Below, piece by piece: positions 1 through 64,000 of a stretch of 64,000 nucleotides of DNA. The notes beneath the pieces were generated by a model, which was not told the DNA's origin, made no database searches, and saw nothing but the letters and a program-made list of their open reading frames with translations. Position numbers and translations under genes: made by a program. Positions within the stretch are counted from its first letter, which is position 1; each line of letters opens with the position of its first letter. Source of the DNA: Devosia neptuniae (GTDB taxonomy: Bacteria; Pseudomonadota; Alphaproteobacteria; Rhizobiales; Devosiaceae); the NCBI RefSeq assembly GCF_025452235.1, contig NZ_CP104965.1, forward strand, positions 2,290,501-2,354,500. Reading direction: 5' to 3'.

Positions 1-1646
1 TTGCCATAGACGAAATAGGACGAGGCGGCGAACAGCAGGGCGATCAGCACCACGACGAAGGGATTGGCCAGCGCGACGCGGAGCGAGCCGCGATAGAAGC
101 GGGCGCAAGCGCGGCCGAAGGCGCCCAGAATGCCGCCATGGCTTTTGTGCTCGCCCTGTTTGAGGAAGCGCGAGGCGATCATCGGGCCCATGGAGAGGGC
201 GACGATGGAGGAAAGTAGCACGGCGATGGCGAGGGTGAAGCCGAATTCGCGGAACAGGCGGCCGGTTTGTCCCGAGAGGAAGGACAGCGGAATGAACACG
301 GCGGCGAGGGTGAGCGTGGTGGCGATGACGGCGAAGAACACTTCCTGGGTGCCCAGCACGGCGGCGGCGCGCGGCCCGGCGCCCATGCCTTTGCGGCGCA
401 CGATATTTTCGAGCACGACAATGGCGTCATCGACTACGAGGCCCGTCGCCAGCACCAGCGCGAGCAAGGTGATGATGTTGAGCGAAAAGCCCATGACATA
501 AATGCCGGCCACGGCGCCGAGCAGGGCGATGGGCATGGAGATGGCGGGAACGATGGTGGCGCGCCAATCGAGCAGGAAGAGGAAAATGATGGCGACGACG
601 ACGACGAGCGCCACGATCAGCGCAATCTCCACCTCGTGCAGTGCGCCTTCGATGAAGACGGCATCGTCGCTCGAAATGGTCACCTGGACGCCGGCGGGCA
701 GCGTCTGGTTCAATACTTCGACGGCATTGTGAATGCCCTTGGAAATCTCGATCGTGTTGGACTGCGCCTGCCGCACGATGCCCAGGCCAATGCCCGGCTT
801 GCCGTTGGAGCGGAGCGAAGAGGTGCTGGCCGAGGCGTCGAACACGACGCTGGCCACATCGCCCAATAGGGTACGGCCCTTGATGACGATGTCCTCGAAA
901 TCCTGCGGGGTGGTGACTTCGGAAATGGCGCGGACGGTGATGTTCTGGTTGGGGCCGTTGATCGAGCCGGTGGGAGTGTCGAGCGCGATAGTGGCGAGGG
1001 CGGTGCGGACGTCGGCGACGGTCAGGCCGTGGCTGGCCAGCTTGATGGGATCGACATCGACATCGAAGGCGGTGTCGCGCGTGCCATAGACCTGTACTTC
1101 GGCGACGCCGGCGACGGCGCCGAGCCGCTCGGAGATCGTGTCTTCCACCAATTTGCTGAGATCGCCCATGCTCATGGCGTCGGAGGTGACGGCCAGTTGC
1201 ATCACCGGCTGGGCATCGGAATCAGCCTTGAAGATCACCGGGTCATCGACATTGTCGGGCAGGGAGCGGCCGATGCGGCTGAGCGCGTCGCGCACGTCGG
1301 AGGTCGCGACATCGAGGTTAGTGCTATCGGAGAATTCGAGGGTGACGCGGCTTTGGCCGGTCGAGGAGCTGGAGGAAATGCCGGTGACGCCCTGCACGCG
1401 GGCGACGGCGCCTTCCACGACGGCGGTGATTTCGCGGTCCACGGTTTCGGCAGCAGCGCCGGTGAAGGTGGTGGAAATGGAGAGGACGGGTTGCTCGACG
1501 CTGGGCAGTTCGCGCACTTCGGCGCCGAGCAGGGCGGCGAGGCCGGCCACCACGATCATGGCGTTAACGACGACTGCCAAGACCGGCCGGCGCACGAACA
1601 ATGCGGCCAGGGTTCCGCCGCGTTCGTTTTTTTCGGCAATCGACAT
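1..1646 (-). CDS. RND efflux transporter inner-membrane permease, partial (C-terminal half beyond the window)
   Basis: The reverse strand reads open from an ATG at 1646, preceded by a strong AGGAGG Shine-Dalgarno, to the left edge, giving about 548 residues of a protein that is usually about 1000-1050. The N-terminus has a first membrane segment (about residues 15-36) and then a periplasmic porter-domain stretch. Around residues 350-540 come several hydrophobic helices, including a segment with VDDAIVVLENI, the conserved helix-4 motif of AcrB/MexF-type pumps. It should be the proton-driven pump of a tripartite drug/solute exporter. It lies 16 bases downstream of the adaptor gene on the same strand, so the two form one operon. 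Substrate cannot be told from sequence. Confidence 0.93.
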   Translation of the reverse strand, partial: MSIAEKNERGGTLAALFVRRPVLAVVVNAMIVVAGLAALLGAEVRELPSVEQPVLSISTTFTGAAAETVDREITAVVEGAVARVQGVTGISSSSSTGQSRVTLEFSDSTNLDVATSDVRDALSRIGRSLPDNVDDPVIFKADSDAQPVMQLAVTSDAMSMGDLSKLVEDTISERLGAVAGVAEVQVYGTRDTAFDVDVDPIKLASHGLTVADVRTALATIALDTPTGSINGPNQNITVRAISEVTTPQDFEDIVIKGRTLLGDVASVVFDASASTSSLRSNGKPGIGLGIVRQAQSNTIEISKGIHNAVEVLNQTLPAGVQVTISSDDAVFIEGALHEVEIALIVALVVVVAIIFLFLLDWRATIVPAISMPIALLGAVAGIYVMGFSLNIITLLALVLATGLVVDDAIVVLENIVRRKGMGAGPRAAAVLGTQEVFFAVIATTLTLAAVFIPLSFLSGQTGRLFREFGFTLAIAVLLSSIVALSMGPMIASRFLKQGEHKSHGGILGAFGRACARFYRGSLRVALANPFVVVLIALLFAASSYFVYG

Positions 1647-1662
1647 GCGGTCCTCCTCGCGA

Positions 1663-2829
1663 TCAGTTTGGGGTGGCGGCGGCGGCCTCTTGCGGCGGCA
1701 AGGTGCCATCGGGGCCGCTGAGCAGAGTCACGTCGGCGCCTTCGCTGAGCTGCAGAATGCCTTCGGTGATGATGGCGTCGCCGGGCGCCAGATCGGCGCG
1801 AACCAGCACGCCATCGCTATTGCGCTGGATGATTTCGGCCATGACCTTGGTGGCTTTGCCATCCACATATTTCCAGACATAGGAGCCCTGGGCCGACCAC
1901 AATATGGCCAGCGGATTGACCGCCGGGAATTGCTCGCCGGGGAAACGCAAAGCCACGGTGAAGGACATGCCAGCGCGCAGCGCTTTGTCGTCATTGGGGA
2001 TTTCGGCCTGGACCTGCAATGTGCGGCTGGCCGGATCGATGCGATTGTCGACAGCATTGATCTCGCCATCAAAGACCCGGCCGGGCAGGGCCACGGCGGT
2101 TACGGTGACCGGCATTTGCGGGGCGATGGAGACGGCATAGCGCTCGGGCACCCAGAAATCGACCAGGATTGCCGAGGTATCGTCGATGGTGGTGACGGTG
2201 GTTTGAGCGGGGACGTAATTGCCCGGGGTGACCTGGATCAGGCCCACCGTGCCGGCAATGGGGCTGGCAATGGTGCGGCGGCTGAGCGCCACCTGGGCAT
2301 TGCGCAATTCGAGCTCGGCATTGGCGGCGGCGAGCTGGGCGGCAGTGACGACGGAGGGGGCGACGACATTGGAACTGGCCAGCCCCTGCGTGCGCGCCAG
2401 CGTGGCCTGGGCATCATCGAGCGCGAGCTTGGCGCGGTCGAAGGCGATCTGTTCGGCATCGGAATCGAGCCGCGCGATGATGTCGCCGGCCGCTACGATC
2501 TGGCCCGGGCGCACCAGCACATCGGCCAGGGTGCCGCCAACGGGGGAGGCGACGGTGACTGAATGGGTGGCCGTGCCCTCGCCGATGGCGGAGAGGGTGG
2601 AATTGATGGTGGCAAGGGTGACGCCCGTGGTCACCACATTGGTCTGGCGGGCGCCGCCCGGCCGGCCGCCGCCGGGCCGCTGGCCAGGGGAGGCGCTGTC
2701 GCCGGGAGCGGCGAAGGGCAGGACGATGCCGTAATTGGCCAGGGTCTGGCTGGCGCCGGGGACGAAAAAGACCCAGGCCGCCAGGGCGGCGGCCAGAACG
2801 ATGAGTGAAGCCAGAAGCTGCCGTATCAA
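1663..2829 (-). CDS. RND efflux periplasmic adaptor subunit (HlyD/AcrA family)
   Basis: A 388-residue membrane-fusion protein that should link the RND pump to an outer-membrane channel. The N-terminus has one hydrophobic anchor (about residues 5-26), followed by a Pro/Gly-rich linker, a lipoyl-like half-motif (ASPVGGTLADVLVRPGQ), a coiled-coil hairpin around residues 110-190, the second lipoyl half (ASPIAGTVGLIQVTPG) and beta-barrel domains. It is the first gene of the adaptor-permease operon. The start is TTG at 2829; no upstream in-frame start fits better and the Shine-Dalgarno is weak, so the exact start is uncertain. No local regulator gene is next to it. Confidence 0.92.
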   Translation of the reverse strand: MIRQLLASLIVLAAALAAWVFFVPGASQTLANYGIVLPFAAPGDSASPGQRPGGGRPGGARQTNVVTTGVTLATINSTLSAIGEGTATHSVTVASPVGGTLADVLVRPGQIVAAGDIIARLDSDAEQIAFDRAKLALDDAQATLARTQGLASSNVVAPSVVTAAQLAAANAELELRNAQVALSRRTIASPIAGTVGLIQVTPGNYVPAQTTVTTIDDTSAILVDFWVPERYAVSIAPQMPVTVTAVALPGRVFDGEINAVDNRIDPASRTLQVQAEIPNDDKALRAGMSFTVALRFPGEQFPAVNPLAILWSAQGSYVWKYVDGKATKVMAEIIQRNSDGVLVRADLAPGDAIITEGILQLSEGADVTLLSGPDGTLPPQEAAAATPN

Positions 2830-2952
2830 GCCTTGGACCCTGAAAAAGTGCTGAAAATATCGGTATCCGGCCGCCAGGGGCCGGAAATCAGCGGGACTGT
2901 AGCAGCGGCTTTCCCGCTACGACATTACAAAGCCGTAAGGATCGCGGGCTTG

Positions 2953-3783
2953 TTATTCGATCTCGGCGTCGGGGCGACCTCCCCATTCGGTCCAGGAGCC
3001 ATCGTAGACGGCGACATTGCTGGCGCCGGTGAGTTCGAGGGCGAGGGCCAGCGTTGCGGCGGTGATGCCGGAGCCGCAGGAGGTGATGATTGGTTTGGTG
3101 GGGTCAATGCCGCGATCGGCGAAGATCTGCTGGAGTTCGGCGACGGGCCGCATCTGGCCGTTTTCGGTGAGCAGGCCCACCGGCACATTGGCGCTGCCGG
3201 GGATGTGGCCGCCACGCAGGCCGGCGCGGGGTTCGGGCACTTCGGCATGGAAGCGTGGGGCGGGCCGGGCGTCGGCGATCTGGGCGGCGTGGTCGTGGCT
3301 GCGGTTGCGCACGGTGTCGAAATCGGCAACGCGGTTGCGGTTGAAATGGGCCTGGAAGATCGCCGGTTGGCGGGTCACGGTGCCGGTTTGCACGGCACGT
3401 TTTTCGGCGCGCCATTTGGGGCCGCCGCCGGCCAGGATGTGAACTTTGGCGGCGCCCATGGTGCGGAAGGTCCACCAGACGCGGGGGGCGGAGAAGAGGC
3501 CGAGTTCGTCATAGATGACGATATTGGATTGGTCGGAAATGCCTAAGGCGCCGACCATATGGGCGAAATCGGCCGGGGAGGGCAGCATATGCGGCAGGTT
3601 GGAGCTGGTGTCGGCGATGCCGTCGATGTCGAAGAAGACGGCGCCGGGGATGTGGCCGGCGAGGTATTCGGCCTGGGCGTTGCGGGATGAATTGGGCATG
3701 TGCCAGCTGGCGTCGATCACCACGAGATCGGGATCGCTCAGATGGGCGGCGAGCCATTCGGTGGTGACGAAGGGGGTATCCAT
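2953..3783 (-). CDS. sseA: Sulfurtransferase, 3-mercaptopyruvate sulfurtransferase type (tandem rhodanese)
   Basis: 276 residues with two rhodanese domains (about 1-140 and 160-276). The catalytic loop in the second domain is CGSGITAA with the active Cys at residue 236; the CGSG(V/I)TA form is typical of 3-mercaptopyruvate sulfurtransferases rather than thiosulfate-specific rhodaneses. The C-terminal DGSWTEWG motif also fits. It would move sulfur from 3-mercaptopyruvate to thiols or cyanide in the cytoplasm. Length is close to the family norm of about 280. It is monocistronic: about 120 bases separate it from the adaptor gene and 93 from the ABC operon. Confidence 0.92.
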   Translation of the reverse strand: MDTPFVTTEWLAAHLSDPDLVVIDASWHMPNSSRNAQAEYLAGHIPGAVFFDIDGIADTSSNLPHMLPSPADFAHMVGALGISDQSNIVIYDELGLFSAPRVWWTFRTMGAAKVHILAGGGPKWRAEKRAVQTGTVTRQPAIFQAHFNRNRVADFDTVRNRSHDHAAQIADARPAPRFHAEVPEPRAGLRGGHIPGSANVPVGLLTENGQMRPVAELQQIFADRGIDPTKPIITSCGSGITAATLALALELTGASNVAVYDGSWTEWGGRPDAEIE

Positions 3784-3876
3784 GCTGGGTGTCCTATGCG
3801 GGTTGTGAGCCTAGGATGGGCCTTCCGGCGCGTTCCGTCAAACGCATAGGTGGCTGATATAACAGGGTTTTTACTG

Positions 3877-4944
3877 TCATATTTGTAGCGCCAGCAGGTC
3901 CTTGCTGGCCAGGCTGATGGTGACCGGCTCGCCCCGGCTGGGTGGTGCGGTGCGCTGGTCGTTGAAGGTGTCGAGGCTCAGGATGTTCTTGCCGAGCGCC
4001 ACGCGCAGGCGGATCACCGAGCCCAGAAAGGTCACGTCGGCAATGGTGCCGGTGAGGGTAATGTCATTGCCATCGCGGGCGCCGATGGACAGCACTTCGG
4101 GCCGTAGTGTTAGCAGACTGTTAGCGCCGACGCTCGCATCGGCGGGCAATTGGCTAACGCGGACGGTCTGGCCGTCAATGGCGACGGTTTTGGCGGCGAC
4201 ATCGATGATTGTCGCTTCGATCGTGTTGAGCTGGCCGACGAAAGTGGCGACGAAACGGGTGGCCGGTTTGTTGTAAATTTCGTGCGGCGCGCCGAGCTGT
4301 TCGATATGGCCGGCATTCATCACCACGATGCGGTCGGAGATGGACAGTGCCTCTTCCTGATCGTGGGTGACGAAGACAGTGGTGATGCCGAGGTCGAGCT
4401 GGATGGCGCGGATTTCTTCACGCAGGGAGACGCGGATTTTGGCGTCGAGGGCGGAGAGGGGTTCGTCGAGCAGCAGCATGCGGGGGCGGGGGGCGATGGC
4501 GCGGGCAAGGGCGACGCGCTGCTGCTGGCCGCCACTCATTTCGTAGGGATAGCGTTTTTCAAAGCCGGGCAGGCCGATGAGCTTGAGCATTTCATCGACG
4601 CGGGCGCGGCGTTCTTCCTTGCCCATGCCGGCGATCTTGAGGCCGAAGCCGATATTGTCGCCGACGTTGAGGTTGGGGAAGAGGGCATAGGCTTGAAACA
4701 CCATGCCGAGCTGGCGCTGATTGGGCTTGAGGCTGGTGATGTCCTCGCCATCGATGCGGATGGTGCCGGTGGTGGGGTTTTCAAAGCCCGCAATCATGCG
4801 CAGGATGGTGGTCTTGCCGCAGCCGGAGGGGCCGAGCAGCGAGATGAACTCCCCCTTGCCGAAGGCGAAGCTGACGCCTTTGACCACGGTATTGTTGCCG
4901 AAGGACTTGGTGAGGTTTTCGACGGACAGGAAATCTTGGCTCAT
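3877..4944 (-). CDS. ABC transporter ATP-binding protein (PotA/FbpC/PhnT-like)
   Basis: 355 residues from ATG 4944, one base after the permease stop codon; a longer in-frame start at 4992 would overlap the permease and is not favoured. Walker A GPSGCGKT is at residues 38-45, the signature MSGGQ at 136-140 and Walker B LLLDEP at 157-162, followed by a C-terminal TOBE-type regulatory domain (about 240-355). It energises the importer encoded by the three upstream genes. The class handles polyamines, ferric iron, phosphonates or sugar phosphates; sequence alone does not choose between them. Confidence 0.93.
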   Translation of the reverse strand: MSQDFLSVENLTKSFGNNTVVKGVSFAFGKGEFISLLGPSGCGKTTILRMIAGFENPTTGTIRIDGEDITSLKPNQRQLGMVFQAYALFPNLNVGDNIGFGLKIAGMGKEERRARVDEMLKLIGLPGFEKRYPYEMSGGQQQRVALARAIAPRPRMLLLDEPLSALDAKIRVSLREEIRAIQLDLGITTVFVTHDQEEALSISDRIVVMNAGHIEQLGAPHEIYNKPATRFVATFVGQLNTIEATIIDVAAKTVAIDGQTVRVSQLPADASVGANSLLTLRPEVLSIGARDGNDITLTGTIADVTFLGSVIRLRVALGKNILSLDTFNDQRTAPPSRGEPVTISLASKDLLALQI

Positions 4945-4945
4945 A

Positions 4946-5737
4946 TCAATCGGTCCGTGCAGAGGTGCGGGGGGCAAAGCGGCCGAGCACATTGATCATG
5001 CCCATGGCGCCCCAGGTGATGATGAAGGAAATGATGGCGAGGGCGGCCGGCTCATAGGCGCGGTTGGCGCCGATATTTTGCAGATATGGCCCGAAGGCGG
5101 GGCGGTTGAGCAGGCTCGCTATGGTGAATTCGCCGATGACGATGGCGAAGGTGAGGAAGGCGCCGGACAGCACCGCGACCAGAATATTGGGCAGGATGAT
5201 GCGGCCGATTATCTGGGGCGTGGAGGCCCCGGCGATCTGGGCCGCCTCGGTCAGGGTCTGCACATCGATGGTGCGCATGCCGGTATCGACGGCGCGATAC
5301 ATATAGGGCAGGGCCAGGGTCACATAGGCGCAGGTGAGCAGGATATCGGTGCCAAGGGCCGAACCGGTGAAGGGAATGACCGAGCTGGAATTGTAGAGCC
5401 GGATATAGCCATAGACCAGAATGATGGCCGGGATGATCAGCGGCATCAGGGTGAGGAATTCGACGAAGGGGCGCAGCCAGGGCAGGCGCAGGCGGACGAA
5501 ATAGACCGCCGGGACGACGACGAGAATGCCCACGATGATGGCGAGGAGGCCAATGACCACCGAATAGGTGAAGGTGGCCCGGAAGTTCGGATCGGAAAAG
5601 ACCGAGGCATAGGCGTCGAGGCTACGATAGTCGCGCCGCATTCGGGTCGAAAACTCGAAGGTGGCGACCAGGGGGATGATGAAGTAGGCGGCGCCGAGTG
5701 CAAAAACCAGCCAGGCCCAGAAGCGGTTAGTCTTCAT
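4946..5737 (-). CDS. ABC transporter permease (PotC/PhnV-like)
   Basis: 263 residues with about six transmembrane helices. The EAA loop in the middle (EAAQIAGAS followed by a Pro-rich ILPNI segment) contacts the ATPase. I chose ATG 5737, which gives the classical ATGA overlap with the upstream permease stop; a GTG start three codons earlier is possible. Together with the preceding permease it forms the heteromeric inner-membrane channel of the importer. Confidence 0.92.
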   Translation of the reverse strand: MKTNRFWAWLVFALGAAYFIIPLVATFEFSTRMRRDYRSLDAYASVFSDPNFRATFTYSVVIGLLAIIVGILVVVPAVYFVRLRLPWLRPFVEFLTLMPLIIPAIILVYGYIRLYNSSSVIPFTGSALGTDILLTCAYVTLALPYMYRAVDTGMRTIDVQTLTEAAQIAGASTPQIIGRIILPNILVAVLSGAFLTFAIVIGEFTIASLLNRPAFGPYLQNIGANRAYEPAALAIISFIITWGAMGMINVLGRFAPRTSARTD

Positions 5738-6609
5738 TTCATCCACCTCTCGGCGCGGGCGGAAATGACGAGATAAATGATGTTGGCGATGGCGGTGATG
5801 AGGATCATGCCCAGGGCCAAAGCGGCGCCGAGGCCGGGATTTTGCAGGGCATCACCACGGATCTGCGCATAGAGCAGGATGGGCACGATATTGAGCGAGG
5901 AGCCGGTCAACGCATAGGCGGTGGCTATGGCACCGAAGGCATTGGCAAAGAGCAGCGACAGCGTGCCGAGGAAACTGGGCCACAGGATGGGCAGGCCGAC
6001 ATAGCGCCAGAATTGCCATTGGCTGGCGCCCAGGATTTGCGCTGCCTCGTTCCATTCCTTCTTCAGCCCATCGATGGCGGGGGCGATGATGAGGATCATC
6101 AGCGGAATCTGGAAGTAGAGATAGGTGAGGGTGAGGCCCCAGAAGCTGAGCAGATTGAAGCCGGCCTTGTAGATGTCGACGCCCAGGAATTTGAGAATGA
6201 TGGTGACGAGGCCGAGGCGCCCCACGGTGGAGATGAAGGCGAAGGCCAGCGGCACGCCGGCGAAGTTGGAGGCGACGCCGGAAAAGGTCATGACGGCCGA
6301 GCGCAGGCCCGAGGGCAGGCGGCCACGGATCAGTGCCAGGGCGACGGCGAGGCCGATCAGGGCGCCCAGGATGGCGGAGGCGCCGGAGATGCGGATCGAA
6401 ATCCAGTAGGCGGCGATGATCTGGTCGGTGAACAGGCCCGCGATATTGTCGAAGGTGAGTTGCCCGTCGCGGCCGACAAAGGCGGCGCCGATAAGATAGA
6501 GCGTGGGCAGGATGAGGAACATCACCGCAAAGATGATGAAGGGCGCAACGCCCAGCCACTCGAAGGAGAGGCGGCGTTTGGGTCGGGGTGATGTGGCGGC
6601 GTCGGTCAT
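5734..6609 (-). CDS. ABC transporter permease (PotB/PhnU-like)
   Basis: 291 residues from ATG 6609; a longer frame to 6666 would read through a dispersed palindromic repeat and is rejected. There is a positively charged cytoplasmic N-terminus (SPRPKRR), six or so transmembrane helices and an EAAQILGAS EAA motif for contact with the ATPase. It is translationally coupled to the second permease by a 4-base overlap. About 149 bases holding a long inverted repeat separate it from the substrate-binding protein gene. Confidence 0.92.
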   Translation of the reverse strand: MTDAATSPRPKRRLSFEWLGVAPFIIFAVMFLILPTLYLIGAAFVGRDGQLTFDNIAGLFTDQIIAAYWISIRISGASAILGALIGLAVALALIRGRLPSGLRSAVMTFSGVASNFAGVPLAFAFISTVGRLGLVTIILKFLGVDIYKAGFNLLSFWGLTLTYLYFQIPLMILIIAPAIDGLKKEWNEAAQILGASQWQFWRYVGLPILWPSFLGTLSLLFANAFGAIATAYALTGSSLNIVPILLYAQIRGDALQNPGLGAALALGMILITAIANIIYLVISARAERWMK

Positions 6610-6621
6610 CAAGGAGCCCCA

Positions 6622-6720
6622 GTAGACCTCATGGTGAGCCTGTCGAACCACGAGGTCGTGGCACATAGGCCCGAAGATCCAGCCACGACCTCGTCCTTCG
6701 ACAGGCTCAGGATGAGGTCT
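6622..6720. repeat. Dispersed palindromic repeat, family A, inverted pair between binding-protein and permease genes
   Basis: Two arms of about 40 bases (6622-6662 and 6682-6720) are near-perfect reverse complements built around AGACCTCAT, GAGCCTGTCGAA and ACGAGGTCGTGG. Transcribed, they would fold into a long hairpin. The same unit recurs at 15024-15064 (single) and 52782-52890 (pair). Its position just after the abundant binding-protein cistron suggests a role in mRNA end protection or partial termination (inference). Confidence 0.85.
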
Positions 6721-6758
6721 GTTGAAGCGGTCGTGGCTGGCTTAGTCGCGTCTAGACG

Positions 6759-7865
6759 TTACTGAACGTTCGCGCCGACTACGGCGTCCCACTGGCTGGT
6801 GATGACGGCCTTGGCGGCGTTCTGTTCGTCGATGGTCGGGAAGACGGCCTTTTCATACGCGGCGGCCGGGGGCAGGGCGTCGAGCAGGTCCTGTGGGATC
6901 AGGCCCTTGGCAGCCAGGTCGTTGAAGCGGATCGGGTGGCAATAGCCAGCGAGCCAGCCGAGCTGACCTTCGTCGGAATAGAGATATTCCATCCACAGCT
7001 TTGCCGCGTTCGGATGGGGCGCAAAGGCCGAGATAGCCTGGATGTAAACGCCGGCGACGACGCCAGTGGTGGGCACGACGATCTCGGCGGCCGGGTTGCC
7101 TTCAAAGCCGGCCTTCCAGGCGAGCAGATTGTAATCCCAGGCGATGACGATCGGGGTAGTGCCCTGCGCCAGCGAGGCCGACTTGCCGATGACCGGGACG
7201 AAATTGCCGGCGGCGTTGACTTCGCCGAAGAATTTGAGGCCCGCATCGGCGGCGCCAGCAGCATCGGCACCGGTGGCAAGGCCAGCGGCATAGACGGACT
7301 GGATGGCCTGGGCGGAGGCGCGCGGATCACCAGCCAGGGCGACGGCATTGGCATATTCCGGCTTGGTCAGGTCGGCCCAATCGGTGGGAACGGCGGAGAC
7401 CAGATCGGTGTTCACCAGCATGGCCATGACGCCATAATAATCGCCATACCAATAGCCATCGGCATCCTTGGCGTCGGCGGGGATGGAGTCCCAGGTGGAG
7501 ACCTTATAGGGCTGGATCAGGCCATCGGCCTTGGCCTGCGGGCCGAACGCCAGGCCAACGTCGATCACGTCGGGGGCCTGCGGGCCGGTATTGCCCTTAT
7601 TGGCCTTGATGGCTTCGATTTCGTCGGCCGAGCCGGCATCGGGATTGAGTTCGTTGACGGTGATGCCCGGATATTTGGCCTTGAAGCCGTCGATCACGGC
7701 GCCATAGCCGCACCAATCATGGGGCAGGGCGATGGTGGTGAGCTGGCCTTCGGCCTTGGCGGCGGTGTAGAGGGCGTCGAGATCGGTCTGGGCAAAGGCC
7801 TGGGCCGAAACGGAAAGCACGGCCAGCATCGAGACGGAGCCGGCGAGCACATTCTTGAAGGTCAT
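6759..7865 (-). CDS. ABC transporter substrate-binding protein, polyamine/iron/phosphonate class
   Basis: 368 residues from ATG 7865, which has a GGGAGA Shine-Dalgarno and begins directly with a Sec signal peptide cleaved near AQAFAQ-TD; an upstream in-frame extension to 7979 lacks support. The mature domain is a type-2 periplasmic binding fold of the Fe3+/spermidine/2-aminoethylphosphonate superfamily. It is the first gene of a four-gene operon (binding protein, two permeases, ATPase). Ligand unknown: a search against characterised PotD, FbpA, PhnS and AfuA proteins would help. Upstream DNA has repeated TGACAGT boxes. Confidence 0.9.
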   Translation of the reverse strand: MTFKNVLAGSVSMLAVLSVSAQAFAQTDLDALYTAAKAEGQLTTIALPHDWCGYGAVIDGFKAKYPGITVNELNPDAGSADEIEAIKANKGNTGPQAPDVIDVGLAFGPQAKADGLIQPYKVSTWDSIPADAKDADGYWYGDYYGVMAMLVNTDLVSAVPTDWADLTKPEYANAVALAGDPRASAQAIQSVYAAGLATGADAAGAADAGLKFFGEVNAAGNFVPVIGKSASLAQGTTPIVIAWDYNLLAWKAGFEGNPAAEIVVPTTGVVAGVYIQAISAFAPHPNAAKLWMEYLYSDEGQLGWLAGYCHPIRFNDLAAKGLIPQDLLDALPPAAAYEKAVFPTIDEQNAAKAVITSQWDAVVGANVQ

Positions 7866-8492
7866 GTTCAGTCTCCCTGAATTGGTCGTTCGTCGGCACC
7901 CATTGATGAGCGTCGCGGCGGACTGGCGAGGGAGTAGTGAGGCGGTGTGACAGTGCAATGACAGTGTCGGGAAGCCCATGTGACGATCGGCATCGCCGCC
8001 GAAAAAGCCCGTCGATACGCTCCCTTAGCCGTTTCTGCCCTTGTCCCCCGCTGCCCTCCCAGCCGCAATTGTGACAGTGCCCCTTTGTGACAGTTTAGTC
8101 CAGATGGTCAAAAATTTTGGGTGGGGGTGGATTGGGGGTGGCGGAGGGATCGGAGTACCCCCTCCTAGCCTCCCCCTGATAGGGGGAGGGACCGGCCGGT
8201 GGTTGGGACTGGATCGAGTTTTAGCCACAAGGCGGTCCCGCCCTGAAAGCGCCCCACCCATAGTGTCACCCCGGCGCAGGCCGGGGCCCATCTCGAGATC
8301 GTGCCGCTTGCCGCAAGGTCGAGGATCGGAACAACCACCTCGCGGCTGGGGCGGCATCTCAGGATGGGCCCCGGCCTGCGCCGGGGTGACATCGTGGGTT
8401 GGGGAAGTTGTGTGTCCAACGCGGAATAGAGCAAGGTCCAGAAAGCATTGAGAAAAATCGGAATTGGCGGTGTTTCCCGCCACCCTTGATAC
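7866..8492. other. Intergenic region with repeated TGACAGT boxes and palindromic repeats
   Basis: No convincing gene. The octamer-like TGACAGTG/T occurs at 7948-7955, 7959-7966, 8072-8079 and 8088-8095, all in one direction, upstream of the binding-protein gene. At 8155-8190 there is a CCTCCCCCTGATAGGGGGAGG-type palindrome. The open frames at 8025-8483 are made largely of repeat sequence and have no recognisable domain. Confidence 0.6.
8263..8392. repeat. Palindromic repeat family C, inverted pair
   Basis: Arms at 8263-8291 and 8364-8392 are reverse complements with core CCCCGGCGCAGGCCGGGG flanked by GTGTCA and CCCAT. Related, slightly diverged copies are at 23042-23145 and 29743-29846, each also an inverted pair. 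Confidence 0.85.
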
Positions 8493-8509
8493 TTTAGACT
8501 TCTTCTAAA
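8493..8509 (+). promoter_or_regulatory. Candidate Irr box (ICE) upstream of the imelysin cluster
   Basis: TTTAGACTTCTTCTAAA is a 17-base interrupted palindrome (TTTAGA-N5-TCTAAA), 74 bases before the imelysin start. It agrees closely with the ICE motif (TTTAGAA-N3-TTCTAAA) bound by the iron regulator Irr in Hyphomicrobiales. This predicts control by iron or heme status. Whether Irr activates or represses here depends on its position relative to the transcription start, which is not known. Confidence 0.65.
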
Positions 8510-8583
8510 CTATTGAATTTGAATTGCTTTCATAAGGTGAGAGGGATACTCCGCTTTCCAGATTTCAGCCTGGAGGACGATCC

Positions 8584-9843
8584 ATGATTTCCAAGAGGAC
8601 GCTGCGCGGCCTGGCCTTGGCGCTTACGCTTTCCGTTGCCCCGATGTCGGCCTATGCGCAGGCGCCGAGCGAAGAGGCCGTGTTGGCCAATTATGCCGAT
8701 CTGGCGCAGGCCGGGTATGAAGACGCGCTGAGCACGGCCAAGGCGCTGGACGCGGCGGTGGATGCGCTGATCGCCGAGCCGAGCGAGGCGACGCTGCTGG
8801 CGGCGCGGGAGGCCTGGAAGGCGTCGCGCATTCCCTATCAGCAGACCGAGGCGTTCCGCTTTGGCAATCCGATTGTGGACGAATGGGAAGGCAAGGTGAA
8901 TGCCTGGCCGCTCGATGAAGGGCTGATCGACTATGTCGATGCCAGCTATGGCACCGAGAGCGACAGCAATTCGCTCTATGTGGCCAATGTCATCGCCAAT
9001 CCCAAGCTGGTCATTGATGGCGTTGAGCTGGATGCCACCGAGATTACGCCGGCGCTGTTGCAGGACAATCTGCAGGAAGCGGCTGGGATCGAATCCAATG
9101 TGGCGACGGGCTATCACGCTATTGAATTCCTGCTCTGGGGGCAGGATTTGCATGGCACGGGGCCTGGGGCGGGCGAGCGGCCGTTCACTGATTATTCGAC
9201 GGCCGATCATGCCGATCGGCGGGCGGCGTATCTGAAGGCGGCGACGAGCCTGTTGGTCAGCGATCTCGAAGAGATGGTGGGCAATTGGACGGCCGATGGC
9301 GCGGCACGGGCGGCGCTGCCGGAGCTGGGCATTTCGGCGATTTTGACCGGCATGGGGTCGCTGTCATTTGGCGAATTGGCGGGCGAGCGCATGAAGCTGG
9401 GCCTGCTGCTGCATGACCCGGAGGAAGAGCATGATTGCTTCTCGGACAATACGCATGTGTCGCACCTCAATGACGCGATCGGCATCCGCAATGTCTATGC
9501 GGGCAGCTATACCCGGGTGGATGGTTCTGTGGTGGAGGGGCCGGCGATTTCGGACCTGATCGCGGCCAAGGATGCGGCGCTCGATAGCGAGATTGCCGGG
9601 CTGCTCGACGATACCGTGGCCAAGATGAATGTGATGGCGGACCGCGCCGTGGCGGGCGAGGCTTATGACCAGCAGATTGCCGAGGGGAACACCGAGGGCA
9701 ATGCGGTGGTGCAGGCGGCGATTGATGGGCTGATCGCGCAGACGCGCGGCATCGAGCGGGCGGTGGCGCTGCTGAACCTGCAGGATGCGGTGACGATTGA
9801 GGATAGCGATAGCCTGTCCAACCCGGATGCGGTGTTCCAGTAA
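8584..9843 (+). CDS. Imelysin family protein (M75-like, iron-regulated, periplasmic)
   Basis: 419 residues from ATG 8584 with GGAGG seven bases upstream. A Sec signal peptide ends near SAYAQA. The body is the all-helical imelysin fold; the family motif GxHxxE is present as GYHAIE, followed by FLLWGQD. A second acidic/His-rich segment (HDPEEEHDCFSDNTH) is typical of the longer members. Imelysins are periplasmic or outer-surface proteins tied to iron uptake; peptidase activity is disputed and the His/Glu are thought to bind metal. It leads a four-gene cluster preceded by a likely Irr box. The intergenic pair of repeats at 9864-10004 separates it from the di-heme gene. Confidence 0.93.
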   Translation: MISKRTLRGLALALTLSVAPMSAYAQAPSEEAVLANYADLAQAGYEDALSTAKALDAAVDALIAEPSEATLLAAREAWKASRIPYQQTEAFRFGNPIVDEWEGKVNAWPLDEGLIDYVDASYGTESDSNSLYVANVIANPKLVIDGVELDATEITPALLQDNLQEAAGIESNVATGYHAIEFLLWGQDLHGTGPGAGERPFTDYSTADHADRRAAYLKAATSLLVSDLEEMVGNWTADGAARAALPELGISAILTGMGSLSFGELAGERMKLGLLLHDPEEEHDCFSDNTHVSHLNDAIGIRNVYAGSYTRVDGSVVEGPAISDLIAAKDAALDSEIAGLLDDTVAKMNVMADRAVAGEAYDQQIAEGNTEGNAVVQAAIDGLIAQTRGIERAVALLNLQDAVTIEDSDSLSNPDAVFQ

Positions 9844-9863
9844 GAACACCGGTGGGTGGGAGA

Positions 9864-10004
9864 ACCCCCCACCCTAACCCTCCCCACAAGGGGGAGGGAA
9901 CGCATTTGTGTTCCTGACGCCATCGCGTCATGGCCCCGATCTGGCTCCCTCCCCCTTGTGGGGAGGGCTCAGCTTTTCGCTAGCGAAAAGCGGGGGGTGG
10001 GGGT
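9864..10004. repeat. Palindromic repeat family D, inverted pair
   Basis: CCCCCCACCCTAACCCTCCC with CACAAGGGGGAGGG at the left and its reverse complement at the right (ending CGGGGGGTGGGGG) form a long stem between the first imelysin and the di-heme gene. The right arm carries an inner palindrome, CTTTTCGCTAGCGAAAAG. Similar pairs are at 41627-41733 and 47026-47163. Confidence 0.8.
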
Positions 10005-10031
10005 AAGCCCGAGCAAACTCGGAATGTCTCC

Positions 10032-11546
10032 ATGAAAACCCGCCTGACTATTGCCCTCGTCGCCCTGCTTGCCGGGGGACTTGCTTTTGCGCAGGATCGG
10101 GCGGTGCGGTCCGATCTGACGCCGGAAGACCTGGCGCGGGTGGCGCGGGTTACGGCGCCGGCTACGGATTTCTCCGCGCCGGAAAATTTCGAGACCATGC
10201 AGGCGGGCAAGGGGACGACCAAGAAGATCGTCAACCAGGACGCGTTTTCGCATTTTCTCGCCAGCCTCAGTTTCGAGCAGGAAGAGACGTTCAAGCTGGG
10301 CAATGCGCTGTTCCGCAAGGTGTGGGTCAGCTCGCCCAGTTCGACCCAGGCGTCGGATGGGTTGGGGCCGCTGTTCAATGCGCGGGCCTGCCAGGCCTGT
10401 CATATCAAGGATGGGCGGGGGCATCCGCCGTTCGACGCGAGCCGCGATAGCGGGGTGTCGATGTTCCTGCGGCTATCGGTGCCGCCGGGCGAGACGGATA
10501 CGCGCATGGCGCTGGATGGGGTGTTTGCCGGGGAGGTGGGCGACCCGACCTATGGCACCCAATTGCAGGATTTTGCCGTGCCGGGGCTGAAGGCCGAGGG
10601 GCGGATGGTGATCGACTATACCGATCTCCCTGTGACGCTGGGCGATGGGAGTGTGGTCACGCTGCGCCAGCCGGCTTATTCGGTGGCGGACCTGGCCTAT
10701 GGGCCGCTGGCCGAGGATGTGATGCTGTCGCCGCGGGTGGCGCCGCCGATGATTGGGCTGGGGCTGATCGAGCAGGTGCCGGCCGAGGACATTCTGGCGC
10801 TGGCCGATGCGGATGACCTTGATGGTGACGGCATTTCGGGGCGGCCGAACTGGGTGATCGACCCGGAAAGCCAGGGCGTGATGCTGGGGCGGTTTGGCTG
10901 GAAGGCGGGGATGCCCACCATTCGCAGCCAGTCGGCGGCGGCGTTTGCCGGAGATATCGGGATTTCAACGCCTTTGGTGAACAAGCCGCATGGCGATTGC
11001 ACCGAGCGGCAGGCGGAGTGCCTGGCCATGCCCACGGGCGAGCAGGCGAGGCTGGGTGTGTCGGAAGCGCCTGATCCGGTAATGGATCTGGTGACGTTTT
11101 ATTCGCAGACGCTGGGCGTGCCCTTGCGGCGCGATGTGGGCGACCCGGCCGTGTTGCGCGGCAAGGCGGCGTTTTATGGGGCGGGCTGCGCCAGCTGCCA
11201 CAATCCAAAATTTGTCACCAGCCGGGATGCGGAAAATCCGGCGCTGCGGTTCCAGCTGATCTGGCCCTATGCCGATTTCCTGCTGCACGATATGGGCGCG
11301 GGGCTGGCCGATCATCGGCCCGAGGGGCAGGCGGATGGCTATGAATGGCGCACGCCTCCGCTGTGGGGCATTGGGCTGACCCAGACCGTTTCGGGGCACA
11401 CGTTTTTCCTCCATGATGGGCGGGCGCGGAGTCTCACCGAAGCCATTTTGTGGCATGGCGGGGAAGCGCAGGCGGCGCGTGATGCCTTTGCCAATATGGA
11501 CGCGGCCACGCGCAAGGACATGATCGCTTTCCTGGAGTCGCTGTGA
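10032..11546 (+). CDS. Di-heme oxidoreductase family protein (DUF1111, cytochrome c peroxidase-like)
   Basis: 504 residues with a Sec signal peptide ending near GLAFAQ. Two c-type heme sites are visible: CQACH at residues 120-124 and CASCH at 386-390. The first half also contains a DxDxDGxSGRPN segment (near residue 263) that looks like a metal-binding loop. Members are periplasmic di-heme proteins related to bacterial cytochrome c peroxidases and found next to imelysins. The likely role is redox handling of iron or a peptide/thiol substrate during uptake; the substrate has not been established. Its stop codon overlaps the start of the next gene. Confidence 0.92.
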   Translation: MKTRLTIALVALLAGGLAFAQDRAVRSDLTPEDLARVARVTAPATDFSAPENFETMQAGKGTTKKIVNQDAFSHFLASLSFEQEETFKLGNALFRKVWVSSPSSTQASDGLGPLFNARACQACHIKDGRGHPPFDASRDSGVSMFLRLSVPPGETDTRMALDGVFAGEVGDPTYGTQLQDFAVPGLKAEGRMVIDYTDLPVTLGDGSVVTLRQPAYSVADLAYGPLAEDVMLSPRVAPPMIGLGLIEQVPAEDILALADADDLDGDGISGRPNWVIDPESQGVMLGRFGWKAGMPTIRSQSAAAFAGDIGISTPLVNKPHGDCTERQAECLAMPTGEQARLGVSEAPDPVMDLVTFYSQTLGVPLRRDVGDPAVLRGKAAFYGAGCASCHNPKFVTSRDAENPALRFQLIWPYADFLLHDMGAGLADHRPEGQADGYEWRTPPLWGIGLTQTVSGHTFFLHDGRARSLTEAILWHGGEAQAARDAFANMDAATRKDMIAFLESL

Positions 11547-12613
11547 TGCGTCTGCTGCTTGTTCTGCTGCTGTTTCTGGGTGCCGGGCCGGCCATGGCGC
11601 AGAAGCTGACCACGACGGCGGCGCTGGCCGATGCGGTCAATGAAGTGATCCGGCCGGGTTTTGATGATCTGAGCGACGAGGCGCATGGGCTGGTCGATGC
11701 TATGGCGGCACTGTGCGAAAACCCGTCGGCGGATGGGCAGGCGCTGGCGCAGGCGCAGTTCGGCAAGGCGGCGACTGCCTATGGGCGGGTCGAATTCGTG
11801 CGGATCGGGCCGCTGATGGAGGGCAATCGCAGCGACAAGCTGCTGTTCTGGCCCGACCGCAAGGGCATTGCGCTGCGGCAGGTGCAGGCGATCCTGGCCG
11901 ATGAGGATGCGAGCGCCACGGCGCTCGAGACGCTCAAGGGCAAGAGCGTTGCCGTGCAGGGGTTTACGGCGCTGGAGTTTGTGCTGTTTGGCACTGGGGC
12001 GGAGGCTTTGGCGGGAGCTGAGGGGCAGTTCCGCTGCCAATATGGGGCGACTATTGCTGACAACGTGGCCGAGATTGCCGATGCGCTCTCCGCTGCGTGG
12101 GATGCTGATGATGGCACGGCCGCGCATTTGATGGCGCCGAATGAAGCTTTTGCCGATTATCGGACCAAGACCGAGGCGGTGGAGGCGCTGGTCGGGCTGG
12201 TCTCGCACGGCATCGAAGGACTGCGCGATACGCGGATCAATCCGTTCATCGGGCAAGGCGGCAAGGCTGCGGCACCCAAACAGGCCTTGTTCTGGCGCTC
12301 GGGGCTGACCATGGCGATGGCGCAGGCCAATGTGGAGGGGTTGGAACAGCTGTTCAGCGTTTCGGGCATGGCGCGGATTGGTGGGGCGGCGGATAGCGGA
12401 TTGGACAATTCGATCCGCTTTGAATTTTCCAATGCCAAGCGGGCGATCGGGCTGGTCAATGCGCCGGTGGAAGAGGCCGTGGCCGATCCCAAACAGGCGC
12501 AGGCGCTGGCTTATCTGGTGATCGTCACCCAATCGCTGCAGACGCTGGTGGGCGAGCAATTGTCCGCTGCGCTGGGGCTGAGCGTCGGGTTTTCCTCGCT
12601 GGACGGAGACTGA
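11546..12613 (+). CDS. Second imelysin family protein, lacking the motif histidine
   Basis: 355 residues; the start ATG shares one base with the TGA of the di-heme gene (TGATG), so the two are translationally coupled; a GTG one codon earlier is also possible. A signal peptide ends near GPAMAQ. The position equivalent to GxHxxE reads GFTALE (followed by FVLFG), so the His is Thr while Gly and Glu are kept. Shorter than the first imelysin (355 against 419). Probably a structural partner or a differently liganded paralogue of the first gene (inference). Confidence 0.9.
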   Translation: MRLLLVLLLFLGAGPAMAQKLTTTAALADAVNEVIRPGFDDLSDEAHGLVDAMAALCENPSADGQALAQAQFGKAATAYGRVEFVRIGPLMEGNRSDKLLFWPDRKGIALRQVQAILADEDASATALETLKGKSVAVQGFTALEFVLFGTGAEALAGAEGQFRCQYGATIADNVAEIADALSAAWDADDGTAAHLMAPNEAFADYRTKTEAVEALVGLVSHGIEGLRDTRINPFIGQGGKAAAPKQALFWRSGLTMAMAQANVEGLEQLFSVSGMARIGGAADSGLDNSIRFEFSNAKRAIGLVNAPVEEAVADPKQAQALAYLVIVTQSLQTLVGEQLSAALGLSVGFSSLDGD

Positions 12614-12615
12614 GC

Positions 12616-13707
12616 ATGTGGCAGCGGCGCGCTTTCCTCAAGGCGGCGGGCGTTGGCTTTGCCGCGAGCCTGATGCCGCGGCAATTGGTGGCGTTGGAGC
12701 GGAATGAACTGGTGTTTGCCTCCTCGGTGCAGACCAGTTCGGGCGGCTATGGCGCGGTGCTGCTGGGCGAGCGCGGCGATCTGATCGCGCAGATCGCGCT
12801 GCCCGATCGGGGGCATGACATTACGATTAGTCCCGAGGCGGGGCGCGGCGTGGTGTTTGCGCGCCAGCCGGGGACGTTTGCATTGGTGTTCGACCCGGCC
12901 GGGCGGGAAGCGCCGGTGACGCTGACCTCGATCGAGGGGCGGCACTTTTTTGGTCACGGGGTGTTCTCGCCGGATGGGCGGCTGCTTTATGCGACCGAGA
13001 GCGATTTCGAGGCGGCCAAGGGTGTCATCGGCATTTACGACGCGACTGACGACTATAAGCGTGTCGGGGAATTTCCGACCTATGGCACGGGGCCGCATGA
13101 AATGCTGCTGATGCCTGATGGGGTGACTTTCGTTATCGCCAATGGCGGCATCGAGACCCATCCCGATTATGGCCGGGCCGAGTTGAACCTGGATACGATG
13201 GACCCTTCGGTGGCTTTCGTCGACCGCCGGGACGGGCATTTGGTGGGGCAATTGCGGCTCGATGCGGGGCTACATCAGCTCTCGATCCGCCACATGGCGA
13301 TCGATGCGCGCAGCCGGGTGTGGTTCGGCTGCCAATATCGCGGCGCGCCCAGCGATAGCCCGCAATTGGTCGGCTATGCCACGGCCGATGGCGAGATCAG
13401 ATTGATCGAATTGCCGCTCGATACGCTGCGCGACCTGCGCAATTATGTCGGCTCGGTTGCGGTTTCTGCCGATGGGACGAGCGTTGCGGTGTCATCGCCG
13501 GAGGGGGATCTGCTGGTGGCCATCGACGCCGAAGGCGGGCGGCCGGTATTGGTTGAGACGCTGCGCAATGGCTGCGGGTTGGCGGCTGATGGCGCGGGGT
13601 TTGTAGCCACCAGTGGGATGGGGGAGATGATCGGGCTGGCGGGGGCGGAGCGGGACCGGCAGAAGTTCGATTTTGCGTTTGATAATCATGTGTTGCGGGT
13701 GGGGTGA
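12616..13707 (+). CDS. DUF1513 domain protein, Tat-exported beta-propeller
   Basis: 363 residues starting three bases after the second imelysin stop, with GGAGACTGAGC before the ATG. The N-terminus has a twin-arginine signal (QRRAFLKAAGVGFAAS). The rest reads as repeated beta-propeller blades with turns such as SPDGRLLYATE and SADGTSVAVSS. DUF1513 proteins are constant neighbours of imelysin/DUF1111 genes in Proteobacteria; the molecular function is unknown. Last gene of the cluster; palindromic repeats follow at once. Confidence 0.9.
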   Translation: MWQRRAFLKAAGVGFAASLMPRQLVALERNELVFASSVQTSSGGYGAVLLGERGDLIAQIALPDRGHDITISPEAGRGVVFARQPGTFALVFDPAGREAPVTLTSIEGRHFFGHGVFSPDGRLLYATESDFEAAKGVIGIYDATDDYKRVGEFPTYGTGPHEMLLMPDGVTFVIANGGIETHPDYGRAELNLDTMDPSVAFVDRRDGHLVGQLRLDAGLHQLSIRHMAIDARSRVWFGCQYRGAPSDSPQLVGYATADGEIRLIELPLDTLRDLRNYVGSVAVSADGTSVAVSSPEGDLLVAIDAEGGRPVLVETLRNGCGLAADGAGFVATSGMGEMIGLAGAERDRQKFDFAFDNHVLRVG

Positions 13708-13737
13708 CCTGGCCGCTGTTCTTACTCCGGTATCTGT

Positions 13738-13775
13738 AAACAGAGGTTCCCGCTTTCGCGGGAATGACATTGTGG
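13738..13775. repeat. Palindromic repeat family B, single unit
   Basis: Core TTCCCGCTTTCGCGGGAA with flanks AAACAGAGG and TGACATTGTGG. It is the reverse orientation of the unit at 13844-13880; both sit directly downstream of the DUF1513 gene. Confidence 0.85.
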
Positions 13776-13843
13776 GGGAGGGTGGTTTGGGTGCAGAAAC
13801 GCAGCCTCTCGGTGTCATTGTTCACTCGATACTGCCCCCACTC

Positions 13844-13880
13844 GGTGTCATTCCCGCGAAAGCGGGAACCTCCGTTTCGC
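13844..13880. repeat. Palindromic repeat family B, single unit abutting a pseudogene
   Basis: GGTGTCATTCCCGCGAAAGC followed by GGGAACCTCCGTTTCGC. It ends four bases before the stop codon of the broken GIY-YIG gene. Confidence 0.85.
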
Positions 13881-13884
13881 AGGG

Positions 13885-14179
13885 CTAACCAAGCAAATCC
13901 GAATAGAGATCATGCCACTCTGGATTGGCTTGCTCGATCAGATCGATCTTCCACTGTCGCCGCCATTTCTTGAGGCGTTTTTCGCGGGTGATCGCCGCAT
14001 CAATGTCGTCGTGCTACTCGAAATAGACCAGATTATGGATAGCGCGAGGATTGGCCGGGCAGGATGTCTTCGCGATGGATATAGGTGCGGGCGATTAGGT
14101 CATTGGTGACGCCGATATAGAGCGCACCATATTTGCGGCTGGCGAGGATGTAGACGAAATAGCGGCCGAGGGTGCTCAT
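13885..14179 (-). pseudogene. GIY-YIG endonuclease-like gene, frameshifted and with an in-frame stop
   Basis: From ATG 14179 the reverse strand encodes a short GIY-YIG protein: YFVYILASRKYGALYIGVTN (the motif is YIL...YIG). The frame then ends early at SSRYP-stop. Moving one frame downstream restores IHNLVYFE, then a TAG where family members have a coding triplet, then HDDIDAAITREKRLKKWRR and a normal-looking C-terminus ending at 13885. So there is one frameshift and one nonsense change in an otherwise intact gene of about 95 codons. Intact relatives are small putative nucleases of the UPF0213 type. Family B repeats flank it on both sides. Confidence 0.85.
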
Positions 14180-14210
14180 GGCTGAGTTTTGCAGCTCATC
14201 GTGGGTCAGT

Positions 14211-14248
14211 AAACAGAGGTTCCCGCTTTCGCGGGAATGACATTGTAG
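14211..14248. repeat. Palindromic repeat family B, single unit
   Basis: AAACAGAGGTTCCCGCTTTC followed by GCGGGAATGACATTGTAG, just upstream of the broken GIY-YIG gene. It may be part of an inverted pair with 13844-13880 that brackets that gene. Confidence 0.85.
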
Positions 14249-14281
14249 GGTCAATGGCATGGTGGGTGGCCACGGTCAGCC

Positions 14282-14857
14282 TCAGGCCCCGCGCCCCTTG
14301 ATCAGATAATCCGCGCGAATGCTTGGATTGGTCTGCAGGTAGAGCTCGACGCTGGGCATGAACAGGTCGCGCCATTCGTGTTCCCAGTCGCCGACGCCGC
14401 GCTCGAGTGTGGCGGTGAGGGTGGTGGAGGCATCGCTTTGCACCCAGAGGCGCAGGTCGTAGAGCGGAGCGAGGGCGGGGTGGAGAGATGACACGCCTTC
14501 GATGATGATGGGCCGATCCCGGGTGATGGTTCGAGCGGTGGCGCTGGCTTGGCCTGTTGCCCAGTCGTAGGGGTAGTAGGTGCAGTGTCCGTGCTGTGCG
14601 AGGCTGGTCACGGCGGCCAGAAAATCGTCGTAGCGGATATAGGCGAAGGGGAATGACGGCAGCACCTTGCCGCGCCAGTCCGCTTCGGGCCGCACGAAAT
14701 CATCGAGGGAGATGGTTTGGGCGCCGGTGGTTTGCTCCAGCCGCTCGGCGAGCGTTGACTTGCCGCTGACGGGCAGGCCGTCGATGGCGATGAAACGGGC
14801 GCTGGTTTGGGTGACCAGGGTTATGGTTGCGTCGAAGTCGAGAGTTGGCGGGGTCAT
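14282..14857 (-). CDS. Uridine kinase-like P-loop protein
   Basis: 191 residues with a Walker A motif near the N-terminus (IDGLPVSGKSTLAERL, about residues 25-40), then DDFVRPE, where nucleoside kinases of the uridine kinase/PRK group place catalytic acidic residues. The length suits a nucleoside or small-molecule kinase. The true substrate is not evident; there is no operon partner. It is bounded on both sides by repeat-rich gaps. Confidence 0.82.
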   Translation of the reverse strand: MTPPTLDFDATITLVTQTSARFIAIDGLPVSGKSTLAERLEQTTGAQTISLDDFVRPEADWRGKVLPSFPFAYIRYDDFLAAVTSLAQHGHCTYYPYDWATGQASATARTITRDRPIIIEGVSSLHPALAPLYDLRLWVQSDASTTLTATLERGVGDWEHEWRDLFMPSVELYLQTNPSIRADYLIKGRGA

Positions 14858-14955
14858 TTCGGTGCTGGTCCTAGCCGGTCAAGCAAGCTGAGCACATTGC
14901 AATGGCGGTGTCATTGCGGCGAGAGGGGGCGCTGTTTTTTAGCGGGTGGTAGAAA

Positions 14956-15064
14956 AAACAGAGGTTCCCGCCTTCGCGGGAATGACATTGTGGGGAGGTG
15001 GGCGAGCGCGTTGAGGCTTGGATGCCACGACCTCGTCCTTCGACAAGCTCAGGATGAGGTCTAC
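14956..15064. repeat. Family B unit followed by a family A unit
   Basis: 14956-14993 is AACAGAGGTTCCCGCCTTCG plus the rest of a family B unit, with one change in the core. 15024-15064 is a single family A unit (CCACGACCTCGTCCTTCGAC onward). Both sit between the kinase-like gene and the LacI regulator, with no gene in the 230-base gap. Confidence 0.8.
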
Positions 15065-15090
15065 TGGGGGAGGGTGGATGTCGGCGGCGT

Positions 15091-16110
15091 TTAGAGCGCG
15101 GGCGCCGGGCCTGAACTCTCGCGCAGCACCAGTTCTACCGGCCATAGCTCATGCACGTCTTCGATGGGTTTGCCGGCGAGGATTTGCAGGATGAGTTCGG
15201 CCATGCGGGTGCCGGCCTGGCGCATGGAGGAGCGGGTGGTGGACATGGAGGGGTACATGTTGTCGGCGTTGAGATAGGGGAAGACGTCGTCATGGGCGAT
15301 CATGGAGACGTCTTTGCCCAACTCAAGGCCGGCCTGGCGGATGGCGCGGAAGATGCCGAGCGCGGTCATCATTGAGCCGGCGAGGAAGGCGGTGGGGCGG
15401 GGGCGCAGTTCGAGCATGGCCTGGGTCATGCGGAAGGCGATTTCGTCGGTGAAGACGGAATTGCCCATCAGGGCGGGATCGAAGGAGACGCCCCGCGCCG
15501 AGAGGGCGGCGAGGTAGCCGATTTCGCGGTGCTCGGCAAAGGTGCGGCCCTTGATGCCATTGAGCAGGGCGATGCGGCGATGGCCCAGATCGAGCAGATG
15601 GCTGGTGGCGCGCTCGACGGCGCCGGTATTGTCGATATCGAGCCAGGCGACGGGCTTGCCGATATTGGTGCGGCCATGCAGCACGAAGGGCACTTTGAGA
15701 TCGAGCAGCAGTTCGGCGCGTTCGTCATGCAGGGTGGGGGAATGGAGGATGAAGGCATCCACTTTCTGGCTGGCAGCGCCGCGCTTATAGGCGGCCACTT
15801 CATCCTCGTAGCTCTCGACGGTGGTGAGCAGAATATCGATTTCCTCATCGGCCAGGCGTTCGCCAATGCCGCCGAGAAATTCGCTGGTATGAGGACCGAA
15901 TTCATAGGAGCCGCGCAGCACCATGCCGATGGCGCCCGAGCGGCCGGTGGCGAGCCGCAGCGCGCTGGCATTGGGGCGGTAGCCCAGCCGCTTGGCGGTT
16001 TCGGCGACGCGCAGGCGCGTGGCTTCGTTGACCTCGGGATAGCCATTGAGCGCGCGGCTGACAGTGGTTTGCGACAGGCCGAGATGTTCGGCGAGGTCTT
16101 TCAGTCTCAT
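15091..16110 (-). CDS. thuR: LacI family transcriptional regulator, probable ThuR
   Basis: 339 residues from ATG 16110; an in-frame extension to 16155 is less likely because the HTH begins directly (MRLKDLAEHLGLSQTTVSRA). A LacI-type helix-turn-helix with hinge helix covers residues 1-60, followed by a periplasmic-binding-protein-like effector domain. It is divergent from the thuEFGK operon with 486 bases between, and two LacI-style operators lie in the gap. It should repress uptake genes until a disaccharide or derivative binds. The name rests on synteny with rhizobial thuR-thuEFGKAB. Confidence 0.88.
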   Translation of the reverse strand: MRLKDLAEHLGLSQTTVSRALNGYPEVNEATRLRVAETAKRLGYRPNASALRLATGRSGAIGMVLRGSYEFGPHTSEFLGGIGERLADEEIDILLTTVESYEDEVAAYKRGAASQKVDAFILHSPTLHDERAELLLDLKVPFVLHGRTNIGKPVAWLDIDNTGAVERATSHLLDLGHRRIALLNGIKGRTFAEHREIGYLAALSARGVSFDPALMGNSVFTDEIAFRMTQAMLELRPRPTAFLAGSMMTALGIFRAIRQAGLELGKDVSMIAHDDVFPYLNADNMYPSMSTTRSSMRQAGTRMAELILQILAGKPIEDVHELWPVELVLRESSGPAPAL

Positions 16111-16241
16111 TGGCGTTCTGGCCCGGGGCAAAATACGGCAGCCTGGGCCGGACAAATCCGGCGCAAAGCCTTAAGCCGCATAGGCTTTAGGGCGAGCAGG
16201 CCGCTTTGACCAGCGGTTCCTGCGATCCTCCTCCAATGGCA

Positions 16242-16257
16242 TTCAAAGCGATTTCAA
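16242..16257. promoter_or_regulatory. Candidate LacI-family operator, imperfect copy
   Basis: TTCAAAGCGATTTCAA keeps the left half-site TTCAAAGCG of the perfect operator at 16459 and a diverged right half. It is 132 bases upstream of the thuR start, suited to autoregulation or DNA looping with the other site 217 bases away. Confidence 0.6.
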
Positions 16258-16425
16258 ATTTTGATGCAAGAGTGGATTTTTTCGCGTCTTGCGATGAGGT
16301 GCGTACATCAAAGCAAATTGGGGTGTTAAAAGCCTCTTACGCATTTCACTTGGTTCAACCCATTGAATAATAACGGATAAATATATTTCAGTTCGCAAAG
16401 TCGTGCGAATCTGGCGCGGGGCTGC

Positions 16426-16454
16426 TTGACAGAAGTCCGGGCCTCTGGTTGTTT
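16426..16454 (+). promoter_or_regulatory. Candidate sigma-70 promoter of thuE
   Basis: TTGACA (16426-16431) matches the -35 consensus exactly. After 17 bases lies TTGTTT (16449-16454), a weak -10. The predicted start would fall in the operator at 16459, which makes repression by steric block plausible. Confidence 0.5.
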
Positions 16455-16458
16455 TTCA

Positions 16459-16474
16459 TTCAAAGCGCTTTGAA
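16459..16474. promoter_or_regulatory. Perfect LacI-family operator upstream of thuE
   Basis: TTCAAAGCGCTTTGAA is a perfect 16-base palindrome with the central CG step typical of LacI/GalR operators. It overlaps the expected start of the thu transcript. Confidence 0.8.
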
Positions 16475-16596
16475 AATCATGCGGTTCAGCCGCTGGCGAA
16501 GAGCTTTTCGGGGGAGGAATGGACTGGGCGGCGCGTCAGGCGTGGGCCCGGTTGGCATGCTTCCTCATGAATCTGGTTTCATTCGGGAGGATTGTA

Positions 16597-17865
16597 ATGA
16601 AAATCAACACACTGCTCGTTGGTCTGCTGACGAGCGTGACGCTGGTCGTGGGCTCGGCCCAGGCGGCCGACTTGTCGATCGTGTCGGGCGATACCGGCAA
16701 TGGCCTGGCATTCCTGCGCAGCCAGCTCGACAAGTTCGAGGCCGAGACGGGCAACAAGGTCACCGTGGTGCCGATGCCCTCGTCGACCTCCGATCAGTTC
16801 GGGCAATATCGCCTGTGGCTCGCCGCCGGCAATACCGATATCGACGTGTACCAGACCGACGTGATCTGGGCGCCGCAGCTGGCCGATCAATTTCTCGATC
16901 TGACCGATGCGGCCAAGGATGTGGTGGGCGCGCATTTCCCATCGATCATCGAGTCGCAGACGGTGGACGGCAAGCTCGTTGCCCTGCCGGCCTTTACCGA
17001 CGCGCCGGCGCTGTTCTACCGCAAGGACCTGCTGGAAAAGTACAGCAAGCCCGTGCCCACCACCTGGGACGAAATGGCGGCGACCGCCAAGGAAATCATG
17101 GATGCCGAACGCACGGCCGGGAATCCGGACATGTATGGCTTCGTGTTCCAGGGCAATGCCTATGAAGGGCTGACCTGCAACGCCTTGGAATGGGTCAAGT
17201 CCAGCGGCGGCGGGCAGATCGTGGAGGCCGATGGCACGATTTCGATCAACAATCCGCAGGCTGCGGCCGCCATCGATCGTGCGGCGACCTGGATCGGCAC
17301 GATCTCGCCGGAAGGCAATCTGGCCTATCAGGAAGAAGAAAGCCGCGGCGTGTGGCAGCTGGGCAATTCGGTGTTCATGCGCAACTGGCCCTATGCCTAT
17401 GCACTGAGCGGTGGTGACGATTCCGCCGTGAAGGGCAAGTTCGACGTGGCGCCGCTTCCCGCCGGTGAAGGCGAAGGCGCGGGCTCGGCGGCAACGCTGG
17501 GCGGCTGGAATGTCGCGGTTTCCAAGTATTCGCCGGACCCGGAAGAGGCGATCAAGCTCGCTTTGTTCCTGGCTTCGCCCGAAGTGCAGAAGGAACGCGC
17601 GATCAACCAGTCCAACCTCCCCACGATCGAAGCGCTCTATGATGACGCCGACGTGCTGAAGGCTTCGCCCTTCATGGCCAACTGGAAAGAGATCTTCCAG
17701 AATGCGGTGCCGCGTCCGTCCGCGCCCACGAAGGTGAAGTATAACGAAGTGTCCTCGCTGTTCTGGAGCGCCGTCCACAATACCCTGTCGGGCAATGGCA
17801 CTGCCGCCGAGAACCTCGAAGTTCTCGAGGCCGACCTGTCCGACCTCAAGGGCGACGCCTGGTAA
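16597..17865 (+). CDS. thuE: ABC sugar transporter substrate-binding protein, ThuE-like
   Basis: 422 residues from ATG 16597, with GGGAGG eight bases upstream; the frame is open to 16519 but the signal peptide (MKINTLLVGLLTSVTLVVGS, cleavage near AQA-AD) begins at this ATG. It is a CUT1-family extracellular sugar-binding protein of the size typical for disaccharide binders. First gene of the thu operon. Ligand inferred as trehalose, possibly also maltitol or sucrose, from the downstream thuA and thuB. A strong hairpin follows the gene, which probably raises its mRNA level over the permease genes. Confidence 0.9.
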   Translation: MKINTLLVGLLTSVTLVVGSAQAADLSIVSGDTGNGLAFLRSQLDKFEAETGNKVTVVPMPSSTSDQFGQYRLWLAAGNTDIDVYQTDVIWAPQLADQFLDLTDAAKDVVGAHFPSIIESQTVDGKLVALPAFTDAPALFYRKDLLEKYSKPVPTTWDEMAATAKEIMDAERTAGNPDMYGFVFQGNAYEGLTCNALEWVKSSGGGQIVEADGTISINNPQAAAAIDRAATWIGTISPEGNLAYQEEESRGVWQLGNSVFMRNWPYAYALSGGDDSAVKGKFDVAPLPAGEGEGAGSAATLGGWNVAVSKYSPDPEEAIKLALFLASPEVQKERAINQSNLPTIEALYDDADVLKASPFMANWKEIFQNAVPRPSAPTKVKYNEVSSLFWSAVHNTLSGNGTAAENLEVLEADLSDLKGDAW

Positions 17866-17884
17866 GACCTCCCGATAGCGCCAT

Positions 17885-17918
17885 GGCACGGACGGCGGTT
17901 TGCCCCGCCGCCCGTGCC
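17885..17918 (+). promoter_or_regulatory. Intercistronic hairpin after thuE
   Basis: GGCACGGACGGCGG pairs with CCGCCGCCCGTGCC (one A-C mismatch) across a six-base loop. No T-run follows, so it is more likely a 3'-end stabiliser of the thuE message than a full terminator. Confidence 0.7.
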
Positions 17919-17952
17919 GCTGAAGGACCCAGAGAAACGGGAGGAGTAGTGG

Positions 17953-18933
17953 ATGGCTACCGATACCATCGCGTCCGCGGCCAGCGTGGGCCGGCCCAAG
18001 ATCAAATCCGAATTGATGCAGCAGAGGGTGCGCGCCGCGCGCTGGTTCCTGCTGCCCATGATGATCGCGCTGGCTGTGGTGGCCGGCTGGCCGCTGCTTC
18101 GCTCGATCTATTTTTCGTTCACCGATGCCTCGCTGACCAATCTTTATGGCGCGGAATGGGTGGGCTTTACCAATTACCTGAGCTGGCGCACGCTCGATAG
18201 CGGCCGCACCATCTACCGGGGCCTGCTGGTCGATCCGGCCTGGTGGAATGCGGTGTGGAACACGGTGCGCTTCGCGTTCTGGTCGGTGCTGTGGGAGACC
18301 GTGCTGGGCATGATCGTCGCCCTGGTGCTGAATGCCGAATTCAAGGGACGCGGCCTGGTGCGGGCGGCCATTCTCATTCCCTGGGCTATCCCCACCATCG
18401 TTTCGGCCCGCATGTGGAGCTGGATGCTGAACGACCAGTTCGGCATTCTCAACGATCTGGGGATGCGGCTGGGTCTGCTCAGCCAGAAGGTCGCCTGGAC
18501 CGCTACGGCGGAGACGGCGATGACCGCGGTGCTGGTGGTGGATATCTGGAAGACCACGCCGTTCATGGCGCTGCTGATCCTGGCCGGATTGCAGATGATC
18601 CCCAAGGATATCTATGAGGCCGCCGAAATCGATGGCGTGCATCCCATCAAGCAGTTCTTCAAGATCACGCTGCCGCTGGTGCGGCCGGCGCTGATGGTGG
18701 CGATCATCTTCCGCGTGCTCGATGCGTTGCGCATTTTCGACCTGATCTATGTGCTGACGCCCAATAGCGCGGCGACCAAGACGATGAGTGTGCTGGCGCG
18801 GGAGAACCTGTTCGATTTCGACAAGTTCGCCTATGGCTCGGCGCAATCGACGCTGCTGTTCCTGATCATCGCCGCCTTCACCATCCTCTATATCTGGCTG
18901 GGCAAGGTGAATTTCGACGGGGGAGACCGCTAA
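17953..18933 (+). CDS. thuF: ABC sugar transporter permease, ThuF-like
   Basis: 326 residues with an N-terminal cytoplasmic stretch, six transmembrane helices starting near residue 33 and an EAA loop ([15 protein letters not shown]) for the ATPase. MalF-type CUT1 permease. It starts 88 bases after thuE and shares one base with the next start (TAATG). Its partner is the second permease; together they form the import channel. Confidence 0.92.
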
Positions 18934-19778
18934 TGGTTGGCACGCTCAATCTATGGGGCCTCACCAAGACGGTGCTGTTCTATGCGCTGGTGGTGTTCAT
19001 CGTCGTGGTGTCGGTGTTCCCGTTCTACTACGCGATCCTGACCAGCTTCAAATCGGGTACGGATCTGTTCCGCATCACCTATTGGCCCACCTCGTTCAGC
19101 TGGAACAATTACCTGGCGGTGCTCAATACCGGCAGCTTCCCGCGTAACCTGCTGAACTCCATCTTCGTGGCGTCGGTTACGGTGCTGTTGGCGCTGTTCC
19201 TGGCGGTGACGGCTGCGTTTGCGCTGAGCCGGGTGCGGTTCCGGGGCCGGAGCCTGTTGCTGATGACGATCCTGGCCGTGTCGATGTTCCCGCAGATCGC
19301 GGTGCTGGCGGGGCTGTTCGAGGTGATCCGTGCGCTGGGTATCTACAATACGCCCTGGGCGCTGATCTTCTCCTACACCATCTTTACGCTGCCCTTTACC
19401 GTGTGGGTCCTGACCACCTTCATGCGGGACCTGCCAGTGGAGATCGAGGAAGCGGCCATTGTCGATGGGGCCTCGCCCTGGGTGATCATCACCCGCGTCT
19501 TCCTGCCGCTGATGTGGCCGGCTTTGGTGACCACGGGGCTGCTCGCCTTTATCGGGGCGTGGAACGAGTTCCTGTTCGCGCTGACCTTCACCTCGTCCAA
19601 CAATACCCGCACCGTGCCGGTGGCCATCGCGCTGCTGTCGGGTGGGTCGCAATATGAAACGCCGTGGGGCCTGATCATGGCTGCCTCGGTCATCGTTACC
19701 GTGCCGCTGGTGATCCTGGTTCTGATCTTCCAGCGCAAGATCGTGTCTGGCCTGACGGCCGGCGGCGTCAAGGGTTAG
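18933..19778 (+). CDS. thuG: ABC sugar transporter permease, ThuG-like
   Basis: 281 residues, MalG-type CUT1 permease with six helices and a canonical EAA loop ([20 protein letters not shown]). ATG 18933 overlaps the stop codon of the preceding permease. It lies 12 bases before the ATPase gene. Confidence 0.92.
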
Positions 19779-19789
19779 GGAGAAAAACA

Positions 19790-20797
19790 ATGGCAAGCAT
19801 CGAGCTTCGCAAAATCCGCAAGGCCTTTGGCGCGGTGGAAGTCATCAAGGGGGTGGACCTGGAGGTCCGCTCCGGCGAATTCATGGTGTTCGTCGGCCCT
19901 TCGGGTTGCGGCAAATCTACGCTTCTCAGGCTGATTTCGGGGCTGGAGGACATTACCTCGGGCGAAATGCTGTTTGACGGCAAACTGGTCAACGCACTGG
20001 CGCCGTCCAAGCGGGGCATCGCCATGGTGTTCCAGTCCTACGCGCTTTATCCGCATATGACGGTCTACGAAAATATGGCGTTCGGGCTAACGCTCGAAAA
20101 GGGCCATGGCAAGGAAGAGATCCGCCAGCGGGTGGAAAAGGCCGCCGACATGCTGCAGATCCGGCAATATCTGGACCGGCTGCCCAAGCAGCTGTCGGGC
20201 GGGCAGCGCCAGCGCGTGGCCATTGGCCGCGCCATTACGCGCGACCCCAAAGTGTTCCTGTTCGACGAGCCGCTGTCGAACCTCGACGCGGCTTTGCGTG
20301 TGGCGACCCGGATCGAAATCGCCAAGCTGCATGAGAGCATGAACAACGTCACCATGATCTATGTGACGCATGATCAGGTGGAGGCCATGACGCTGGCCGA
20401 CCGTATCTGCGTGCTGCGCGACGGGGTGATCGAGCAGGTCGGCACGCCGATGGAGCTTTATGAAAAGCCCAATTCGGTGTTCGTGGCCGGCTTTATCGGT
20501 AGCCCCAAGATGAATTTCATCTCCGGCGAAAAGGCCGCTTCCTTCGGCGCCGACACGGTGGGTATTCGCGGCGAACACATTACCATCGTGCCGGACAATG
20601 GCACCTGGAGCGGTACGGTGATCCATACGGAAAACCTGGGCGCGGATAGTTATGTTTATCTGGAAATGGGCACCGAGGAGCCGGTCGTGGTGCGGCTCGA
20701 TGGGGCCAACACCTATCACAGCGGCGACGTGGTCCACATTTCGCCGATGGACGACAAAATCCACCGCTTTGACGGCGCGGGCAAGCCGCTCGCCTGA
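19790..20797 (+). CDS. thuK: ABC sugar transporter ATP-binding protein, ThuK/MalK-like
   Basis: 335 residues from ATG 19790, with GGGAGA upstream. Walker A GPSGCGKS is at residues 36-43, signature LSGGQ at 135-139, Walker B FLFDEP just after 155, followed by a shortened TOBE/OB regulatory region (about 235-335). MalK-type subunits are usually about 360 residues, so the regulatory domain is compact. It powers the thu importer. A terminator-like hairpin and a repeat pair follow before thuA. Confidence 0.92.
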   Translation: MASIELRKIRKAFGAVEVIKGVDLEVRSGEFMVFVGPSGCGKSTLLRLISGLEDITSGEMLFDGKLVNALAPSKRGIAMVFQSYALYPHMTVYENMAFGLTLEKGHGKEEIRQRVEKAADMLQIRQYLDRLPKQLSGGQRQRVAIGRAITRDPKVFLFDEPLSNLDAALRVATRIEIAKLHESMNNVTMIYVTHDQVEAMTLADRICVLRDGVIEQVGTPMELYEKPNSVFVAGFIGSPKMNFISGEKAASFGADTVGIRGEHITIVPDNGTWSGTVIHTENLGADSYVYLEMGTEEPVVVRLDGANTYHSGDVVHISPMDDKIHRFDGAGKPLA

Positions 20798-20802
20798 ATC
20801 AT

Positions 20803-20832
20803 AAAAAGGCCGGATAGAAGTCCGACCTTTTT
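20803..20832 (+). terminator. Terminator-like hairpin between thuK and thuA
   Basis: AAAAAGGCCGGA, a six-base loop, then TCCGACCTTTTT. The descending arm ends in five Ts. It fits intrinsic or partial termination after the transport genes and could set thuAB expression lower. Confidence 0.7.
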
Positions 20833-20845
20833 CCATCCACTGCTG

Positions 20846-20914
20846 CGTCATTCCCGCGAAAGCGGGAACCTCCGTTTCGGCAAACAGGGGTTCCCGCTTT
20901 CGCGGGAATGACGC
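20846..20914. repeat. Palindromic repeat family B, inverted pair
   Basis: Two head-to-head units with core TTCCCGCGAAAGCGGGAA lie between thuK and thuA inside what is otherwise one operon. Confidence 0.88.
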
Positions 20915-20972
20915 AGGGTCAAGCCAAACCATCGGGTCCGCACCAGCGACCCGGACTTTTAGGAGACTACAA

Positions 20973-21755
20973 ATGCCGATCCGTACCCTGGTGTGGGGTG
21001 AAAATGTCCACGAGCAGAAGAACAAGATCGTGGCCGACAATTATCCCACCGGCATGCACAACCAGATCGCCAAGCTGCTGTCGAGCGACAGCAATATCGT
21101 GACCAAGACCACGACGCTGCAGGAGCCCGAGCATGGCTGCAGTGTCGAGGCGCTGGCCGAGACCGATGTGCTGGTGTGGTGGGGCCATGCGGCGCATGGC
21201 GAGGTGAAGGACGAGATCGTCGAGCGCATTGCCAAGCGGGTCTGGGAGGGCATGGGCCTGATCGTGCTGCATTCGGGCCATTTCTCCAAGATTTTCAAGC
21301 GCCTGATGGGTTCGCCCTGCGCGCTGCATTGGCGGGAAGCCGGTGAGCGCGAGCGGCTGTGGGTCACCAATCCAGGCCACCCGATCGCCAAGGGCCTGCC
21401 GGCCTATTTCGAACTCGAAATGGAAGAAATGTATGGCGAGCCCTTCAGCGTGCCTGAGCCGCTGGAAACCGTGTTCGTTTCCTGGTTCCAGGGCGGGGAA
21501 GTGTTCCGCTCGGGCCTGACCTATCGCCGCGGCGCGGGCAATATTTTCTACTTCCGCCCCGGCCACGAAACCTATCCGACCTATCATGACGACACGGTCG
21601 GCCTGGTGCTGCGCAATGCGGTCAACTGGGCGTATAACGCCAATCAGTTCCCGCAATTGCTGGATGCGCCGAATACGCCGGTGGATGAGGCGATCGAAAA
21701 GATCGTGGAACGCGGGCCGAAATTGCACCACGGCCGCGAAGAAGGCTTTAAATAA
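20973..21755 (+). CDS. thuA: ThuA-like trehalose utilisation protein
   Basis: 260 residues of a ThuA domain, a class-I glutamine-amidotransferase-like fold. The start is ATG 20973 after AGGAG. Visible features include [13 protein letters not shown] and [13 protein letters not shown], the conserved strands of the fold. In rhizobia thuA and thuB convert trehalose, maltitol or sucrose to 3-keto sugars; the exact role of ThuA is not settled. Downstream of thuEFGK and upstream of the dehydrogenase thuB, with repeat pairs on each side. Confidence 0.92.
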
Positions 21756-21785
21756 CAGAGCGCCAGACGCCGTTATCTACCACTG

Positions 21786-21864
21786 GGTCATTCCCGCGAA
21801 AGCGGGAACCTCCGTTGTGCGATGGCGCAGTCAAACAGGGGTTCCCGCTTTCGCGGGAATGACC
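21786..21864. repeat. Palindromic repeat family B, inverted pair
   Basis: A second head-to-head pair of TTCCCGCGAAAGCGGGAA units, here between thuA and thuB. Confidence 0.88.
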
Positions 21865-21921
21865 TGGTGAATTGATAGTGACTCAGCGATCACCGCGGTG
21901 ATCCATCAAGGAATAACGAAG

Positions 21922-22965
21922 ATGCGGTTGCTCATTCTGGGTACCGGCGGCATGGCCAATCAACATGCCAAGCATTTTGCTGCCATCGAGGGCGTGACCC
22001 TGGCGGGTGGCGTGGACGTGGACCCGGCGCGGGTCGAGGCGTTCTGCGCGGCGCATAATATGGAGCGCAGCTTTGGCTCGCTCGACGCGGCGCTCGCCTG
22101 GGGCGAATTCGACGCGGTGGCCAATGTGACGCCCGATAGCGTGCACCATCCGACGACCATGGCCGCGCTCAAGGGCGGCAAGCACGTGTTCTGCGAAAAG
22201 CCGCTGGCGACCGACCATGCCAAGGCCATGGAAATGACCGAGACGGCCGAACGGCTTGGGCTGGTCAACATGGTCAACCTGACCTATCGCAATGTCAGCC
22301 AATTGCAGAAGGCGCGCGAAATCGTGGCTTCGGGCGCCGTCGGCAAGGTCAAGCATTTCGAGGCGAGTTACCTCCAGAGCTGGTTGGTGAGCAAAGCCTG
22401 GGGCGATTGGCGCACCGAGAGCCAGTGGCTGTGGCGGCTGAGCAAAAAGCACGGCTCCAATGGCGTTTTGGGCGATATCGGCGTGCATATTCTCGATTTT
22501 GCGGCCTATGGGGCGGGCAGCGATTTTTCCAAGGTGTTCTGCCGCCTGGAAACGTTCGACAAGGCCGAGAATAACCGTATCGGGGAATATGACCTGGACG
22601 CTAATGACAGCTTTGCCATGACGGCACAGCTGGAAAACGGCGCGCTGGGCGTGATCCACGCCACGCGTTGGGCCACCGGGCATTTCAACGAATTGCGGCT
22701 GCGCGTTTATGGCGAGCTGGGGTCGGTGGAAGTGCAGCACCGGCACGATTGGTCCAAGCTGTTCACCTGCCTCGGCGCGGATGCCGAAACCGGCACCTGG
22801 ACCGAGGTCGAGGTCGATACTGTGCCGACCAATTACATGCGGTTCGTGGAAGCGGTGCGGGCGGGGAAGAATCTCGAGCCCAGCTTCCGGCACGCCACCA
22901 ATATCCAGAAGGTGCTGGACCTGGCGGTGGTGACGGACCGGGACCGGAGCGAGCATAAGGTTTGA
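21922..22965 (+). CDS. thuB: Gfo/Idh/MocA family oxidoreductase, ThuB-like
   Basis: 347 residues from ATG 21922, preceded by AAGGA at a proper distance; an in-frame GTG at 21898 is less likely. The N-terminal Rossmann motif is LILGTGGMANQH and the catalytic EKP motif is present (FCEKPLATD, about residue 94). These enzymes oxidise sugar hydroxyls with NAD(P); with ThuA it would make 3-keto-disaccharide. Last gene of the thu set. Confidence 0.9.
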   Translation: MRLLILGTGGMANQHAKHFAAIEGVTLAGGVDVDPARVEAFCAAHNMERSFGSLDAALAWGEFDAVANVTPDSVHHPTTMAALKGGKHVFCEKPLATDHAKAMEMTETAERLGLVNMVNLTYRNVSQLQKAREIVASGAVGKVKHFEASYLQSWLVSKAWGDWRTESQWLWRLSKKHGSNGVLGDIGVHILDFAAYGAGSDFSKVFCRLETFDKAENNRIGEYDLDANDSFAMTAQLENGALGVIHATRWATGHFNELRLRVYGELGSVEVQHRHDWSKLFTCLGADAETGTWTEVEVDTVPTNYMRFVEAVRAGKNLEPSFRHATNIQKVLDLAVVTDRDRSEHKV

Positions 22966-23041
22966 GGGGTCGGTTCTCGATGAGGTGAGGGGCCAGAGCC
23001 AGTTCCTTCCTCAAGGGAATTGTTCATCTCATCCCAACCAC

Positions 23042-23145
23042 GGCGTCATTCCGGCGCAGGCCGGAATCCATGCTGTGTTCTCTCCGCGCATAGGGCGTTC
23101 GGATAGCCTTCAGCATGGATCCCGGCCTGCGCCGGGATGACACCG
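23042..23145. repeat. Palindromic repeat family C, inverted pair, in a 331-base gap
   Basis: Arms with GTCATTCCGGCGCAGGCCGG and its reverse complement, each followed by a CATGCTG end. The gap 22966-23296 between thuB and the GlsB-like gene holds nothing else that I recognise apart from the latter's promoter region. Confidence 0.85.
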
Positions 23146-23296
23146 CATTCTTGAACGCGTGCGGGGTGAACACTGCCCCTCAAAAGGGGGAGGGAGGCGG
23201 ATCGGCTCTGACCCTTTCCTTTGCGGCAGACTCCCCATCTTGCAACCGGAGCCCGTTCATACAACTTATGCTCCTAGCCAAATATGGAGCGTCGTC

Positions 23297-23548
23297 ATGA
23301 GTATTGTCTGGGCCATTATCATCGGGTTTTTTGCGGGGCTGATTGCCAAGTGGATTACGCCGGGGGATCGCAAGCCGAGCGGGTTTATTCTGACCACAGT
23401 GCTGGGCATTGTCGGCTCGGTGCTGGCGACGTGGCTGGGGCAGGCCATGGGCTGGTATGGGCCCGGCGATGGCGCCAATTTCATCGGGGCCATTGTGGGC
23501 GCGGTGATTATTCTTTTGGCCTGGGGGCAGTTGGCAAAGCGGGTTTAG
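23297..23548 (+). CDS. GlsB/YeaQ/YmgE family stress-response membrane protein
   Basis: 83 residues from ATG 23297; the in-frame extension to 23159 runs through a repeat. Three hydrophobic helices with Gly-rich faces (IIIGFFAGLIAKWITPG, a central GSVLATWLG and a C-terminal GAIVGAVIILLAWGQL) give the transglycosylase-associated-protein fold. Members are small inner-membrane proteins induced by general stress, biochemical role unclear. Monocistronic. Confidence 0.9.
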   Translation: MSIVWAIIIGFFAGLIAKWITPGDRKPSGFILTTVLGIVGSVLATWLGQAMGWYGPGDGANFIGAIVGAVIILLAWGQLAKRV

Positions 23549-23569
23549 TGGCAATTTACCCACCCCACG

Positions 23570-23654
23570 GTGTCATTCCCGCGAAAGCGGAAACCTCCGT
23601 TTCCCGGGCTCTCCAAGCAAACAGAGGTCCCCGCTTTCGCGGGGATGACATTGT
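23570..23654. repeat. Palindromic repeat family B, inverted pair (diverged)
   Basis: Left unit TTCCCGCGAAAGCGGAAACC has a changed arm; the right unit (AGGTCCCCGCTTTCGCGGGG) has a compensating-type change. Confidence 0.8.
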
Positions 23655-23704
23655 GGTTGGGGGCGAGCATTGAAGCGATGGGCGGGTGCAGCACCCCTCA
23701 CCCT

Positions 23705-23731
23705 GATCATTCTTCTGAACGAAGAATGATC
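23705..23731. repeat. Perfect 11-bp inverted repeat of unknown role
   Basis: GATCATTCTTC, loop TGAAC, GAAGAATGATC. It interrupts a family D-like CCCTCACCCT / TCCCTCTCCC context between convergent genes. It may be an inner stem of that repeat or a bidirectional terminator without a T-run. Confidence 0.6.
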
Positions 23732-23776
23732 GGTCCCTCTCCCTCAAGGGGAGAGGGGAGGGCGTCTCAGCTGGCT

Positions 23777-23805
23777 AATAAAAAGGGGCACCCAATGGGT
23801 GCCCC
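23777..23805 (-). terminator. Rho-independent terminator of the 5'-nucleotidase gene
   Basis: On the reverse strand GGGGCACCCATTGGGTGCCCC folds into a perfect stem and is followed by TTTTTATTA. It begins 23 bases past the stop codon. Confidence 0.9.
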
Positions 23806-23828
23806 TTCCTCGTTCATAACCACGAAAC

Positions 23829-25433
23829 CTACTTGATTTCGGTGATGCGGCCGTCGGTGTAAGGGGTGTATTCGCCGCCCAGTTTGGCGATGTAGTCGGC
23901 GACGACTTCTTCGAGCGGGGGGCCGAAATCGTAGGGGTTTTCGCCGTTGGCGAAGGCTTCGTAGCCGTCGCCGCCGCCGCGGACGTAATTGTTGGTGACC
24001 ACGGTGTAGTTGGCCTCTTCGTCGATCGGCACCCAGGCGTCGCCATCCTTGACCTGCACGTCGCTGACGCGGCTGCCGGCGGGTTGCTTGAGGTCGAAGG
24101 AATATTTGAGGCCTGATACCTGGGCGAAGCGGCCGGCGCCGTTTTCGACATCGCTGACGCCGTTTTCGAGCGCTTCGATGACGTCGCCGCCCGAGACCTG
24201 CACGGTGGCCAGCGTGTTGGAGAAGGGCAGCACGGTGATGACATCGCCCACGGTGATTTCGCCGGCATCGATGGAGGCGCGGATGCCGCCGCCATTCTGG
24301 AAGGCGATGGTGGCGCCCTGGTCGGCGACACGGTCAAGAATGGCGTCGGCAAGCAGATTGCCCATCGAGCATTCCATGGCGCGGCAGACTTCGCGGGAAC
24401 CTTCGAGCGGGGCGGTGGCGGAGCCGATGACCTCGCCCATGGCCTCTTCGATCGGGCCGGCCAGTTCGGCCAATTGACCCTTGAAGTCCTCATTGCCCTT
24501 GACCGAAGCGTCGATCAGGAAGGGTTCGCCCTCGGCCTTGGTGACCACGCCATTGTCGTCCCAGGTGATGGCGATATCGCCCAGATATTTGCCGTATTGG
24601 TTGGCCTGCACCACGGGGACTTCGACGCCCTCGGGATTGGTGACCATGGTGGGATAGGGGCCGGCAGCGCCCTCGGCGGTGTTGGAGAGCAGGGTATGGG
24701 AATGCCCGCCCACGATCACGTCCACCAGCGGCAGGGCGGCGGCGACCTGCTGGTCTACCGTGTAGCCGATATGGCTGAGCAGGATGATCTTGTTGACGCC
24801 GGCGGCGTCGAGCGCTTCGGAGGCGCCGCGCACATATTGGATCACGTCGGTGAATTCGATATTGGGGCCGGGCGAGGCGATATCGGGCGTGTCCTCGGTG
24901 GTGGCGCCGATAATGCCGATCTTTTCGCCGCCCACTTCGATGACGAAGGAGCCCTTGATCTTGCCGCGCAGGTTTTCATCGCGGCTGACGTCGAAATTGC
25001 CGCCAATGATGGGGAATTTGGCCGCTTCGATGAATTTGAGGAATTCTTCGGGGCCATCGTCGAATTCGTGATTGCCGGTGGCGACCACGTCAAAGCCCAT
25101 CTGGTTGAAGAAGTCGGAGACGACCTTGGACTTGTAGGTGGTGTAATAGAGCGAGCCCTGGAAATTGTCGCCGGCCGAGAGCAGCAGCGAATTGCCGGCG
25201 GCGTATTTGGCGCGGGTGTCATCGATAATGGTCTTGAGGCGCGCAATGCCGCCAAAGCATTCCCCGGCGGCGTCGGTTTCGGCGTCGCAATTGGAATCGG
25301 TGCCGGTGATCGGGTCGAACCGGGAGTGGAAATCGTTGATGTGCAAGATATTGAGCGTGAAATCGGCATAGGCCGCGCTGGAAAAACCGGCGCAGAGGGT
25401 TAGCGCCGTGGCGCCCAGAAGTAGCTTTTTCAT
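23829..25433 (-). CDS. Bifunctional UDP-sugar hydrolase / 5'-nucleotidase, secreted
   Basis: 534 residues from ATG 25433, which opens a clear Sec signal peptide (MKKLLLGATALTLCAGFSSA); longer in-frame starts up to 25958 are rejected. The metallophosphoesterase domain shows LHINDFHSRF, GDNFQGS, GNHEFDDG and GGHSHTLL, the two-metal ligands. The C-terminal nucleotidase domain holds FQNGGGIRASID and a VVTNNYVRGGGDGY substrate loop. It should dephosphorylate nucleotides in the periplasm and release nucleosides for uptake, which ties in with the nucleoside importer and purine pathway farther right. Own terminator downstream. Confidence 0.93.
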   Translation of the reverse strand: MKKLLLGATALTLCAGFSSAAYADFTLNILHINDFHSRFDPITGTDSNCDAETDAAGECFGGIARLKTIIDDTRAKYAAGNSLLLSAGDNFQGSLYYTTYKSKVVSDFFNQMGFDVVATGNHEFDDGPEEFLKFIEAAKFPIIGGNFDVSRDENLRGKIKGSFVIEVGGEKIGIIGATTEDTPDIASPGPNIEFTDVIQYVRGASEALDAAGVNKIILLSHIGYTVDQQVAAALPLVDVIVGGHSHTLLSNTAEGAAGPYPTMVTNPEGVEVPVVQANQYGKYLGDIAITWDDNGVVTKAEGEPFLIDASVKGNEDFKGQLAELAGPIEEAMGEVIGSATAPLEGSREVCRAMECSMGNLLADAILDRVADQGATIAFQNGGGIRASIDAGEITVGDVITVLPFSNTLATVQVSGGDVIEALENGVSDVENGAGRFAQVSGLKYSFDLKQPAGSRVSDVQVKDGDAWVPIDEEANYTVVTNNYVRGGGDGYEAFANGENPYDFGPPLEEVVADYIAKLGGEYTPYTDGRITEIK

Positions 25434-25631
25434 CCCTGTTGTCCCTTTGATTGCTTTTGACGGCGACCCCGCGACCGCCTTCCCGCCGGCCGCGATGAGA
25501 GAGCAGTTAAACAGGTCTTCGTGACGGGCGAAAGTGGACCTTTTGGTCAATTTTCGGCGGCGTTGCCGAGGGTTCCAATCAGAACGCATTGCGATAAGCT
25601 CCGCCGCGTTTTGATTTGCGGGGAATTGGCT

Positions 25632-26279
<648 letters not shown>

Positions 26280-26283
26280 TGCT

Positions 26284-26922
26284 CTACCAACGCAGCAGGA
26301 AGCGTCCGAGTAGCGCGCCCAGGCCGCCGACCAGCACAATGCCCAGCGTGTAGAACAGCGCCACGAACATCATGCCGTTTTCGGCGCAGGCGAAGGAATA
26401 GACCCAGGCGCCGGTGCCGCCGGCCATGATACCGGCGGCAAAGCCAGCCAAGGTCGGATTGGCCGGCGCCAGGCGGCGCAGCACGAAGATGGCGGCTAAC
26501 AGCACCGGCAGTGACAGCACCACAATGCGCCATGGGCAGACCAGGGAGGTGCCGCCCACAATCAGCGGCATCATCTCGCCGGGTTCGGCGCGGGCGAGCT
26601 GGAATACCGCGCCGACGAGCAACAGGCCCAGTAGAGCCAGCGCCGCCAGCCAGGGCCAGCGGGTGCGGCCATCGGGCCGGGCCAATACCAGCGTGGCGCA
26701 GAAGCCGAACACGGCGAGTGCCAGCGTATAGGTGAACTTGCTCCAGAACATCATCGTGCCCGGCGCGGTGTCCATGTCCGGGCGCATGCCCAGCCACATG
26801 ACCATGGCGAGGATGGCGATGATGCCGCTCAGCAGGACGGCGCCGAGCAGCAGACGCTGTATGGCCGTGCGGCGCACGGGCTTGAGGTCGGCGGCGAGGC
26901 GGGCGATCAGCTCGTCGGTCAT
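26284..26922 (-). CDS. nrsF: NrsF-type anti-sigma factor (DUF1109)
   Basis: 212 residues with six predicted transmembrane helices and a short cytoplasmic N-terminus (MTDELIARLAADLKPVRR). Cysteines at 75, 129 and 179; the latter two correspond in position to the cysteine pair that I recall as needed for sensing in Caulobacter NrsF. It should hold SigF inactive until an oxidant or metal modifies it. The start overlaps the sigF stop by four bases (ATGA), so the pair is co-translated. Confidence 0.9.
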   Translation of the reverse strand: MTDELIARLAADLKPVRRTAIQRLLLGAVLLSGIIAILAMVMWLGMRPDMDTAPGTMMFWSKFTYTLALAVFGFCATLVLARPDGRTRWPWLAALALLGLLLVGAVFQLARAEPGEMMPLIVGGTSLVCPWRIVVLSLPVLLAAIFVLRRLAPANPTLAGFAAGIMAGGTGAWVYSFACAENGMMFVALFYTLGIVLVGGLGALLGRFLLRW

Positions 26923-27470
26923 TTCGGACCTCCCGCAAAGCGCATGGCGAGGGCCTTGAGCCCGCGATGGATGGACACCTTGGCGGCCGTTTCGGTCATG
27001 CCGTGGGCGGCGGCGGCCTCGGCGACGGAGGCGCCATCGACCTTGGTGCGATAAATGAGATCGCTGGTGCGGGCGGGGACGGTTTCCAGCACCACGTTGA
27101 GATCGCGGCGGGCGAGGGCGTCGGCGCTGTCGTCATGGGCGATAATCGGGGCGTCGTCCTCGAGCGGCACGGTCAGACGGATCGACTGGCGGCGCACATG
27201 ATCGACGAATTTGTGGTGCGCCACCGCATGCAGCCATGCCGTGAAGGGCCGGTTGCGATCATAGGTCAGGCGGCGGGCGTGAATGGCCAGCAGGGTCTCC
27301 TGCACGAGATCCTCCGCGTGCGCGGCAAAGGCGGGGGTGAGCCGCCGGGTGAAATAGGGGCGCAGATGACGGCCGAGTTCGGCCAGCAGCGACCGATAGG
27401 CCGCAGCATCGCCGTCAAGCGAAGCGAGCATCAGGCTGCGCAATCGCATCTCGGTGGGATCAGTCTGCAT
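26919..27470 (-). CDS. sigF: ECF sigma factor SigF
   Basis: 183 residues from ATG 27470; the reading frame continues upstream but over the predicted promoter. Sigma-70 region 2 (AHAEDLVQETLLAIHARR and PFTAWLHAVAHHKFVDHVRR) and region 4 (VAEAAAAHGMTETAAKVSIH) are clear. Paired with the DUF1109 anti-sigma. It likely directs its own promoter and that of the divergent gene for the methionine-rich protein. Confidence 0.92.
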   Translation of the reverse strand: MQTDPTEMRLRSLMLASLDGDAAAYRSLLAELGRHLRPYFTRRLTPAFAAHAEDLVQETLLAIHARRLTYDRNRPFTAWLHAVAHHKFVDHVRRQSIRLTVPLEDDAPIIAHDDSADALARRDLNVVLETVPARTSDLIYRTKVDGASVAEAAAAHGMTETAAKVSIHRGLKALAMRFAGGPK

Positions 27471-27480
27471 TGCCCATTCA

Positions 27481-27506
27481 TTCGCTCCCTTGGGCCGTAT
27501 TGTTAC
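27481..27506 (-). promoter_or_regulatory. Candidate SigF-dependent promoter of sigF-nrsF
   Basis: On the reverse strand GTAACA, 16 bases, CGAA. This is the pattern reported for SigF promoters in Caulobacter (GTAACC-N16-CGAA). CGAA ends 10 bases before the sigF ATG, so the leader would be very short or absent. Confidence 0.65.
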
Positions 27507-27559
27507 ATCGGCAACGGCACTAAGGAATGCAGAATTCGGAATCACGACGGAGTGACCGC

Positions 27560-27585
27560 GTAACGTCGGGACCAGACATGGCGAA
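27560..27585 (+). promoter_or_regulatory. Candidate SigF-dependent promoter of the Met-rich protein operon
   Basis: GTAACG, 16 bases, CGAA. Same spacing and -10 as the sigF promoter on the other strand. It lies about 52 bases upstream of the GTG chosen as start of the methionine-rich protein. Confidence 0.7.
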
Positions 27586-27637
27586 TGGCAGGCATGAACC
27601 GCGCGATGGGGCGTGGTCAAAATTCTGGAGACAGCTC

Positions 27638-27979
27638 GTGACACACACTCTGCGTACACTTTCCCTCGCGGCTATTGCCGCCTTCACCTTTGCCGCAGTG
27701 CCAAGCTTTGCCGAGGACGCCATGGCTCCGGCGGGCGGCGCTATGGCTCCGGCAGGTGCTATGGGCGCCATGGCTCCGGCAGATGCCATGGGTCCGATGA
27801 CGCCGATCAGCGACGCAGACTATAAGCTGTGTAACGAACAGGCCGCGACCATGACCTTCCCCGAAGCCATGCAGGCGGCGATGGCGGCCTGTCACGGATT
27901 GCACCAGGGCATGGACGTGATGGGCGCCATGAAGTCGATGGGCATGGAAACCGGTGCCATGGCGCCAGCTGCGCAATAA
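27638..27979 (+). CDS. mrpX: Secreted methionine-rich protein, MrpX-like
   Basis: 113 residues from GTG 27638, with GGAG nine bases upstream; earlier in-frame ATGs (27527, 27578) overlap the promoter. A Sec signal peptide of about 25 residues ends at VPSFA. The mature 88 residues contain 15 Met (17%), many in AMAPAG-type repeats, plus two Cys (KLCNEQ and AACHGLH). In Azospira a similar protein, MrpX, is oxidised by hypochlorite and reduced again by YedY1/YedZ1 under SigF control. Here it lies directly upstream of a YedZ-like/YedY-like pair and divergent from sigF. The two Cys and His also allow metal binding. Confidence 0.78.
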   Translation: MTHTLRTLSLAAIAAFTFAAVPSFAEDAMAPAGGAMAPAGAMGAMAPADAMGPMTPISDADYKLCNEQAATMTFPEAMQAAMAACHGLHQGMDVMGAMKSMGMETGAMAPAAQ

Positions 27980-28003
27980 CGTTTAAGTGATGTTCGACGC
28001 TTT

Positions 28004-28038
28004 CCCCGCGCGGTACCGTTGCTACGGACTGCGCGGGG
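28004..28038 (+). promoter_or_regulatory. Hairpin between the Met-rich protein gene and the cytochrome b gene
   Basis: CCCCGCGC pairs with GCGCGGGG, with an inner CCGT/ACGG stem. No T-run. It probably protects the 3' end of the small message so the Met-rich protein is made in excess over the enzyme subunits (inference). Confidence 0.6.
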
Positions 28039-28059
28039 CAGCTGCGCGGAGGGGTATGG

Positions 28060-28911
28060 ATGAGCGAGCAGACAATTTCGGATCGGGCGGGCAAAGGCCC
28101 ACTGATCTATCGCCAATCGATCTGGACGCGGGTGACCCATTGGCTATGGGCCATCTGCCTGTTCGTCCTGCTGCTGTCGGGATTGCAGATCTTCAATGCG
28201 CATCCCGCGCTGTATATCGGGCAGCAATCGGGCTTTGAGTTCGACAATGCGGTGCTCGAGATCGGCGCGGTTAACACCGATGCTGGGGCGCGTGGGCAGA
28301 CGACTTTGTTCGGGCAGACATTCGACACGACGGGCGTGCTGGGCATGAGCGGGTCGGCGGAGCAGCCGCAATTCACGGCGTTCCCCGGTGCTGTGACCAT
28401 TCCCTCCTATCGCGATCTGGCGACGGGGCGGGTGGTGCATTTCTTTTTTGGCTGGGTGTTCGTTTTCACCATGTTCGTCTGGTTTCTGGCCAGCTTCATC
28501 AATGGGCATATTCGCCGCGATATCGTGCCGGTGGGTGACGATCTCAAAGGGGTGCCCAAGGATGTGGCTGATCATGCGCGGCTGCGGTTTCACCATGGCC
28601 GCAGCTATGGGCCGCTGCAGAAGCTGAGCTATTTCGGGGTGTTCTTCGTTCTCTTCCCGTTGATCGTTTTGACGGGGCTGACCATGTCGCCGGGCATGAA
28701 TTCCATTGCGCCCTTCCTGCTCGATATTTTTGGCGGGCGGCAGACGGCGCGGACGATCCATTTCGTGGTCATGGTGCTGCTGGTGGGGTTCTTCATCATC
28801 CATATCGCCATGGTGCTGGCGGCCGGACCACTCAATGAGCTGCGCTCGATGATTACCGGTTGGTATCGCGCCAGCCCCGGCACGCCGGCCAGCGGAGGAG
28901 ACAAGCCATGA
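28060..28911 (+). CDS. Cytochrome b/b6 (b561-type) membrane subunit, YedZ1-like
   Basis: 283 residues, preceded by GGAGGGG. The N-terminus has RVTHWLWAICLFVLLLSGLQ, the first heme-ligand helix of the cytochrome b561 family; further helices have His in GRVVHFFFGW, RTIHFVVM and FFIIHIAMVL. A periplasmic loop of about 90 residues separates helix 1 and helix 2. It would pass quinol electrons to the periplasmic Mo-enzyme encoded next, which overlaps it by four bases. Confidence 0.9.
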   Translation: MSEQTISDRAGKGPLIYRQSIWTRVTHWLWAICLFVLLLSGLQIFNAHPALYIGQQSGFEFDNAVLEIGAVNTDAGARGQTTLFGQTFDTTGVLGMSGSAEQPQFTAFPGAVTIPSYRDLATGRVVHFFFGWVFVFTMFVWFLASFINGHIRRDIVPVGDDLKGVPKDVADHARLRFHHGRSYGPLQKLSYFGVFFVLFPLIVLTGLTMSPGMNSIAPFLLDIFGGRQTARTIHFVVMVLLVGFFIIHIAMVLAAGPLNELRSMITGWYRASPGTPASGGDKP

Positions 28912-29699
28912 GCGGGTTCAAGCTCAATCGCCGCAAGTTTCTGGGCGCCTCGGCTGCGGCTGGGTCGGGGTTGATCCTGTCGGGGTGTGACCAGTTCGAC
29001 TTTTTGGGGCAGCGGGATAATCAGGTAAGGGCGGTGCTCGAACAGGCCAATGTGCTGACCTATCAGGTGCAGCGGCGGCTGATCGGGGCGCAGACGCTGG
29101 CGCGGGAATATTCGCCCAGCGAAATCCGCCAGGGCCAGCGGCCCAATGGTTCGACCAATCCGAGCACGGCGGAATATTCCGCGCTGCGGGCGGCGGATTT
29201 TGCCAATTACAAGCTGACCATCAAGGGCATGGTGGAGCAGGAAGTCAGCTTCTCGCTGGCCGAATTGCGCAATATGCCGGCGCGCAGCCAGATCACGCGG
29301 CATGATTGCGTGGAGGGCTGGAGTTGTATCGCCAAGTGGACCGGTACGCGGCTGGGGGCGGTGCTGGACATGGCGCGGGTGAAGCCGGAGGCGCGGTTCT
29401 GCGTCTATCACTGCTACGACAATATCCAGACGTCGCTGGCTGGCGACATTCTCTATTATGAGAGTTCGGACCTGATCGACGCGTACCATCCGCAGACTAT
29501 TTTGGCCTATGGGCTGAATGACCAGACCCTGCCGGTGGCCAATGGCGCGCCGATCCGGGTGCGGATCGAGCGGGCGCTGGGCTATAAGCAGCCTAAATAT
29601 GTGCACACGATCGAGCTGGTGGATGACCTGTCGCCGTTCGGGCAGGGCAAGGGCGGGTATTGGCCGGATAATGGGTATGATTGGTATGGCGGGATTTGA
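28908..29699 (+). CDS. Molybdopterin-dependent oxidoreductase, YedY1/MsrP-like
   Basis: 263 residues of the sulfite-oxidase-fold Mo family. It starts with a Tat signal (LNRRKFLGASAAAGSGL) that ends in a lipobox-like LSGC (Cys27), so it may be a lipoprotein. The molybdenum Cys ligand is most likely Cys134 in RHDCVEGWSC. Family members include MsrP, which reduces methionine sulfoxide in periplasmic proteins. Translationally coupled to the cytochrome b gene (ATGA). Context with SigF and a Met-rich secreted protein supports a methionine-sulfoxide reductase role; sulfite oxidation cannot be excluded. Confidence 0.88.
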   Translation: MSGFKLNRRKFLGASAAAGSGLILSGCDQFDFLGQRDNQVRAVLEQANVLTYQVQRRLIGAQTLAREYSPSEIRQGQRPNGSTNPSTAEYSALRAADFANYKLTIKGMVEQEVSFSLAELRNMPARSQITRHDCVEGWSCIAKWTGTRLGAVLDMARVKPEARFCVYHCYDNIQTSLAGDILYYESSDLIDAYHPQTILAYGLNDQTLPVANGAPIRVRIERALGYKQPKYVHTIELVDDLSPFGQGKGGYWPDNGYDWYGGI

Positions 29700-29742
29700 A
29701 GGGGGAGTGCCTTGGCGCTGTGGCTCTCGTTACCCCCACCCG

Positions 29743-29846
29743 CGGTGTCATTCCGGCGCAGGCCGGAATCCATGCTGAAGGCTATCCCGGCGCTGGTGCG
29801 GATCGCCACGGACATGGATTCCGGCCTGCGCCGGAATGACACCGCA
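29743..29846. repeat. Palindromic repeat family C, inverted pair
   Basis: Left arm GTGTCATTCCGGCGCAGGCC..., right arm its reverse complement ending GGAATGACACCGC. It occupies the first part of the 539-base gap between the Mo-enzyme and the helicase. Confidence 0.85.
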
Positions 29847-30238
29847 TTCTTGAATGCGCCCAGAGTAAACACTCCTCCTGTGGGAAGGACAGGGGTAACG
29901 AGAGCCCCAATCCCGCATACGCAACCCCGCCATGCATCCGCAAAACACGAATTGCCTTGCTATTTCATCCCTCTTCCCCCATTTAGGCAGTATCGTCGCG
30001 GCTGGACATTGCCAGCAAGCCTATCAGCGACGGACTTCTCTTCTTATCGATCCTAGCGGTGAGCGGCGAAGTCAGCCCGGAAACAGTATGTCCGGGTTCG
30101 AGCCAGCACCCGCGCGATATCTCCCTTTTATCGCCCGATTGCGTTTGTTGACCCTCGCCACCGCAGGTGCGGCTGGCGACATGCGCGCTGCATTGTTCTG
30201 CGCGCCGCCATGCGCTTGATGCGCAGAAAGACTAAACA
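29847..30238 (+). promoter_or_regulatory. Leader/promoter region of the helicase gene
   Basis: No gene of normal size. A 12-codon open frame (30181-30219, MRAALFCAPPCA) ends 19 bases before the helicase TTG. Cold-inducible helicases often have long untranslated leaders, but no specific cold-box can be assigned by eye. Confidence 0.35.
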
Positions 30239-31810
30239 TTGACTGATTTTACTTCTCTCGGCCTTCCCGCCGTTCTGACCGACAGCCTGACCGCTGGCGG
30301 TTTCACCGTGCCCACCAAGATCCAGGCCCAGGCCATTCCCAAGCTGCTGGAAGGCAAGGACCTGATGGGCATTGCCCAGACCGGTTCGGGCAAGACCGCT
30401 GCTTTCGGCCTGCCGATCCTGGCGGGTCTGCTGACCCTGACCGGCAAGGCCCGGCCGATGACCACCCGCGCGCTGATCCTGGCGCCGACGCGTGAACTGG
30501 CCGTGCAGATCGACGAGAACATCCGCAAATTTGCCGGCTCCAAGATGGCGCTGTCGACCGTGCTCGTGCTGGGCGGCGTGTCGCGCTACCACCAGGTGCA
30601 GAAGATTGCCAAGGGTGTCGACGTTGTTGTTGCTACCCCCGGTCGTCTCAAGGACCTGATGGATGACGGCAAGATCAAGCTGAACGAAACCCGTTGGCTG
30701 GTGCTCGACGAGGCCGATCGCATGCTCGACATGGGCTTCATCGCCCCGGTCAAGCACATTGCCAAGGCCATCGGCCAGCGCCGCCAGACCATGCTGTTCT
30801 CCGCCACGATGGCGCCTGAGATCGCGGATCTCGCCAAGGGCCTGCTGAATGATCCGGTGCGGGTTGACGCTTCGGTTGCCGGCTCCACCGTGGTCAAGAT
30901 CGACCAGCGCGTGATCCTGTCTGGCGCCAAGGCCAAGCGCGGCGTGCTCAATGAGCTGCTGGCCAGCGAAACCGAAAACATGGAACGCGTGATCATTTTC
31001 TCGCGCACCAAGCATGGCGCCGACCGCGTCGCCAAGAATCTCGATCTCGATGGCCACAAGGCCGCAGCGATCCACGGCAATAAGAGCCAGAATGCGCGCC
31101 AGAATGCGCTCAAGGGCTTCTCCTCCGGCGATGTCCGTATTCTGGTGGCGACCGATATTGCCGCCCGCGGTATCGACGTGCCCGGCATCACCCATGTGGT
31201 GAATTACGAGCTGCCTGATGACCCGGAAAACTATGTGCACCGTATTGGCCGCACCGGCCGTAACGGGGCTTCGGGCATTGCCATCACCCTGTGCGATGGC
31301 ACCGAGCGCGGCAAGCTGCGCGATGTGGAACGCCTGATCCGCCGCACGCTGCCGGTGTCGGGTGACCTGCATCTGGGCAATGATACCGGCGTCAATGAAG
31401 CACCGCGTTCGGCTTACAAGAAGCCCTCTGGTGGCCGTCCTGGCCCGCGTTCGGCCAAGAACCCGCGCCAGCAGGTGGATCGTCGTTCGCCTGCCGAGCG
31501 TCGTCCCTTTGCCGAATTCTCCAATGAGGGCAAGAGCCAGCCCCATCACCAGCCGTCGGAAACGCCGCGTGCGCGTCCTGCTGAAGGCGCTCGCACGCGT
31601 CCGGTGGAAGCGGCCCGCACCCGTCCGGCCGAGGCGCCTCGCGCTGCCCGGCCTGAAGGCCAGGTCAATCGCGTGCGCCGCGATCTTGAAACCGGCAAGC
31701 CGATCGGCGCCAAGCCAGACGCCAAGAAGCAGCGCTGGGGCAAGGCCCAGAAGGATGCAGCCCGCACCAATGGCCGCTCCAATGTGGATCGCCAGCGCGG
31801 CCGCGCATAA
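30239..31810 (+). CDS. rhlE: DEAD-box ATP-dependent RNA helicase, RhlE-type
   Basis: 523 residues. The start is TTG 30239 (MTDFTSLGLP), which matches the family N-terminus; Shine-Dalgarno AGAAAG is weak. Motifs in order: Q motif (TKIQAQAIP), Walker A AQTGSGKT, PTRELA, DEAD in VLDEADRMLD, SAT, and VI in HRIGRTGR. After about residue 370 the protein is a basic, Arg/Pro/Ala-rich low-complexity tail, typical of RNA-binding extensions. It remodels rRNA or mRNA structure, especially in the cold. An intrinsic terminator follows. Confidence 0.93.
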   Translation: MTDFTSLGLPAVLTDSLTAGGFTVPTKIQAQAIPKLLEGKDLMGIAQTGSGKTAAFGLPILAGLLTLTGKARPMTTRALILAPTRELAVQIDENIRKFAGSKMALSTVLVLGGVSRYHQVQKIAKGVDVVVATPGRLKDLMDDGKIKLNETRWLVLDEADRMLDMGFIAPVKHIAKAIGQRRQTMLFSATMAPEIADLAKGLLNDPVRVDASVAGSTVVKIDQRVILSGAKAKRGVLNELLASETENMERVIIFSRTKHGADRVAKNLDLDGHKAAAIHGNKSQNARQNALKGFSSGDVRILVATDIAARGIDVPGITHVVNYELPDDPENYVHRIGRTGRNGASGIAITLCDGTERGKLRDVERLIRRTLPVSGDLHLGNDTGVNEAPRSAYKKPSGGRPGPRSAKNPRQQVDRRSPAERRPFAEFSNEGKSQPHHQPSETPRARPAEGARTRPVEAARTRPAEAPRAARPEGQVNRVRRDLETGKPIGAKPDAKKQRWGKAQKDAARTNGRSNVDRQRGRA

Positions 31811-31834
31811 ACAGCACGGAATCGGATATGAAGA

Positions 31835-31859
31835 GGGCGGCCCCAGTGGCCGCCCTTTT
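31835..31859 (+). terminator. Intrinsic terminator after the helicase gene
   Basis: GGGCGGCC, loop CCAGT, GGCCGCCC, then TTTT. Located 25 bases after the stop. Confidence 0.88.
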
Positions 31860-31875
31860 GCTTTTGGAGACAGCC

Positions 31876-32766
31876 ATGACGAGGATCGCCATTATCGGAC
31901 CGGGCGCGATCGGGGGGACGCTGGCCGCGTGGCTGGCGCAGGATGCGGCGCATTCGGTGACGGTCTGCGCACGGACACCGTTTGACGGATTGCGGGTCGA
32001 AACGCCAGAAGGCGTGATCACGGCCCAGCCCGAGATTCTTACCGATCCGTTCCAGGCCGGGCTCGTCGATTGGGTTCTGGTTTGCACCAAGACCTATGAT
32101 GCCGATGCCACAGGGCCCTGGCTCGAACGGCTGGCGGGGCCGCAGACGCGCGTGGCGATCGTGCAGAATGGTGTTGAACATGTGCAGCTGTTCGCCCATC
32201 TAGTACCCACCCAGACGATCGTGCCGGTGATGATCAACCTGCCGGCCGTGCGCAATGCGCCGGGGCAGATCGTGCAGCACCGGCATGGCATTATCGCGGT
32301 GCCGGCAGGACCGAATGGGCAGGCTTTCGCGGCGCTGTTTGCCAAGACCGAGATCGAAGCGGCGGCGCATGAGGATTTTACATCGCAGCTGTGGATCAAG
32401 CTGACCGGCAATAGCCACACCATCGTGCCGACGCTGACCCTGCGGGCGACGGGGCCGGTGTGGAACGCGGCGCTCGAAAGCATTGTGCGGGGCGTGGTGG
32501 AAGAATGCGCGGCGGTGGGACGGGCCGAGGGGGCGACGATCCCGCAATCGGTCATCGACAATGCGGTCGAAGCGGCAAAGGCCATGCGGGAGGGCGCCGT
32601 GGCCGGCTCCTTCCACGCCGACCGGCTGGCTGGTCACCAGCTCGAGGTGGACGCCCGCAATGGGGTGATCGTGCGGCTGGGCCGCAAGCACGGGATTCCG
32701 ACGCCGATGAATGGGGTGCTGGTGACGCTGCTGGAGGCTTCGGGGAGCCCCTGGATTTCGGGGTAG
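31876..32766 (+). CDS. panE: Ketopantoate reductase family protein (2-dehydropantoate 2-reductase-like)
   Basis: 296 residues from ATG 31876 with GGAG upstream; an in-frame ATG at 31828 lies inside the terminator. The N-terminal NADPH motif is IIGPGAIGG (residues 6-14). The C-terminal half has WIKLTGNSHTIVPT and a QLEVDARNGVIVRLG segment, typical for ApbA/PanE C-domains, with the catalytic Lys in WIKL. It would reduce ketopantoate to pantoate for CoA synthesis; family paralogues act on other 2-oxo acids, so the pathway is not certain. Convergent with otsA. Confidence 0.85.
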   Translation: MTRIAIIGPGAIGGTLAAWLAQDAAHSVTVCARTPFDGLRVETPEGVITAQPEILTDPFQAGLVDWVLVCTKTYDADATGPWLERLAGPQTRVAIVQNGVEHVQLFAHLVPTQTIVPVMINLPAVRNAPGQIVQHRHGIIAVPAGPNGQAFAALFAKTEIEAAAHEDFTSQLWIKLTGNSHTIVPTLTLRATGPVWNAALESIVRGVVEECAAVGRAEGATIPQSVIDNAVEAAKAMREGAVAGSFHADRLAGHQLEVDARNGVIVRLGRKHGIPTPMNGVLVTLLEASGSPWISG

Positions 32767-32784
32767 GGCTGGGGTCTCTTTCGA

Positions 32785-34197
32785 TCACGCTACCGATGCA
32801 AGATAGAGAATATCCCTGGTGCCGCTGCCGGCGGTAGTGGCGGGGGCGAGGCGGTCGAGGAAGCGGGCGGCCCAGGCTTCGACATTGTGTTCGCGGGCGG
32901 CTGCCATGAGTGAGGTCCAGCGGGCGATGCGTTCGTCGAGCGGCATGTCCAGCGCGATGCGCAGGGCTTCGGCGGTTTCGTCGGTGTCGAAAGGATTGAC
33001 CTCGATGGCGCCATCGAAAATCTCGGCGGCGCCGGCAAAGCGCGACAAGACCAGGACGCCCGGATCGGCGGGGTTTTGCGAGCCGATATATTCGTGGGCG
33101 ACCAGGTTCATGCCGTCGCGCAGCGGGGTGACGAGGGCCACTTTGGCCAGGCGATAGAGCCCGGCAAGGCTGGGTTGGCCATAGGCGCGTTTGACATAGG
33201 TCAGGGGTTGCCAATCGGGTTCGGCAAAGCGGCCCATGACGCGGCCGCACATGGCGTCGAGGGCGTCGCTGGTTTCCTGATATTCCTTGATGGTGTCGCG
33301 CGAGGGCGGCGCCACCTGCAGCATGTGCACATGGCGGCGGAAGCGGGCATTGTTGGCGAGCAGCTTTTCATAGGCTTCGACGCGTTGCGGCAGGCCCTTG
33401 GAATAGTCGAGCCGGTCGACGCCTAGGATCAGCTTCTGCTCGCGCAGCACGCGCTCCATGCGCTTGACCATCTTGGTCGCGGCGGGGCTGACCGAGAGCT
33501 TGGCAAAGGCGTGGGGGTCCGAGCCGATGGGGAAGGAATCCACTTCCGTGCGGCTGAAATCCACCGTTTTGAGCGGATTGCCCGAGAGCGAGGAGGGCGA
33601 TTGGTGATCGGCGAATTCGGTGAAGGCGGCGACATCGCGCCTGGCCTGCATGCCGACCAGATCATAGCGCGACAGGTCGCGCATCAGATCATTGTGGTGG
33701 GGGATGGCGTAGAGCGCGTCGGAGGTGGGGAAGGGGATGTGGAGGTAAAATCCGATGCGGTTGCGGGCGCCCAGGTTGCGCAATTCGCTGGCCAGCGGGA
33801 TCAGGTGATAATCATGCACCCAGATGACGTCATCGGGCTTGAGCAGGGGCAGCAGGGCGCGGGCGAATTGTACATTGACGCGGCGATAGCCCTCATACCA
33901 ATGGGCCTCGATGGTGGCGAGATCGAGCCGCAGGTGGAAGCTGGGCCACAGGATCGAGTTGGAAAACCCGGCATAGTAATCGTGGTGATCATCGCGCGTC
34001 AGGTCGAGCTGGGCGACGGAGAGGCCATCGATATCCTCGAAGCGCGCCTCGCGCTCGGGTTGCTCGACCAGGCGCCCCGACCAGCCGAACCAGAAGCCTT
34101 CGCGTTCGCTGAGGGTCTTGCGCAAGGCAACAGCCAATCCGCCCGCGGCGGGGCCTTTTCCCGGCGTGCGATTGGAAACGACGATCAAACGGCTCAT
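32785..34197 (-). CDS. otsA: Trehalose-6-phosphate synthase
   Basis: 470 residues of GT20 glycosyltransferase. Visible: SNRTPGKGPAAGGLAVAL at the N-terminus, WVHDYHLIPLA for the UDP-glucose pocket, GVDRLDYSKGLPQR and TPLRDGMNLVAHEY. It joins UDP-glucose and glucose-6-phosphate. The phosphatase gene lies 69 bases upstream on the same strand; together they make trehalose as osmo- and desiccation protectant, opposite to the thu uptake route. Confidence 0.95.
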   Translation of the reverse strand: MSRLIVVSNRTPGKGPAAGGLAVALRKTLSEREGFWFGWSGRLVEQPEREARFEDIDGLSVAQLDLTRDDHHDYYAGFSNSILWPSFHLRLDLATIEAHWYEGYRRVNVQFARALLPLLKPDDVIWVHDYHLIPLASELRNLGARNRIGFYLHIPFPTSDALYAIPHHNDLMRDLSRYDLVGMQARRDVAAFTEFADHQSPSSLSGNPLKTVDFSRTEVDSFPIGSDPHAFAKLSVSPAATKMVKRMERVLREQKLILGVDRLDYSKGLPQRVEAYEKLLANNARFRRHVHMLQVAPPSRDTIKEYQETSDALDAMCGRVMGRFAEPDWQPLTYVKRAYGQPSLAGLYRLAKVALVTPLRDGMNLVAHEYIGSQNPADPGVLVLSRFAGAAEIFDGAIEVNPFDTDETAEALRIALDMPLDERIARWTSLMAAAREHNVEAWAARFLDRLAPATTAGSGTRDILYLASVA

Positions 34198-34211
34198 ATG
34201 TTTTTGCCCCT

Positions 34212-34264
34212 ATTTTAGTCCAGACGCCGAACTGCAGCTCCGCAAAGGGGATGCAGTTCGGGCG
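34212..34264 (-). promoter_or_regulatory. Stem-loop between otsB and otsA
   Basis: On the reverse strand CCGAACTGCA and TGCAGTTCGG (10-bp perfect stem) flank a 13-base loop. It has no adjoining T-run, so a processing or translation-modulating role is more likely than termination. Confidence 0.5.
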
Positions 34265-34266
34265 CT

Positions 34267-35043
34267 TTAATGCGTTCGTTCATATTCCCGGTCGCGGGCG
34301 ACGATGTCGCCCAAGCCCTGCAGCAAGGCGTGGACCGAGGCGACATTGGCGATGCGCATGCGGGCCGAGGTTTCCCCCTCGCCCAGCTTGATGCCGACGC
34401 CGCCCAATTCCTGGGCGGCGATGAAGCCGTCTTCGTCGGTGGTGTCATCGCCGATGAAGATCGGCAGGCGCCCGAGGAACGGCTCTTCCTGCATGAAGGC
34501 GCGCAGCGCGGTGCCCTTGCTCATGCTGCGGGGGCGGGCCTCGATCACCATCTTGCCGGCGACCAGAGTGAAATCGGGAATGCCATTGACGGCTTCTTCC
34601 ATGGCGTGGCGGCAGACGTCTTCGAGCTCGGGCGCCTGGCGATAATGCAGGGCAACGGCGCCTTCCTTGGCTTCGAGCACCAGATCGGGATGGGTTTCGA
34701 TCAGTGGTTCGATGGCATGGGCGATTTCCTCGGCGGCGAGGACAGCGGCGGGATCGACGGTTTCAACGAAGCCGTCGGCGCGGCGGCGCTGGGTGCCGTG
34801 GGCGCCGGCGACAGGCAGCGTGAGCGGGGCCAGATATTTATCGATATCCTCGATCTCGCGGCCGGTGAGCACGGCAAAGGCGCTATCGAGTTCGCGCGCG
34901 GTGCGCTCAAGCTGATGGGCCAGCGATACGGGAACATCGATGCCGTCGGGCGTTTCGGCCAGCTCGACCAATGTGCCGTCGAAGTCGGTGAAGATGGCCA
35001 GACGCGGGATGGCGTGCGGCTCTACCTGGTCGATCTGGGACAT
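34267..35043 (-). CDS. otsB: Trehalose-6-phosphate phosphatase
   Basis: 258 residues from ATG 35043 (GAGG upstream); the in-frame extension to 35106 is not needed. HAD-fold phosphatase: nucleophile motif FTDFDGTLVEL, VLTGRE as motif II region, MSKGTALRAF with the catalytic Lys, and FIGDDTTDEDGF as motif III. It dephosphorylates trehalose-6-phosphate. Upstream gene of the otsBA pair. Confidence 0.94.
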   Translation of the reverse strand: MSQIDQVEPHAIPRLAIFTDFDGTLVELAETPDGIDVPVSLAHQLERTARELDSAFAVLTGREIEDIDKYLAPLTLPVAGAHGTQRRRADGFVETVDPAAVLAAEEIAHAIEPLIETHPDLVLEAKEGAVALHYRQAPELEDVCRHAMEEAVNGIPDFTLVAGKMVIEARPRSMSKGTALRAFMQEEPFLGRLPIFIGDDTTDEDGFIAAQELGGVGIKLGEGETSARMRIANVASVHALLQGLGDIVARDREYERTH

Positions 35044-35136
35044 GACGTGCCTCGGAAGGGAACAATTCTGAAGCATCAACGCATGGTGCGGCGATTGGTT
35101 CGGCATGGCTGGTATGTGGGGAGTGTTGTTCCTCCC

Positions 35137-35760
35137 TCAGGCCAGCGGAATGCCTTTGTTGCCCTTGTCCTTCTGGTATGCCGCGGAGAGATCGGCATAG
35201 AGGGCGTTCACGTCGTCGAAGCGGGCCAGCAGGGTTTCGCGGTGGCCACGGTCGAGGCCCGCGATCATGCGGGCGATGTTGTGGCTGGTCCAATATTGGT
35301 TGGTGGCGTTGTAGAGCGGGCGGTCAGGGGAGACGGTGCCGGTTTCAGGATCGGGAGTGGCGTAGACCGCCTTGAGGATCTGGATGTCGTAGGGGATGGC
35401 GAAGCTGTCGCGGCTGTCTTCGTGGCTGAACAGGAAATAGAAATTGTCGAAGCCCGACCAGGTGATGCCCGAGAGGCAGAGCGAGCAGGGCTCGTGGGTG
35501 GCGAGGAAGAGGCAATCCTTGGTGTCGGGGCGCTGGTCGGCGGGGAGTTCGAAGAAGCGCTTGATGGCGTGCATTTCGCCATGCCAGAGCGGGTTTTCGA
35601 TCTCGTTATTGGTTTCGGCCACGACGACCGAGAGATCGGATTTGCGCAGGATGGCCGCTCCGAACAGCTTGTTGCCGCGCGCTACGCCCGCTTGAGTGAC
35701 AGGGGCGATGTCCTGCTCGATGACGTCGAGCAGGCGATCAATGAGACCGGCAGAATCCAT
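35137..35760 (-). CDS. Nucleoside/cytosine deaminase family protein
   Basis: 207 residues from ATG 35760; the in-frame extension to 36096 overlaps another gene and is rejected. Zinc site of the CDA superfamily: HGE at residues 60-62 (in WHGEMHAI) and PCSLC at 91-95. HGE in place of the more common HAE is seen in some family members. It is longer than tRNA or guanine deaminases (about 150-160). Substrate not clear; purine-linked neighbours make a nucleobase/nucleoside likely. Ten bases downstream of the META-domain gene. Confidence 0.85.
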   Translation of the reverse strand: MDSAGLIDRLLDVIEQDIAPVTQAGVARGNKLFGAAILRKSDLSVVVAETNNEIENPLWHGEMHAIKRFFELPADQRPDTKDCLFLATHEPCSLCLSGITWSGFDNFYFLFSHEDSRDSFAIPYDIQILKAVYATPDPETGTVSPDRPLYNATNQYWTSHNIARMIAGLDRGHRETLLARFDDVNALYADLSAAYQKDKGNKGIPLA

Positions 35761-35770
35761 CTTTAGCTTT

Positions 35771-36529
35771 CTATTGGGCGGCGTGCAGCACGACCAGCGC
35801 GGTGCCGCCGGCGTCGTTGAGGTGGAGGATATTGCCCTTGATCTCGTAGCCGGCGGTGGCGGCGAGGGCGGCGAAGAGGGCGGCTTCCTGGGCCATGATG
35901 TCGGGGGCGCAGGCCATGCGGGTGCCGGCAACGGGGCCGAATTTGAGCCCGTTATCGGCAAAGGCGGCTTCGCTGAAATAGCTGTTGCAGCTGCCATGGC
36001 CGCCGGCGCGGCCTTCGGGGGCGATGGACAGGGTTGGCATGGCAGTCGCCAGCACGGGCGTGCCGCCGATGCTGTCGACGACCCATTCGGTTTCAAAGAT
36101 GGTGGGCATGATATCGAGTGTGGCGACCGGATCGGCGGGGACGGGCAGGGGCTGTACGATAATGGTCACCGGGGCGATGGCTTGCAGGTTCACCGGCACG
36201 GGGGCAGCGTCGCGGAACACCACGGTGTTGCCGGAGAGGATTTCCGCGGAAAGGCCATAGTTCCCGCCGGCCGCCACCACATTGGAGCGCACGTCGAAGG
36301 CAAAGGAGAGCGGCACCTGGCCGGGGGCGGCGAGCAGGGCGGTGGCGCCGGCAATGGGCTTGGGTCCATCGGCGGTGAGCGAGACCAGCGTCACGCGCAG
36401 CTGGGCATTTTCCGGCAGGGCGATGCGTTGGCGATAGGTCACTTCGCCGGAAAAGGTCAGGTCTTCGGCCGCAAGGGCGGAGCCAAATCCGGTGGTGAGC
36501 AGCAGCAGGGTCAGCACGATCTTGAGCAT
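35771..36529 (-). CDS. YbaY-like and META domain envelope protein
   Basis: 252 residues with a Sec signal peptide (MLKIVLTLLLLTTGFGSALA). Residues about 25-125 resemble the YbaY/pilotin-like lipoprotein domain (GEVTYRQRIALPENAQLRV), and about 145-250 a META domain (TEWVVDSIGGTPV... GSCNSYFSEAAF... TRMACAP). There is no lipobox Cys after the signal. META domain proteins such as HslJ are linked to stress tolerance and antibiotic resistance. Upstream of the deaminase with a short gap. Confidence 0.85.
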   Translation of the reverse strand: MLKIVLTLLLLTTGFGSALAAEDLTFSGEVTYRQRIALPENAQLRVTLVSLTADGPKPIAGATALLAAPGQVPLSFAFDVRSNVVAAGGNYGLSAEILSGNTVVFRDAAPVPVNLQAIAPVTIIVQPLPVPADPVATLDIMPTIFETEWVVDSIGGTPVLATAMPTLSIAPEGRAGGHGSCNSYFSEAAFADNGLKFGPVAGTRMACAPDIMAQEAALFAALAATAGYEIKGNILHLNDAGGTALVVLHAAQ

Positions 36530-36603
36530 GGTGTCCTCCCTCTCAAGCTATCGATCCCAAGGTAACGCCTTGGCAGCATTATGGATGCTCGCCCGTCCGG
36601 GTT

Positions 36604-37104
36604 TCAATCGGCGTGTTTGACGATGAATGGCGCGGGGTAAAGATATTCCTCCAGATTGTTGCCATCGCCGCCGCGATCGACCACGAGGAAATCGCTGTCG
36701 CGCTCCAGCGGCGTCAGCACGCCATGCCAGGTGTTCATCGCTATGTTGACGCCTTGCCCCGGTCCGGTGAGGAAGGCGCGGGGCGTGCCCGGGATGCCGT
36801 CCATGTCAGGCGCGACAATGACCAGGAATGGTCGGTCGGAGAGAGGATAGAAGGCCTGGCTACCCAGGGGGTGGCGCTCGACCAGCTTCAGGCTGAGCGG
36901 AATGGCATAGGGCTGGCCGCGAAAGATCGAGATCAGCGGGCGGGGATTATCCCCGCCCAATTGCACATTGGCCAGATCGTGGAAGCGCTCGGTCATGCCC
37001 GCATTGATGGGGTAGTGATGGGCGCCGGCCGTCTGGATCACCTGGCCGAAGGGCGCGAAGGCTTCCGGGGTCAACGGCTCGATGAGGATGGCCGGGGCGC
37101 TCAT
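36604..37104 (-). CDS. allA: Ureidoglycolate lyase
   Basis: 166 residues, the usual size of AllA. Cupin-type fold with the conserved TWHGVLTPL and DFLVVDRGG segments. It splits ureidoglycolate to glyoxylate and urea, the last step of allantoin breakdown. Its ATG shares one base with the stop of the upstream allE gene. Confidence 0.93.
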   Translation of the reverse strand: MSAPAILIEPLTPEAFAPFGQVIQTAGAHHYPINAGMTERFHDLANVQLGGDNPRPLISIFRGQPYAIPLSLKLVERHPLGSQAFYPLSDRPFLVIVAPDMDGIPGTPRAFLTGPGQGVNIAMNTWHGVLTPLERDSDFLVVDRGGDGNNLEEYLYPAPFIVKHAD

Positions 37105-37931
37105 CAGCGCAGGCTCAGCTGCATGTGGCGGTTGACGTCCTTATAGAGCAGATAGCGGAACCGGCCGGGGCCGCCGGCGTAGCAGGCCTGAGGGCAGAAG
37201 GCGCGCAGCCACATGAAATCGCCGGCCTCGACCTCGACCCAGTCGCGATTGAGCCGATAGACCGCCTTGCCCTCGAGCACGTAAAGCCCGTGTTCCATGA
37301 CGTGGGTTTCCTCGAACGGGATCGAGGCGCCGGGTTCGAGCGTGACGATATTGACATGCATGTCGTGGCGCAGGTCGGTGGGCTCGACAAAGCGGGTGGT
37401 GCCCCAGCGATCGTCGGTGCCGGGCATCCAGCGGATGGGGGTATCGCGTTCATTGGCGACGAAGGCGGTGGGAGCGTCGATCCCCTCGACGGCCTCATAG
37501 CGCTTGCGCACCCAGTGGAAACGGGCGGATGCGGCGCTCTTGTTGAGCAGGGTCCAGACGCAGCCGGGGGGCAGGAAGGCATAGCCGCCGGGGCTGAGCA
37601 GGTGGGGCTGGCCGTCGATGGTGAGGCTGACTTCACCCTCGACCACGAAGAGTACGCCTTCTGCTCCCGCATCGGGCTCGGGCCTGTCGCTGCCGCCGCC
37701 GGGCAGCACTTCCATGATGTATTGCGAAAAGGTCTCGGAAAAGCCCGAGAGCGGGCGGGCGATGACCCAGGCGCGGGTGTTCTGCCAATGCGGCAAATAG
37801 CTGGTGACGATGTCGCGCATCACCCCATGCGGGATGACCGCATAGGCCTCGGTGAAGACGGCGCGGCCGGTGTGGAGGGCGGTCTGCGCGGGCAGGCCAG
37901 CAGACGGGGTGGCGTAGGTTGAATCGGCCAT
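37104..37931 (-). CDS. allE: (S)-ureidoglycine aminohydrolase
   Basis: 275 residues with two cupin halves. The C-terminal cupin shows PFEETHVMEHGLYVLEGKAV, with the Glu/His/Glu/His metal ligands of the family. It releases ammonia from ureidoglycine to give ureidoglycolate. In an apparent operon with allA (one-base overlap) and the upstream GST gene (14-base gap). Confidence 0.93.
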   Translation of the reverse strand: MADSTYATPSAGLPAQTALHTGRAVFTEAYAVIPHGVMRDIVTSYLPHWQNTRAWVIARPLSGFSETFSQYIMEVLPGGGSDRPEPDAGAEGVLFVVEGEVSLTIDGQPHLLSPGGYAFLPPGCVWTLLNKSAASARFHWVRKRYEAVEGIDAPTAFVANERDTPIRWMPGTDDRWGTTRFVEPTDLRHDMHVNIVTLEPGASIPFEETHVMEHGLYVLEGKAVYRLNRDWVEVEAGDFMWLRAFCPQACYAGGPGRFRYLLYKDVNRHMQLSLR

Positions 37932-37945
37932 AATATTCCCAGCGT

Positions 37946-38629
37946 TCAGGCAGTCTGGCGATAATCGGCGACGATGCGGCCGGCGGCAAGGGCTTCCCGC
38001 TCATAGAGTGCCTTGCGCCAGGTTTCCTTGAGCGCTGCGGCATACCAATCCTGCATCGAGGGCAGGGCCAGCAGGCCCTGGGCATAGGCAGCAGCAGGGG
38101 CGCTGAGCTTGAGATCGTAGATCTGCACGCGGAAGGCGACGGCGCTGAAGAAGGCGTCAACGGCGGTGAATCTCTCGCCGGCAAGGAAGGGTCCGCCGAA
38201 GCGGGTGAGGCCGTCGTTCCATAGCGCGTCGATGCGGGCGATGTCATTGGCGAGGCCGTCAGGGATGGCCGAGAGTTCGACCCGGATGCCGACATTCATG
38301 CCGCAGATATTGCGCAAATGAGGAAAGCCAGAATGCATTTCGGCGGCAGCCGAACGCGCAAAGGCGCGGGCGATTTTGTCGGCCGGCCAGACCTGGTCAT
38401 GGCTTTCGGCCAGGTATTCGGCGATGGCGAGCGAGTCCCAGACCAGGGTGTCGCCATCGATGAGGCAGGGGAAGCGGCCGCTGGGCGAAACATCGCCAAA
38501 AGCCAGGGTTGGGCCATCGTTGAAGGGTCGCAGCTGTTCGTCGAAGGGGATGCCGAGTTCGCGCATCAGCACCCAGGGACGCAGCGACCAGGACGAGTAA
38601 TTCTTGTTGGCGATGTAGAGCTTGAACAT
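37946..38629 (-). CDS. Glutathione S-transferase family protein
   Basis: 227 residues from ATG 38629 with GGAGGG upstream; an in-frame ATG at 38677 is less likely. N-terminal thioredoxin-like domain (KLYIANKNYSSWSLRPWVLM, with Ser/Tyr near the GSH site), then an all-helical C-domain. Likely conjugates or reduces electrophiles with glutathione. Co-directional with allE and allA; whether it works in purine breakdown is unknown. Confidence 0.88.
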   Translation of the reverse strand: MFKLYIANKNYSSWSLRPWVLMRELGIPFDEQLRPFNDGPTLAFGDVSPSGRFPCLIDGDTLVWDSLAIAEYLAESHDQVWPADKIARAFARSAAAEMHSGFPHLRNICGMNVGIRVELSAIPDGLANDIARIDALWNDGLTRFGGPFLAGERFTAVDAFFSAVAFRVQIYDLKLSAPAAAYAQGLLALPSMQDWYAAALKETWRKALYEREALAAGRIVADYRQTA

Positions 38630-38678
38630 GGGACCCTCCAATGGCCGTGGCGTAGCGTCTCGGCAGAGTCGAAGCAAG

Positions 38679-39008
38679 TCAGGCTGGCGTCTCCACCTGC
38701 CGTTTGAGCTTGCTCAGCATGGCGGCGGCATAGGTGGCGTAGGGACCGATCCAGCGCTCGTGCAGGGCGTGGATGGGCAGGGCGTCGAGATGGTTCCAGC
38801 GCTCGCGGCCGCGCCGTTCGACCACGATCAGTCCAGCGTCTTCCAGCACCTTGAGATGCTGCATCACGGTGCAGCGATCCAGCTCCGGCAGCAGATCGCA
38901 GAGCATGCCGGTGGTGCGGGATTCATCCTTGAGCAGATCGAGGATGTGCCGACGGGCGCGGTGGCTCAGGGCCTTGAAGATGCTGTCGTTTTCGTCTTCA
39001 GTTGACAT
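38679..39008 (-). CDS. ArsR family transcriptional regulator
   Basis: 109 residues with a winged HTH (IFKALSHRARRHILDLL, CTVMQHLKVLEDAGLI, VVERRGRERWNHLD). No Cys pattern of metal sensors is obvious. Divergent from an SRPBCC gene, a very common pairing in which the regulator controls the SRPBCC/VOC genes. Its own start codon lies within a palindrome likely to be its operator. Confidence 0.9.
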   Translation of the reverse strand: MSTEDENDSIFKALSHRARRHILDLLKDESRTTGMLCDLLPELDRCTVMQHLKVLEDAGLIVVERRGRERWNHLDALPIHALHERWIGPYATYAAAMLSKLKRQVETPA

Positions 39009-39026
39009 GTTATATTTTTATAACAT
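39007..39026. promoter_or_regulatory. Candidate ArsR operator
   Basis: ATGTTATA-TTTT-TATAACAT, a perfect AT-rich palindrome in a high-GC genome. It overlaps the regulator start codon and is 35 bases before the SRPBCC start, so one dimer could block both directions. Confidence 0.75.
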
Positions 39027-39060
39027 ATCGTAAGTGCAGTCAAGCATGAGGAGAGACGAA

Positions 39061-39513
39061 ATGGCTTATGATTTCAGGGTCAGCGGGCGCATCGCCAAGC
39101 CGGTGCATGAAGTGTTCGAGGCGGTGGCCGACCCCAAGCAGCTATCGGGCTATTTCACCACGGGCGGCGCCAAGGGGCGGCTGGAGACTGGCGCGACGGT
39201 GAGCTGGGACTTTGCCGATTTCCCCGGGGCCTTTCCGGTGAAGGTCGAGCGGGTCGAGAAAGACAAGGAAATCGTGTTGCATTGGCAGGCGGCCGACGAT
39301 GGCGGGCCGGCCTATGACACGACGGTCACCATGAGCTTTTCCGGGCTCGATGATGGCCGGACGCTGGTGACCATCGCGGAAAAAGGCTGGCGCGACGGCG
39401 ACGCCGGGCTCAAGGCGGCCTTGGGCAATTGCGAGGGGTGGACCGGCATGCTGTGCGCGCTCAAGGCCTATATCGAGCACGGCATCAATCTGCGCGAGGG
39501 ATTTTATAAGTGA
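39061..39513 (+). CDS. SRPBCC (AHSA1-like) domain protein
   Basis: 150 residues from ATG 39061 (GAGGAGAG upstream). It begins YDFRVSGRIAKPVHEVFEAV and has GYFTTGGAKGRLETGATVSW and the C-terminal helix of START-like proteins. The family binds hydrophobic ligands; physiological role here unknown. Its stop overlaps the next start (GTGA). Confidence 0.88.
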   Translation: MAYDFRVSGRIAKPVHEVFEAVADPKQLSGYFTTGGAKGRLETGATVSWDFADFPGAFPVKVERVEKDKEIVLHWQAADDGGPAYDTTVTMSFSGLDDGRTLVTIAEKGWRDGDAGLKAALGNCEGWTGMLCALKAYIEHGINLREGFYK

Positions 39514-39872
39514 GCGCGGAGATCGGCGGCGGCATCAATATTGCCATGAAGGTGCCGACCCATTGCTACGAGGCCACCGTGGCGTTCTACCGGGATACGC
39601 TCAAGCTGCAGCGCGTTCCGGAGAAGCCGGATGTGGTCGGCTTCATCTATGGACCGAACCGGCTATGGATCGACCATGTGCCGCAATTGTCGCAAGCCGA
39701 GGTGTGGCTGGAGCTGTTCACGCCGGATTTCCCCGCCGCAGCCAATGCGTTGGAGGAAGCGGGTGTGGTTCGCAATGATGGCATCGAGCCATTGGGCAAG
39801 GGTTTCGCGGGCGGGTGGTTCTTCAACCCGGCCGGTATCGTGCATCTGGTGCGCACGCCGGACGCCTGGTAA
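39510..39872 (+). CDS. VOC family (glyoxalase-like) protein
   Basis: 120 residues from GTG 39510, coupled to the SRPBCC gene by a 4-base overlap. A single vicinal-oxygen-chelate fold with HCYEATVAFYRDTLKL and GWFFNPAGIVHLVRTP. Metal and substrate are not deducible. Confidence 0.85.
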   Translation: MSAEIGGGINIAMKVPTHCYEATVAFYRDTLKLQRVPEKPDVVGFIYGPNRLWIDHVPQLSQAEVWLELFTPDFPAAANALEEAGVVRNDGIEPLGKGFAGGWFFNPAGIVHLVRTPDAW

Positions 39873-40044
39873 CGCGGCGTTAGGCTTACCAAATCATCAA
39901 CTATTGGCGCGCATGATGGTGCTCATGAGTGAACATGAGCACCAAAGCGGGCGGCAAACGGCGGATTGGCTGCGGCACAATGTGCCCTGGCTTGGGCTGT
40001 TGGCCTTGCTGGCCACCCTGTTGCGGGAAGCCGATTTGCCGGAT

Positions 40045-41460
40045 TTACGGCAGGATCGCCTTTAGCCGCAGCAGCGCAATGCGTTCGACCTGCGCGCAGG
40101 CCGCCTTGAACTCTTCGGCGGCGCTGTTGGTGATGCGCGTCTCGAAGGCGGCCAGGATCGAGGCCTTGGTATTGTCCTTGACCGCGATGATGAACGGGAA
40201 GCCGAATTTTTCGACATAGGTTTTGTTGAGCGCGGTGAACTTTTCGCGCTCGGCATCGGTCAGGGCGTCGAGCCCGGCTGAGGCCTGTTCTTCGGTCGAG
40301 GCTGCGGTGAGCCGCTTGGCGGCGGCCAGCTTGCCGGCCAGGTCGGGGTGGGCGCGCAGCACGGCGAGGCGTTCTTCGTCAGTGGCGAGGCGGAACTGGG
40401 TGCGCAGGGCGAATTGCAGGCCGATGGCGGTGTCGTTGACCGGGGCCAGTTCGCCCTCCCAGGCGCGTTCGGCAATCCAGGGAGAGTGCTCGAAGATGGA
40501 GCCGAATTTTTCGACGAACTCGGCTTTGGGCAGCTGGGACGGGATGAATTCGGGCGCCTGGTAAGGATGCTCTTTGGCCCAGTGCTGGGCGATCTCGAGG
40601 CGGGTGGGCACCCAGACTTTGTCGAAGCTTTTGATGTAGTCGACGAACTTTTTGAGCCCTTGGAAGCGGCCGGGCTGGCCGACGAGGCGGCAATGCAGGC
40701 CAATCGACATCATCTTGGGTGAGCCGGCTTGGCCCTCGGCATAGAGGCAGTCGAAGCTGTCCTTGAGGAACTGGAAATATTCCTCGCCATTGTCAAAGCC
40801 CGAGGCGGTGACGAAGCGCATGTCATTGGCCGAAAGCGTATAGGGAATGATCAGTTGCGGATTGCCCTGATGCACGCGCCAATAGGGCAGGTCGTCGTCA
40901 TAGGTGTCCGAGATATAGGCAAAGCCACCGGCCTCTGAGACCAGATCGACCGTGTTGAGTGAGCAGCGGCCGGTGTACCAGCCCAGGGGGCGCTCGCCCG
41001 TCGCGATGGTGTGGAGGCGGATTGCCTCGGCGATCTGCTGGCGCTCGACTTCGGGCGTCATGTCCTTGTGTTCGACCCATTTATAGCCGTGGCTGGCGAT
41101 TTCCCAGCCGGCGTCCTGCATGGCGGCAAGCTGGGTGGGGGCGCGCATCAGGGCGGTGGCGACGCCATAGATGGTGACGGGCAGGGCGGCTTCGGTAAAC
41201 AGGCGGTGCAGCCGCCAGAAGCCGGCCCGCGCGCCATATTCATACATGGACTCAACATTCCAATGGCGCTTGTCGGGCCAGGGCGCAGCGCCCACCACGT
41301 CGACGAGGAAGGCCTCGGACGCGGCATCGCCATGCAGGATATTGTTTTCCCCACCCTCTTCGTAATTGAGCACGAATTGCACCGCCACATGCGCGCCGCC
41401 GGGCCAATTGGCATTGGGCGGAGTGGGGCCGTGGCCGTGCATGTCGCGGGGGTAACGCAT
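40045..41460 (-). CDS. puuE: Allantoinase (PuuE) - OHCU decarboxylase (UraD) fusion
   Basis: 471 residues. Residues 1 to about 300 are a polysaccharide-deacetylase-like allantoinase of the PuuE class (RYPRDMHGHGPTPPNANWPG, SHGYKWVEH, GWYTGRCSLNT). From about 308 to the end is an OHCU decarboxylase domain (FVEKFGSIFEHSPWIAERAW, LRAHPDLAGKLA, KFGFPFIIAVK). The protein would take OHCU to (S)-allantoin and open it to allantoate in one polypeptide. Separate proteins are more usual; fusions are known in bacteria. Divergent arrangement around the LysR/uraH region. Confidence 0.93.
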   Translation of the reverse strand: MRYPRDMHGHGPTPPNANWPGGAHVAVQFVLNYEEGGENNILHGDAASEAFLVDVVGAAPWPDKRHWNVESMYEYGARAGFWRLHRLFTEAALPVTIYGVATALMRAPTQLAAMQDAGWEIASHGYKWVEHKDMTPEVERQQIAEAIRLHTIATGERPLGWYTGRCSLNTVDLVSEAGGFAYISDTYDDDLPYWRVHQGNPQLIIPYTLSANDMRFVTASGFDNGEEYFQFLKDSFDCLYAEGQAGSPKMMSIGLHCRLVGQPGRFQGLKKFVDYIKSFDKVWVPTRLEIAQHWAKEHPYQAPEFIPSQLPKAEFVEKFGSIFEHSPWIAERAWEGELAPVNDTAIGLQFALRTQFRLATDEERLAVLRAHPDLAGKLAAAKRLTAASTEEQASAGLDALTDAEREKFTALNKTYVEKFGFPFIIAVKDNTKASILAAFETRITNSAAEEFKAACAQVERIALLRLKAILP

Positions 41461-41764
41461 TGGACTGTCTCGTGGAAAGGTCGGAGGGAGGCGGTAAGGT
41501 AAGCAGATGTGGGGGTGCTGCGCTAGGTGGGATATGCGGGGGAATAGCTGCTACCCACTGGGGGATTCTGGTGTGGGCGGGAGGCTCTGCTTGCCGTCCC
41601 TCCCACGTGCGGCATCGAGGTGTTCGCCCTCCCTCCCCCTTGAGGGGAGGGCCGGGGTGGGGGTCGTTGGGGCATTTGCGCTAGCGCCCGCCGACCCCCA
41701 CCCTCAATCCCTCCCCTCAAGGGGGAGGGAGGCGACGGCTACCGGCACCTGCTCACTATGAGAT
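41461..41764. repeat. Intergenic gap with a family D inverted pair
   Basis: At 41627-41733 CCCTCCCCCTTGAGGGGAGG and, on the far side, its reverse complement form a long stem, with an inner GCGCTAGCGC at the loop. No gene is supported in this gap. Confidence 0.75.
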
Positions 41765-42754
41765 CTACTGCGCTACCGCCCCCGGCAGCGAAACGCCTTC
41801 GAAATAGCCCTTGGCGTGGTCGAAAAATATTGCGGGGGCCAGGTGCAGGGCGCTGCCGCCGCGGACCATGATGCCGAAGCGGTTGGTGGGCAGGCCGCTA
41901 TCTTCGAGCGGGCGGAAGACCAGCGTGCCGCGTTCGATTTCGTTCTGGGCGCCGATCGGCGTCATGATCGAGGCATAGTGGCCGCCCAGAGCCAGTTCCA
42001 CCATGAGGCGGATCGAATCGACTTCGACCAGCGGGGGCAGGATGGTGGCTGAGCCGCGCAGGAAGGGCTCGATGACTTCGCGGATGGAGATTTCGGGCTT
42101 GGCCACGGCCAGCGGGTGCTCGATGCATTGGCGGAAGGTGAGGTGTTTGCTGGCGGCCAGCGGGTGGTCGGGCGCCATTACCGCGCCGATCCGCACATCG
42201 CGGCGGAAGGCAACGTCGATCTGGCGGGGTGGCTTGGCGATGAAGCCCAGCCCGATATCGACGCGTTCGTCTAGCAGCCGTTCGATGACGCCGGAGGAGG
42301 AGGTGAGCGAAACATCGAGGTTCAGCCGGGGATAACGCCGGCCGAAATCGGTGATGAGGCGGGGCAGGAAGGACAGGCCAATGCTTTCGGCCGCCGCGAT
42401 GCGGACCGAACCCGATTTGATGCCGCGCAGCATCTCGATTTCGGACACTGCCGCCTCGATGGGCGCGGCCAGCCGGCGCGAGTGACGGAACAGGATTTCG
42501 CCGGCGGGAGAGAGGCGCAGGCGCCGCTTTTCGCGGATGAAGAGGGCAATTCCCAAGGCATCTTCAAGCTGGGCGACCTGCCTTGTGATGGCCGAGGAGG
42601 CGATATCGAGCCGTCGCGCGGCCTCGCGGATCGACAAGTGGGTCGCCACGGCGTTGAAATAGATCAGCGATGGCTGGTGGAACACCCGCGCCAAAAGGCC
42701 CGTGGAAAGGGCGTGTTCGCGGGGACGGTCCTGTGGCTTTGGTTTGGAATCCAT
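41765..42754 (-). CDS. LysR family transcriptional regulator
   Basis: 329 residues from ATG 42754 (ATG 42784 is also possible and would add 10 residues and cover the palindrome at 42765). N-terminal HTH (FNAVATHLSIREAARRLDIA and SAITRQVAQLEDALG), then a LysR substrate-binding domain. It is divergent from uraH and xdhABC and most likely activates purine catabolism in response to an intermediate such as urate or xanthine (inference). Confidence 0.9.
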   Translation of the reverse strand: MDSKPKPQDRPREHALSTGLLARVFHQPSLIYFNAVATHLSIREAARRLDIASSAITRQVAQLEDALGIALFIREKRRLRLSPAGEILFRHSRRLAAPIEAAVSEIEMLRGIKSGSVRIAAAESIGLSFLPRLITDFGRRYPRLNLDVSLTSSSGVIERLLDERVDIGLGFIAKPPRQIDVAFRRDVRIGAVMAPDHPLAASKHLTFRQCIEHPLAVAKPEISIREVIEPFLRGSATILPPLVEVDSIRLMVELALGGHYASIMTPIGAQNEIERGTLVFRPLEDSGLPTNRFGIMVRGGSALHLAPAIFFDHAKGYFEGVSLPGAVAQ

Positions 42755-42764
42755 GATCTTACAC

Positions 42765-42783
42765 TGCTGCCGATCTGGCAGCA
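42765..42783. promoter_or_regulatory. Candidate LysR binding site
   Basis: TGCTGCC-GATCT-GGCAGCA, a perfect 7-bp inverted repeat in the gap between the LysR gene and uraH, 80 bases upstream of uraH. Position fits a LysR recognition site. Confidence 0.6.
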
Positions 42784-42862
42784 TAATGCTCCCAAATTGA
42801 GAGTATCAAGAACAATTCCACGCGCGCTATGGTTTGTGCGGGGACGACGCAAGGAGCAGCTT

Positions 42863-43219
42863 ATGGCGGGTATTGGACGCCTGACGACGCACGTATTGGA
42901 TACGATGCATGGCAAGCCGGCCAAGGGGATGCGGCTTGAGCTGCTCTATGTGCATGGCGATCATACGCATCACATTGCCGATAGCTATACCAATGGGGAT
43001 GGTCGGGTCGATCAGCCGCTGCTGGACGAGCAGCAGTTCCAGCATGGCGAATATGAAATCCATTTCCATGTCGGGCAATATTTCGAGCGCCTGGGCGTGG
43101 AGCTGGAGGCGCAATTCCTCGACGTCGTGCCGATCCGGTTCACGATTTCCGAGGACAAGCATTATCACGTGCCGCTGCTGGTCAGCCCCTTTGCTTATTC
43201 GACCTATCGGGGGAGCTAG
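42863..43219 (+). CDS. uraH: 5-hydroxyisourate hydrolase
   Basis: 118 residues, transthyretin-like. The N-terminal LTTHVLDTMHGKPA and C-terminal SPFAYSTYRGS (the YRGS signature) are diagnostic. It hydrolyses 5-hydroxyisourate, the product of urate oxidation, to OHCU. Shine-Dalgarno AAGGAG. Three bases before xdhA. Confidence 0.96.
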   Translation: MAGIGRLTTHVLDTMHGKPAKGMRLELLYVHGDHTHHIADSYTNGDGRVDQPLLDEQQFQHGEYEIHFHVGQYFERLGVELEAQFLDVVPIRFTISEDKHYHVPLLVSPFAYSTYRGS

Positions 43220-43222
43220 GGC

Positions 43223-44680
43223 ATGGCCGAGATCGCCAACGCCATCCGCTTCATCCTCAATGACGAGGAAATTGCGCTGACCGATGTGGCGGCGGACCAG
43301 ACGCTGCTCGATTTCCTGCGGCTGGCAAAGCGGCTGCGTGGCAGCAAGGAAGGCTGCGCCGAGGGCGATTGCGGGGCTTGCACCGTGTTGGTCGGGCGGC
43401 TTGCCGGCGATGAGATGATCTATGACTCGGTCACCGCCTGCATTCGCTTCGTGGGGAGCCTGCACGGCACCCATGTGGTGACGGTGGAGCATTTGCGGGC
43501 CAAGGATGGCACGCTGCATCCCGTGCAGCAGGCCATGGTCGATCAGCATGGCAGCCAGTGCGGGTTTTGTACGCCCGGTTTTGTGATGAGCCTTTATGGG
43601 CTGTGGATGCGCGATCCTCATCCGAGCCAGCCGGCGATTGAAAAGGCATTGCAGGGCAATCTTTGTCGCTGCACTGGCTATGCGCCGATCATCCGCGCGG
43701 CCAAGGCGATTTCCTCCTATGGCGCGCCGGAAGCCGATCCGCTGCGGGCCGAGCGCATTGCGCTCAAGGGCAAGATCAAGGCGATCCATGATGGGCGCCG
43801 GGTCGAGATTGCCGATCAGATTATTGTGCCGGCGAGCCTTGATGATTTCGCTGCTGTTTACGAAGCCAATCCCACCGCGACCATCGTGGCCGGCTCGACC
43901 GATGTGGGCCTGTGGGTCACCAAATTCATGCGCCGCATTGGCCCGGTGATTTTCATCGGCCATCTGCAGGAGCTCAAGCGCATTGCGGAAAACGACAGCG
44001 AATTGCGGCTCTATGCTGGGGTCAGCTATTCGGAAGCCCTGCCGTCCATTGCCGCCAATTTCCCGCAGCTGGGCGAATTGTGGGATCGCATTGCGGGCGA
44101 ACAGATCCGCAATATGGGCACGATCGGGGGCAACATCGCCAATGGCTCGCCGATTGGCGACACGCCGCCGCCGCTGATCGCGCTGGGGGCCAAGCTGCAT
44201 CTACGGCGCGGCGAGCATCGTCGCGAGATCAGATTGGAGGATTATTTCCTCGCCTATGGCAAGCAGGATCGCCAGCCGGGCGAGTTCGTCGAAAGCGTCA
44301 CCATTCCCTATCTGCCGGCGGGCGAGCATTTCGCCACCTACAAGATTTCCAAGCGGCGCGAAGAGGATATCTCGGCGCTGTGCGGGGCGTTCCGGGTTTT
44401 CGTGAGTGATGCCGGCGTGGTCGGCATGGCCCGCATCGCCTTCGGCGGCATGGCGGCGACGCCAAAGCGTGCCAAGGCCGTGGAAGCGGCTTTGGTGGGC
44501 AAGCCATGGACGCTGGAAACGGTTGAAGCGGCGATGGCTGTGTTTGGCGAGGATTATCAGCCGATTTCCGATATGCGCGCTTCGGCCGAATATCGACTGC
44601 TAACGGCGCAGAACCTGCTGCTGCGGTTTTTCCATGAGACGACTGGTCATGGACAAAGATTGCGGCGGGAGGTGGCGTGA
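43223..44680 (+). CDS. xdhA: Xanthine dehydrogenase small subunit (FeS/FAD)
   Basis: 485 residues. Two [2Fe-2S] clusters: CAEGDCGAC near residue 47 and CGFCTPG with CRCTGY near residues 113-150. The FAD domain shows AGSTDVGLWVTK and GTIGGNIANGSPIGD. It carries electrons from the Mo site to NAD. Overlaps xdhB by one base. Confidence 0.95.
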   Translation: MAEIANAIRFILNDEEIALTDVAADQTLLDFLRLAKRLRGSKEGCAEGDCGACTVLVGRLAGDEMIYDSVTACIRFVGSLHGTHVVTVEHLRAKDGTLHPVQQAMVDQHGSQCGFCTPGFVMSLYGLWMRDPHPSQPAIEKALQGNLCRCTGYAPIIRAAKAISSYGAPEADPLRAERIALKGKIKAIHDGRRVEIADQIIVPASLDDFAAVYEANPTATIVAGSTDVGLWVTKFMRRIGPVIFIGHLQELKRIAENDSELRLYAGVSYSEALPSIAANFPQLGELWDRIAGEQIRNMGTIGGNIANGSPIGDTPPPLIALGAKLHLRRGEHRREIRLEDYFLAYGKQDRQPGEFVESVTIPYLPAGEHFATYKISKRREEDISALCGAFRVFVSDAGVVGMARIAFGGMAATPKRAKAVEAALVGKPWTLETVEAAMAVFGEDYQPISDMRASAEYRLLTAQNLLLRFFHETTGHGQRLRREVA

Positions 44681-47007
44681 TGAACAAGCACCCGACCATC
44701 TCCCGCTCGACGCTGCACGAACCCACCCGTCACGATAGCGGGCCCAAGCATGTCTCCGGCTCGGCCGAATATATCGATGACATGATCGAGCCAGCCGGCA
44801 CGATGCATGCCTATCTCGCGCTCTCGACCAAGCCGCATGCCGAGATTGTTGCTATCGACTATGCGGCGGTCAAAGCCGCGCCCGGCGTGATTGGCGTGCT
44901 CACCGCCGAGGACATTCCCGGCGAGAATGATGTTTCGCCCAGCCACAAGCATGACGAGCCGATCTTTGCCGCGGGCAAGGTGCATTTCTGGGGCCAGCCG
45001 CTGTTTGCCGTGATCGCGGAAACCCGTGATCAGGCGCGGCGGGCGGCGCATCTCGCCAAGGTTAAGTACAAGGATTTGCCGTTCGCCCTTGATGTCCGCG
45101 CCGCACAGGCCGCGGGTGGGCAATTGGTGACTGAGCCGCTTAAGCTCGAGCGGGGGGATGTCGCGGCGGGCTTTGAAAAATCGCCGCGCCGGGTCAAGGG
45201 CAGCGTCACTATTGGCGGGCAGGACCACTTCTATCTCGAGGGCCAGATCGCTATGGCAGTGCCGGGGGAGGATGAGGACGTGACGGTCTATTCCTCCACC
45301 CAGCACCCCAGCGAAGTGCAGCTGATGGTGGCTCATGTGCTCAATTCTCAGCAGCATGCGGTCACGGTGAATGTGCGCCGCATGGGCGGCGGTTTTGGCG
45401 GCAAGGAAACGCAGGGCAATCTGTTCGCGGTGGTCGCGGCCATTGCGGCCAAGAAGTGGAACCGCGCCTGCAAAATCCGCCCCGACCGCGATGACGATAT
45501 GACTGCCACCGGCAAGCGGCACGATTTCGTGGTCGATTATGATGTCGGCTATGACGAGACGGGCAAAATTCAGGCGGTTGACGCCGTTTATGGCGCCCGC
45601 GCCGGATTTTCCTCGGACCTTTCCGGCCCCGTCACCGACCGGGCCTTGTTCCACGCCGACAATGCCTATTGGTATCCCGCTGTGCGGGTGCGGTCCGAGC
45701 CGCTTTATACCAATACCGTGTCCAACACGGCTTTTCGCGGCTTTGGTGGCCCGCAGGGCATGATGGCCTGCGAGCGCTGGATCGAGGATATAGCCTATGA
45801 TCTGGGGCGCGATCCGCTCGATATCCGCAAGGCCAATTTCTACGGCACTGACAGCGAGAACGTGACGCCCTATCACCAGGTGGTGGAGGACAATGTCATC
45901 CATCGCGTGGTGGATGAGCTCGAGCAGTCCTCGGATTATCAGGCCCGGCGCAAGGCGATCCTTGAGTACAATGCGGGCAGCGCGATCCTCAAAAAGGGTA
46001 TTGCGCTGACGCCGGTCAAGTTCGGCATTTCCTTCACCGCCACCTGGTACAATCAGGCCGGCGCCTTGGTGCATATCTATAAGGATGGCTCGATCCATCT
46101 CAGCCATGGCGGCACCGAAATGGGGCAGGGGCTCTATATCAAGGTGGCGCAGGTTTTGGCCGATGCCTTCTGCGTTGGGCTCGATGCCATCAAGATCATG
46201 GCGACCTCCACAGGCAAGGTGCCCAATACTTCGGCCACGGCTGCTTCATCGGGTTCGGATCTTAACGGCATGGCGGCCTGGGATGCGGCCAATCAGATCA
46301 AGGCGCGGCTCGTGACTCATGCGGCCAAGCTTTATCAATGTGATGAAGCGGCGGTGGAGTTTGTGCGCGGCGGCGTTCAGGCGGGCGAGCAATTCGTGGA
46401 ATTTGCCGAGCTGATTGCCTCGGCGTATCTGAACCGCGTGCAGCTTTCCGCCGCCGGTTTCTATCAGACGCCGAAAATCCATTGGGATCGGGCGACCGGG
46501 CGCGGGCATCCGTTCTATTATTTCGCTTATGGCGCTTCGGTCAGCGAGGTGACGATCGATACGCTGACGGGCGAATATGTGGTGGACCGCGTCGATATCC
46601 TCCATGATGTCGGGCGCTCGCTCAATCCGGCTATCGATATCGGGCAGGTCGAGGGTGGGTTCGTGCAGGGCATGGGGTGGCTGACCACCGAGGAACTAGT
46701 GTGGGACGACAAGGGCCAGCTGCGCACCAAGGCGCCGTCGACCTACAAGATTCCGGTGGCGAGCGATGTGCCGCCGATTTTCAACGTGCGGCTGGCGGAA
46801 TGGTCGGTCAACAAGGAGCCGACGATTGGCCGCTCCAAGGCGGTGGGCGAGCCGCCGTTCATGCTGGCGATGAGTGTGGTCGAGGCACTGTCCATGGCGG
46901 TGGCGAGCGTGGCGGATTACAAAATTGCGCCGAGGCTGGATACGCCGGTGACGCCCGAGCGGGTGTTGATGGGGTGCGAGCGGCTGAAGCGGGAGGCGCG
47001 GGGGTGA
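44680..47007 (+). CDS. xdhB: Xanthine dehydrogenase molybdenum-binding subunit
   Basis: 775 residues from ATG 44680, with GGGAGG upstream. Moco-site sequences include RRMGGGFGGKET and RGFGGPQGMMACE, with a C-terminal region carrying VGEPPFML with the catalytic-type Glu nearby. It hydroxylates hypoxanthine to xanthine and xanthine to urate. Part of the uraH-xdhABC operon. Confidence 0.95.
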   Translation: MNKHPTISRSTLHEPTRHDSGPKHVSGSAEYIDDMIEPAGTMHAYLALSTKPHAEIVAIDYAAVKAAPGVIGVLTAEDIPGENDVSPSHKHDEPIFAAGKVHFWGQPLFAVIAETRDQARRAAHLAKVKYKDLPFALDVRAAQAAGGQLVTEPLKLERGDVAAGFEKSPRRVKGSVTIGGQDHFYLEGQIAMAVPGEDEDVTVYSSTQHPSEVQLMVAHVLNSQQHAVTVNVRRMGGGFGGKETQGNLFAVVAAIAAKKWNRACKIRPDRDDDMTATGKRHDFVVDYDVGYDETGKIQAVDAVYGARAGFSSDLSGPVTDRALFHADNAYWYPAVRVRSEPLYTNTVSNTAFRGFGGPQGMMACERWIEDIAYDLGRDPLDIRKANFYGTDSENVTPYHQVVEDNVIHRVVDELEQSSDYQARRKAILEYNAGSAILKKGIALTPVKFGISFTATWYNQAGALVHIYKDGSIHLSHGGTEMGQGLYIKVAQVLADAFCVGLDAIKIMATSTGKVPNTSATAASSGSDLNGMAAWDAANQIKARLVTHAAKLYQCDEAAVEFVRGGVQAGEQFVEFAELIASAYLNRVQLSAAGFYQTPKIHWDRATGRGHPFYYFAYGASVSEVTIDTLTGEYVVDRVDILHDVGRSLNPAIDIGQVEGGFVQGMGWLTTEELVWDDKGQLRTKAPSTYKIPVASDVPPIFNVRLAEWSVNKEPTIGRSKAVGEPPFMLAMSVVEALSMAVASVADYKIAPRLDTPVTPERVLMGCERLKREARG

Positions 47008-47025
47008 GATTGGTGGTCATCCCCA

Positions 47026-47163
47026 CTGCAGAACCCCCACCCTGTCCCTCCCCTCAAGGGGGAGGGGACGCTCTCGATCACCACGCCTCATTTAGCCTCC
47101 ATATTGGCGGTTTCGTCGCCTCCCTCCCCCTGAGGGGAGGGAACGAGGGTGGGGGTTCTGCGC
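47026..47163. repeat. Family D inverted pair between xdhB and xdhC
   Basis: CTGCAGAACCCCCACCCTGT through CCCCTCAAGGGGGAGGGG, and the reverse complement ending GGGTGGGGGTTCTG. Lies inside an operon, so the pair is transcribed. Confidence 0.85.
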
Positions 47164-47196
47164 GGCGGTTAATCTCGACCGTGGGGAGGCCACCCT

Positions 47197-48057
47197 ATGA
47201 CCCGCTCCGCCGAACTCGCCGATTTCCTCGCCGCGCACCGCACCATTATTGCCTGCGAACTGACCTCCGTACGGGGCTCGTCGCCGCGTGAGCAGGGCAC
47301 GTTCATGCTGGTCAGCATGGGCTCCATCTTCGGCACGATTGGCGGTGGGGCGCTCGAATATATGGTCATTGACCATGCGCGGCGCCTGATTGCCGAGGGG
47401 CGGGCCGAGGAGGCGATGGATGTGCCGTTGGGGCCGGAAATCGGGCAATGCTGTGGGGGGCGGGTCGGCGTTAGCCTGCGCCATGCCGATGCGGGCGTGC
47501 GCGCCAATCTGGTCGGGCGCATTGCTGCCGAAGAGGCCAAGGAACCGCAGATCTATATTTTCGGTGCCGGACATGTCGGAAGGGCGCTGGCGCAGATTTT
47601 GGCGTTACTGCCGGTGCGGTCCGAAGTGATCGATACGCGGCAGGAAGAATTGAGCACTTTGCCGGCGGGTGTGGCGTGGCGGCGGGTGGCTATGCCCGAG
47701 GCTGTGGTGCGGTCGGCGCCGCAGGGAAGCAGCTATGTCGTGCTTACCCATGATCATGCGCTGGACTTCCTGATCGTCGCCGAAGCGCTCAAGCGCAGTG
47801 ACAGTCCCTATGTCGGCATGGTGGGGTCGCAGACCAAGCGCGCCAAATTCTCCAGCTGGTTTCGCGGGGAAGGGGGCGATCCGGCTTTGCTCGCGCGGCT
47901 GATTTCTCCCATTGGCCGCCAAGGGCTTGGGGATAAAAGGCCTTCGGTCATTGCGGCACTGGCGGCGGCAGAAATTATGGTCCACATTGGGCAGTGGGAA
48001 GCTGAAACTGCGCGGGCACGCGCCCCCACGAAACTGGGGGCGGTGATTGGACGCTAG
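47197..48057 (+). CDS. xdhC: XdhC, molybdenum cofactor insertion/sulfuration chaperone
   Basis: 286 residues, GGGGAGG before ATG. N-terminal SVRGSSPREQGTFMLV and GGALEY with GQCCGGRV, and a Rossmann-like second half (IYIFGAGHVGRAL, YVVLTHDHALD, GMVGSQTKRAKF). XdhC binds Moco, keeps it sulfurated and delivers it to XdhB. Confidence 0.95.
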   Translation: MTRSAELADFLAAHRTIIACELTSVRGSSPREQGTFMLVSMGSIFGTIGGGALEYMVIDHARRLIAEGRAEEAMDVPLGPEIGQCCGGRVGVSLRHADAGVRANLVGRIAAEEAKEPQIYIFGAGHVGRALAQILALLPVRSEVIDTRQEELSTLPAGVAWRRVAMPEAVVRSAPQGSSYVVLTHDHALDFLIVAEALKRSDSPYVGMVGSQTKRAKFSSWFRGEGGDPALLARLISPIGRQGLGDKRPSVIAALAAAEIMVHIGQWEAETARARAPTKLGAVIGR

Positions 48058-48058
48058 T

Positions 48059-49591
48059 ATGCCGTATCGGCTGGAATTGACCGGTATCACCAAGCGCTTT
48101 CCCGGCGTGCTCGCCAACGACAATGTCAGTTTTGCGGTCAAGCCGGGCGAAATCCATGCGCTGCTGGGCGAGAATGGCGCGGGCAAATCCACCCTGGTCA
48201 AGATGATCTATGGGATCATGCAGCCTGATGCCGGCGAAATCCGCTGGGACGGGCAGGTGGTGAGCGTCGCTAATCCCAAGGCCGCGCGCAAACTCGGCAT
48301 CGGCATGGTGTTCCAGCATTTCTCGCTGTTTGAAGCGCTGACGGTGCTCGAAAACATCGCGCTGGGCATGGACGCCAAAATTCCGGCGCGCGATCTGGAA
48401 GCCCGCATCCGCGAGGTGATGAGCACTTACGGCCTGCTGCTTGATCCGCATCGCACCGTGGCGACGCTGTCGGTGGGTGAGCGCCAACGCATCGAAATCG
48501 TGCGGGCGCTATTGCTCGATCCGAAATTGCTGATCATGGATGAGCCCACTTCGGTGCTGACACCGCAGGAGGTCGAGCAATTGTTCGACGTGTTGCGCAA
48601 GCTCGCGGCGCAGGGCTGTTCCATTCTCTACATTTCCCACAAGCTGCATGAAATCAAAGCCTTGTGTGATACGGCGACGATCCTGCGCGGCGGCAAGCTG
48701 GTCGATACCTGCGACCCCAAGCAGGAGACATCGCGCTCCATGGCGGAGAAGATGATCGGCGCGGGTCTCAAGGATATTGTGCGTCAGCCGGGCCGGTCCA
48801 TGGGCCTGCCCAAGCTGGTCGTGTCGCGACTTTCCACCAAGAAGACCGGGCATTTCGATGTGCCGGTCGACAATGTGAGCTTTACCGTGCGGGCTGGCGA
48901 GATTTTCGGCATTGCCGGGGTTGCCGGCAATGGGCAGAACGCGCTGCTCGATGCGCTGAGTGGCGAGATCATTGGTGATGACAAGGATGCTGTGACCATT
49001 GATGGCTATCCGCTAGGCCTGCTCGATACGACGGGCCGGCGCAAACGTGGCCTCTGTGCGGTGCCCGAAGAGCGCAATGGCCATGCGGCGGTGGGCGATT
49101 TTTCGCTGAGCGATAATTCGGTGCTGACGGCGCGCGACCGGCTGGGCATGGTCATGCTGGGGCTGATCAATTCGGGCGCCGCCAAGACCTATACCGGCAA
49201 GGTGATTGCCGATTTCGCCGTCAAGGCGCTGGGGCCGGGCTCGACTGCGGGTTCGCTCTCGGGCGGGAATTTGCAAAAATACATTATGGGCCGCGAAATC
49301 CTGCAAAAGCCCAGCGTGCTGGTGGTCAGCCAGCCAACCTGGGGTGTTGATGCGGGCGCTGCTGCGGCGATCCATCAGGCGCTGGTTGATCTGGCGGCGG
49401 CGGGTTCGGCCATTGTGGTGATCAGCCAGGATCTCGATGAACTGCTGGCGCTCTGCGACACGCTGGCGGTGATCAATCTGGGGCGGCTATCGGCGTCCCA
49501 GCCGGTGGGCGAGGTGTCGGTGGAAGAGATTGGCCTGTTGATGGGCGGAGTGCATGGCACGATGGAGGTCGCCGATGCAGTTCCGGCTTGA
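48059..49591 (+). CDS. Nucleoside/BMP-family ABC transporter ATP-binding protein, duplicated
   Basis: 510 residues with two ABC domains. First: Walker A GENGAGKSTLVKM, signature LSVGERQR, LLIMDEPTS. Second: GIAGVAGNGQNALLDALSG in place of a normal P-loop (as usual in sugar/nucleoside twin-domain ATPases) and SGGNLQKYIMGREI. It starts two bases after xdhC stops. It drives import by the two permeases and BMP protein that follow; substrate predicted as purine nucleosides or bases. Confidence 0.92.
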   Translation: MPYRLELTGITKRFPGVLANDNVSFAVKPGEIHALLGENGAGKSTLVKMIYGIMQPDAGEIRWDGQVVSVANPKAARKLGIGMVFQHFSLFEALTVLENIALGMDAKIPARDLEARIREVMSTYGLLLDPHRTVATLSVGERQRIEIVRALLLDPKLLIMDEPTSVLTPQEVEQLFDVLRKLAAQGCSILYISHKLHEIKALCDTATILRGGKLVDTCDPKQETSRSMAEKMIGAGLKDIVRQPGRSMGLPKLVVSRLSTKKTGHFDVPVDNVSFTVRAGEIFGIAGVAGNGQNALLDALSGEIIGDDKDAVTIDGYPLGLLDTTGRRKRGLCAVPEERNGHAAVGDFSLSDNSVLTARDRLGMVMLGLINSGAAKTYTGKVIADFAVKALGPGSTAGSLSGGNLQKYIMGREILQKPSVLVVSQPTWGVDAGAAAAIHQALVDLAAAGSAIVVISQDLDELLALCDTLAVINLGRLSASQPVGEVSVEEIGLLMGGVHGTMEVADAVPA

Positions 49592-50657
49592 AAAGCGCCA
49601 GGAGCCGTCGCGGCTCATGCTTTATACGACCCCGATTGCGGCCGTGCTGCTGACCATGCTGGTGGGCGCGATCATCTTTTCGCTGATCGGCTATGACGGC
49701 ATTGGTGCGGTGCGCGAAATCTTCTTCACCCCGCTGACCAATGCCTACAAATGGCAGGACCTGGGCGTAAAAGCCGCGCCGCTGATCATTATCGGGGTGG
49801 GGCTCTCCATCGCCTACCGCGCCAATGTCTGGAATATCGGCGCGGAGGGGCAATACATTATCGGGGGCCTGGCCGGCACCTGGGTGGCGCTGGCCACTTA
49901 CGGCATGACCGGCCCGTGGATTTTGCCGCTGATGATCCTGGCGGGGGTTGTGGGCGGGGCGTTGTATGCGGCCATTCCGGCGCTGCTCAAGACGCGGCTC
50001 AACGTCAATGAAATCCTGACGTCGCTGATGCTCACCTATGCCTCAGTGCAACTGATCTATTATCTGATCCGCGCGCCCTGGAAGGACCCGATGGGCATGG
50101 GTTTTCCGCAGACGCGGCTCTTCTCCGAGGCGGCGCGCCTGCCCAATATCATTCCCGGTACGATCGTGCATCTGGGCGTGCCCATCGCCATTGTGGTGGC
50201 GCTGGTCGCCTGGTTCATCATGTCGCGTTCGGTGTTCGGCTATCAGATGCGGGTGGTCGGCGCTGCGCCCCACGCTGCGCGCTATGGCGGGTTTTCCGAG
50301 AACAAGACGATCTGGCTGGCCATGCTGGTCAGTGGCGCGCTTGCTGGGTTGGCGGGTGTGCTCGAAGTGGCGGGGCCGTTCCAGCGCATGGTGCCGGGCT
50401 TTCCCACCAATTATGGGTTCACCGCCATCATCGTGGCGTTTCTGGGCCGGCTCAATCCGCTGGGCGTGATCTTTGCAGGCATTGTCATGGCCATCACCTT
50501 TGTCGGTGGCGAAGTGGCGCAGACCACGATTGGCCTGCCCAATGCCGCCACCGGGATTTTCCAGGCGATGGTGCTGTTCTTCCTGCTGGCGGGCGACATT
50601 CTGGTGCGCTACCGGCTCAAGCGCGTGGTCAATCAACCGGCGGCGGGGGCAGCATAG
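49575..50657 (+). CDS. ABC transporter permease, nucleoside type (first)
   Basis: 360 residues from ATG 49575 (GGAGGTC upstream), overlapping the ATPase gene end by 17 bases. About 8-10 hydrophobic helices of the BPD_transp_2 family, with NVWNIGAEGQYIIGGLAGTW and GFSENKTIWLAMLVSGALAG, the conserved stretches in nucleoside importers. Confidence 0.9.
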   Translation: MQFRLEKRQEPSRLMLYTTPIAAVLLTMLVGAIIFSLIGYDGIGAVREIFFTPLTNAYKWQDLGVKAAPLIIIGVGLSIAYRANVWNIGAEGQYIIGGLAGTWVALATYGMTGPWILPLMILAGVVGGALYAAIPALLKTRLNVNEILTSLMLTYASVQLIYYLIRAPWKDPMGMGFPQTRLFSEAARLPNIIPGTIVHLGVPIAIVVALVAWFIMSRSVFGYQMRVVGAAPHAARYGGFSENKTIWLAMLVSGALAGLAGVLEVAGPFQRMVPGFPTNYGFTAIIVAFLGRLNPLGVIFAGIVMAITFVGGEVAQTTIGLPNAATGIFQAMVLFFLLAGDILVRYRLKRVVNQPAAGAA

Positions 50658-51581
50658 ATGGATATCTATATCGCCATCATCGTCACCCTGGTTGGCGCGG
50701 CCACCCCGATCCTGATCGCGGCTTTGGGTGAATTGGTCGTCGAAAAGAGCGGCGTGCTCAATCTGGGCGTCGAGGGCATGATGCTGGTCGGCGCCATCGC
50801 CGGCTTTGCCGGGCAGTTCTATACGGGTAATCCCTATTTCGCGCTGCTGTGCGGGGCCTTTGCCGGGGCGGCCGCCTCGCTGATCTTCGGGTTCTTGACG
50901 CTGAGCCTCTCCGCCAACCAGACCGCGACTGGTCTGGCGCTGACGATTTTCGGCACCGGGTTTTCGGCGCTGGCGGGCGCGCCGTTCTCGGCCAAGCCGG
51001 TGCAGTTGATGCGGCCGCTGTTTCCGGCGGAACTGGCCACCCACCCGGTCTGGCGGGTGCTGTTCGGCTATTCATTTCCGGTCTATTTTTCGTTCTTCAT
51101 GGTGGCGGCGATCTGGTGGTTCCTGCACCGTACCCGCTCGGGCCTGATCCTGCGCGCTGTGGGGGAGAATGATCTATCGGCCCATTCCATCGGCTATTCG
51201 GTCAAGGGCGTGCGCTATGCGGCGGTCATGTTCGGCGGCGCCATGGCCGGCATTGCTGGGGCCTGTTTCCCGCTGCTGCTCACGCCACAATGGGCCGAGC
51301 GCATGACGGCGGGCCGGGGCTGGATCGCGGTGGCGCTGGTGGTTTTCGCCTCGTGGAAGCCGTTCCGCCTCTTGGCCGGCGCTTATCTGTTCGGGCTGGT
51401 GATGACCATGGAGCTTTATGCCAAGGCCGGCGGCGGACCGCTTTCAGTCATTCCGTCCGAGCTCTGGGCGGCTCTGCCCTATCTCGCTACCATTATCGTG
51501 CTGGTCCTGATTTCGATCCGGCGCGACGCAACCAGCAATGCACCGGCCTGCCTCGGCAAGCCGTTTCTGCCCAGCAATTGA
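50658..51581 (+). CDS. ABC transporter permease, nucleoside type (second)
   Basis: 307 residues; the ATG directly follows the TAG of the first permease. BPD_transp_2 family with KSGVLNLGVEGMMLVGAIAG, the typical partner signature of the twin-permease nucleoside systems. Forms the channel with the first permease. Confidence 0.92.
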   Translation: MDIYIAIIVTLVGAATPILIAALGELVVEKSGVLNLGVEGMMLVGAIAGFAGQFYTGNPYFALLCGAFAGAAASLIFGFLTLSLSANQTATGLALTIFGTGFSALAGAPFSAKPVQLMRPLFPAELATHPVWRVLFGYSFPVYFSFFMVAAIWWFLHRTRSGLILRAVGENDLSAHSIGYSVKGVRYAAVMFGGAMAGIAGACFPLLLTPQWAERMTAGRGWIAVALVVFASWKPFRLLAGAYLFGLVMTMELYAKAGGGPLSVIPSELWAALPYLATIIVLVLISIRRDATSNAPACLGKPFLPSN

Positions 51582-51636
51582 GCCGGCACCAATGACCGGC
51601 TCAATCGAATATCAAGACGTCAATCAGGAGAAACGA

Positions 51637-52722
51637 ATGACCCTTTCACGGCGTAATATTCTGAAGATCGGCGGGGCAGCCGCAGCCCTGCCGCTGCTCG
51701 GCTCCAAGGCTTTCGCCCAGACCGAGCCGCTCAAGATCGGCTTCATCTATGTCGGCACCATCAACGACAATGGCTATAACTACGCCCACAACCAGGGCCG
51801 CATCTATGTCGAGGAGCAACTGGGCGACGCGGTCGAGACGACCTATGTCGAGAACGTTCCGGAAGGTCCGGATTGCGAGCGCGTGCTGCGCGAACTGGCC
51901 CAGCAGGGCAACAAGTTGATTTTCGCCACCAGCTTCGGCTTTGGTGACTCCGTGATCAAGGTTGCTCCGCAATTCCCCGACGTGAAGTTCGAGCATGCCA
52001 CCGGCTATATGAAGGCCGACAATGTCGGGCTCTACAATGCGCGCTTCTATGAAGGGCGCGCGGTTTGCGGCACCATTGCCGGCCATATGTCCAAGACCGG
52101 CAAGGCGGGCTATATCGGCTCCTTCCCGATCCCGGAAGTGGTGATGGGTATCAATGCGCTGGCGCTGAGCGGCCGCCGCATCAACCCCAACTTCACCGTC
52201 AAGCCGGTCTATATCTCGACCTGGAACGACCCGGCCAAGGAAGCTGACGCCGCGCGCGCCATGATCGATCAGGGCATCGACATCATCGCCCAGCATACCG
52301 ACGGTCCGGCCGCCCTGCAGGTTGCCCAGGAACGCGGCATTATCGGTGGCTTCGGCCAGGGCGCCGACATGAGCGCCTTTGCTCCGGAAACCCAGCTGAC
52401 CGCCATTATCGACCATTGGGGCCCGCACTACCTGGCCTCCGCCAAGGCGGTGATCGATGGCACCTGGGTGGCCGGCGATACCTGGGAAGGTCTCAAGGAA
52501 GACGTGGTTCAGATGGGCCCCTATAACGAGAAGGTGCCGGCCGACGTCGTGGCCGATGCCGAGAAGATCCGCACCGGCCAGATCGACGGCTCGTTCCACA
52601 TCTTCACCGGCCCGATCAAGGACAATACCGGTGCCGAACGCGTCGCCGCCGGCGTGACCATGACCGATGCCGAACTGCTCAGCATGGACTGGTATGTCGA
52701 AGGCGTTGAACAGCCGGTTTAA
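51637..52722 (+). CDS. BMP family ABC transporter substrate-binding protein
   Basis: 361 residues from ATG 51637 (AGGAG upstream). Signal sequence MTLSRRNILKIGGAAAALPL, with twin Arg, cleaved near AFAQ. BMP (PnrA-like) fold with IGFIYVGTINDNGYNYAHNQ and KTGKAGYIGSFPIPEVV. PnrA-like proteins bind purine nucleosides. Last gene of the uptake block; a strong intrinsic terminator follows. Confidence 0.92.
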   Translation: MTLSRRNILKIGGAAAALPLLGSKAFAQTEPLKIGFIYVGTINDNGYNYAHNQGRIYVEEQLGDAVETTYVENVPEGPDCERVLRELAQQGNKLIFATSFGFGDSVIKVAPQFPDVKFEHATGYMKADNVGLYNARFYEGRAVCGTIAGHMSKTGKAGYIGSFPIPEVVMGINALALSGRRINPNFTVKPVYISTWNDPAKEADAARAMIDQGIDIIAQHTDGPAALQVAQERGIIGGFGQGADMSAFAPETQLTAIIDHWGPHYLASAKAVIDGTWVAGDTWEGLKEDVVQMGPYNEKVPADVVADAEKIRTGQIDGSFHIFTGPIKDNTGAERVAAGVTMTDAELLSMDWYVEGVEQPV

Positions 52723-52743
52723 GGGTTGTTTGACTGAGTTGAG

Positions 52744-52769
52744 GGGGCGGGCCTGCGCCCGCCCCTTTT
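52744..52769 (+). terminator. Intrinsic terminator after the BMP binding-protein gene
   Basis: GGGGCGGGC, loop CTGC, GCCCGCCCC, then TTTT. It ends the long uraH-xdh-importer transcript. Confidence 0.9.
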
Positions 52770-52781
52770 CACGACCACCAA

Positions 52782-52890
52782 GTAGACCTCATCCTGATGC
52801 TTCGACAGGCTCACCATGTCGAAGGACGAGGTCGTGGCGCGGTCGGTGGCACGACCTCGTGGTTCGACAGGCTCACCATGAGGTCTACTA
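52782..52890. repeat. Family A palindromic repeat, inverted pair with internal duplication
   Basis: AGACCTCATCCTGATGCTTC at the left and GTTCGACAGGCTCACCATGA at the right are arms of the same family as 6622-6720. The left arm contains an extra TCGACAGGCTCACCATGTCGA segment with its own inner palindrome. Confidence 0.8.
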
Positions 52891-52903
52891 AGAGGACTGG
52901 TTG

Positions 52904-54130
52904 ATGGGCGATTTTGCAATTTTTTATGAATGGCTGATGTTTGCGGTCCGGTGGCTGCATGTCATCACGGCCATCGCCTGGATCGGCTCGTCGTTTTATT
53001 TCATCGCGCTCGACCTTGGCCTGCGCAAGACGCCGAGCCTGCCCCCGCTGGCCCATGGCGAGGAATGGCAGGTGCATGGCGGCGGCTTTTATCACATCCA
53101 GAAATATCTGGTGGCGCCCGAATTCCTGCCCGAGCACCTGACCTGGTTCAAATGGGAAAGCTATTGGACGTGGCTGAGCGGTTTCATGCTGCTGGTGCTG
53201 GTCTATTATGTCGGCGCCGATATCTATCTCATCGATCGCAACGTGCTGGACGTGCCCAATTGGGCGGCGATCCTGATCTCGATGGGCTCCATCGTGCTGG
53301 GCTTCGTGGTCTATAACCGGCTCTGCAAGTCCCCACTGGGCGAGAGCCAGAACGGGCTGATGCTGGTGCTGTTCGTGATCCTGACGGCGATGGCGTGGGG
53401 CTATACCCAGCTCTTCACCGGCAGGGCGGCAATGCTGCATATGGGGGCGTTCACCGGCTCGATCATGGCGGCCAATGTGGCCATGATCATCATTCCCAAC
53501 CAGAAGATCGTGGTGGCCGATCTCAAGGCCGGCCGCGTGCCTGACGCCAAATATGGCAAGATCGCCAAGCAGCGCAGCCTGCACAATAACTACCTGACCC
53601 TGCCCGTCATTTTCTTCATGCTCTCGTCCCACTATCCGCTGGCCTTTGCCACGCAGTGGAACTGGATCATCGCCTCGCTGATCTTTTTGGTCGGCGTGGT
53701 TATCCGGCATTATTTCAACACGCGCCACGCCCGCAAGGGCAATCCGCACTGGACCTGGGCGGTGGCCGTGGTGCTGTTCCTGATCATTGCGTGGCTTTCC
53801 ACCGCGCCCAAGCTGCCGGGTTCGGCGGGAGAGGAGGTGGCGTCTCGGGCGGCCGAACCCTTTCTCGCAGCCAGCCATTTCAAGGATGCCAGCCTGACCG
53901 TGCAGACCCGCTGCGCCATGTGCCACACGGCCGAGCCGGTTTGGCCGGGCATTTATGAAGCGCCCAAGAATGTCATTCTCGACAATGACATCGCGGTGGC
54001 CAATCACGCCAAGGACATTGCCATTCAGGCGGGCTATTCGCATGCCATGCCGCCGGGCAATGCCACTGAAATGACGACGGCGGAACGCGCCTTGCTGGTC
54101 GAGTGGTTCCGCGAAGGTTCGGGCCAATGA
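52904..54130 (+). CDS. puuD: Urate hydroxylase PuuD, membrane-bound with cytochrome c domain
   Basis: 408 residues from ATG 52904 (a TTG one codon earlier is possible). N-terminal eight or so helices form the DUF989/urate-hydroxylase domain (RWLHVITAIAWIGSSFYF; HGGGFYHIQKYLVAP). The C-terminal region from about 320 is a cytochrome c domain with CAMCH. It oxidises urate to 5-hydroxyisourate and passes electrons to the respiratory chain, so no peroxide is made. Overlaps guaD by four bases. Confidence 0.94.
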   Translation: MGDFAIFYEWLMFAVRWLHVITAIAWIGSSFYFIALDLGLRKTPSLPPLAHGEEWQVHGGGFYHIQKYLVAPEFLPEHLTWFKWESYWTWLSGFMLLVLVYYVGADIYLIDRNVLDVPNWAAILISMGSIVLGFVVYNRLCKSPLGESQNGLMLVLFVILTAMAWGYTQLFTGRAAMLHMGAFTGSIMAANVAMIIIPNQKIVVADLKAGRVPDAKYGKIAKQRSLHNNYLTLPVIFFMLSSHYPLAFATQWNWIIASLIFLVGVVIRHYFNTRHARKGNPHWTWAVAVVLFLIIAWLSTAPKLPGSAGEEVASRAAEPFLAASHFKDASLTVQTRCAMCHTAEPVWPGIYEAPKNVILDNDIAVANHAKDIAIQAGYSHAMPPGNATEMTTAERALLVEWFREGSGQ

Positions 54131-55428
54131 GCCGGACTATTCTACGCGGGCGGGTGCTGAGCTTTGTCAGCGAACCGCAGGGCATCGATGACACCGCGAG
54201 CTATCGCTATTTCGCCGATGGCATGGTGGTGATTGCCGATGGCAAGGTGCAGAGCGTCGGCGATTTCGATGCCGGCGTGGCGGGCGATGCCGAGATCATC
54301 GATCATCGGCCGCATCTGATCCTGCCCGGCTTTATCGATCTGCATCTGCATTATGTGCAGAGCCAGATGATTGCTTCTTATGCCGGTTCGCTGCTGGAAT
54401 GGCTCAATACCTACACTTTTGTGGAGGAACAAAAGTTCAGCCAGCAGGGACATGCGGGCGCGGTGGCTGCGGCGTTTTATGACGAGCTGATCCGCAATGG
54501 CACGACGAGTGCCGTGGCATATTGCTCGAGCCATCCTCGAAGCGTCGATGCCTATTTCGCCGAGGCCGAAAAGCGCAACATGCTGATGGTGGGCGGCAAG
54601 GTGATGATGGATCGCAATGCGCCCGAAGCGCTGCGCGATAGTGCCCAATCCGGCTATGACGACACCAAGGCTTTGATCGAGCGCTGGCATGGGCGAGGCC
54701 GCGGTCTCTATGCCATCTCGCCGCGTTTTGCCATCACCTCGACCCCAGCGCAGCTGGAGGCGTCGCGCGTGCTCGTGGCCGAGCATCCCGAGTGTTATGT
54801 GCAGACGCATCTGAGCGAGAATGCCGCCGAAATCAGCTTCTCGATGGAGTTGTACCCGGATTCCCCGGACTATGCCGGCATCTACGAGGATTATGGACTG
54901 CTCGGCCCCAAGACGCTGTTGGGTCACTCCATCCATCTCAATCATCGCGAAACGCAGGTGCTGGCCGAAACGCAATCGGTGGCGGTGTTCTGCCCGACAT
55001 CGAACCTGTTTCTGGGCAGCGGGCTGTTCGATCGCGAGCGGCTGGCCAAGGCCGGGGTGCGGATCGGCATTGCCACTGACATCGGCGGGGGCACCAATTA
55101 CGGCATGCTGGCGACGCTGGACGAAGGCTACAAGGTGCTGCAATTGCGCGGCCAGCGGCTGACCCCGCTCAACTCCTTCTACATGGCGACGCTGGGCAAT
55201 TCCCGGGCGCTGTCGCTTGAAGGCATTATCGGTTCGATCGAGCCAGGTTGTGCGGCGGATCTGGTGGTGCTCGACGCCAGCGCCACGCCGGCCATGCGGC
55301 TGCGCATGGAGACGGTGACCAGTCTGGTCGAAGAGCTCTTCCTGCTGCAGACGCTGGGCGACGATCGTTCGATTGCCGAGGTCTATGTTGCTGGCGCACG
55401 GGCGAAGTCAACTTTAGGCGGGTTGTGA
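54127..55428 (+). CDS. guaD: Guanine deaminase
   Basis: 433 residues from ATG 54127, coupled to puuD (ATGA). Amidohydrolase: metal motif PGFIDLHLHYVQ, then KVMMDRNAPEAL, QTHLSENAAEI, LLGHSIHLNHRE and ATDIGGGTNYGML, all typical of GuaD. It converts guanine to xanthine, the substrate of XdhAB. Confidence 0.95.
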   Translation: MSRTILRGRVLSFVSEPQGIDDTASYRYFADGMVVIADGKVQSVGDFDAGVAGDAEIIDHRPHLILPGFIDLHLHYVQSQMIASYAGSLLEWLNTYTFVEEQKFSQQGHAGAVAAAFYDELIRNGTTSAVAYCSSHPRSVDAYFAEAEKRNMLMVGGKVMMDRNAPEALRDSAQSGYDDTKALIERWHGRGRGLYAISPRFAITSTPAQLEASRVLVAEHPECYVQTHLSENAAEISFSMELYPDSPDYAGIYEDYGLLGPKTLLGHSIHLNHRETQVLAETQSVAVFCPTSNLFLGSGLFDRERLAKAGVRIGIATDIGGGTNYGMLATLDEGYKVLQLRGQRLTPLNSFYMATLGNSRALSLEGIIGSIEPGCAADLVVLDASATPAMRLRMETVTSLVEELFLLQTLGDDRSIAEVYVAGARAKSTLGGL

Positions 55429-55578
55429 GGACGCTGGCCTTGTCTTAGGGTCGGCGTGGTTTTAGCGCTGAATCTCCTGCCTGTGCCGGGCTGTCCGTTC
55501 GCTCCCTTGAGGGGCCGCGGGAAAGATCGCGCCCTATGCAATTACCTCCGACAAGGAGGAGACGAAGAAGGAACGACA

Positions 55579-57735
55579 ATGACCTACGCGACAAAATCCG
55601 GCCTTTCAGTTCATCCCCTGCTGGTCGATTTTGTTGAGAAAGAAGCGCTCCCTGGGCTCTCCGTATCGGCCGAGCAATTCTGGAGCGGGTTTGCCGCGCT
55701 GGTGGCCGAGCATGGCCCGACCAATGCGACGCTACTGGCCAAGCGCGAGGATTTGCAGGGCCGGATCGATGATTGGCATCGCCGCTATGGCCCGGTTGCC
55801 AACAATCCGCAGGGCTACGAATTCTTCCTCCGAGATATCGGCTATGTGGTGCCCGAGCCGGCTGATTTCACCATCGAAACCACCGGGCTCGACCCCGAAA
55901 TCACCACTCTTTGTGGGCCGCAACTGGTGGTGCCGGTCAGCAATGCGCGCTATGCGCTTAACGCCGCCAATGCACGCTGGGGCAGCCTTTACGACGCGCT
56001 TTATGGCACCGACGTTATCGAGCGCAGCGGCGACCTGGCGCCCGGCAAGGGCTATAATGCGGCGCGCGGGGCAGCGGTGGTCGATCGGGCCGCGAGCTTC
56101 CTCGACGAGGCTTTCCCGCTGGAAAGCGGCAGCCATCGTGACGCCACCGGCTATCATGTGATCAAGGAAGACGGCGTCCGCCGCCTGGTCGTTGATACGG
56201 CAGCAGGCCGCACGGTGCTCAAGGATCAGGCCGCGTTTGTCGGCTACGGCGGCACCGAGACCAAGGGCGAACTGGTGCTGCGCCACCATGGGCTGCATGT
56301 CATTCTGGTGATCGAGCCGGGCAGTGTGATCGGCGGATCGCATAAGGCGGGGCTCAGCGACATCATTGTCGAAGCCGCGCTGACGACGATTCAGGACTGC
56401 GAGGATTCGGTTGCGGCGGTCGATGCCGAGGACAAGGTCGGGGTCTATCGCAATTGGCTGGGCCTGATGAATGGCAGCCTGGAAGACACGTTCGAAAAGG
56501 GCGGGCGGCAGGTGACGCGCAAGCTCAATGCCGATCGCAGCTACAAGGACGTGAACGGTGCGCCGCTGGTGCTCAAGGGGCGTTCGCTGCTGCTGGTGCG
56601 CAATGTGGGCCATCTGATGACGACGGATGCTGTGCTGGCCGATGGCAGGCCGATTGGCGAAGGGCTGATGGATGCGGCGCTCACCGTGCTCTGCGCCATG
56701 CATGACACGCTCAACAGCACGACGGGCGCGATCTATATCGTCAAGCCGAAGATGCATGGGCCCGAGGAAGTGGCCTTTGCCTGCGCGATTTTCGCCTCGG
56801 TGGAAAAGATGCTGGAGCTCAAGCCGCTGACCATCAAGATCGGCATCATGGACGAAGAGCGGCGCACTTCGGCTAACCTCAAGGCCGCGATCCATGCGGC
56901 GCGGGAGCGGGTGTTTTTCATCAATACCGGGTTTCTTGATCGCACGGGCGACGAGATCCACACCTCGATGGAAGCCGGGGCGGTGCTGCGCAAGGACGAG
57001 ATCAAGTCCGAGCGCTGGATCGCCTCCTATGAGGATCGCAATGTGCTGATCGGGCTGGCTTGTGGTCTTTCCGGCAAGGCGCAGATCGGCAAGGGCATGT
57101 GGGCGCGGCCCGACGATATGGCGGCGATGATGGCGGCCAAGTCCGGCCATCCCAATGCCGGGGCCAATACGGCCTGGGTGCCTTCGCCGACGGCGGCGAC
57201 GCTACATGCCTTGCACTATCACCAGATCGACGTGTTCGAGGCGCAGCAGCGCCGCCACAACCAGCCGGTGCCGCCGCTTTCGGAGCTGTTCTCCATGCCG
57301 GTGCAGGCATCTTATTCGCTCAGCCGCGAGGAGATTACCCGCGAGCTGGAGAATAATGCGCAGGGTATTCTGGGCTATGTGGTGCGCTGGGTGCAGCAGG
57401 GCGTGGGCTGTTCCAAAGTGCCCGACATCAACAATGTGGGCCTGATGGAAGACCGCGCCACCTGCCGGATTTCCTCGCAGGCCGTGGCCAATTGGCTGCG
57501 CCATGGGCTGGTGTCAAAGGACGAAGTGACCTCGGTGTTCGAGCGCATGGCGGCGGTGGTCGATCAGCAGAATGCGGATGACCCCATCTACCGGCCGATG
57601 GCGGAGAATTTCCAATCGGTGGCGTTCCAGGCCGCGCTCGATCTGGCGCTGCATGGCGCCGATCAGCCCTCCGGCTATACCGAGCCGCTGCTGCACGCGG
57701 CCCGGCGCAAGGTCAAGGCGCGCGAGGTGCATTGA
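55579..57735 (+). CDS. glcB: Malate synthase G
   Basis: 718 residues from ATG 55579 (AAGGAACGAC upstream), normal for the G isoform. Motifs include EDSVAAVDAEDKVGVYRNWL, MHGPEEVAF, IGIMDEERRTSANL and FINTGFLDRTGDEIHT, the acetyl-CoA/glyoxylate active-site loops. It condenses glyoxylate with acetyl-CoA to malate. No isocitrate lyase gene is near, so here the glyoxylate probably comes from ureidoglycolate (inference). Convergent with the adenine deaminase; the two stop codons abut. Confidence 0.95.
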   Translation: MTYATKSGLSVHPLLVDFVEKEALPGLSVSAEQFWSGFAALVAEHGPTNATLLAKREDLQGRIDDWHRRYGPVANNPQGYEFFLRDIGYVVPEPADFTIETTGLDPEITTLCGPQLVVPVSNARYALNAANARWGSLYDALYGTDVIERSGDLAPGKGYNAARGAAVVDRAASFLDEAFPLESGSHRDATGYHVIKEDGVRRLVVDTAAGRTVLKDQAAFVGYGGTETKGELVLRHHGLHVILVIEPGSVIGGSHKAGLSDIIVEAALTTIQDCEDSVAAVDAEDKVGVYRNWLGLMNGSLEDTFEKGGRQVTRKLNADRSYKDVNGAPLVLKGRSLLLVRNVGHLMTTDAVLADGRPIGEGLMDAALTVLCAMHDTLNSTTGAIYIVKPKMHGPEEVAFACAIFASVEKMLELKPLTIKIGIMDEERRTSANLKAAIHAARERVFFINTGFLDRTGDEIHTSMEAGAVLRKDEIKSERWIASYEDRNVLIGLACGLSGKAQIGKGMWARPDDMAAMMAAKSGHPNAGANTAWVPSPTAATLHALHYHQIDVFEAQQRRHNQPVPPLSELFSMPVQASYSLSREEITRELENNAQGILGYVVRWVQQGVGCSKVPDINNVGLMEDRATCRISSQAVANWLRHGLVSKDEVTSVFERMAAVVDQQNADDPIYRPMAENFQSVAFQAALDLALHGADQPSGYTEPLLHAARRKVKAREVH

Positions 57736-59445
57736 TCAGCTGACGAAGTCGAACTTATCGACGTCGAACAGGCCGCGGTCGGTCATCTTCAAATGCGGGA
57801 TGACCGGCAGCGCCAGGAAGGCGACTTGCAGGAACGGCTCCGGCAGCACGCAGCCCAGGGCGAGGGCGGCGTCGCGCAGGTGATGCAGATCTTGGGCGAC
57901 GGTTTCGAAGGGGTTGAGGCTCATCAGCCCGGCGATGGGCAAAGCCAGCTCGGCTGATATTTTGCCGCCGTCGGCTACCGCGAAGCCGCCTTGCAATTGT
58001 ATCAGCCGGTTGACGGCCAGGGCCATGTCTTCGTCATTGGCGCCGATGACGGTGATGTTGTGGCTATCGTGGCCGACCGAGGAGGCGATGGCGCCGCGTT
58101 GCAGGCCGAACCCTTTGACGAAGCTGCGGCCGATATTGCCGTTGCGGCCATGGCGCTCGATCACCACGCATTTGAGCACGTCCTGGGCGATGTCGGCCTG
58201 GGTGCCGCGTTCGCCAATTTCCAATGCTGCGGATTCGCGGAAGGTGAGGATGAGGCCCGGCTTGACGCCGATCACCGGGGTTTGGTTGCGGTCGGGGCGG
58301 GCGGGGATGATGAAATCGTCGGCCACGATCGTGCGGGATTTGACTGAGGTCAGGCCCACCGGCGCCACGGGTTTGCGCGCGGCAAACAGCTCAGGACGCA
58401 CCAGGCGGCCGGCGGTGAGCACATCGGAAACGCGACAATCCTCAAGGCTATCGAGCAGGGCGATATCGGCGCGCCAGCCGGGGGCGAGGAGGCCGCGATC
58501 CGTAAGGCCGAAAATCCGGGCGGCGGAGTGGCTGGCGGCGCGATAGACGTGGTGCAGGGGCCGTCCCATGGCGATGAGGCGGCGGATGGAGCTATCGAGG
58601 TGCCCTTCTTCGGCAATGTCGAGCGGGTTGCGATCGTCGGTGCAAAGGGCGACGAAGCTGGAAGTGTTTTCGTCGAGGATTTCGGCCAGCGCCTTGAGAT
58701 CCTTGGAGACCGAGCCTTCGCGGATCAGGATCGCCATGCCCTTGGCGAGCTTTTCGCGGGCTTCGGCGGCACTGGTCGCCTCATGGTCGGTGCGAATGCC
58801 GGCGGCGAGATAGCCGTTGAGGCTCTGACCGAGCAGCAGCGGGGCGTGGCCATCGATATGGCCATCCTGGAAGGCGACGAGCTTGGCGATGATGCCCGGA
58901 TCGGCCGATAGCACGCCGGGAAAGTTCATCATTTCGGCCAGGCCAATGACCTTGGGATGGTTGCGGAAGGGCTCGAGGTCTTCGATTTCCAGCGCTGCGC
59001 CATTGGTTTCAAAACCGGTGGCCGGGACACAGGAGGAGAGGTTTACCCGTACATCCATGATGGTTTGTTCGGCGCTATCGAGGAAATAGCGAATGCCTTC
59101 GGCGCCCAGCACATTGGCGATTTCATGGGGATCGCAGATGGCGGTGGTGACGCCATGCGGCAGCACGCAGCGGTCGAATTCGAACGGGGTGACCAGGGAG
59201 GATTCGATATGCAGATGAGTATCGATGAAGCCGGGCACGGCAAAGCGGCCGGCGCCGTCGATGATGGTTTCGCTCTCGTAGCTGGCATGGGTGCCCACGA
59301 TGCGGTCGCCGACAATGGCGATGTCGGTCAGCGTGACAGTGCCGGTGATAACATCGAGCAATTGCACATTCTTGATGACGAGATCGGCTGGCGCCTTGCC
59401 CTGTCCGGCCATGATCATGCGGGTGAGAAGTGCGGCAGAGGTCAT
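57736..59445 (-). CDS. ade: Adenine deaminase
   Basis: 569 residues from ATG 59445; the in-frame reading to 59592 has no start signal. Class-I Ade: [17 protein letters not shown] metal motif, [37 protein letters not shown] and the C-terminal dimer domain. It deaminates adenine to hypoxanthine, the entry substrate for XdhAB. Confidence 0.94.
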
Positions 59446-59573
59446 CAAAATATCCTGGAATGGGCAATGGCCGAGAGTCGGCCGCTGGCCCTGCGGCGTC
59501 AAGTCCCGGCTGTGGCCGGAACCACGGCGAAGGGCGCACGTTTGCCCTAAAGCGCCAAAAGGGGAGAACCAGT

Positions 59574-59732
59574 TTGGAAACCTATGATCCACACAAGAAC
59601 AAGACCGAGGTCCGGCAGGGCAGCCCGCGCAAGATGAATATGCGCGTGCTGGTCATTTCGCTGATCGGCATCGTTATCCTGTTCGCCATCATCTATCTCG
59701 TCTTTACCATGAGCCAGCCGAACCCGACCTGA
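59574..59732 (+). CDS. Small single-pass membrane protein, unknown function
   Basis: 52 residues from TTG 59574, preceded by GGGGAG at a proper distance (ATG 59634 is an alternative). A charged cytoplasmic N-terminus ([16 protein letters not shown]) is followed by one helix ([20 protein letters not shown]) and a short tail. It overlaps topoisomerase IB by one base (TGATG), so it is probably real. I do not recognise a family. Confidence 0.65.
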
Positions 59733-60730
59733 TGGCCCGCCTGATCAGAGCCAGCCGCGAGGATTTGACCATTGTCCGGCAGCGGCGCGGCAAGGGCTTC
59801 ACTTATGTCGATGCCGATGGCGCCGTCATTAGCGACCGGCTGACCCGGTTGCGCGTGGCGGCTTTGGGCATTCCGCCAGCCTGGCAGCAGGTGCGGATTG
59901 CCAGTGACCCGCGGGCGCATATCCAGGCGCTGGGGGTCGATGAGGCGGGGCGCGATCAATATATCTATCACCCCGATTGGGAGCTGAAGCGCAATGGCCG
60001 CAAGCTGAAGCGGCTGGCGACGTTCCCCGTCGTCCTGCCCAAAGTGCGGCGCAAGGTGCGGGCGGGGCTGAATGCGCAAACCGGCAGCCGTGAACTGGCG
60101 CTGGCCATCGCGGTGGCGTTGATCGACAAGACGGCAATGCGAGTGGGGCGCGAGAAATATCTCGAAACCAGCGGTACACGGGGCGCGGGAACATTGTTTG
60201 CGCGCGACGTGAAGGTGGTTGGGGACGAAATCAGCGTGAGTTTTGCGGCTAAGGGCGGCAAGCGGGCGGATTATCGCTTTACCGACAAGGCGCTGGCTGC
60301 GGCCCTGAGCCGGATCCAGCAATTGCCGGGCAAGCGTCTTCTGGTCTATCGCGGCGAGAGCGGCACGGTCCGGCCGATCCAGACCGGCGCCATCAATGAC
60401 TATCTGCGCGAGCTGGCAGGGGTGGATATTTCGGCCAAGGATTTCCGCACCTTCCATGCCAGCGTCATGGCCGCAGAGGCGCTGGCCCGCATGGAGAGCG
60501 GGGGCTCGATGTCGGCGCGGCGGCGGCAGATGGCGCAGGTGGCGCGTGAGGTTGCCGAGCAATTGCGCAATACGCCGGCGATTTGCCGGAAATCCTATAT
60601 CGCGCCGTGCCTGTTCAAGCTGTTCGACCAGGGCAAGCTGCAGGCCCTGTGGCTCGAAGCCGGCAAGGGCCGGCCCGGGCTTTCCACGCGCGAGAAGCGG
60701 CTGGGTGTCGTGCTAGCGGCCGTCGGGTAA
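59732..60730 (+). CDS. DNA topoisomerase IB (poxvirus-like)
   Basis: 332 residues. Type IB catalytic core: KTAMRVGREKY with catalytic Arg, TSGTRGAGTL, KDFRTFHAS, and the nucleophile Tyr289 in ICRKSYIAP. It relaxes supercoils through a 3'-phosphotyrosine and is common in Hyphomicrobiales. Coupled to the small membrane-protein gene. Confidence 0.93.
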   Translation: MARLIRASREDLTIVRQRRGKGFTYVDADGAVISDRLTRLRVAALGIPPAWQQVRIASDPRAHIQALGVDEAGRDQYIYHPDWELKRNGRKLKRLATFPVVLPKVRRKVRAGLNAQTGSRELALAIAVALIDKTAMRVGREKYLETSGTRGAGTLFARDVKVVGDEISVSFAAKGGKRADYRFTDKALAAALSRIQQLPGKRLLVYRGESGTVRPIQTGAINDYLRELAGVDISAKDFRTFHASVMAAEALARMESGGSMSARRRQMAQVAREVAEQLRNTPAICRKSYIAPCLFKLFDQGKLQALWLEAGKGRPGLSTREKRLGVVLAAVG

Positions 60731-60735
60731 GTCCC

Positions 60736-62979
60736 TCAGGCCGCGCGGTTGCGGGCGCGACGGCGGCGTTCGGGCGTATTGAGCGGATCGGCGAAAATGC
60801 CGGCAATCTTGGCAGGAATGACGGCGCCCGAGAACAGGAAGCCCTGCAGGGTATTGCAGCCCATCTTGCCCAGAATGGTCGCCTGCTTTTCCGATTCCAC
60901 GCCCTCGGCGGTGACTTCGATATCCATGGCATGGGCCAGCGTGACGATAGCCTGGGTGATGGCCACCGAGACATGGCCCTCGGCCAGCTGGCTGACAAAG
61001 GAGCGGTCGATCTTGATGCGATCGACGGGGTAGCGCTTGAGATAGCTCAGCGAGGAATAGCCGGTGCCGAAATCGTCCAGCGCGATCTGAATGCCGGCGG
61101 CGCGGAAGGTGCGCAGGTTCTGGGCCGAAATATTCTCGTCGTCGAGCAGGATGGATTCGGTGATTTCGAGTTCCAGATCAATCGGGCGCATGCCGGTTTG
61201 ATGCAGGATGTCGAAGACCTGGTTGGAGAAATACGGGTTGCGCAACTGGGTCGGGGAAATGTTGACCGCGATGGTGCGACCGGGCGCGCTGGCGCCGATT
61301 TCGCAGGCGCGCCGCAGCACGAATTCGCCCAGCTCTTCGATCAGCCCGGTATTTTCCGCCACGGGAATGAAGCGCGCCGGGGAAATCTGGCCATACTTCG
61401 GGTGATACCAGCGCGCCAGAGCCTCGGCGCCGATGACCTTGCGCGTCTTTTGATCGACCAATGGCTGGAAGGCGACCGAGAGCTGGTCGTTGCGATTGAG
61501 CGCCGCGCGCAGCTCGCCTTCGATCGTGTGCTGGAGCTGTAGCAGCTCGTTCATATGCTCTTCGTAGACCATGGCGCGATTACGTCCGCTCGCCTTGGCC
61601 TCGTAGAGGGCAATATCCGCCTTGCGCACCAGCTCGCGCGGTTCGGCCGAACTGGCATCGGCTTCCACAATGCCGATGCTGACCCCGACATGGGCCTTGA
61701 AATGGCCGAGATCGAAGGGCCGGCCGATGGCTTCGATGATGCGCCCGGATACCGCCATGGCGTCGAAGGGGCGATTGTGGGTGACGGCGAGAATGGCAAA
61801 TTCGTCGCCGCCGAGGCGGGCCACCATCACCTCATTGCCCACGACCAGGCGGATGCGTTCGCCAACGCTGCGGATCAGATCGTCGCCGGCCTGATGGCCC
61901 AGCGTGTCATTGACCTGCTTGAAGCGGTCCAGATCAAGCATCAGCAGCACGATATTGGTGCTGGGGGCTTTCTGCTCACGCAGTATGCGCGCCAGATGGG
62001 TATCGAAATTGGTGCGGTTGGGCAGGCCGGTCAGCCGGTCATGGGCGGCTTCATGTTCGGCAATCCGCCGCCCCTCCTTCAGGGCAGCCGAGGAGCCGCG
62101 CAGCTTGCGCAGCAACAGTATGAAGAGCAGGGCGCCGGCCAGGATGACGAAGATCAGCACCGGCACGGTGTGACCCAGCATCAGCCGACCGGGACGGTCG
62201 CCGGTCCATTCGAAGAAGGCCACGAAGCGCCCGGCGTCGTTGATCACCGGGTATGAGACCCGATCGGGGCTGGCGGAGGGCACGAGCACGAAAGCTGCAT
62301 CCTCGATCAGGTATTGGTGCATCATCTCGGTGACGGCCTGCTCGCCGAGAAAACGCACCGACACCATCAGGCTCGCCGTGCCGGGCGTGTGCGTTAGGGT
62401 GCGGGTGTGGCTGACAATGGGAGTGACGCCCACAATGGCGGGCTTGCCATCGACCAGCGCGAAATCGCAGACGGTGGGCGGAGCCTCGGCCCTGCCGCTG
62501 ACGAAATCGGCCATTCGTCCGGCGCCGATCAGGGTCCGCAATTGCTGAACGAGAGGCATGACACCGCTGGCCATGTCGCGGAAGCTGGTCGTGGCCGCGG
62601 CTTGCCCGTCTTCCATCACGTAGAGCGGCTGGTCCTGGGCATCGAGCACCATGGTGCGGTCATGCCCAAAGAAATTGTGCATCCACAGGCCCATATTGGC
62701 ATGGACCCAATCATGATCGAAGGTCTGGCCGGTATGGATCACCGCCTCGTCCCAGATGGCAATGCCGCCCTGGTCCTTGAGCATGAGGTCGCGCTTGCCC
62801 TGCAGTACCTGGGTGACCATGGTGGTCTGGCGCTCGATGGCGCGCTGGTCGATGGTGCTGGTCGACCAGAAGACAAAGCCGATCACAGCGGCAGCCGTTG
62901 CAACCAACGCCAGGACGACGGGCAGCAGGACAGCCGTTATGAAGTGCCAACGTTCGGTCGTCGAAGTTTGCGCCTGCAT
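60736..62979 (-). CDS. CHASE4-GGDEF-EAL membrane protein (c-di-GMP turnover)
   Basis: 747 residues. TM helix at about 15-38, a CHASE4-type sensor to about 265, second TM about 271-291, GGDEF at 390-394 (RLGGDEF) and EAL with EAL at 519-521 (GAEALARWYHP). No RxxD inhibitory site precedes GGDEF. EAL metal residues look intact (ELEITESILLDD, DDFGTGYSSL, KIDRSFV). Both domains could be active; net effect unknown. Located next to topoisomerase IB, convergent. Confidence 0.93.
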   Translation of the reverse strand: MQAQTSTTERWHFITAVLLPVVLALVATAAAVIGFVFWSTSTIDQRAIERQTTMVTQVLQGKRDLMLKDQGGIAIWDEAVIHTGQTFDHDWVHANMGLWMHNFFGHDRTMVLDAQDQPLYVMEDGQAAATTSFRDMASGVMPLVQQLRTLIGAGRMADFVSGRAEAPPTVCDFALVDGKPAIVGVTPIVSHTRTLTHTPGTASLMVSVRFLGEQAVTEMMHQYLIEDAAFVLVPSASPDRVSYPVINDAGRFVAFFEWTGDRPGRLMLGHTVPVLIFVILAGALLFILLLRKLRGSSAALKEGRRIAEHEAAHDRLTGLPNRTNFDTHLARILREQKAPSTNIVLLMLDLDRFKQVNDTLGHQAGDDLIRSVGERIRLVVGNEVMVARLGGDEFAILAVTHNRPFDAMAVSGRIIEAIGRPFDLGHFKAHVGVSIGIVEADASSAEPRELVRKADIALYEAKASGRNRAMVYEEHMNELLQLQHTIEGELRAALNRNDQLSVAFQPLVDQKTRKVIGAEALARWYHPKYGQISPARFIPVAENTGLIEELGEFVLRRACEIGASAPGRTIAVNISPTQLRNPYFSNQVFDILHQTGMRPIDLELEITESILLDDENISAQNLRTFRAAGIQIALDDFGTGYSSLSYLKRYPVDRIKIDRSFVSQLAEGHVSVAITQAIVTLAHAMDIEVTAEGVESEKQATILGKMGCNTLQGFLFSGAVIPAKIAGIFADPLNTPERRRRARNRAA

Positions 62980-63073
62980 GAATAGGAACCGGGCCGATTA
63001 CCGGCTTAACCTAGACCGGGTAAACTTGCAGACTGGTTACTAGATTTCGCATAAATCCGCAGAGCGATCTTAA

Positions 63074-64000
63074 TCAGCTGTTTTCTTTGAACAGCACTTC
63101 GCGGTCCTGCGTGAAGTTGGCCAGAAGCGGCAGGCAGGCGCCGCCAACCTCGCGGGCGCCGAAGCCGATCGTGCCCTCGGCGATGTCGAAGGGGGCGAGG
63201 CCCTGGCGGTCGAATTGGGCGAAAGCCGCCCGCGTTGCCTCCACCAGACGTGCCCGCACTGCGGTGGGGAAGGCGCCATCGAGCACGATTGTTCGGAAAT
63301 CGATGATCGAGACGGCGGTGACGCAGGCAATCGCCAGGCTCTGGGCGGCTTCGGCGATCCAGTCATCAAGCGGGGCGCCAAGCGCGCCCCAATCGCTGGG
63401 ATCGAGCCAGAGCACTTGCGGGTCGATCCCGGCCGATTTCAGCCGATCGGCCAGCACATAGATGGAGGCGCTGCGCAGCAGCTGCTGGAAGCCGCCGGGA
63501 ACGGGGACGGGCAGGGGGGCGAGTGCGCCGGCATAGCCGGTGCGGCCGGGAAACAAATGCCCATTGAGCACCACGCCGCCGCCCAGAAACGAGCCGAGGA
63601 AAATGTAGAGGAAATCCTCGCCATGCTGGCCATTGCCCAGCACCAGTTCGGCGGCGCAGGCGGCCGTGCCGTCATTGTGCAGATAGACCGGCCAGGTGCT
63701 GATACCAGCGATATCGCGGCGAATATCGGCATGGCGCCAGGATTCGAGCACGTCGGGGGGCGCCGCGAGCTGGGCTTCCCAGTTCCACAATTCGAACGGC
63801 GAGGCGATGCCGAAGCCGGCAATGCGGGCGCGCTCGGCGGGATTGAGCTGGGCGGTCAGTTCGGTAATGCCGCGTTGGGCCAAAGCCAGCGCGATTTGCG
63901 GCGTGGGATAGGGATGCGGCTCGTGGATGCGGCCGAGCACATTGCCGGTAAAATCGAGCAGCACCACATCGGAGGAACGCCGGCCGATCTTGAGTCCCAG
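63074..64000 (-). CDS. ROK family protein, partial (N-terminus beyond the window)
   Basis: The frame is open to the right edge (LGLKIGRRSSDVVLLDFTGN) so the protein is truncated; 308 residues are seen. The ROK core is recognisable by its phosphate-binding start, YLHNDGTAACAAE and FLGGGVVLNG, followed by the ATP-fold second half. The typical zinc-site CxCGxxGC motif is not seen; in its place is a stretch without cysteines. ROK proteins are sugar kinases or XylR-type repressors; the missing N-terminus would decide. Confidence 0.8.
   Translation of the reverse strand: MGLKIGRRSSDVVLLDFTGNVLGRIHEPHPYPTPQIALALAQRGITELTAQLNPAERARIAGFGIASPFELWNWEAQLAAPPDVLESWRHADIRRDIAGISTWPVYLHNDGTAACAAELVLGNGQHGEDFLYIFLGSFLGGGVVLNGHLFPGRTGYAGALAPLPVPVPGGFQQLLRSASIYVLADRLKSAGIDPQVLWLDPSDWGALGAPLDDWIAEAAQSLAIACVTAVSIIDFRTIVLDGAFPTAVRARLVEATRAAFAQFDRQGLAPFDIAEGTIGFGAREVGGACLPLLANFTQDREVLFKENS

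Follow-up and report, generated by a model that had tools for sequence, protein, structure and literature searches.

A predicted stress-switched operon in a soil bacterium akin to Devosia joins an exported methionine-rich protein to a membrane cytochrome and a molybdenum enzyme

In Escherichia coli, the MsrPQ system pairs a molybdenum enzyme with a membrane heme partner. Other relevant systems are under the control of ECF16 sigma factors. In the parts of the sources available to us, Brucella bcrXQP is described as induced by HOCl and as aiding survival of HOCl (PMC8315932), Bradyrhizobium EcfF-OsrA as controlling a DsbD/thioredoxin-like pair along with three genes for methionine sulfoxide reductases (PMC3420878), and Caulobacter SigF as leaving msrA homologues unchanged (PMC3511200). 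The related ECF16 systems respond to HOCl, to H2O2, or to chromate and cadmium. We analyzed a window of 64,000 nucleotides from Devosia neptuniae (contig NZ_CP104965.1) and found at positions 26284..29699 a locus that is a well-supported variant of the known MrpX/BcrXQP methionine-cycling kind. The kind itself is known; new here are an apparent connection to a second repair enzyme encoded elsewhere in the genome and a methionine-rich part that is optional. The features are as follows.

25521..26279, forward strand: thuA-like gene, outside the system and its left boundary (domain match and relatives' loci)
26284..26922, reverse strand: nrsF, membrane anti-sigma factor (PF06532/DUF1109, Pfam E 6.6e-69)
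26919..27470, reverse strand: sigF, ECF sigma factor, overlapping nrsF (Sigma70_r2 and r4_2)
27481..27506, reverse strand: SigF-type site GTAAC-N17-CGAA into sigF-nrsF, predicted autoregulation (motif search)
27560..27585, forward strand: SigF-type site GTAAC-N17-CGAA into the Met-rich/cytochrome/Mo operon (motif search)
27638..27979, forward strand: mrpX-like gene with GTG start and signal peptide (ORF, position conserved in relatives)
28060..28911, forward strand: b561-type membrane cytochrome b (PF01292, E 1.9e-20)
28908..29699, forward strand: MsrP/YedY-like molybdopterin oxidoreductase (PF00174, E 1.7e-30)

An earlier note on this DNA had described sigF-nrsF as divergent from a Met-rich secreted protein, a b561-type cytochrome and a Tat-type Mo enzyme, and the coordinates and Pfam matches bear this arrangement out. 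The ATGA coupling that it described is likewise present, with the Mo-enzyme start at 28908 overlapping the cytochrome end at 28911. Its range of 27470-29699 took in the mrpX-like, cytochrome and Mo genes but omitted sigF-nrsF (26284-27470), which is part of the unit. The synteny comparison that it suggested placed the Met-rich ORF at the same position in 37 of the 50 fetched relatives' loci, and we therefore regard the ORF as a real gene. NrsF carries PF06532 and has Cys at positions 75, 129 and 179. Cys129 and Cys179 match in position the two Cys that, by the account in the available part of PMC3420878, are functional in OsrA of Bradyrhizobium. Against the NCBIfam equivalog NF042994 the protein scored 155.6 bits, below the 300-bit cut-off.

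ECF16-type GTAAC-N16/17-CGAA sites were found on both sides of the divergent region, and the predicted pair facing both operons is new for this locus. With a spacer of N16 or N17, the motif pointed toward sigF-nrsF in 48 of 51 loci and toward the Met-rich/cytochrome/Mo operon in 50 of 51. Within the family, the cytochrome-Mo pair is also widespread at loci that have no sigF nearby; in all 20 fetched loci of that type it had neither the motif nor a Met-rich neighbor, and in 18 of the 20 the thuA-like gene directly preceded the cytochrome gene. The motif is not enriched genome-wide, where a reversed control pattern was the commoner of the two (268 vs 44), nor over 12 genomes (reversed control 123, motif 77), so the case for the sites rests on their position and covariation.

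Covariation was seen at an unlinked gene for an exported-type MsrB. A SigF-type site preceded this gene in 29 of 31 genomes with SigF (it was absent in 2 of the 30 other than this one) and in 1 of 19 without this SigF. For the 49 genomes in the tree (29/2 vs 0/18) the Fisher p was 1.6e-11, while a relatedness-aware comparison of independent pairs, in which 5.3 of 6 agreed and none opposed, gave a borderline median p of 0.0625. That SigF covaries with a site at a remote MsrB strengthens the kinship with MrpX-type methionine cycling proposed in the earlier note, which the gene set and the divergent promoters, arranged as in Brucella bcrXQP, also uphold. Before exported-type MsrA, an exact site was found in 9 of 15 SigF-containing genomes, compared with 0 of 15 SigF-less genomes (p 7e-4); the MsrA orthologue of this genome had no SigF-type site. 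A DsbD-type gene with homologues of at least 66% was present in 6 of 15 SigF-containing and 0 of 15 SigF-less genomes, and of those six genes three had an exact site, two a CGTA variant and one none; this genome holds only a relative of about 36%, without a site. Some SigF-type sites also precede second MsrA/MsrB paralogues, as for the second MsrB of the SigF-containing genomes G099 and G070 (L294, L311). The five MsrB rows labeled 'cyto' do not serve as a control for paralogue choice, since they are second paralogues from SigF-less genomes. Outside the operon this genome has six exact N17 sites, among which only the MsrB site heads an obviously fitting gene; none of the other five (L201-L205) heads a fitting gene that could be named. 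In Microvirga ossetica, msrA-msrB lies directly downstream in the same cluster. The predicted SigF regulon would thus join Mo-based and thiol-based repair of methionine sulfoxide.

We consider it likely, with a probability of roughly 0.8, that the locus is a SigF/NrsF-controlled periplasmic methionine-sulfoxide defense. A periplasmic oxidant would be sensed by NrsF through Cys179 and/or loop methionines, and SigF, once freed, would transcribe the mrpX-cytochrome-Mo operon and the unlinked exported MsrB gene in addition to its own operon. The secreted Met-rich protein would act as a sacrificial oxidant sink, and the lipid-anchored MsrP-like Mo enzyme would reduce methionine sulfoxides back with quinol electrons delivered by the b561-type cytochrome, while MsrB would reduce them as well, by a thiol route. 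Most likely, then, the Met-rich protein, cytochrome and Mo enzyme scavenge oxidants on the outer side of the inner membrane and undo the damage they cause, with envelope-protein repair as the conserved core and the sink as an often absent accessory. The gene set, the promoter-like sites, the MsrB-site covariation, dispensability, the lipobox-like site and the C-x19-C spacing are visible in the sequences themselves; the sensing, the chemistry, the electron flow and the nature of the oxidant are what we infer.

The mature Met-rich protein (cleavage after SFA, placed by eye) contains 15 Met in 88 residues, a figure from the earlier note that our recount reproduced. The window has 355 stretches of 85 or more residues that no stop interrupts, and within them every other 88-residue piece had 9 Met or fewer; the excess corresponds to a binomial P of 5e-9 at an assumed 2.5% Met. 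The protein also contains AMAPAG-type repeats and two Cys (C65 and C85), modeled as an ordered C-x19-C helical hairpin with disordered Met-rich arms on either side. The two Cys had been suggested to be unusual and to mark a distinct metal-binding subtype. This suggestion found no support, as C-x19-C is present in 222 of 230 homologues among the matches listed, a share that is biased upward by its origin in two large searches with two-Cys queries (best 120 of 227 and best 120 of 259); in shuffled sequences the rate was 2%. A reading of the pair as a Devosia peculiarity was first suggested by the Brucella tritici protein, which lacks it together with all 5 of its matches, and was dropped when MXKDX proteins of Rhizobium, Agrobacterium, Microvirga and Mesorhizobium proved to share the same C-x19-C. 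The window protein did not match TIGR02953 (pentapeptide MXKDX repeat, cut-off 41 bits). It looks like a diverged orthologue, since its syntenic relatives pass (L080 with 58.6 bits, L053 with 43.4 bits). No Pfam family gave a match to those Met-rich proteins that were tried. The gene is missing in 13 of 51 sigF-cytochrome loci in which the remaining genes persist, and by this distribution the protein would be an accessory, optional sink. It is conceivable, if rather doubtful, that the hairpin, through redox activity or by docking, ties the quinol/Mo branch to the thiol (DsbD-type/MsrA/MsrB) branch; the protein, oxidized on both Met and Cys, would then be recycled by each branch, with a single sigma factor governing the two.

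Periplasmic Met-rich proteins can bind Cu(I), and this Met-rich, two-Cys, His-containing protein could instead be a periplasmic copper or silver buffer, with the Mo enzyme and cytochrome repairing metal-driven oxidation and a metal as the inducer. Many members carry C-H-x-x-H in the core, but N or Q takes the place of the first His in several rows. At some Devosiaceae loci, SigF-NrsF lies opposite DUF2282-type genes, a family of copper-linked bufferins, but the MNIO/bufferin enzyme PF05114 is absent from this genome, and a bufferin link was rejected here. Caulobacter SigF is described as responding to chromate and cadmium in the available part of PMC3511200, but it is MsrB, MsrA and the DsbD-type carrier, and not metal pumps, that are found repeatedly behind SigF-type sites. 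We therefore judge a metal buffer to be unlikely.

For the methionine-sulfoxide defense, the cytochrome is the probable electron carrier from quinol to the Mo enzyme, and its His 27, 127, 234 and 248 are among the residues invariant in 12 aligned sequences. The genome has no PF01794/MsrQ-type (Ferric_reduct) match, and the cytochrome belongs to PF01292 rather than to the MsrQ type. The Mo enzyme, besides which nothing in the genome matched PF00174, has a Tat signal and a lipobox-like site with an invariant G26-C27, and is predicted to be a Tat lipoprotein. Its best match among solved structures was chain 1xdq (71 bits, compared with 44 bits for sulfite:cytochrome c oxidoreductase), with whose conserved Cys its Cys134 aligns; 1xdq was deposited as 'Bacterial Sulfite Oxidase' and we take it to be E. 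coli YedY/MsrP. The MsrP equivalog NF003767 gave 84.3 bits, below its cut-off of 207 and still the best of the 6 NCBIfam families listed. The SorA/SoxC/SorT profiles matched more weakly than MsrP, and a sulfite oxidase identity was rejected on these profile and structure matches. A predicted structure of the enzyme (pLDDT 46) was too poor and was set aside. That the operon is a sulfite-oxidizing or other sulfur-handling respiratory unit with an incidental Met-rich protein is very improbable, for although PF00174 covers sulfite oxidases too and the cytochrome-Mo pair occurs widely apart from sigF, MsrP and 1xdq score best, methionine sulfoxide reductases fall in the predicted SigF regulon, and genes annotated msrP-msrQ fill the slot of the pair on a Paracoccus plasmid.

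Two separately described ECF16 regulons, one with a Met sink and Mo reductase and one with MsrA/MsrB and thiol carriers, would merge into one predicted envelope-repair regulon, in which the sink is optional and the repair genes persist. The Met-rich family, whose repeat family is covered by TIGR02953, gains a recurring C-x19-C hairpin, and since some Devosia strains have the sink and others lack it, its contribution is directly testable in harmless soil bacteria.

Like E. coli MsrPQ, the locus combines the Mo enzyme domain, its conserved Cys and a membrane heme partner, but here the partner is b561-type (PF01292) and not PF01794, the Mo enzyme is shorter with a lipobox-like site, and the genes are ECF-linked. 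Azospira suillum sigF-nrsF/mrpX-yedZ1-yedY1, known here from descriptions in the available parts of PMC4623255 and PMC5748585, shares the gene set and the proposed methionine cycle; that system is linked to perchlorate-reduction islands, whereas this cassette sits beside thuA. Bradyrhizobium japonicum EcfF-OsrA shares the ECF16/DUF1109 pair, a similar promoter and the positions of anti-sigma Cys129 and Cys179, but among its targets, several of them 'hypothetical', the available part of PMC3420878 names no Met-rich protein or cytochrome-Mo pair. Closest in layout is Brucella bcrS-abcS/bcrXQP, where, in the available part of PMC8315932, an ECF16 sigma factor and DUF1109 anti-sigma factor are divergent from a Met-rich protein, a b-type cytochrome and a Mo reductase, with GTAAC-N17-CGAA sites in both directions (table 1). 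The Brucella tritici Mo protein (L122) is 61% identical, with the twin Arg and lipobox found here. Its Met-rich protein is Lys-rich with a pI of 9.4 and no Cys, whereas that of the window is acidic, with a pI of 4.2 and the C-x19-C pair. The BcrS sites in table 1 of PMC8315932 include no msr gene, whereas here the exported-type MsrB has a site of its own.

The locus is best explained, at a probability of roughly four in five, as a SigF/NrsF-controlled periplasmic methionine-sulfoxide defence that combines a Met-rich sink, repair by a Mo enzyme and quinol, and an exported MsrB. We hold confidence at this level because the promoter-like motif shows no genome-wide enrichment and because some of its sites lie at second Msr paralogues. 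The window (G000:C2:2290501-2354500) belongs to a genome of 4.7 Mb in two contigs whose close kin are Devosia, the Mo protein of Devosia sp. LC5 (L100) being 97% identical. The layout is as follows.

Features of the locus
26284-26922, minus strand: nrsF, overlapping sigF
26919-27470, minus strand: sigF, overlapping nrsF
27481-27506, minus strand: GTAAC-N17-CGAA site, divergent from the 27560-27585 site
27560-27585, plus strand: GTAAC-N17-CGAA site, divergent from the 27481-27506 site
27638-27979, plus strand: gene for the Met-rich secreted protein, GTG start
28060-28911, plus strand: PF01292 cytochrome gene
28908-29699, plus strand: gene for the PF00174 Tat-type Mo protein

Directly 3' of the Mo gene a long inverted repeat was seen by eye (about 29745-29843), possibly a terminator or a repeat element.

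The spacing of the two sites equals that of the Caulobacter SigF motif GTAACC-N16-CGAA (PMC3511200, in the part available) and of two Brucella sites (table 1 of PMC8315932, likewise in part). The genome-wide motif scan listed eight exact N17 sites, two of them at this locus. By counts the motif was not enriched, since a reversed control pattern occurred 268 times in this genome versus 44 for the motif (N15-18), and was also the commoner over 12 genomes (123 versus 77). The case therefore rests on position and covariation. NrsF matched in 66 of the 121 family genomes; outside the window's own genome the match places numbered 75, and 60 were fetched. Fifty of these carried both sigF and the cytochrome gene, nine had a sigma factor but no cytochrome gene, and L090 alone had no sigF match. 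Across the 50 loci and the window, 51 in all, a motif of either spacing (N16 or N17) points into the operon in 50 and towards sigF in 48, with a spacer of 17 in 94/98 sites. As a separate observation, six Devosiaceae loci (L071, L077, L079, L084, L087, L091) hold a second SigF-NrsF type, opposite which lies not the Met-rich operon but the gene for a small secreted protein containing Cys; in L091 this protein is DUF2282 (PF10048), a family of copper-related bufferins.

The Mo-enzyme profile matched 116 of the 121 family genomes, some weakly and through other PF00174 proteins. We compared 20 loci without local sigF: those of all 15 same-genus genomes without an NrsF match, plus G096 (which has NrsF elsewhere in its genome), G089, G006, G051 and G062. 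The 20 fetched loci contained no sigF match, and the 700 bp preceding the cytochrome gene held neither a Met-rich ORF nor the motif; in 18 loci thuA lies directly upstream of that gene (in L186 thuA is further off; L199 has no thuA match). Between thuA and the cytochrome gene, sigF-nrsF-(mrpX) thus behaves as one block, for which the tree requires at least 12 changes. Of the 594 Mo-enzyme relatives, the 80 best-matching named loci, many from Mesorhizobium and Rhizobiaceae, were checked by tblastn with the window's SigF, a query that could miss distant sigmas; 10 had a sigF match nearby. Some loci look mosaic in sigF and nrsF: compared with the window, L099 has 91% identity in SigF but 47% in NrsF, and L092 has 95% in the Mo protein but 75% in SigF. 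NrsF seemingly falls into two identity classes. The Mo gene of L068 matches in two reading frames and looks broken or mis-assembled, and Candidatus Devosia symbiotica (L113) has an apparently decayed cassette, in which SigF, NrsF and the cytochrome match partially and at lower identity.

Another exact site in this genome starts 175 bp upstream of an MsrB coding sequence (PF01641) whose product has a twin-Arg N-terminus as read by eye. The site recurred upstream of the best-matching MsrB orthologue in 28 of 30 other sigF-cytochrome genomes (30 of the 50 were examined) and in 1 of 19 genomes without local sigF, the exception (G115) having another NrsF. With G115 left out for want of a row in the tree, site presence followed SigF at 29/2 versus 0/18 (Fisher p 1.6e-11); in relatedness-aware pairs, 5.3 of 6 agreed on average and none opposed (median p 0.0625). 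An unprompted GTAACC-N16-CGAA scan of 12 SigF+ genomes gave 77 sites. Of these, 64 were read, two of them in duplicate (66 readings in total), and the remaining 13 were already established as MsrB sites or as sites of the local sigF operon. The recurring downstream proteins were MsrB (9 genomes; a second paralogue in G099 and G070), MsrA (PF01625; 9 genomes; a second paralogue in L269, L270, L291 and L296), sigF (4), a DsbD_TM carrier (PF02683; 3) and DUF1223 (2). Four more clusters recurred: two that each spanned two genomes, and two representing alternative reading frames of the Msr genes. Tested directly, the MsrA orthologue, whose N-terminus looks signal-like by eye, had the exact site in 9 of 15 SigF+ genomes and a CGTA variant in 5 more, a relaxation chosen after the data were seen, and no site in any of 15 SigF-less genomes. 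For Bradyrhizobium the published consensus reads CG(t,a) (PMC3420878, in the part available). The MsrA orthologue of the window's own genome has neither the exact nor the CGTA site. In L200 (1944-3927), ECF sigma, RskA-type anti-sigma and fasciclin genes lie directly upstream of the exported-type msrB, a possible second control of that gene.

The mature Met-rich protein holds 15 Met, whereas any other 88-residue piece from the window's 355 stop-free stretches holds at most 9. Over 38 sequences the family averages pI 4.1 and 15% Met, and Met residues most often recur at a spacing of 5 (148 intervals). A pair of Cys separated by 19 residues occurs in 37 of the 38 syntenic proteins (L044 is the exception), in 120/120 best matches of 227 from one search and in 102/110 further matches listed from another (259 in all), against 2% of shuffled sequences. 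AlphaFold2 gave an ordered hairpin (helices 59-70 and 75-89, pLDDT about 90) with low-confidence flanking arms. TIGR02953 (MXKDX) does not match the window protein; it accepts two syntenic relatives and proteins of Rhizobium, Microvirga and Brucella tritici. The 158-aa Met-rich protein of plasmid pAMI4 (L367:1560-5136), beside msrP-msrQ and facing sigma-DUF1109, has two Cys 44 residues apart by eye.

This proposed sink is dispensable. The Met-rich gene is present in 37 and absent from 13 of the 50 fetched sigF-cytochrome loci. Since the family profile found no match anywhere in those 13 genomes (positive controls matched 6/6, own genome included) and a quick cytochrome+Mo tree requires at least 5 changes of presence among SigF+ rows, the Met-rich protein has been repeatedly gained or lost while the cytochrome and Mo enzyme stay. 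The MsrB site was kept in all eight Met-rich-less genomes tested (L211, L213, L214, L227, L228, L231-L233).

Among solved structures the Mo enzyme matches 1xdq best, an entry titled 'Bacterial Sulfite Oxidase' and presumably E. coli YedY/MsrP; the conserved Cys of 1xdq aligns with Cys134 of the Mo enzyme. The enzyme is a predicted Tat lipoprotein, because G26-C27 is invariant in 14 sequences and both a lipobox-like site and twin Arg occur in 78/79 readable named loci (L177, ending at a contig end, was dropped; the sole miss is the decayed L113). The invariant cytochrome residues include His 27, 127, 234 and 248, which would suit two b hemes. The genome has no match to PF01794 and no second PF00174 match. 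NrsF shares Cys129 and Cys179 with OsrA, which requires C129 to bind its sigma factor and C179 to respond to H2O2 (PMC3420878, in part). If the system works as in its named relatives, NrsF would sense an oxidant, which would oxidise the Met-rich sink, and a quinol-driven route would re-reduce it.

In the literature searched, which included few subscription papers, we found neither a single regulon holding a Met sink, Mo pair and exported MsrA/MsrB nor the C-x19-C pair, which is weak evidence of absence. The kind of system is already known. In the parts available of the respective papers, inducers are HOCl in Brucella (PMC8315932), H2O2 in Bradyrhizobium (PMC3420878) and chromate/cadmium in Caulobacter (PMC3511200), and Sinorhizobium RpoE7, whose targets are of the Caulobacter type, gave no response to H2O2, Cd or chromate (PMC6180224). 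Because related systems differ in this way, we assign no single inducer here. Plasmids gave independent support from gene order: NrsF matched in 120 plasmid records, and four of these were read. On those of Agrobacterium larrymoorei, Rhizobium sp. N324 and Microvirga ossetica, sigma-NrsF is divergent from genes for an MXKDX protein, cytochrome b and a Mo protein, followed directly by msrA and msrB in M. ossetica. The slot of the cytochrome-Mo pair, after a Met-rich protein, is taken on Paracoccus aminophilus pAMI4 by genes annotated as msrP-msrQ, an exchange that points to a shared function of the two pairs.
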